Virus record (IMG/VR): IMGVR_UViG_3300042691_011658
Coordinates: 1-20,211 of that record
Reading direction: 5' to 3' (one strand)
Length of the DNA: 20,211 nucleotides
DNA from: a virus
Both the position numbers and the translations under genes were made by a program. The notes under the pieces are model-generated. The model had not been told where the DNA came from. It made no database searches and saw only the letters and a list, made by a program, of their open reading frames with translations. Shown piece after piece: positions 1 to 20,211 of the stretch (position 1 is the first letter of the stretch; each line of letters starts with the position of its first letter).

Positions 1-2
1 AA

Positions 3-437
3 GACCGGTCGGACAAGGCTCACGAGATCAAGCTCGCTCAGATGCAGATCGAGCGGGAACTAGAACTCAGAAAGGCTGGGTTCGAGGCACAGGCACGGGT
101 CGAAGAGATCAGAACGGATCAACTGACGATCAACGCTGAAGTCTCTACGCAGCAGATTGCGCTCCAAGAAAAGCAAGCCCTGTACGCTCACGACATCGCT
201 ATCGGTGAAGGTGCTTCGAGGTGGGTGATCAACGCCCGCGCTCTCGTAAGACCTGTGATCACCTACGGGATGTTCACGCTGCTTTGCTTTATCAACGTCT
301 TCGGTGCTGCGTATGCGTGGCATATCGGCACGCCGTTCGAGACGGTGATTGCGAACTTGTGGGATTCGGATACTCAGATCATCTGGGCGTCAATCATAAG
401 TTTTTGGTTCGGGTCACAGGCGTTTAGCAAGAAGTGA
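3..437 (+). CDS. Phage holin, GTA-type 3TM family (5' partial)
   Basis: Membrane protein expected to permeabilise the inner membrane at the end of infection and release the endolysin encoded next. The frame is open to the left edge of the window (reading DRSDKAHEIKLAQ before the first ATG at 42), so the true start is probably outside and the 131 residues from 42 are a minimum. From the ATG, residues 1-55 are charged, helical and coiled-coil-like. Then come the RALVRPVITY motif and a hydrophobic span (about 72-93), followed by a second hydrophobic span near the C-terminus ending in FWFGSQAFSKK. The amphipathic lead, the RPV motif and the terminal W/FG motif match what I know of the GTA_holin_3TM family. 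The stop overlaps the GTG start of the lysozyme gene, as expected for a coupled lysis cassette. Confidence 0.8.
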   Translation, partial: DRSDKAHEIKLAQMQIERELELRKAGFEAQARVEEIRTDQLTINAEVSTQQIALQEKQALYAHDIAIGEGASRWVINARALVRPVITYGMFTLLCFINVFGAAYAWHIGTPFETVIANLWDSDTQIIWASIISFWFGSQAFSKK

Positions 438-907
438 ACGATCTAATCAAGATGCTTCGGCATCACGAAGGGGTTAAGCATGAGTCTTACCGTTGCCCTG
501 CTCGTCTGTGGACTGTCGGTGTGGGTCACGTCATCGATCCTCGTCACATTAGCGTTCCGTTTGATCGACGACTTGAGCTACCTATACCGGCGGGTTGGGA
601 TCGGAGACTGACGGATGAAGAGGTTGACGGCATTCTCCAGCAGGATCTGGCGAGGTTTCTGGCGGGGGTACGCCGACTATGTACTGTGGATGATCTTAGC
701 CCTCGCCATCTGGCACTCACTTCGTTCGCTTTCAACGTTGGGCTAGGGAATCTTCAGGCCTCCACTCTTCGTGCCAAGCACAACCGAGGCGACTTTGAGG
801 GTGCAGCCGATGAGTTCTTGAAGTGGAACCTGTCCGCCGGGAAGGTTCTGCCGGGATTAGTGATAAGAAGAAGAGATGAAAGAGCCATGTATATGGCAAA
901 ATCTTAA
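434..907 (+). CDS. Endolysin, GH24 (T4-type) lysozyme
   Basis: Muramidase that cleaves the MurNAc-GlcNAc bond of peptidoglycan for host lysis. The 157 residues match the usual length of single-domain GH24 phage lysozymes. The N-terminus carries the family signature HHEG followed by WTVGVGH. The catalytic triad reads E12, C21, T27 with E-8-C-5-T spacing, so Cys stands where T4 lysozyme has Asp20; both variants are known in the family. Further family motifs are FAFNVGLGN (98-106), ASTL (109-112) and the C-terminal PGLVIRRRDER (140-150). No signal peptide or SAR anchor is visible, so export should depend on the upstream holin. The start is GTG at 434, overlapping the holin stop (GTGA); no in-frame ATG precedes the catalytic Glu. 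Confidence 0.93.
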   Translation: MNDLIKMLRHHEGVKHESYRCPARLWTVGVGHVIDPRHISVPFDRRLELPIPAGWDRRLTDEEVDGILQQDLARFLAGVRRLCTVDDLSPRHLALTSFAFNVGLGNLQASTLRAKHNRGDFEGAADEFLKWNLSAGKVLPGLVIRRRDERAMYMAKS

Positions 908-922
908 CGGGGGTCATCCCCG
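908..922 (+). other. Small hairpin after the endolysin gene
   Basis: A perfect 5-bp stem CGGGG/CCCCG with a 5-nt loop follows directly on the endolysin stop codon. There is no T-tract, so it is not a standard rho-independent terminator. It could protect mRNA or slow transcription. Low certainty. Confidence 0.3.
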
Positions 923-937
923 ATAACGGAGAGTCAA

Positions 938-1084
938 ATGGAAACGATCAATGTACCTGTAAGTCTTATCAACGCCATCCTTCAGTACCTTGGAAGTCGG
1001 CCCTACGTTGAGGTAGCCAACCTCATCGCTGGTGTTCAACAAGCAGCAGCTCCTCAAGCTAAAGAGGAAGAGTCAGCGGAGTAA
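938..1084 (+). CDS. Small phage protein of unknown function (48 aa)
   Basis: Reads METINVPVSLINAILQYL followed by GSRPYVEVANLIAGVQQ and an acidic tail KEEESAE. A GGAG Shine-Dalgarno about 8 nt upstream supports the ATG. The predicted shape is two short helices around a GSRPY turn. I recall similar 45-65-residue proteins with an N-x-x-L-x-Y-L-G-(T/S)-R-P-(F/Y) core in many tailed phages, always uncharacterised. It sits between the endolysin and the small membrane protein, so a virion or lysis-related role is possible, but nothing in the sequence proves it. No membrane segment or cysteine. Confidence 0.7.
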   Translation: METINVPVSLINAILQYLGSRPYVEVANLIAGVQQAAAPQAKEEESAE

Positions 1085-1086
1085 TC

Positions 1087-1149
1087 ATGGAACTGTGGGT
1101 TCATAAAGCGATAAAGAAGGTCAAACCAAAGACTTCGTGGAGTTTTTGA
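1087..1149 (+). CDS. Possible 20-residue micro-ORF
   Basis: ATG at 1087 is preceded by GGAG at a 5-nt spacing. The reading frame (MELWVHKAIKKVKPKTSWSF) closes with TGA at 1147-1149, sharing its last base with the ATG of the next gene (TGATG). The peptide is basic and amphipathic. The good ribosome site and coupled stop/start suggest translation, either for the peptide itself or simply to deliver ribosomes to the next gene. No homologue recognised. Confidence 0.35.
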   Translation: MELWVHKAIKKVKPKTSWSF

Positions 1150-1370
1150 TGGATCCACAGATCCTGATCAACATTGGTTTTGGTGTTGCTGGCGCGTTCG
1201 GGGGTTGGATTCTCAACTCCCTTTCGCGCTCGATCATCCGGATAGAGGATCGTATTGCTGACTTGCCTCTTCAGTATGTCACCAGAGACGACTACAGAGC
1301 AGATATCGCAGATATCAAAAGTATGTTAGCTAGGATCTTTGATAAGTTGGATAACAAGGTAGACAAATGA
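1149..1370 (+). CDS. Small membrane protein with C-terminal coiled coil
   Basis: 73 residues. The N-terminal MDPQILINIGFGVAGAFGGW is one hydrophobic, Gly-rich membrane segment (about residues 4-25). It is followed by a charged helical tail with IEDRIADLP and DDYRADIADIKSMLARIFDKLD, a heptad-like pattern. The ATG at 1149 is preferred over an in-frame GTG at 1137 because GGAG lies 6 nt before it. The stop overlaps the next gene by ATGA. The one-membrane-span plus coiled-coil plan recalls XhlA-type hemolysin/holin accessories and phage proteins ending in DKLD-K-DK. Placed beside holin and lysozyme, a lysis-accessory role (antiholin, or spanin-like) is plausible but unproven. Confidence 0.75.
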   Translation: MDPQILINIGFGVAGAFGGWILNSLSRSIIRIEDRIADLPLQYVTRDDYRADIADIKSMLARIFDKLDNKVDK

Positions 1371-1759
1371 CCTCCGCGGTTAAGTCCAATCCTGAGAAGT
1401 GGAAGAGAATAGTTTCTCAAGTCAAAGCTTCTGGGAAAGGTGGTCGCCCGGGGCAATGGTCAGCGAGGAAGGCACAGTTAGCTACTCAGAAGTACAAATC
1501 TTCTGGGGGTGGTTACAAAGGGCCAAAAAAAGCGGACAATTCATTATCTAGGTGGTCTAAGGAAGACTGGGGCACCCGGTCTGGAAAGCCATCTACGCAA
1601 GGTTCTGAAGCTACGGGTGAGCGGTATCTCCCCCGGCGAGCAAGAGAGAAGCTAACCGCTTCGGAGTACGCCGCCACAACGCGAGCAAAGCGTGAGGGGA
1701 TGCGGCAAGGTAAACAGTATGTCCCGCAGCCTGAATCTATTAAGAAAAAGGTGTGGTGA
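1367..1759 (+). CDS. DUF5872-like basic protein
   Basis: 130 residues, strongly basic and low in hydrophobics. It opens with SNPEKWKRIVSQVKASGKGG, then GQWSARKAQLATQKYKSSGG, then SLSRWSKEDWGTRSGKPS, then GERYLPRRAREKLTASEYAA. This order (K-S-N-P-x-x-W, GQWSARKAQ, W-x-K-E-D-W-x-T-x-S-G-K, RYLPRRARE-L-S-x-x-E-Y-A-A-T-T) is what I know as the DUF5872 pattern, reported mainly in giant algal viruses and also present in aquatic phages. No function is assigned. The charge suggests nucleic-acid or packaged-DNA contact, and its place just before the adaptor gene fits a virion or assembly role. Start and stop both overlap neighbours (ATGA at the start, TGATG at the end). Confidence 0.75.
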   Translation: MTSAVKSNPEKWKRIVSQVKASGKGGRPGQWSARKAQLATQKYKSSGGGYKGPKKADNSLSRWSKEDWGTRSGKPSTQGSEATGERYLPRRAREKLTASEYAATTRAKREGMRQGKQYVPQPESIKKKVW

Positions 1760-2391
1760 TGCCTGCTTACATGATGACCTATACCAATCTAGTCTCTGAT
1801 ATTGAGAAATATCTGGAGAGGACAGATACGGTCACAATTGAAAGAATTCCTACGTTTATCGGTCTAGCAGAGCAAGTCTTAGCTGCTGATCTGAAGTTCC
1901 TTGGGAACCTAACGGTAGCCACGAGCACGATGGTTCAGGGTGAGGCCATCATTGATAAGCCTGCTCGCTGGAGAAAGACCGTATCGATGAATGTCACGGT
2001 AGCCGGTGAGAGAAGGCCGGTACTCCTACGAAAGTATGAATACCTGCGGGAGTATTGGCCTGACCCTGCGGATACGGACGTTCCTCTTTACTACTGTGAT
2101 TACGACTATACGCATTGGTTGATTGCTCCGACGCCGGACGATGACTATACGTATGAGGTCTTGTATTACGAGAGAGTTCAGCCCTTGGACTCTTCTAACC
2201 AGACGAACTGGTTCACCCAGTACGCACCGCAGGCTCTTCTGTATGGGTCTCTTCTACAGGCGATGCCCTTCCTGAAGAATGATGATCGGATTCCGATGTG
2301 GCAGCAGCAGTACACAGCGATTGTGAACACGCTGAAGACAGAGGATGTCTCCCGTATTGGTGACCGTCAAGCAGTAGCGAGGGATTCATGA
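1759..2391 (+). CDS. Head-tail adaptor protein (SU10-adaptor-like)
   Basis: About 210 residues. The N-terminal YTNLVSDIEKYLERTD segment, then IPTFIGLAEQVLAADLKF, a central beta region (KTVSMNVTVAGERRPVLLRKYEYL, YYCDYDYTHWLIAPTP, YEVLYYERVQPL) and a helical end with TNWFTQYAPQALLYGSLLQA match the phage adaptor family that docks on the portal in short-tailed phages. The WFTQYAPQALLYGSLLQA helix and the LYYER-x-x-P-L motif are its clearest marks. The start is probably ATG at 1759, which overlaps the preceding stop (TGATG); two in-frame GTG codons at 1753 and 1756 are alternatives. The next gene starts at an ATGA overlap, linking this to the fibre and nozzle genes in one translational series. Confidence 0.85.
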   Translation: MPAYMMTYTNLVSDIEKYLERTDTVTIERIPTFIGLAEQVLAADLKFLGNLTVATSTMVQGEAIIDKPARWRKTVSMNVTVAGERRPVLLRKYEYLREYWPDPADTDVPLYYCDYDYTHWLIAPTPDDDYTYEVLYYERVQPLDSSNQTNWFTQYAPQALLYGSLLQAMPFLKNDDRIPMWQQQYTAIVNTLKTEDVSRIGDRQAVARDS

Positions 2392-3644
2392 GCTTTTTAA
2401 GCCCGTTTTATGGCAACGTGATCCAGCCAACGGATGTTTCGTTCCGTGCTGTCACGTTGTCTGCTAATACCACGTTAGAGTGGCCGATCAACGGAACCGC
2501 TACGAACAACTATGTAGCGAGGATCATGAATGTCACGGCTTCTGCTGGTAGCCTGACTTTAAGGATGCCTCCTGCAAACCAAGCTTCAGTTGGCGAGGAT
2601 TCCCTAGTTAGGAATGTTGGGGCAAATACGTTCACCCTAGCGGACTATGACGGCAACACGATCACGACGATTGCCGCGGGTGAGGCTAAGTACGTCTACA
2701 TCACAACCAACGCGACGACCGCAGGTACTTGGGGTCTGATTGCGTTTGGAGTTGGAACGAGCAACGCTGACGCTGCTGTCCTTCAGGGATACGGTCTAAA
2801 AGCGATTGGATCGACTCTCAATCAAGCGTACAACGTCAACACCTTCTCCTCTAACTACACGGCTGTAGACGGCGATAGAGCCTCTGCATACGTCTGGACG
2901 GGGGGTAGTGGCACCTTGACCCTTCCCAGTGCTTCAACGGTCGGAGAAGACTGGTTCCTGCTAGTTAGGAACGGGGGTACGGGAACGCTGACAGTTAGTC
3001 CTAGTGGCGGGCAACTTATCAACGCTGTTGGTTCGTTGCCTATGCAACCGGCAGATTCTGCGGTTGTAATTTCTTCCGGAACTGGTTGGTATACGGTAGG
3101 TCTTGGAAGGTCTACGCAATTCAACTTCACCCAGTTGACAAAAGCGGTAACGAATGGAACGTACACTTTAACGGCGTCAGAGGCCGCAAACGTAGTGCAG
3201 AAGTACACCGGAACTCTGACGAACAATGTCACTGTGGTGTTACCTGAAACGATTCAGGTTTATTACATTACAAATCAGACTGATGGTGGCGGGTCGGGAT
3301 ATCAGATCACCTTTACGACGGGGGTTTCTGGAGCTGCGATTGCAACGGTTCCGGCTGGTCAACAAGTCATTCTTCTTTGTGATTCGGTAAACCTCTACAA
3401 CGCTTCAACGATTGCTGCGGGTGCCTCTAATGTGTCACTAGTAGACGGAACAGTTGCGGCTCCAGCATTGAACTTTGCTACAGAAACGAATACGGGTATT
3501 TACAGGCCCGGATCTGGCGAGTTTGGCATTTCGATTGTAGGAAGTAAAAGGTTTGGGTTGACGGCCACGGGTTTGACTATTAGCGGCACAGGAACTTTTG
3601 GGTCTGGAACAACGGGTGGCATTTCTGGCGGGTTGTTCACATGA
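2388..3644 (+). CDS. Beta-rich virion appendage / tail-fibre-like protein
   Basis: 418 residues, almost entirely beta-prone, rich in Thr, Gly, Ser and Asn. Three related modules of about 90-100 residues are visible: about 30-122 (MPPANQASVGEDSLVRNVG), about 150-240 (LPSASTVGEDWFLLVRNGG) and a more diverged one at about 255-340 (VVLPETIQVYYITNQT). Each has a strand, a VGED-x-x-x-VRN-type turn, and an Ala-Gly loop before a W-G or W-Y strand. The C-terminus (residues 358-404) carries AAPALNFATETNTGIYRPGSG, a motif I associate with the ends of phage tail fibres and baseplate spikes. Lying between adaptor and nozzle genes, it is likely a fibre or collar protein bound at that junction and may contact the host. 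The receptor cannot be inferred. Confidence 0.7.
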   Translation: MSFLSPFYGNVIQPTDVSFRAVTLSANTTLEWPINGTATNNYVARIMNVTASAGSLTLRMPPANQASVGEDSLVRNVGANTFTLADYDGNTITTIAAGEAKYVYITTNATTAGTWGLIAFGVGTSNADAAVLQGYGLKAIGSTLNQAYNVNTFSSNYTAVDGDRASAYVWTGGSGTLTLPSASTVGEDWFLLVRNGGTGTLTVSPSGGQLINAVGSLPMQPADSAVVISSGTGWYTVGLGRSTQFNFTQLTKAVTNGTYTLTASEAANVVQKYTGTLTNNVTVVLPETIQVYYITNQTDGGGSGYQITFTTGVSGAAIATVPAGQQVILLCDSVNLYNASTIAAGASNVSLVDGTVAAPALNFATETNTGIYRPGSGEFGISIVGSKRFGLTATGLTISGTGTFGSGTTGGISGGLFT

Positions 3645-5869
3645 CGCAGAAAGTCTTTGCGTTAGATACCAAGCCCGGTATCCAGAGGGACGGGACGATT
3701 TTTGATCGTTCGTTTTATGCTGATGGCCGTTGGGTAAGGTTTCAGAGAGGTCGCCCGAGGAAGATGTTGGGATACAGGGTTATCTCAGATCAGATGTTTG
3801 GGCCATCTAGGGGTATCTGGGTGAATGCTCAGAATGCCTTTACGTCTATCTTCTCTGGATACGACAACGGCCTAGAAGTTCTGACCATTGACGACAACGG
3901 GGTTGGAGCGGGGATTGGAGAGTTTTCTCTATCGAACTTTACTGCTTCTCCGCTGAACCTCTGGCAGTTTGATGGGTTTTATGATGTTGGAGGCTCAGGG
4001 GTTCAGACGATTGTCGCTCATCCCGGGCAGAACCTACAGGCGATTGACTCTGACAACAACACGCCGGTTTTGATTGGAAATATTACCGGCACGACGATGA
4101 GTCAGATCGGGGTCTTCACCGACACGGTGACGACTACTAATCTAAGCCCTACGCTGACGCTTGCTGTCTCTAACCCTCTTATCGGGGCCGGTCAGACGAT
4201 CACGGGGGCGGGTATTCCTGCTAACACGACAGTATTGTCAGTTGTTGGTACGACGATCACGATGTCGAACAACGCCACAGCTTCGGCTACGGTGACTGCT
4301 ACGTTCAACAATAACGTAGAAGTATCTGGTGGGGTGGTGGCTCTACATCCCTACTTGTTCGTATACGGGAACAACGGACTGCTCAGGAACTGCGCTGCGG
4401 GCAACACGGATGACTGGGTGTCTAGTGACGCTAACTCGGTCAACGTAGCCACTGGAAAGATCGTACAAGGGCTTCCGGTTCGAGGTGGCTCTAACTCCCC
4501 GTCAGGACTCTTTTGGAGTCTAGATTCCTTAGTTAGGGTGTCTTATGCGCCTACTAATCTAGGTGTTCCGGGGACTGCGAACTTTGCGGTTCCGACGTTC
4601 TGGCGATACGACATCATCTCTTCTCAGACCTCAATCATGTCAAGTCAGTGCGTGATTGAGTATGACGGAATCTATTACTGGTGCGGAGTTGATAGGTTTC
4701 TTCTCTATAACGGAACGGTTAAAGAGATTCCTAACTCGATGAACCAGAACTGGTTCTTTGACAACCTGAACTACAGCCAGAGGCAGAAAGTTTGGGTGAC
4801 CAAGGTTCCTCGGTACGGAGAGATCTGGTGGTTTTATCCTAGAGGGGATGCGACAGAGTGTACGGATGCGATTATTTACAACGTCCGTGAGCAGACTTGG
4901 TATGACGCTGGTCAGGCCCTAGGGGCTAGGAGATCTGCTGGCTACTTCTCTCAAGTGTTTGCTTATCCGGTAATGGCTGGGTGGAACACGCTTCCAGAGA
5001 CGGTGATCTTTACTCAGACGATGAACGTCACGAGTGGTAGCGAGTTCATCTTCTTAGATACCTACAACACTCAAGTAGCTCTTAGGCAGGTAATTGCTGG
5101 ATCTAACATTCCTACCGGGACTTCAGTGATGGCGATCACGAGTTCTAACATAAAGACGTTGGGGGCAATCACCGCAGGGTCTGGGTATGTAGATGGGTCA
5201 TATACCGACATCCCATTTATTACTGGTTCAGGAGCAAATGCAACGGCGAACATAGGAGTTGCGGGCGGGGTGGTTACGTCAGTCAGTATTGTGAATCGCG
5301 GTGCTGCGTATCAAGTAGGGGATGTATTAGAGGTTGATGATGCCGATCTTGGCGGTGGTACTGGGTTTTCAATTCCTGTAACAGCCCTTTATTCTCAGGC
5401 AATTGAGATGAGTGATGCTGCTACGGGAACCGGAGCGGTGAGTCTTACGTTCTCTTTGCCTCCTAACAGGATTCAGATCCATCAGCATGAGATTGGTGTT
5501 GATGCGATTGACGGCCAAAACGTAGAGGCGATTGAGTCGTACTTCGAGACGAACGACCTAGGGTGGGTATCGGGAGGCCCGAGTCAGCCCGCTATGGATG
5601 GAATTAATAAGTGGCTGAGGCTAGAGAGGGTTGAGCCTGACTTCCTTCTTCAAGGGGAGATGGAGCTGTACATCACTGGCAGGCCGTATGCACAGAGTGA
5701 AGACTCCACGACTGGGCCTTACACCTTCGACTCAACGACGAACAAGATTGACATGAAAGAACAGCGTCGAGAGTTGAGGTTGAAGTTTGTCTCCAACGTG
5801 GCTGGTGGTGACTACCAATTAGGTAAAGTTGTGTTGAATGCTGATGTGGGTGATGTCAGAGGCTATTGA
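3641..5869 (+). CDS. Tail nozzle-like protein with inserted beta modules
   Basis: 742 residues. The N-terminus (FDRSFYADGRWVRFQRGRPRK), repeated aromatic beta blades (LFVYGNNGLLRNC, VIEYDGIYYWCGVDRFLLYN, TKVPRYGEIWWFYPRGD) and the C-terminus (EQRRELRLKFVSNVAGGDYQ, then LGKVVLNADVGDVRGY) fit the beta-propeller nozzle proteins at the tip of podovirus tails (SU10 nozzle / P22 gp10-like). The scaffold is interrupted by extra modules. Residues 160-222 carry a GAGQTITGAGIPANTTV-type module. A second copy of that kind begins at about 456 (GSNIPTGTSVMAI) and ends at about 604, and it is itself split by a GSGYVDGSYTDIPF module at 505-582. The family fold is inferred from motifs. Starts at an ATGA overlap with the fibre gene and ends at a TGATG overlap with the next. 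Confidence 0.75.
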   Translation: MTQKVFALDTKPGIQRDGTIFDRSFYADGRWVRFQRGRPRKMLGYRVISDQMFGPSRGIWVNAQNAFTSIFSGYDNGLEVLTIDDNGVGAGIGEFSLSNFTASPLNLWQFDGFYDVGGSGVQTIVAHPGQNLQAIDSDNNTPVLIGNITGTTMSQIGVFTDTVTTTNLSPTLTLAVSNPLIGAGQTITGAGIPANTTVLSVVGTTITMSNNATASATVTATFNNNVEVSGGVVALHPYLFVYGNNGLLRNCAAGNTDDWVSSDANSVNVATGKIVQGLPVRGGSNSPSGLFWSLDSLVRVSYAPTNLGVPGTANFAVPTFWRYDIISSQTSIMSSQCVIEYDGIYYWCGVDRFLLYNGTVKEIPNSMNQNWFFDNLNYSQRQKVWVTKVPRYGEIWWFYPRGDATECTDAIIYNVREQTWYDAGQALGARRSAGYFSQVFAYPVMAGWNTLPETVIFTQTMNVTSGSEFIFLDTYNTQVALRQVIAGSNIPTGTSVMAITSSNIKTLGAITAGSGYVDGSYTDIPFITGSGANATANIGVAGGVVTSVSIVNRGAAYQVGDVLEVDDADLGGGTGFSIPVTALYSQAIEMSDAATGTGAVSLTFSLPPNRIQIHQHEIGVDAIDGQNVEAIESYFETNDLGWVSGGPSQPAMDGINKWLRLERVEPDFLLQGEMELYITGRPYAQSEDSTTGPYTFDSTTNKIDMKEQRRELRLKFVSNVAGGDYQLGKVVLNADVGDVRGY
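4118..4306 (+). repeat. Inserted beta module 1 in nozzle-like gene
   Basis: Residues 160-222 of the 742-aa protein: a Thr-rich strand, then NPLIGAGQTITGAGIPANTT, then TITMSNNATASATVTATF. It resembles the module at 5006-5452 in order and motif (G-x-x-I-x-G-x-x-I-P-x-x-T-x-V, then a short strand, then M-S-x-x-A-T), so the two are probably homologous insertions. Confidence 0.6.
5006..5452 (+). repeat. Inserted beta module 2, itself interrupted
   Basis: Residues 456-604. The front half reads FTQTMNVTSGSEFIFLD and VIAGSNIPTGTSVMAITSSN, the back half QAIEMSDAATGTGAVSLTF. Joined, the halves reproduce the layout of module 1. Between them (5153-5386) lies a GSGY-type module. Confidence 0.6.
5153..5386 (+). 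repeat. GSGY-type module nested in module 2
   Basis: Residues 505-582: TAGSGYVDGSYTDIPF, TGSGANATANIGVAGGVVTS, RGAAYQVGDVLEV, then LGGGTGFSIPV. The pattern G-S-G-Y-x-D-G-x-Y, G-S-G-A-x-A-T, V-x-S-V-x-I-x-x-x-G-x-x-Y-x-V-G-D-x-L is one I know as a mobile beta module scattered through virion proteins of aquatic phages. Confidence 0.65.
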
Positions 5870-6123
5870 TGGCTAGCACGCAGTCTCCGTTGGTGTATGA
5901 CCCAAGGTTTCATACCTTTGAGTCATGGGCGTGTCTGATGGTTGAGCAGTATGCCGCTCAGCAACTAGCTATCCCGGACGCGAACACTGACTGGAAGCTT
6001 TGGGGTGACGGCCTGAAAGCGATTGATGTGTTTACAAACGAAGCCATTCCTAGTACGGATGATTTTGATAACTGGTTTGACTGGGCTGCTGCTCTTCTGT
6101 CAGCAGTAAACCCGAGGACATAG
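5869..6123 (+). CDS. Small virion-associated protein candidate (84 aa)
   Basis: Acidic and Trp/Phe-rich. It reads STQSPLVYDPRFHTFESWAC, then a helix LMVEQYAAQQLAIPDA, then TDWKLWGDGLKAIDVFTNEA, then DDFDNWFDWAAALLSAVN. The repeated W-x-x-W-(G/A) and F-D-x-W-x-x-W-A-A patterns recall small unknown proteins found between nozzle and ejection-protein genes in short-tailed phages. The ATG at 5869 shares a base with the preceding stop; a TTG at 5866 is a less likely start. No membrane segment or catalytic motif. Its constant neighbourhood suggests a minor tail or chaperone role, which is inference. Confidence 0.65.
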   Translation: MASTQSPLVYDPRFHTFESWACLMVEQYAAQQLAIPDANTDWKLWGDGLKAIDVFTNEAIPSTDDFDNWFDWAAALLSAVNPRT

Positions 6124-6125
6124 AG

Positions 6126-9100
6126 ATGGCAGAGATTTACGGGCCTCCAGCTCCATCTGGGCCGATTCAGCCGCAAAAGCCATTCGCTCAGCGATTAGAA
6201 GAGAGTTACTTCGCAGGCCAAAAACCGTCGCAAGAAGAGTTGCTTGGGTTTAGGCAAGTATTGTCAATGTTGCAATCAACGCAACAGACCCCCGCTGAAA
6301 TTGAAGCTAACTTCGCAAAACTTAAAAACGCAAATTTTGAGTTTTCGGGGATGTTGGGGGATGACTACTACCAAAACAAGCTTACCCAACAAATTGCCAA
6401 TCAAAGAAAGAATCTAGGCACAGAAAAGTATTACGGAGGCGATCTTGGCGCTATTGGTGGAATTGATAGCGCGACCTCCTACATGGCAAGCAGGCTTGTC
6501 AGAAGCGGCATCCGTGATCTGAGCGAGATTGGCGAGAGGCCCATTCAGGAAGATGGGGTAATCACTGGCAAGCAAATCTATAACAAGCGTACTGGTGAGC
6601 CTCTAAAGCAAGGCGACGATGCTCAGTATTACTACGCAGTCAATACGATTGCTCCAGACGCAAATCAGTACATCTTTGGCGGGACGTTTGCAGGGAAAAA
6701 TACATCTCTGAACATCTCGATGGTTGACGGAATGCCGGTGTTTTATACGACACCCGGCCCGTCAAGCTCTGACTTTGATATTAAAGACATAGCTCCGATG
6801 GTGGCGGTCGCATCTTTAATGATGCCCGGTGTCGGACAAGCGATTGGGTCGTTTGTTGTAGAGGCCGCTCTTGGCACCGCTGCCGCTCAAGGGATGTCTG
6901 CTGTTGCCCTCGGGGCTATTGGCTCTGGTGTTCTCACGACAGTATTAACGGGAGACGTTAAACAAGGTGTTTTAGCAAGCGCAGGGACGTATCTTGGCGC
7001 TCAGATGGGTGACATCATCGGAGAGACTGCTAAAGGCATCTTTGACTCTCCTGCCGGTCAGAAGTTCGCGCAGTCAATGGGTACAGCAATGACCCGGGCT
7101 GCGGTCTTAGGTCAAGATGTTTCCGAAGCGGCTATGGGCGCTGCTGCCGGAGAAGCGTTGAACCTTGTTACCGGAAGCATCCCGGGGTTCAGTGACATTA
7201 AGGATCCCAAGACAAAACTAGCAATCACTGAAGCCATTCAAGCGGGATTAAGTCAGCCGGGGTCGTTGTCGGACAGGATCTCTGCTGCTGCTTTGCAAGG
7301 AGCGGTAACGCTTGGTGCGTCTCAGATCAACGTTGACGGCAAGAAGTTTGTTGATCTTGACCCGGGGCAAAAGACGCTCGTTACTAGTGCCCTGAGTGCT
7401 GCATTGTCTGGTAAGCCGCTAGATCAAGCGTTGATCCAGAGCGCAATATCAAATGTTCAGTCGGAGTTTGCTCGAACTCTGAAACAACCGACTGCGGCAC
7501 AACCGGAAGACTTCGGCTATCAACCCGGCGTCGAAGACCAACCCATGATTGACGATCTTGGGTTTAAGCCTTCTCCGGACGTTTCTCCGGTTACCCCCTT
7601 TACTCCGGTATCTACAGAAGCGGTATCGCCTCCTACGGTTGTGCTTCCTACTGGGGTTACAGGCGCAGAGATCCCGTTCCGCAGAGAAACGTTCTTTGGC
7701 GACTTCCCGCAACTAGCGTTTGATCCGGAGACGGGGTTGATCATCCCACCTCGGCCTATACAAGCCGGGGAACGGGCTGAGGGACAGCCTGATGTTTTTG
7801 GCCCGCAGCTTCCTAGAACGTTCCCGACGCTAGACCCGTCTGCTGGTGTAGTCACAGATGTTGGCCCGCCTATCACGAGAGAAGAGCTGATCTCTGATCC
7901 TAACCAGCCTTCAAGACAGATCGTGCCGGGTTCTGCCTCGGGCGAAGTGCCGATTCAGAAAGAGACGTTAATTTCTGACCCGAATCAGCCTTCAAGGCAA
8001 CCAGCCCCGGGGACTATCCCGGGGGAAGTGCCCATGATTCGAGAGACGTTTCCAGAAGCGGATAAACAAGCAAAGACTAGAGAAGAGATCTCTGACGAGG
8101 TTTACAAACAGCTTGTTGAAAACTTTGAGAATGCCAGCCCCTCTACGTTAAGAGCGGCGGCGGATCTTGCGCTTGATTACTCATCGTTTGATCCGAACAT
8201 TCCAACCCCGATGTCGGACGCTGCGGAGCAAAACAAGAGTTTAATTGCTCAGGGGGTTGCTGACGCCTATAAGCAACTTACCGTAGCCACGCCTATTTTG
8301 CTTAAATTGCAAACAGATGCGCTGCAAGTTGATAAAGCTCAGAAGTGGCTGAGTCGGTATGATCTTGTAGATGAAGGAAGGCTCAACGAAGCATTTGCTC
8401 AGATTAACAAGGGAGATCAATATGATCAGCGGATCTTGTCTGAGTATTCCAGAGCAACGCCTGAGCAGCGAGCAGAGATTCGAGACCGCCAGAACGGAGT
8501 AATTAAAAACTCTACTGGCGCGGCGATAGAAGCAATCAAACTGTACGAACAGTTTAAGAAAGACCGGCAAGATCAAAACATCCGTGTGCCTGAGTTTACG
8601 GATATCAGGACGGACAACATAAAAGACCTTGCTGAAGACTTTAGCAAATGGTTGCAGTACAACGTAGGAGCTGGATCGGTATCCACTGCTACGGTTATGC
8701 TTGGCGCGCTTATTGGAGGGCCTGTAGGTGCGTTAGCGGTCAGCACGCCGATGGCTACAGGCGAGGCGCTTGCAAACCGCATGAAGTACCTGTCTGAGGT
8801 CTATAAGGGCAAGTCTCCGGACGAGACCGCTTCTTCCGTATTGGAGTATCTCAACAAGACCGGAGAATCCAATTTAGTGATTGGCGCTATATCGGGCGCT
8901 CTGGATTTAATGGGGCCGGTAGGTACTGCGCTACGCAGGCAAGCGACTAACACTCTTGCAAAAGAAGTCATTGAGCGCCCTGTTGTTGGCGCTTTGAAAA
9001 ACGTTTCCAAGGAGATGATTGAGGAAGCGTTTACTGGAGGTATGCAAGAGCTTACTCAAATCCTTGGTGAGCGTTATCTTGGCGAGCAAGAAGGGACGTT

Positions 9101-11942
9101 CTTAACTGTAGCAAACGCAAAGAGGCTGATAAACAGCGCAGCCGCGGAAGCTGCGGGTAGTCTCGGCGGTTCGGGGATCAACATTGCAACTGCTTCAGGT
9201 GCAGAGCAATGGAAAAACAAAACAATAGAAATTGCAAAAGAACACGCAAGGGAAGAAGTTGCGGCAAGGCAAGTTTTATATCCTGACCTTCAGAATCCTC
9301 AAACCCCAGAACAAGCCGTTCAATACAGGCAAGCCCTCGATAGGTTATCAGACCCTACGACTAGTAGAAGCGTTACTGAGTTTGATTTGTACGGATCAGG
9401 CTTTTCGGAAGTCCCCATCAACAAGCCTGAGTTTGGAGTTAAATCGTCAACTCAGACTTTAGAAGGCTCGACTGTCTACAACCTTGGTGATGGTTACGCA
9501 GCGTTAGAAGATGCGTTTGGAGGCATCAAGGTTATCAACGAGGCGGGAAGAGTAGTTCCGTTGACTGCTAACGAAGTGACGGACTTGTATGACACGGTCA
9601 TTGAGCCATACAAGAAGCAGCAGTTGACTAAGGAAGTTGCTAAACCTGTTGATCAAACTGTAGATACGACAGGAACGGTTGTAGATACCGGTGGAGTTCG
9701 GCTAACGGTTCCTGTGGATACCTCTGGAACAAGTCAGCCAACCGGAACAACGCCTGTAATTGTTACTCCGCCAACCGGGTCTACTCAGCCGGTAGTTACA
9801 GATACGTCTCGGCCTACAGATACAACTGGCGGCGGGACGAAGCTTGTAGTTACGGAGCCGACCGTGGTTGACACTACGGTCAACAAGCCAGCAGGTACTT
9901 CAACTAGCTCTGTTACAGGGGATGCGACAGGCACTTCAACCACTGTAGTCACTAGACCCGAGGTTACAGACACAAGCGGTTTGTCGTCAGGCGCAACCGT
10001 AACGAATCCAGATGCCATAGCAGCGTTAAACATGGTTTTAGGAAAAGCGCCGGTGGATTTGCGGTTTGATATTGATAAGGACGGAGTTGTAAGCGCATCA
10101 GATGTTCTGTCAATTAGCCGCGGGGCAACGGTTCCGCAGTCATTGCCAGCAGACGCCACTAAAGTTGGAACTGGTGTTGTTGCCGATAGTGGCGCTACGG
10201 GTACTCCGACTAACGTTGTTTCAGGAACCGGTAGCTCCACAGTTGTAGATACAGGCGCTGGTACCGCAACCGGTGTAGTTCCGGGTGCCGGAACAGGCAC
10301 TCCTACTGGAAGCATAACGAATACTAGCGGTGCAGGCACTGGGGCGGGGACGGTAGTAGATACCGGCAAAGCAACGGTCGTAGATACCGGTAAAACAACC
10401 GATACTACTGATACAGGCAAGGGCACAGGTACCGTTGTAGACACTGGCAAGGCAACTGATACTGGGAAAACGGTGGTTTCTACAGGCACCACCAATGTAA
10501 GCGACGGTACTGGAGGTGCAACAGTAATTGGTGATAAAACGGTTACAGATACAAAACCTGTGGTAGATACTGGAAAAACGGTGGTGACAGATACGGGAGG
10601 CACATCTCCCGTCACTACTGACACTACTGGAGGTGCTACGGTGACAACACCCGCGCCGCTCACAGAAGAACAGATTAGAAAAATTGTTAACGATGCTTTG
10701 GTAGCAAACCCGAGCCTTTCCGAGTCGGATGTTAAGAGAATCGTTGGCGATGCTGTTTCTAAGATCCCCGGCTCAATTACTGCCGCTGATGTAAAGTTTG
10801 TTGTTGATGACGCAATTAGTAAGCTTCCTAAAACGCCTACGGTTGCGGACATCACTGGCGCTGTCAACTTGGCGACTACAGGGTTTGCGAAGCAATCTGA
10901 CATTGACTTAGCGATTTCTAACATCAAGTTCCCTTCTTCCCTATCTAGGGAGGATGTTCAGGGAATTGTTAGAACGGTAATGCAAGAAAACCCCGGGTTG
11001 AGCATTACTGACGTTCAAGGGGCTATCAATACTGCTATAGCTAATCTTCCGGCTGCGGCTTCTCCGTCGGATGTTAATAGGGCTATTTATAACACCGTTG
11101 GCAACCCATCAGTTATTGATGATCCAAACACTCCTGAAGACGAATCAAAACCAGCGACGGGCATATATGCGGTCATTGAGTCTTCTCAAGAGAAGTCAAA
11201 GCAGCAAATTTCTGATCTAAAGAAAGACCTAGAAAAACTCACTACAGAACAAGAAACACAAAGAAAGGCCGCTAAAGCAGCCGAAGAGCAAAGCCGTCAA
11301 AGGTCTCTCCTAAACCTTGGCACCTCAATGCTGGGTGGCGCTGCCGGGGCTGGAATACTCGGCGGCTTAGGAGCCTTGGGTGCTGCTCCTACTGCTCTGC
11401 CTCCATTGAAGGGATTGACTACTGGAGAGGCTACTAAGGATGAGTTTGTCAGCCCTCTAGCTGCATTCCAAAAACAGATTGGGTTAACTCCTCAACAAGA
11501 AACAAAACCGGAAGAACAGGATAGAACCATGCCGTACTTCAGTTATGGTCAACCCAGTGAAGTAGCTTCAGTCCTCAATTTGCAAGATGAGGAAGAGCAG
11601 CTAGTAGCCAAAGGGGGTCTTATCACGCCTCTGATGGCTTCTGGAGGGCTTCCAGTCGTACACTATGCAGGTAAGCCAAGGATCGATTTCAGGAAAGGCG
11701 CTTATGTGCAAGGCCCGGGAGATGGTCAGTCGGATGACATCCCTGCGATGCTTGCAGATGGGGAATACGTCTTTGATGCTGAGACGGTGGCGGCTCTTGG
11801 AAACGGTTCAAACAAAGCCGGAGCTAAGTTGCTAGACAAGATGAGAGAACAGATTCGCGCTCATAAGCGCGGCGGTTCATTGAAAAAGATTCCTCCGGCA
11901 AGCAAGTCCCCGTTGGAATACCTTGCAATGGCTAAGAGGTAA
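6126..11942 (+). CDS. Giant mosaic virion protein (1938 aa), probable internal/ejection protein
   Basis: By far the longest gene. Order seen: residues 1-215 mixed alpha/beta with a VDGMPVFYTTPGPSSSDF strand region; 216-300 Ala/Gly-rich hydrophobic (two or three possible membrane spans); 455-640 Pro-rich linker with a 27-residue direct repeat; 640-840 helical; 843-936 hydrophobic (TATVMLGALIGGPVGALAV and LVIGAISGALDLMGPVGTAL); about 960-985 with EEAFTGGMQELTQILGERYL; 1176-1508 Val/Thr/Asp/Gly repeat linker containing a dockerin-like Ca loop (1315-1326); 1512-1665 seven helical repeats; 1680-1728 coiled coil; 1729-1765 Gly/Ala-rich hydrophobic; a C-terminal cap with GDGQSDDIPAMLADGEYVF. No enzyme domain recognised. 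Large size, membrane-active stretches and a position after the nozzle gene suggest a DNA-ejection or internal virion protein. A tape-measure-like role is the alternative. GAGG lies upstream of the ATG. Confidence 0.75.
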   Translation: MAEIYGPPAPSGPIQPQKPFAQRLEESYFAGQKPSQEELLGFRQVLSMLQSTQQTPAEIEANFAKLKNANFEFSGMLGDDYYQNKLTQQIANQRKNLGTEKYYGGDLGAIGGIDSATSYMASRLVRSGIRDLSEIGERPIQEDGVITGKQIYNKRTGEPLKQGDDAQYYYAVNTIAPDANQYIFGGTFAGKNTSLNISMVDGMPVFYTTPGPSSSDFDIKDIAPMVAVASLMMPGVGQAIGSFVVEAALGTAAAQGMSAVALGAIGSGVLTTVLTGDVKQGVLASAGTYLGAQMGDIIGETAKGIFDSPAGQKFAQSMGTAMTRAAVLGQDVSEAAMGAAAGEALNLVTGSIPGFSDIKDPKTKLAITEAIQAGLSQPGSLSDRISAAALQGAVTLGASQINVDGKKFVDLDPGQKTLVTSALSAALSGKPLDQALIQSAISNVQSEFARTLKQPTAAQPEDFGYQPGVEDQPMIDDLGFKPSPDVSPVTPFTPVSTEAVSPPTVVLPTGVTGAEIPFRRETFFGDFPQLAFDPETGLIIPPRPIQAGERAEGQPDVFGPQLPRTFPTLDPSAGVVTDVGPPITREELISDPNQPSRQIVPGSASGEVPIQKETLISDPNQPSRQPAPGTIPGEVPMIRETFPEADKQAKTREEISDEVYKQLVENFENASPSTLRAAADLALDYSSFDPNIPTPMSDAAEQNKSLIAQGVADAYKQLTVATPILLKLQTDALQVDKAQKWLSRYDLVDEGRLNEAFAQINKGDQYDQRILSEYSRATPEQRAEIRDRQNGVIKNSTGAAIEAIKLYEQFKKDRQDQNIRVPEFTDIRTDNIKDLAEDFSKWLQYNVGAGSVSTATVMLGALIGGPVGALAVSTPMATGEALANRMKYLSEVYKGKSPDETASSVLEYLNKTGESNLVIGAISGALDLMGPVGTALRRQATNTLAKEVIERPVVGALKNVSKEMIEEAFTGGMQELTQILGERYLGEQEGTFLTVANAKRLINSAAAEAAGSLGGSGINIATASGAEQWKNKTIEIAKEHAREEVAARQVLYPDLQNPQTPEQAVQYRQALDRLSDPTTSRSVTEFDLYGSGFSEVPINKPEFGVKSSTQTLEGSTVYNLGDGYAALEDAFGGIKVINEAGRVVPLTANEVTDLYDTVIEPYKKQQLTKEVAKPVDQTVDTTGTVVDTGGVRLTVPVDTSGTSQPTGTTPVIVTPPTGSTQPVVTDTSRPTDTTGGGTKLVVTEPTVVDTTVNKPAGTSTSSVTGDATGTSTTVVTRPEVTDTSGLSSGATVTNPDAIAALNMVLGKAPVDLRFDIDKDGVVSASDVLSISRGATVPQSLPADATKVGTGVVADSGATGTPTNVVSGTGSSTVVDTGAGTATGVVPGAGTGTPTGSITNTSGAGTGAGTVVDTGKATVVDTGKTTDTTDTGKGTGTVVDTGKATDTGKTVVSTGTTNVSDGTGGATVIGDKTVTDTKPVVDTGKTVVTDTGGTSPVTTDTTGGATVTTPAPLTEEQIRKIVNDALVANPSLSESDVKRIVGDAVSKIPGSITAADVKFVVDDAISKLPKTPTVADITGAVNLATTGFAKQSDIDLAISNIKFPSSLSREDVQGIVRTVMQENPGLSITDVQGAINTAIANLPAAASPSDVNRAIYNTVGNPSVIDDPNTPEDESKPATGIYAVIESSQEKSKQQISDLKKDLEKLTTEQETQRKAAKAAEEQSRQRSLLNLGTSMLGGAAGAGILGGLGALGAAPTALPPLKGLTTGEATKDEFVSPLAAFQKQIGLTPQQETKPEEQDRTMPYFSYGQPSEVASVLNLQDEEEQLVAKGGLITPLMASGGLPVVHYAGKPRIDFRKGAYVQGPGDGQSDDIPAMLADGEYVFDAETVAALGNGSNKAGAKLLDKMREQIRAHKRGGSLKKIPPASKSPLEYLAMAKR
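7872..8033 (+). repeat. Tandem 81-bp (27-residue) direct repeat
   Basis: Units 7872-7952 and 7953-8033 encode ITREELISDPNQPSRQ plus IVPGSASGEVP, and IQKETLISDPNQPSRQ plus PAPGTIPGEVP. A third partial start follows (MIRETFPE), and an earlier PFRRETFFGD may be a degenerate relative. The DNA copies differ at many third positions, so the duplication is not recent or has been kept by protein-level selection. It lies in the Pro-rich linker of the giant protein. Confidence 0.85.
9650..10650 (+). repeat. Val-Thr-Asp-Gly low-complexity repeat tract
   Basis: Roughly 330 codons dominated by Val, Thr, Asp, Gly, Ser and Pro. They contain irregular copies of VVDTGK / VDTTG / TDTGK (densest at about 10350-10480 and 10555-10635) and of GAGTGT/GTGTVVDTG. 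At DNA level the recurring core is GTAGATAC(C/T)GG. It is interrupted only by the dockerin-like segment at 10005-10134. Probably a flexible or extended stalk between the membrane-active half and the helical repeats of the giant protein. Confidence 0.8.
10005..10134 (+). other. Dockerin-like / EF-hand-like calcium loop segment
   Basis: Encodes NPDAIAALNMVLGK followed by FDIDKDGVVSASDVLSISRG. Residues D1315, D1317, D1319, G1320, V1321 and D1326 match the 12-residue dockerin/EF-hand calcium loop D-x-(D/N)-x-D-G-x-(I/V)-x-x-x-D, followed by a helix DVLSIS. The first half keeps the helix (DAIAALNMVLGK) but has no obvious acidic loop before it, so this looks like one intact and one degenerate duplicated motif. 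Confidence 0.65.
10660..11125 (+). repeat. Seven degenerate helical repeats
   Basis: Residues 1512-1665 hold units of about 18-24 residues with a D-(V/I)-x-x-(I/V/A)-(V/I) core: EEQIRKIVNDAL, ESDVKRIVGDAVSKIPG, AADVKFVVDDAISKLPK, QSDIDLAISNIKF, REDVQGIVRTVMQENPG, ITDVQGAINTAIANLP, PSDVNRAIYNTVG. Units are separated by short Pro/Ser turns (NPSLS, IPGSI, LPKTP, FPSSLS, NPGLS, LPAAAS). One further weak unit (VADITGAVNLATTGF) lies between the third and fourth. Probably a helical rod or packing platform. Confidence 0.7.
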
Positions 11943-11945
11943 ATC

Positions 11946-12944
11946 ATGGCATTCCTACAAGGCGCACCGCTTCCAGATATCAAAGAGACGACGACTCGTG
12001 CTCAGGAAGCCCCGCAGTATTACACCGACTATCTCTCTGGATTAGCCGGAGCTGCTCAAACAGCGATGGGGAGAACTCCCCAGCAGATGATTGCTGGGCT
12101 GGATCCTTTGCAGATGCAGGCGTATCAGGCCACTCCGGGTGCTGCTGGTGCGTATAAGCCGGGGCTAGCTGCTGCGACGGGGAATATTGCTCAGACTGCT
12201 CAGGGGATCACTCCCGAGAAGATCGGGCAGTTCATGAACCCGTATACGCAGAACGTAGTAGAGGAGATGGCTCGTCTTGCGGAGCAGAACGTTTCTCGAA
12301 ACATCCTCCCGGCTCTGAAAGCGGGGATGGTTGGCTCTGGTCAGTTGGGATCTCAGCGGTATGCCGGGGCACTCGGACAAGGGCTTGCAGAGGCTTCTAA
12401 GACCCTTACAGGCCAACAATATGGCGCTCTGTCTGAAGGCTATAAGACCGCGGTAGATGCTGCTCTCAAAGAGATGAATCTTGAGACGGAAGCCGCTAAG
12501 ACTCAGGCGAACATCTCGAAGCTCGCGCAGGATCTTGGATTAGCTGAGACGGGTGCTCTTGAGAAGATGGGTGCAACACAGCAAGCCTATCAACAAGCTC
12601 TTCTAGATGCTCCGCTGAAGACCGCAACGCAGGCGCAGGGGCTGCTCAGGGGCTTCACGATTCCTCAGACGGAGACGACAACGTTTGTTGGCCCGAAGGC
12701 GGGAGCGTATGGGTTGTCGGATCTTCAGCAGGTTCTTGGTCTGATGTCTGTGTTGGGGTCGGCTAAGGCGGGAAGCCCGTTGGAAACTGGATTGAACGCG
12801 CTGTTTAGGTCGTTGACGAGAAATACGCCAGCAAACCCAGCATATGAGTCATATAGTGGCGCTCCTTACGCGACAACAAGCGATGGTAGCGATGATGGCC
12901 TTAATGCTGGCGGTTCGGGATCTTCAGAATATACGGGGCCGTAA
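11946..12944 (+). CDS. Internal/ejection protein candidate (332 aa)
   Basis: Rich in Ala, Gly and Gln. Helical segments surround the central FMNPYTQNVVEEMARLAEQN, then ILPALKAGMVGSGQLGSQRY, then AGALGQGLAEASKTLTGQQY. The pattern NPYT-x-x-V(V/I)-(D/E)-x-x...(S/G)-x-x-G-x-GS-R is common in a family of phage virion proteins encoded just after the largest internal protein. I read it as an ejection or internal-core component acting in the periplasm or tail lumen, but that role is by position and composition. The C-terminal 60 residues are disordered and Ser/Gly-rich (TTSDGSDDGLNAGGSGSSEY). The ATG follows the giant gene by 3 nt, with AGAGG as ribosome site inside that gene's last codons. Confidence 0.7.
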   Translation: MAFLQGAPLPDIKETTTRAQEAPQYYTDYLSGLAGAAQTAMGRTPQQMIAGLDPLQMQAYQATPGAAGAYKPGLAAATGNIAQTAQGITPEKIGQFMNPYTQNVVEEMARLAEQNVSRNILPALKAGMVGSGQLGSQRYAGALGQGLAEASKTLTGQQYGALSEGYKTAVDAALKEMNLETEAAKTQANISKLAQDLGLAETGALEKMGATQQAYQQALLDAPLKTATQAQGLLRGFTIPQTETTTFVGPKAGAYGLSDLQQVLGLMSVLGSAKAGSPLETGLNALFRSLTRNTPANPAYESYSGAPYATTSDGSDDGLNAGGSGSSEYTGP

Positions 12945-12946
12945 TC

Positions 12947-14824
12947 ATGGCTGAACCTAAAGGTGGGTTGGCATTTATTCCGGAAACTAGCCCAGAATCT
13001 ATTCAAGCTAACAAGGCTTATCAGGACGCGTTAAATCGCCTCAATAGTGCTTTGGAAGCCCGTCAGAACCGGATGTTTGATCCGACGATGCTGGCACTAG
13101 CTGAGGGCTTCCTAACCCCGGGAAGGACTGGTTCGTTCGGGGAGTCTCTTGGGGTCGCTGCTGGCAAGATGAGGGCGGCGGAAGAGGAAGAGGGCAAGAC
13201 CGAGATGGCTCTTGCTCAAGCCAAACTTGGGTTAGCTGAGAGAGGTATAGCTCTAGAGCAGCAGAGACAACGAGAGCGTCAATTTCGGGAAGCTCTTGAG
13301 GGTGCTCCGGGAGGAGTTTCTGCTGGTGCCCCAGCGGGGGTTCCTTCTGGTGGTCAAGCTGGCGCGGAGACTACGCAGCGCCCTGAAGATCGTTTGGCTC
13401 AAGCGGTATCAGACACGCCGCCAGCGGTTCAAGGGATGGTAGGCATTCAGGTTTTTCCTCCAACCCAGAATCTTGTGACTTCTCGGTCACTGTTAATGCA
13501 AAGGTATCGTGAAGGCAGGATGAGCCTTGGCGATGCTTTAGCTGAGGCTGCAAAGCTTGAGAATGATCGGTATGTCTTCAGAGACAACTCGGTGCTCGAC
13601 AAGCTGACCGGACGGATGTTCTTCAGTCCAACGGGCGGCACTCAGAGGATCATGACGAGCAAAGGCCCGATGGAGCTGCCAACGGATTTGATTCGTCTTG
13701 GCAGGCCGGAGCTGATTGAGCAGTATATTAAAAATCTGCCGAGTACCGCGGAAGTCGCAGGTAGAGAGGCGGGGGCGCGAGCAAGCGCAGAGCGTGGGCA
13801 ATCACCAAATCAGATCAAAATTAACCTACCAAGGGCTGACGGGACATACGGATCGTATGAAATTCCTGCACAGGCAGCGTTTGAACTTGGCAGGCTGATT
13901 ACTCAACACGGGATTAATAGCCCTGAAGTATTGCGTTATGCAAGCAAGTTCACCGGGGAGTCTGTTGGCCCCGCACCAAGCGCAGCTCCCGCGGGCCTGC
14001 CGGGGGCGGCTCCCGCAGCGGCTCCTGCGGCACCTCCGGTTAGTGGGGCAGCAGGAAGAGTCCCGTCGGAGTCAGAACGAGCCGTTACAGAGGCTTCAAG
14101 GAGACAGTTTGCGGAGACCTTAGCAAAGAGCGCCGCAGAGAAAGAAGCTAATCTTCCTCAAGCAGAGATGTCTGCAAGAGAAATGAGTTCGTTGGTTAAC
14201 CGAGTTCTTGGCAATCTAAGCACTAGCGGAGAGTTTGTTGGTTTGTTGTCCCGCCCCGGAATAGGGCCAGCAGTTCTTAAACTGCTATCTGAAGGGATTC
14301 AGACCAGAGAAGGGTCATATCGCTTGACTGGCGCTCAAGAGGCGCTTCTTAGAGTTTCTGGGGCTACGAAACAAGATATCCAAAATATTGAAAAGATTGG
14401 CGGTGATTTGTCGCAAGCAGAACTCTTGTTCACGCAACTGTACCTAAAGGGACAGGGCGCGATTACCGAGGGTGAGAGAAGGATTGTCAGGCAACTTGGT
14501 TCGACTACGGAGCAATCTGCTGAGGCGATCAGAACTCGTATGGCTCTTCTCAAGGAACGGTCAGAGTTTGATAAAGAGTCGATTATCGTTTACCGAGAGT
14601 GGAAGCAGAAGAACCCTGACAAGTCGTTTGCAGACTTCCAAACTACACCTCAATTCGGGAAGCTGCTGTCTGGTTATGAGAGCAGGACTGCCGGTCTTGC
14701 TGACCAGAACCTTATTGAGCGCGGCAGAACGTATCAGTTCGGCGGTAAGCGATACGAGTACATCGGCCCAGACAACGATCCTAAAGCGGCCAGAGTCCGC
14801 TCGAACTATCGGGAGGTGCAATGA
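12947..14824 (+). CDS. Internal/ejection protein candidate (625 aa)
   Basis: Largely helical. Residues 10-125 contain a long charged Ala/Glu/Gln helix region (RAAEEEEGKTEMALAQAK, ERGIALEQQRQRERQFREAL). A Gly/Ala linker follows (about 125-145), then a mixed region with YREGRMSLGDALAEAAKLEN and DKLTGRMFFSPTGGTQR, an Ala-Pro linker at about 343-372, and a helical C-terminal half (QAELLFTQLYLKGQGAITEG, ERRIVRQLG). It ends in a short beta hairpin (RTYQFGGKRYEYIGPDND), resembling the small end domain seen on several phage and bacterial proteins. No membrane span and no catalytic motif. It lies 2 nt after the 332-aa gene and overlaps the next by ATGA, so all four internal-protein candidates form one series. 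Name and role are inferred from place and composition. Confidence 0.65.
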   Translation: MAEPKGGLAFIPETSPESIQANKAYQDALNRLNSALEARQNRMFDPTMLALAEGFLTPGRTGSFGESLGVAAGKMRAAEEEEGKTEMALAQAKLGLAERGIALEQQRQRERQFREALEGAPGGVSAGAPAGVPSGGQAGAETTQRPEDRLAQAVSDTPPAVQGMVGIQVFPPTQNLVTSRSLLMQRYREGRMSLGDALAEAAKLENDRYVFRDNSVLDKLTGRMFFSPTGGTQRIMTSKGPMELPTDLIRLGRPELIEQYIKNLPSTAEVAGREAGARASAERGQSPNQIKINLPRADGTYGSYEIPAQAAFELGRLITQHGINSPEVLRYASKFTGESVGPAPSAAPAGLPGAAPAAAPAAPPVSGAAGRVPSESERAVTEASRRQFAETLAKSAAEKEANLPQAEMSAREMSSLVNRVLGNLSTSGEFVGLLSRPGIGPAVLKLLSEGIQTREGSYRLTGAQEALLRVSGATKQDIQNIEKIGGDLSQAELLFTQLYLKGQGAITEGERRIVRQLGSTTEQSAEAIRTRMALLKERSEFDKESIIVYREWKQKNPDKSFADFQTTPQFGKLLSGYESRTAGLADQNLIERGRTYQFGGKRYEYIGPDNDPKAARVRSNYREVQ

Positions 14825-15624
14825 ACCAAGAGAAAGCGCCTTGGGAGCGATTTGGCCCTGAACTGAAAGGCGAGACTGCAAAACCCGAAGCTGAGAAAGC
14901 CCCGTGGGACAGGTTTTCAGAAAGCCGTACTGAAGACTTAGAAAGAAACATTGCAGGGGCTGCTGGGGCTACTGTGGGTGCTGGTGTTTCCCTCGCCCGA
15001 GGATTGGGCAGCGGGGCGATGTTCAGTGCTCAAAAGCTTGGTGAAGCGTTGCGCGGGCCTCAGCCCCCTCCTGCTACAGGAACAAGCGGCCAAAAATGGT
15101 TGCAAAACTGGGCAGACATCAAGAAAGAGGGAGTCGGGGGAGTCCCAGAAGCTGCTCAAGTTTACGAACGACAAAAACCTCATGGAAAGGTTTCTAGTCG
15201 TGTTTACAAGATGTTTGGCAATCAGCCATTAGATATTGCTGGTTATATGGCTGCTCAAAAACCAATGAGTCTTGAGCAGACCACCTCTATTTTTAAGAGA
15301 ATGATGGAAAGCACGCCGATAAAAGCTTTTGGAAGGTATGCTGTTCCTCCGCTCTCTCTTTATGGTTCTGCGGTTGATATACATGACATTATGGCAGAGC
15401 AGGAGCAACCAGAGCCTGACCGGCTAAAACAAGCTTTAGCTGCTATCTCAGGGGTTTCTGGGTTAGCGGCTTTGTATCCGCCTTTAACGCTTCCTGCTGG
15501 AGCCTTATCGCTTGGCGCTACGGGGTTTCAAAAGCTTAGAGAAGGTATCCAAGAATCACGAGCAAAACCTGCTGTTCCGTCTCCAGAGGTTAGCTATGAA
15601 GGCATTCCCTACATTGCCCCATAA
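14821..15624 (+). CDS. Internal/ejection protein candidate with hydrophobic spans (267 aa)
   Basis: The N-terminus holds a short duplicated motif, EKAPWERF (residues 4-11) and EKAPWDRF (25-32), which I know as a recurring W-(E/D)-x-F tag at the start of phage ejection-type proteins. Residues 43-70 are Gly/Ala-rich and membrane-prone (AGAAGATVGAGVSLARGLGS). Another hydrophobic stretch near residues 208-235 (LAAISGVSGLAALYPPLTLP, then AGALSLGATGF) could enter a membrane. The middle is helical (MSLEQTTSIFKRMMESTPIK). It is the last gene of the late unit and is followed at once by a terminator. The ATG at 14821 has GGAGGT 4-5 nt upstream and overlaps the previous stop. Role inferred; homology not tested. 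Confidence 0.65.
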   Translation: MNQEKAPWERFGPELKGETAKPEAEKAPWDRFSESRTEDLERNIAGAAGATVGAGVSLARGLGSGAMFSAQKLGEALRGPQPPPATGTSGQKWLQNWADIKKEGVGGVPEAAQVYERQKPHGKVSSRVYKMFGNQPLDIAGYMAAQKPMSLEQTTSIFKRMMESTPIKAFGRYAVPPLSLYGSAVDIHDIMAEQEQPEPDRLKQALAAISGVSGLAALYPPLTLPAGALSLGATGFQKLREGIQESRAKPAVPSPEVSYEGIPYIAP

Positions 15625-15649
15625 GTTTCGGTGACTCTCCGGCACCACG

Positions 15650-15674
15650 CGGCCCTTTCGGGGGCCGTCTTTTT
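15650..15674 (+). terminator. Rho-independent terminator of the late operon
   Basis: A 6-bp GC stem CGGCCC/GGGCCG with a 6-nt loop is followed by TCTTTTT. It lies 26 nt after the last late-gene stop. The T-tract reaches the stop codon of the convergent minus-strand gene (15673-15675). No matching T-run lies on the other side, so it should work for rightward transcription only. Confidence 0.9.
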
Positions 15675-15882
15675 ATGGTCGTAAACTACTGAGTCGTTTT
15701 CCGACTTCAGAGTTCAACTCCGACACAATCTTCACGCAACGCTGGTGTTCTTGTAGTTGAATCGTCGGAGTTATGACGGCTTCGATCTTCCTAGCGAAGT
15801 CGAAGATATCCACCTCTCCTATTGGGCCACCTTTGTTCTCGGTATAGAAGAAGACTTGTTTGATCAGGTCATCACTTAGCAT
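15673..15882 (-). CDS. Small early protein of unknown function (69 aa)
   Basis: Last gene of the leftward operon. It reads MLSDDLIKQVFFYTENKGG, then PIGEVDIFDFARKIEAVITP, then TIQLQEHQRCVKIVSELNSE, a mostly helical acidic-to-neutral protein with one Cys and no membrane segment. It starts 11 nt inside the preceding gene, a tight overlap that supports translation. The stop falls in the T-tract of the facing late terminator, so the two operons converge with almost no spacer. I do not recognise a family. Confidence 0.65.
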   Translation of the reverse strand: MLSDDLIKQVFFYTENKGGPIGEVDIFDFARKIEAVITPTIQLQEHQRCVKIVSELNSEVGKRLSSLRP

Positions 15883-16084
15883 TCTTCGTGCTCCACAGAG
15901 ACCAGTTCACGATAGTGTTCCGAGCGATAGCCCGTTGAGCCATGCTTTTGTATGGGTTGAGTTCGCTCTCTAGGAACGTCTCGATCACAGCTCTGTTAGC
16001 TAGGAAGGACTCATGACGCTCTGCTTCTCCCTTTTTAGAGAAGAGAAGGCCGTCAGAGGTTTGGAAGGCGGAGATTTCTTTCAT
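15872..16084 (-). CDS. Small early phage protein (70 aa)
   Basis: Reads MKEISAFQTSDGLLFSKKGE, then AERHESFLANRAVIETFLES, then a C-terminal helix with IARNTIVNWSLWSTKNAK. The order F-x-T-S-D-G-x-x-F (a short beta hairpin), A-x-x-H-E, I-E-x-F-L and R-x-T-I-x-x-W-x-x-W is one I have seen in small uncharacterised phage proteins encoded beside recombination nucleases. It overlaps the nuclease gene by ATGA, so it is translationally coupled to it. Function unknown; an accessory of the nuclease is a reasonable but untested guess. Confidence 0.7.
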   Translation of the reverse strand: MKEISAFQTSDGLLFSKKGEAERHESFLANRAVIETFLESELNPYKSMAQRAIARNTIVNWSLWSTKNAK

Positions 16085-16836
16085 TGGTGGCCTTTAGATA
16101 GCTGCCAGTATTTGAGAAGGTGGGTGAACATCTCAAAGCCTTTTTTAATATCGTCTTCTGAGTGTTCAATGATCTTTACTAAGCCGGGGACGGTACGAGA
16201 GACGAACAGGTTGGCACAACGTGCTTCCGGCATACCTAAACCTATGCGATAGGCAGCAAGCTGCATGATGTGTTCGTCATACGCTTCTACTTCTTTTGAG
16301 TCTCCGAACTCTTTAGTTTTGATGTCTACAACGATGTCTAGACAGTGAAGATCGCACTTACCTCCAAAACCCATCTCATGAGCAAACGGTTTCTCCGCTA
16401 CCCAAGACTGCCTGCCAAAGTGTTTAAGAAGGGCGTCAACCGTTCCTTTGACATGAGAGAGGTGGGTGCTTCGAGGTTTGCCGAGATAGAAGCTCTCTAT
16501 CGAGGCGTGGATATCGGTTCCGGCATCCGCTGCGGCTTTCCCCTGTTCCTTCGAGTCACGAATGATCCGGTCGATGTAATCGTCCTCGGATTCACTATCG
16601 ATCTTGGGAAGGGTGAGGGCGGCGAGTAACAGTTGCTGCTGCTTCCAAAGCTCTAAACCGGGCTTAGCCGCGACGTTTAAGATCGTAGTGACCGAAGGTA
16701 CTAGGTTGAGCTTTCGAGCGTCTCTGAGGGTCGTATTGCGGGTTTTGCCGTCATTAGAAGTCACGGTATAGGCGGGGCTACCGTCTCTCGTATACCAATG
16801 TCCGGCCTCAGAGACGAACTTATCTTTAGCGATCAA
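16081..16836 (-). CDS. RecB-family PD-(D/E)XK nuclease (phage exonuclease)
   Basis: 251 residues with the complete motif set of the RecB/Cas4-like branch. H110 lies in GTDIHASIESF, D162 in GFGGKCDL (motif II), D171 and K173 in VVDIKTK (the D-x-K motif), and Q192/Y196 in the terminal QLAAY motif. The N-terminus GHWYTRDGSPAYTV and LVPSVTTILNVAAKPGLELW is typical of phage versions. Expected role: metal-dependent 5'-3' or end-processing exonuclease in phage recombination/replication, or host DNA breakdown. The candidate ssDNA-binding protein encoded upstream fits a recombination module, though no annealase is visible here. The start is TTG at 16836, overlapping the preceding stop (TTGA), with AAGGA about 9 nt upstream. 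No ATG or GTG lies near the conserved N-terminus. Confidence 0.87.
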   Translation of the reverse strand: MIAKDKFVSEAGHWYTRDGSPAYTVTSNDGKTRNTTLRDARKLNLVPSVTTILNVAAKPGLELWKQQQLLLAALTLPKIDSESEDDYIDRIIRDSKEQGKAAADAGTDIHASIESFYLGKPRSTHLSHVKGTVDALLKHFGRQSWVAEKPFAHEMGFGGKCDLHCLDIVVDIKTKEFGDSKEVEAYDEHIMQLAAYRIGLGMPEARCANLFVSRTVPGLVKIIEHSEDDIKKGFEMFTHLLKYWQLSKGHQ

Positions 16837-17039
16837 TTGATCTTTTCCTTCAGTGCGTCATTCCACCCGTTCAGATAGGCTTGATGGAGCTTCTCTGAGA
16901 GGACTTTGTTGAGGGAATCTAAGAAGGCTTCGGCGGACTGATCCAGCTCACCTTCAAAGACAAGAGTTCCGTCTTGCCAATCAAGGTGGCCGACCTTCCC
17001 AAGAAGGCCATAAAACTCAATCCGCCGAAGTTCCATCAT
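16833..17039 (-). CDS. Small early protein of unknown function (68 aa)
   Basis: The N-terminal half is beta-prone (RRIEFYGLLGKVGHLDWQDG, LVFEGELD), the C-terminal half helical (SAEAFLDSLNKVLSEKLHQA, YLNGWNDALKEKIN). Acidic, with no Cys or membrane segment. It starts at an ATGA overlap with the AT-hook gene and ends at a TTGA overlap with the nuclease, so the three are one coupled block. A second ATG follows the first directly. Family not recognised. Confidence 0.65.
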   Translation of the reverse strand: MMELRRIEFYGLLGKVGHLDWQDGTLVFEGELDQSAEAFLDSLNKVLSEKLHQAYLNGWNDALKEKIN

Positions 17040-17200
17040 GCCGCCGGGGTAACGACTTTAGCCTTGGGCGGACGGCCACGCCGCTTCTTAGGAGCTGCCT
17101 TAACTACAGGCTTGGCCTCCTTCACTACAGGCTTAGGCGCATTCAACATAGCCAGAATGCGGGGCACTTCGCTGGTGTGGACTACTAGAGTTGAGTACAT
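17036..17200 (-). CDS. AT-hook micro-protein (54 aa)
   Basis: A short gene with a strong ribosome site (GAGGAG, 5 nt before the ATG) that fills the gap between the candidate ssDNA-binding gene and the 68-aa gene. Residues 1-20 (MYSTLVVHTSEVPRILAMLN) look helical. Then come two PKPVVKEAK/PVVKAAPK-type Lys-Pro-Val repeats, then KKRRGRPPKAK at 38-48. The RGRP core flanked by Lys/Arg/Pro is the canonical AT-hook, which binds the minor groove of AT-rich DNA. It probably coats or bends DNA, or acts as a small regulator. The stop overlaps the next ATG by ATGA. Coding status rests on ribosome site, exact junctions and motif. Confidence 0.75.
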   Translation of the reverse strand: MYSTLVVHTSEVPRILAMLNAPKPVVKEAKPVVKAAPKKRRGRPPKAKVVTPAA

Positions 17201-17209
17201 GGTTGCTCC

Positions 17210-17824
17210 TCAAAAGGGGATTGATTCATCGTCTTCAATCGGGGCGGAAGAAGACTTACCGCGAGATTTCCACTCGGGGGTCTCCATGATCTTCTGTCGA
17301 ATGCGCTCAGACAGGGTTTGGAACATCTCCATGTCCGGGTCGTCGATGTAGAAGATCCCAACCTGATTGAAGGGGGTGGGGAGGTTCTGCTTCATCGCCT
17401 TGGGAACCGGAGAGACGCCGGTAATGTTGGTGTACTCCCGCCCATCGTTACCTGTAGCTCTAGTAACGGTGATCAGGCACCAAGCTCCCAGAACGTTCTT
17501 CAGCTCAAAGCCTTGTAGCTCCTCTCTAGTGAACTCACGGCCCCGCCAAGCTTCTAAATCAGCCCTTAGAACGGCTTTATCAGATAGGGAAAGGGTGTAG
17601 TTCTTAGAGATAGACATCGGCTCCCCCTTGTCGGTTTTCAGGGGGCCATCGTCATCTTCCGAGTGAACCTCGAACTGGAACATGACCTTTTTGATGAACT
17701 TAGATTCACCGTTAAAGGTTGTCTTTTGCGTTCCGAGGTCGATGATACGGTAGCACCTTGCCAAGTGACTCCCCGGGGGTACGGGCTTGAAGCTGCTTGT
17801 TTGGGTCGCTCTCGCTATTAGCAT
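17210..17824 (-). CDS. Candidate phage ssDNA-binding protein, OB-fold-like
   Basis: 204 residues. The N-terminal two thirds are beta-rich: PPGSHLARCYRIIDLGTQKT, FIKKVMFQFEV, then SISKNYTLSLSDKAVLRADL and EAWRGREFTREELQGFELKN, then GAWCLITVTRATGNDGREYT. This matches a widespread phage early-gene family I remember as G-x-(Y/H)-x-A-R-C-Y-x-x-I-D-L-G-T-Q, usually annotated hypothetical or ssDNA-binding. The last residues, EDDESIPF, mimic the acidic SSB tip (DDDIPF type) that recruits partner proteins. Expected role: coating ssDNA during replication or recombination, alongside the RecB-like nuclease two genes downstream. The ATG is preceded by AAGGA. Its first 113 bases lie inside the 83-aa gene upstream. 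Function is inferred; an annealing assay or structure prediction would decide. Confidence 0.7.
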   Translation of the reverse strand: MLIARATQTSSFKPVPPGSHLARCYRIIDLGTQKTTFNGESKFIKKVMFQFEVHSEDDDGPLKTDKGEPMSISKNYTLSLSDKAVLRADLEAWRGREFTREELQGFELKNVLGAWCLITVTRATGNDGREYTNITGVSPVPKAMKQNLPTPFNQVGIFYIDDPDMEMFQTLSERIRQKIMETPEWKSRGKSSSAPIEDDESIPF

Positions 17825-17963
17825 TTTGGTTCCTTAGTCCACATTCATAACGGATCAGCTTCCAATCGTCTTTGGTGGCTTCTCCACGTTCAGCTCTCTC
17901 TACTGCTTCTTCAACTTCTCTCTGTCGATCCAACATCATTTGGTGAAATTCGTCGGCTCGCAT
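17712..17963 (-). CDS. Small early protein (83 aa) overlapping the SSB-like gene by 113 nt
   Basis: The N-terminal half looks genuinely coding: MRADEFHQMMLDRQREVEEA, then VERAERGEATKDDWKLIRYE and CGL, a helical charged region ending in a D-W-x-x-I-R-(Y/F)-E-C-G motif that I recall from small phage proteins. The ATG has GGAG about 8 nt upstream and overlaps the previous gene by 28 nt. Residues from about 47 on (NANSESDPNKQLQ and beyond) lie in another frame inside the SSB-like gene and look unstructured. They may be a random tail reached only because no stop occurs earlier. The gene start is better supported than the C-terminus. Confidence 0.55.
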   Translation of the reverse strand: MRADEFHQMMLDRQREVEEAVERAERGEATKDDWKLIRYECGLRNQNANSESDPNKQLQARTPGESLGKVLPYHRPRNAKDNL

Positions 17964-18109
17964 TTCCCATACTCCAAAGCTTTTCTACGGTTCTCTAAGA
18001 CTTTCGGATCTTGATCAGGTGGAAGTTGACCTAGCTTCTTCCACTCCTCTCTGAACCTCTTGCCTACGTCCGTAGCTGCCGCAGGTATCCACACAAAATC
18101 GTCGCTCAT
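17936..18109 (-). CDS. First gene of the leftward early operon (57 aa)
   Basis: Reads MSDDFVWIPAAATDVGKRFR, then EEWKKLGQLPPDQDPKVLEN and RRKALEYGKCEPTNFTK. The core T-D-V-x-x-R-F-R, then P-P-x-x-x-P, then R-R-K-A is like short phage proteins of unknown role. The ATG at 18109 is chosen over an in-frame ATG at 18151 for two reasons: AGGAG lies 7 nt before it, and the leftward promoter's -10 box is at 18138-18143, so transcription should start near 18131 and exclude the longer form. One Cys, no membrane span. Confidence 0.65.
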   Translation of the reverse strand: MSDDFVWIPAAATDVGKRFREEWKKLGQLPPDQDPKVLENRRKALEYGKCEPTNFTK

Positions 18110-18137
18110 CGTTCGCTCCTGTCCAAATGGGAGTGGA

Positions 18138-18165
18138 ACTATAGCATACATTTGTGTTGCGTCAA
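18138..18165 (-). promoter_or_regulatory. Leftward sigma70-type promoter
   Basis: On the minus strand: -35 TTGACG (18165-18160), a 16-bp spacer, then an extended -10 TGCTATAGT (TATAGT at 18143-18138). Four or more matches in each box plus the TGn extension make this a strong candidate. The predicted start near 18131 leaves a leader of about 22 nt before the ATG at 18109. The -35 box lies inside the perfect inverted repeat at 18154-18168. Confidence 0.8.
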
Positions 18166-18168
18166 CAC
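18154..18168. promoter_or_regulatory. Perfect inverted repeat, likely operator 1
   Basis: GTGTTG CGT CAACAC: two exact 6-bp half-sites around 3 bp, covering the -35 box of the leftward promoter. The size and place fit a dimeric HTH repressor, and the neighbouring Cro-like gene is the obvious candidate. A regulator from elsewhere in the genome is possible. Confidence 0.65.
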
Positions 18169-18180
18169 CCTTTATGGTGT
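18165..18180. promoter_or_regulatory. Second inverted repeat, likely operator 2
   Basis: ACACC CTTTAT GGTGT: exact 5-bp half-sites of the same sequence type as operator 1, with centres 11.5 bp apart, about one helical turn. It shares its left half with operator 1. A further lone half-site, GGTGTTA, covers 18198-18204 at the start of the cro-like gene. Confidence 0.5.
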
Positions 18181-18181
18181 A

Positions 18182-18200
18182 ACCTCCAGATAAAGGAGGT
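18182..18200 (+). promoter_or_regulatory. Shine-Dalgarno in a hairpin before the cro-like gene
   Basis: ACCTCC (18182-18187), a 7-nt loop, then GGAGGT (18195-18200) can form a perfect 6-bp stem that hides the ribosome site. The site itself, AAAGGAGGTG, is a long match to the 16S rRNA 3' end and stands close to the ATG (4 nt from GGAGG-T). A transcript starting upstream of 18182 would have its ribosome site masked. Confidence 0.55.
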
Positions 18201-18203
18201 GTT

Positions 18204-18413
18204 ATGAAACTGAGTCAGTATTTCGCATCAAAACCCCGTGGATCTAAAGCTGATCTTGCAACGAAGTTAGGTATTTCAAGGACTTGGATGAGTCAGATCA
18301 TTTCAGGAAGAAGGATCTGTAGTGCTGAGTTAGCTCTAGCGATAGAGCAGTTGACGTTAGGGGAAGTGAAACGAGTAGACATGAGGCCCGACCTCTTTGG
18401 GGAGACGAGATGA
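18204..18413 (+). CDS. Cro/YdaS-like HTH DNA-binding regulator
   Basis: 69 residues. A helix-turn-helix is visible in KADLATKLGISRTWMSQIIS (residues 14-33), followed by GRRICSAELALAIEQLTLGE. The recognition helix is about 24-32 (SRTWMSQII). It ends in VDMRPDLFGETR, an ending I associate with YdaS/Cro-type phage regulators. Expected role: homodimeric repressor of the divergent promoter region 60 bp upstream, which has matching inverted repeats. It heads the rightward early operon. The ATG at 18204 is preceded by a near-perfect but hairpin-prone ribosome site. The stop overlaps the next ATG (ATGA). No CI partner is seen, so calling it Cro in the strict lambda sense is not justified. Confidence 0.8.
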   Translation: MKLSQYFASKPRGSKADLATKLGISRTWMSQIISGRRICSAELALAIEQLTLGEVKRVDMRPDLFGETR

Positions 18414-18631
18414 ACTCGAACGTCTTTGAGCAGCTTAGAAAAGTTGGGATCACTCCTGAGTCGTTTCCTTCTCTGTATCAAGCGATCCTAGAAGTGTGCG
18501 TAGAGATCATCAGAGACGAACGAGAAGCCTGTGCTCAGGTTGTAGAGGCCCAGTCAAAGCTTTGGGATGACAAAGTGAAGTACGCCTTAGAAGACGCAGT
18601 AGACGCCATCAGGAGCCGTCATGTTTCGTAG
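18410..18631 (+). CDS. Small early protein with ACAQV-AIRSR motif (73 aa)
   Basis: Helical, acidic: MNSNVFEQLRKVGITPESFP, then LYQAILEVCVEIIRDEREAC, AQVVEAQSKLWDD, ending in DAVDAIRSRHVS. The segment RDEREACAQVVE ... DAIRSR is the core of a family of tiny phage proteins I know with (E/R)-x-A-CA-x-(V/I)-(C/V)-E and a terminal A-I-R-(A/S)-R. A second, more typical copy is the protein encoded at 19226-19438. Function unknown. ATGA overlap with the regulator gene and 11-nt overlap with the next. Confidence 0.7.
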   Translation: MNSNVFEQLRKVGITPESFPSLYQAILEVCVEIIRDEREACAQVVEAQSKLWDDKVKYALEDAVDAIRSRHVS

Positions 18632-18842
18632 AGAAGATGAAGATGGAAACGTGCTTTGGTATGCCTCGCATCCATCAGCGATAAGTGTTTATCAGAAGTA
18701 TGAAACACAGAGACAAGTGTTGATTGAGTACCTACAGGTGATGGTAGCGAGAGGAGACTGGCACGGAGTAGCAGATGCAGCAATGGACATCAGAGAACTC
18801 GAAGCAGAGCATCGAAAAAACAATCGACAGTCTGATCGATGA
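18621..18842 (+). CDS. Small early phage protein, DWHGVADAAMDIREL type (73 aa)
   Basis: Reads MFRREDEDGNVLWYASHPSA, then SVYQKYETQRQVLIEYLQVM and RGDWHGVADAAMDIRELEAE. The last segment, W-H-G-V-(A/M)-D-A-A-x-D-I-R-E-L-E-A, recurs in many phage small proteins I remember, all unassigned. Predicted mostly helical with a short N-terminal hairpin. It starts 11 nt before the end of the previous gene. The next gene begins 68 nt before its end, in another frame. Confidence 0.7.
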   Translation: MFRREDEDGNVLWYASHPSAISVYQKYETQRQVLIEYLQVMVARGDWHGVADAAMDIRELEAEHRKNNRQSDR

Positions 18843-19005
18843 CTGTAAAGGGATTGTTGATTACTACGTTGACAACATCAAGCTACCCGGCAACGGCAGG
18901 AAAGTTGTGCGAGACGCGATGTACGCACGGGTTACTCGCCTGACGTTCTCCGGGTTTGGGCCGAGGTTGCCGTTTAAGTGGGCTGGCGTAAGGAAAAAGA
19001 AATGA
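18775..19005 (+). CDS. Small early protein of unknown function (76 aa)
   Basis: Reads MQQWTSENSKQSIEKTIDSL, then IDDCKGIVDYYVDNIKLPGN, then RKVVRDAMYARVTRLTFSGF and GPRLPFKWAGVRKKK. N-terminal helix, basic C-terminus. The start at 18775 has GGAG 6 nt upstream, which supports it although it lies 68 nt inside the previous gene; downstream in-frame starts are weaker. The C-terminal AGVRKKK codons overlap the ribosome site of the following gene. Family not recognised. Confidence 0.55.
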   Translation: MQQWTSENSKQSIEKTIDSLIDDCKGIVDYYVDNIKLPGNGRKVVRDAMYARVTRLTFSGFGPRLPFKWAGVRKKK

Positions 19006-19226
19006 AGCAAAACGATTTAGAAATGGCGGAAGAAACGGTGGATCGCGTAGAGAAGATTTTGGAAATGTGCGGCTCAGAGGATTGGACAGTAAGAGAGTCG
19101 CTATACGCGATGAGTTTGGCCTATGTGATTATGTCTAAAGCGGCAGGAGAGACAGACGAGCAGTTAATGGAGTTCATTAAACAGGTAACAACAAGCGTGC
19201 AACTAACAACCGGCGGAGAGCACTGA
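19002..19226 (+). CDS. Small helical early protein (74 aa)
   Basis: MKQNDLEMAEETVDRVEKIL, then EMCGSEDWTVRESLYAMSLA, then YVIMSKAAGETDEQLMEFIK. Fully helical in appearance and acidic. The ATG at 19002 is preferred over an in-frame GTG at 18978 because AAGGA lies 7 nt before it and it forms the usual ATGA overlap with the preceding stop. No known family. Its end forms a TGATG overlap with the next gene. Confidence 0.65.
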   Translation: MKQNDLEMAEETVDRVEKILEMCGSEDWTVRESLYAMSLAYVIMSKAAGETDEQLMEFIKQVTTSVQLTTGGEH

Positions 19227-19438
19227 TGACGCGAGATGACATCATCAGGATGGCTAAAGAAGCCGACCTGTGGCTGACCAGCGATGAGCGTATTGCTGCC
19301 GTCGTGCGGTTTGCCGCCCTTGTCGCTGCTGCCGAACGATTTGCGTGTGCTCAGGTGTGCGAGCCACCGACTCAACACAACGACCCATTGACTGCATGGC
19401 AGATTGCTTTGGCAATCAGAGCAAGGGGAGAGAAATGA
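19226..19438 (+). CDS. Small phage protein with AERFACAQVCE-AIRARGEK motif (70 aa)
   Basis: MTRDDIIRMAKEADLWLTSD, then ERIAAVVRFAALVAAAERFA, then CAQVCEPPTQHNDPLTAWQI and ALAIRARGEK. It has the D-D-I-I-R-M-A-(K/R)-E-A start and A-x-x-x-A-C-A-x-V-C-E ... A-I-R-A-R-G-E end of a very widespread family of tiny phage proteins. Two Cys residues 4 apart might bind metal, but no second pair is seen. The C-terminal RGEK codons carry the ribosome site of the next gene. Function unknown. Confidence 0.75.
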   Translation: MTRDDIIRMAKEADLWLTSDERIAAVVRFAALVAAAERFACAQVCEPPTQHNDPLTAWQIALAIRARGEK

Positions 19439-19686
19439 TTCCGGCCAAAGAGATTGACGGTGAACTGTGGATTCGAGCGGCGGATGCGCGAATCAAAGAA
19501 GCAGCAGAGCTAAGGTTGCAGATGGATTTGCGCGATTTTTTCGCAGCTAAGGCGATGCAAGTAATCCTGCAAGACCAATATCGAGATGGCATTTATGTTG
19601 GCGATTCAGACAACGAGTCAGAAGAGACTTGTGCGACATCAGCATACATAGTGGCAGACGCCATGCTGAAGGAGCGGGAGAAATGA
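19435..19686 (+). CDS. Small phage protein with DLRDFFAAKAMQ motif (83 aa)
   Basis: MIPAKEIDGELWIRAADARI, then a helix KEAAELRLQ, then DLRDFFAAKAMQVILQDQYR, an acidic loop GDSDNESEETCA, and YIVADAMLKEREK at the end. The D-(L/M)-R-D-(Y/F)-F-A-A-K-A-M-Q helix and the A-Y-x-(V/I)-A-D-A-M-L-(K/A)-x-R-E end mark a very common phage family without assigned role. The start is taken at 19435, where GGGGAGAGAA precedes the ATG and an ATGA overlap exists; an in-frame ATG at 19345 lies deep in the previous gene and would add an out-of-family N-terminus. Confidence 0.78.
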   Translation: MIPAKEIDGELWIRAADARIKEAAELRLQMDLRDFFAAKAMQVILQDQYRDGIYVGDSDNESEETCATSAYIVADAMLKEREK

Positions 19687-19883
19687 CACAACCAGAAGCA
19701 TTGAGACTGGCCGATGAGCTGGAACGTGTTGCCGAGTACGACCATCAGGTGCAAGCCGCTGCCGAGCTACGCCGGTTGTATCAGGCGAATTTAGACTTGC
19801 TGGGTGAACTGTATGTGCTTCGTGCATCGAAACATCTTAAAGATGTGACGGCGGCGTACAAGAAGATAGCGGAGGAGAAATGA
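19683..19883 (+). CDS. Small phage protein, PEALRLADELE type (66 aa)
   Basis: MTQPEALRLADELERVAEYD, then HQVQAAAELRRLYQANLDLL, then GELYVLRASKHLKDVTAAYK. All-helical. The sequence P-E-A-L-R-L-A-D-E-L-E followed by A-A-A-E-L-R-R-L-(H/Y) is one of the commonest small-protein signatures in proteobacterial phages and prophages. No role is known. The start at 19683 is set by GCGGGAGAA just upstream and by the ATGA overlap; the in-frame ATG at 19629 would run through the previous gene. Confidence 0.75.
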   Translation: MTQPEALRLADELERVAEYDHQVQAAAELRRLYQANLDLLGELYVLRASKHLKDVTAAYKKIAEEK

Positions 19884-20005
19884 GCATCCTCTTTGCATGG
19901 GCCTGCGGCATCGGCTGCGGCTACATCATCTGGGCGCCGGAGACGCGGTGGAAGCGAGCGTTTCTGGACGGGCTGACGCTGCGGAAAATATGGGAGAAGC
20001 GATGA
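19880..20005 (+). CDS. Membrane micro-protein (41 aa)
   Basis: MSILFAWACGIGCGYIIW is one short hydrophobic membrane segment (about residues 2-18), followed by a positively charged tail PETRWKRAFLDGLTLRKIWE. The pattern (small TM, then W-x-x-x-F-x-D-G-L-x-L-x-x-(I/L)-W) is one I associate with tiny phage inner-membrane proteins. GGAGG precedes the ATG, and both ends form ATGA overlaps. Arg/Lys after the span predict a cytoplasmic C-terminus. Possible role at the host membrane; unproven. Confidence 0.7.
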   Translation: MSILFAWACGIGCGYIIWAPETRWKRAFLDGLTLRKIWEKR

Positions 20006-20211
20006 GCCTTGACGCAATGAAACAGGCGCTGGCAGCGCTAGAGACGAACTTGTTGGTGATTGAGGACTATGGCGATCACGAGCAACTTAACAGACAGCAC
20101 AAAGCCATCACCGCACTCCGCGCTGCAATCGAGCAGGCTCACGATTGGGATGAGGTCGAGGCGTTGCAAGCATCGCTGCGCGAGCACATGGTAGAGATCC
20201 ACCGGCTGCGG
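20002..20211 (+). CDS. Small helical phage protein (3' partial, 70 codons seen)
   Basis: MSLDAMKQALAALETNLLVI, then EDYGDHEQLNRQHKAITALR, then AAIEQAHDWDEVEALQASLR, still open at the window edge. The elements A-L-(K/E)-A-L-E ... K-A-I-T-A-L-R-(A/Q)-A-I-(E/A)-x-A are those of a common family of phage micro-proteins, usually 60-110 residues long. GGGAG lies about 7 nt before the ATG, which overlaps the preceding stop by ATGA. Confidence 0.7.
   Translation, partial: MSLDAMKQALAALETNLLVIEDYGDHEQLNRQHKAITALRAAIEQAHDWDEVEALQASLREHMVEIHRLR

Follow-up and report, generated by a model that had tools for sequence, protein, structure and literature searches.

A predicted single-loop dockerin-like domain in linkers of large virion-type proteins from uncultured phages

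Type I dockerins (PF00404; 1ohz, 2ccl, 2y3n and 2mte) are defined by two tandem calcium-loop/helix units of ~22 residues, with Asp or Asn at loop positions 1, 3 and 5, a hydrophobic residue at position 8 and Asp at position 12; positions 10–11 are usually read as specificity residues. They sit at the end of secreted enzymes and pair with cohesins. The calcium-loaded fold presents a docking face, and single EF-type halves often pair. Dockerin/cohesin pairs from archaea have also been verified to bind (PMC9012536). In phages, gene 40 of the podovirus VvAW1 has blastp similarity to dockerin type I (PMC3558961) and a phage entry in the BFVD structure library bears the name 'Dockerin type 1'; dockerin-like proteins have thus been noted in phages before. 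The literature searched did not describe dockerin modules within linkers of phage virion proteins; VvAW1 gene 40, compared by description only, is placed near a putative attachment site and is not presented as a virion linker domain.

We analyzed a 20,211-base IMG/VR virus record (the window) containing a 1938-aa ORF that is open throughout (Table 1). An initial annotation had placed a dockerin-like calcium loop, D1315-x-D-x-D-G-x-V-x-x-x-D1326, with a helix on either side and a low-complexity Val/Thr/Asp/Gly linker around it, in a giant phage virion protein encoded here. The loop was confirmed by translation (D1315 codon at 10068–10070), and the flanks have the composition described. The virion assignment is supported by gene order, with that support limited to synteny: genes for a phage lysozyme, an SU10-type adaptor, a tail-fiber-like protein and a nozzle/stabilization protein lie 5' of the giant ORF, which sits between the tail nozzle gene and the ejection genes, the position of a virion internal or ejection protein. 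This order also occurs in Caulobacter phage GB2A, an isolate, and in the uncultured phage MW202545, whose counterparts also have the C-terminal region of the giant protein; the GB2A equivalent is annotated as a tail length tape measure protein and has only ~580 aa. Because the gene order matches in both phages, the giant protein is probably part of the phage particle. PADLOC returned nothing for the large proteins.

Table 1 Features of the window, all on the plus strand, with the evidence for each.
Feature	Coordinates	Strand	Evidence or description
SU10-type head-tail adaptor	1753..2391	+	Pfam PF24175, E 7e-25
Tail nozzle/stabilization protein, 742 aa	3641..5869	+	PHROG 3287, E 1e-24; 53% to MW202545 'phage stabilization protein'
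Giant ORF, 1938 aa	6126..11942	+	N-terminal region, Gly/Ala-rich hydrophobic stretches, long linker, coiled repeats, conserved C-terminal GDGQSDDIPAMLADGEYVFDAETVAALGNGS region
N-terminal-side low-complexity Thr/Val/Gly/Pro linker	9642..9986	+	Composition, translation
Predicted single-loop dockerin-like domain, residues 1289-1338 (GATVTNPDAIAALNMVLGKAPVDLRFDIDKDGVVSASDVLSISRGATVPQ)	9990..10139	+	Profile A9, 22-copy alignment, AF2
TVTNPD, putative remnant of positions 7-12 of dockerin calcium loop 1	9996..10013	+	Aligns without gaps to single-loop and two-loop dockerins from archaea
Predicted helix 1 (PDAIAALNMV)	10008..10037	+	AF2 with A9; match of the pre-loop part by itself to helix 1 of archaeal dockerins
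Predicted 12-residue calcium loop, D1315-I-D-K-D-G-V-V-S-A-S-D1326	10068..10103	+	Translation, 22-copy alignment
Predicted helix after loop (ASDVLSIS)	10095..10118	+	AF2
C-terminal-side low-complexity Thr/Gly/Val/Asp linker	10140..10655	+	Composition
Ejection-type virion protein, directly 3' of giant ORF	11946..12944	+	PHROG 4287 DNA ejection protein, E 1e-5

Based on its alignment and structural model, the element is a single-loop ('hemi') dockerin-like domain of 45–50 residues, with a predicted helix 1, a shortened connector (D-L-R-F), a complete calcium loop and a further predicted helix; its ligand set suggests that it binds one Ca2+. Profile A9, in which the window copy is included, matched the window at 9993–10139 with an E of 1.5e-21. 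An AF2 model of residues 1289–1340, built from an alignment of 22 copies and run without ions, reached a pLDDT of 85 (~90 over residues 11–40) and a pTM of 0.63, and contains a helix at residues 7–16, a one-turn helix at 24–26, the loop from 27 and a helix at 36–43, in agreement with the helices proposed before and after the loop. A first AF2 run with 4 sequences had given a pLDDT of 55 and was set aside.

Could the loop have arisen by chance, as an EF-like motif in a linker rich in Asp and Gly? Among 20,000 shuffles, 204 (~1%) contained a loose EF-like motif. The strict motif D.[DN].DG.[VI]...D occurred in 10 of 20,000 when the protein was shuffled and in 16 of 20,000 when the linker was; at these frequencies a chance origin is improbable, though the motif alone leaves room for one. 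Conservation is the stronger evidence for the loop. A single-sequence query of viral_contigs with the element found nothing and an alignment query succeeded: a search with a four-copy alignment yielded further records, and scanning with a DNA pattern followed by profile filtering added others. Profile A9 matches 22 other phage records across its full 50-residue length. Among the 22 distinct copies aligned from uncultured phages, loop positions 1 (D27), 5 (D31), 6 (G32) and 12 (D38) are invariant, as is D23 just 5' of the loop, position 3 is always Asp or Asn and position 8 always Val or Ile, so that the dockerin loop pattern seen in the window is kept throughout. Positions 1, 3, 5 and 6 were built into the search patterns and their invariance is partly by construction in the pattern-found copies, whereas positions 8 and 12 were absent from every pattern. 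In addition, records L016 (reached through a neighboring gene) and L023 (reached through the C-terminal motif) keep all ligands, and the loop was never used to find them. With copies recovered independently of the loop and a confident predicted fold, the chance reading is refuted by the alignment and its probability is close to nil.

The initial annotation had proposed looking for the same segment in other linker contexts, which is where these copies were found. Most lie within Thr/Gly/Pro-rich linkers of large virion-type proteins, and the relative position of the element along the protein ranges from 0.13 to 0.81, with some proteins truncated at a contig end; in L185, L188 and L133 the element is near the N-terminus, outside the central linker, and L023 carries a pair, separated by 165 residues and set in Pro/Thr-rich linkers. 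Because the module recurs at differing linker places in ~20 other environmental phages, we regard it as genuine and reusable, not as a coincidental motif; the alignment shows a conserved predicted domain placed in linkers at varying positions. Among isolated phages, neither the element nor any relative of it was matched convincingly, and the window copy had no match in PHROGs and none above cut-off in NCBIfam.

The predicted model has a dockerin fold. Its top Foldseek match in the PDB was the type I dockerin 1ohz_B (probability 1.00, TM 0.67/0.62, E 0.08), and 13 of the 13 rows reported by VIA-align were dockerins (Z 2.8–4.7), the E of 0.08 and the Z values below 5 being weak because the domain has only ~50 residues. 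Dockerins also ranked first when the element profile was compared with PDB sequences (E ~1e-7). Pfam Dockerin_1 was matched by 22 of 22 copies and exceeded its cut-off in four of the nine tested singly (23.2, 23.5, 24.0 and 29.0 bits); the window copy scored 14.9–15.7 bits, below the gathering cut-off of 22.9. In a canonical EF-hand, a helix leads straight into the loop and position 12 is Glu; here position 12 is Asp in 22 of 22 copies. The fold, the profile, helix 1 and this Asp favor a dockerin over a generic EF-hand, and to that extent the label 'dockerin-like' stands; what falls short is completeness, as only one of the two tandem units has a loop with ligands. Given this one loop, the sub-threshold Pfam score of the window copy and the lack of a cohesin in 25 phage records, the element is, as judged from sequence, a single-loop relative and not a full dockerin by definition.

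The fold and profile matches are what a true dockerin docking to a cohesin on the host or on another virion protein would give, and the archaeal relatives described below come from a group rich in dockerin and cohesin proteins, with pairs that bind. Against this, a search for cohesin (PF00963) with E up to 1 found none in the 25 phage records, all of them fragments, the first loop is gone, and positions 10–11 of the remaining loop differ among the 22 copies. We consider such a cohesin-dependent dockerin quite unlikely.

Outside viruses, a Methanosarcinales MAG contained eight matches to the element (best E 2e-13), which form a series of two-loop dockerins (L208 and L209), a domain with a degenerate first loop (L206) and single-loop domains (L204 and L202). 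The phage element aligns to these archaeal domains free of gaps through helix 1, with the Asp at position 12 of loop 1 kept in eight of eight aligned sequences, and is 43% identical to L202 over 42 residues, again with no gaps. With a profile of the pre-loop part only, L202 and L206 each scored higher than every one of 2000 shuffles, and the remaining three archaeal domains higher than at least 1988 of 2000, so the similarity to dockerins is not owed to the calcium loop alone. The simplest reading of these alignments is that the element may be a dockerin that lost its first calcium loop, reduced to V-T-x-x-D: in TVTNPD, V8, T9 and D12 are retained and ligand positions 1, 3 and 5 are gone. A Sphingomonas match (L203) was rejected as an ordinary EF-hand-type protein, and A9 found nothing at an E of 1e-5 in 398 genomes of its phylum, which may not be that of the host.

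Close relatives of the window differ in whether they carry the element. The nearest, L002, is 93% identical in the C-terminal region and is without the element and much of the middle of the protein. L015 has no element in its linker, yet its DNA is 82% identical to the window at 10170–10300 (~140 bases), just 3' of the element site. Because the nozzle proteins of these phages are 89–92% identical, the element has been gained or lost on a short time scale, and its absence from L002 and from the L015 linker marks it as dispensable. Two apparent traces in these relatives were discounted: a dockerin-type loop at the L015 N-terminus (aa 42 of the open frame), where A9 matches only the loop (14 bits), and an L002 segment (DALAALKKQLGRS...LPAD) that MAFFT aligned to helix 1, for which DNA comparison gave only short chance matches. 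Loss of the acidic positions in homologous phage proteins had been named as evidence against a calcium loop; the ligands are kept wherever the element exists, and it is the whole element that is missing from these two relatives.

This patchiness, including the absence of the element from 50 other records sharing the C-terminal motif (0 with profile A9, for which a positive control worked), is what one would expect of a neutral folded insert that is tolerated in a spacer and does no harm. Its sequence evolution argues otherwise. The element copies of the window and L100 share 63% identity in DNA and 65% in protein and show 15, 8 and 33 nucleotide differences at codon positions 1, 2 and 3 (dN 0.27, dS saturated), whereas the N-terminal 1200 aa are ~20% identical, the background level; the element therefore evolves under purifying selection. 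Such strong selection inside a linker that is otherwise unalignable, together with recurrence in ~20 phages with ligands retained, makes a harmless passenger very unlikely.

What might the element do? The initial annotation had suggested that it might, as a calcium switch, control folding once the protein is ejected, or might hold on to surface proteins of the host. Free Ca2+ is sub-micromolar in the cytoplasm and ~0.1–10 mM in natural waters, so the domain should be empty during assembly and loaded outside the cell or in the periplasm. We favor, at a probability of roughly 55%, a Ca2+-stabilized bead that would fold outside the low-calcium cytoplasm and through which a multi-copy virion protein would be tethered or paired. 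During synthesis and packing of the giant virion protein in the host cytoplasm, the bead would be unloaded and loose; in the particle outside the cell, or in the periplasm after delivery, Ca2+ would fill the loop and the bead would fold. Its exposed helix-loop-helix face could then offer a flexibly tethered site for docking, either to a second copy on an adjacent subunit or to a cohesin-like surface. Of these steps, the one that leads from a calcium-folded bead to a tether is the least certain; we prefer a tethering or pairing function because of the docking face of loaded dockerins, the pairing of EF-type halves and the lack of cohesin in the 25 phage records.

The main rival is a calcium-dependent folding switch or ratchet, in which the bead would pull or lock an ejected (pilot) protein in the calcium-rich periplasm with no partner. 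The position of the gene between those for the nozzle and an ejection-type protein fits this proposal, as do RTX repeats, a classic motif of export followed by calcium-dependent folding, which two relatives have within their element-bearing protein (L016, with the element in the linker shortly 5' of the repeats, and L106). As a second calcium motif, the repeats fit the favored reading as well. RTX repeats score above the Pfam cut-off in these 2 of 23 element-bearing records and in 0 of 50 element-free records, an enrichment that is not significant, and they are absent from the window. One or two small beads per ~2000 aa would supply little pulling force, and in L185, L188 and L133 the element lies outside the central linker. 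We judge the switch or ratchet unlikely.

If the tether reading is extended, uncultured podovirus-like phages may carry and exchange a single-loop dockerin family that gives calcium-dependent self-pairing or docking from virion linkers, a viral counterpart of cohesin–dockerin assembly in the particle or at the host envelope; we regard this broader proposal as possible but doubtful. Infection by many phages depends on calcium, and the reason is often unclear; a small recurring predicted calcium domain within linkers of large virion proteins offers a concrete, testable site for that need. There is also a consequence for annotation, as the window copy falls under the Pfam cut-off.

Compared with known systems, the element has the DxDxDG loop followed by a helix in common with EF-hands (PF00036, PF13202 and PF13405), but has Asp rather than Glu at position 12 and a helix 1 that stops ~10 residues before the loop; EF-hand models match fewer copies, and more weakly, than Dockerin_1. 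RTX nonapeptide repeats (PF00353) resemble it in calcium-dependent folding outside the cytoplasm and have an unrelated fold. Type I dockerins are alike in the calcium loop with its ligands and Asp 12, helix 1, the post-loop helix and the overall fold, but the element has one calcium loop (the first being V-T-x-x-D), a connector several residues shorter and a mid-protein location between phage virion-protein linkers, and no cohesin is known for it. Archaeal L202 and L204 have the same single-loop build and helix 1; unlike the phage copies, they are C-terminal on large extracellular-type proteins (L202 on a repeat-rich, NosD-like protein), and their Methanosarcinales genome also contains full two-loop dockerins. 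The predicted dockerin fold thus persists, conserved with one calcium loop, in phages and in methanogen-related archaea, and this single-loop persistence bears on how dockerins arose or decay.

A middle region of the giant protein is common to the related phage record L023 and is missing from another, L002, even though the N- and C-terminal parts of the L002 giant protein are closer to the window than those of L023. By this comparison of sequences, the giant gene is a mosaic. At the N-terminus of the giant protein, the related record L015 carries a dockerin-type loop (DLNKDGRVDDTD), and a degenerate DVTGNGVYDIED occupies this place in L016. In both L016 and L106, the giant virion protein with the dockerin-like element also contains calcium-type RTX nonapeptide repeats, which match PF00353 (E = 6e-21 for L016).

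Location of the features described
Record	Positions	Residues	Feature
Window	8060-9300	about 645-1060	Middle region, giant protein
Window	5100-5400	487-586	Stretch of nozzle protein (ORF 3641-5869)
L015	4627-4662		Dockerin-type loop
L016	7470-7760		RTX repeats
L106		about 797-820 of open frame	RTX repeats
L005	2012-2500		Small calcium-loop protein

The DNA loop-pattern search also revealed small phage proteins of about 160-195 aa in L005 (close to the same virion cassette), L118, L136, L164, L189 and about 55 other loci. Their N-terminal segments are hydrophobic and resemble holins; they also have a linker rich in acidic residues and, at the C-terminus, one conserved calcium loop (EPWEKYRNDLRYDVNGDGVVDENDFPDWR). 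Isolated phages searched with these proteins gave no match.

For the tabulated stretch of the nozzle protein, matches at 41-45% were to gp7 baseplate wedge proteins and fibre proteins of cyanophages, in myoviruses that are otherwise unrelated. Among cellular dockerins, a single archaeal genome (Methanosarcinales MAG G075) contains a series graded from two-loop to single-loop forms (loci L202, L204, L206, L208 and L209).
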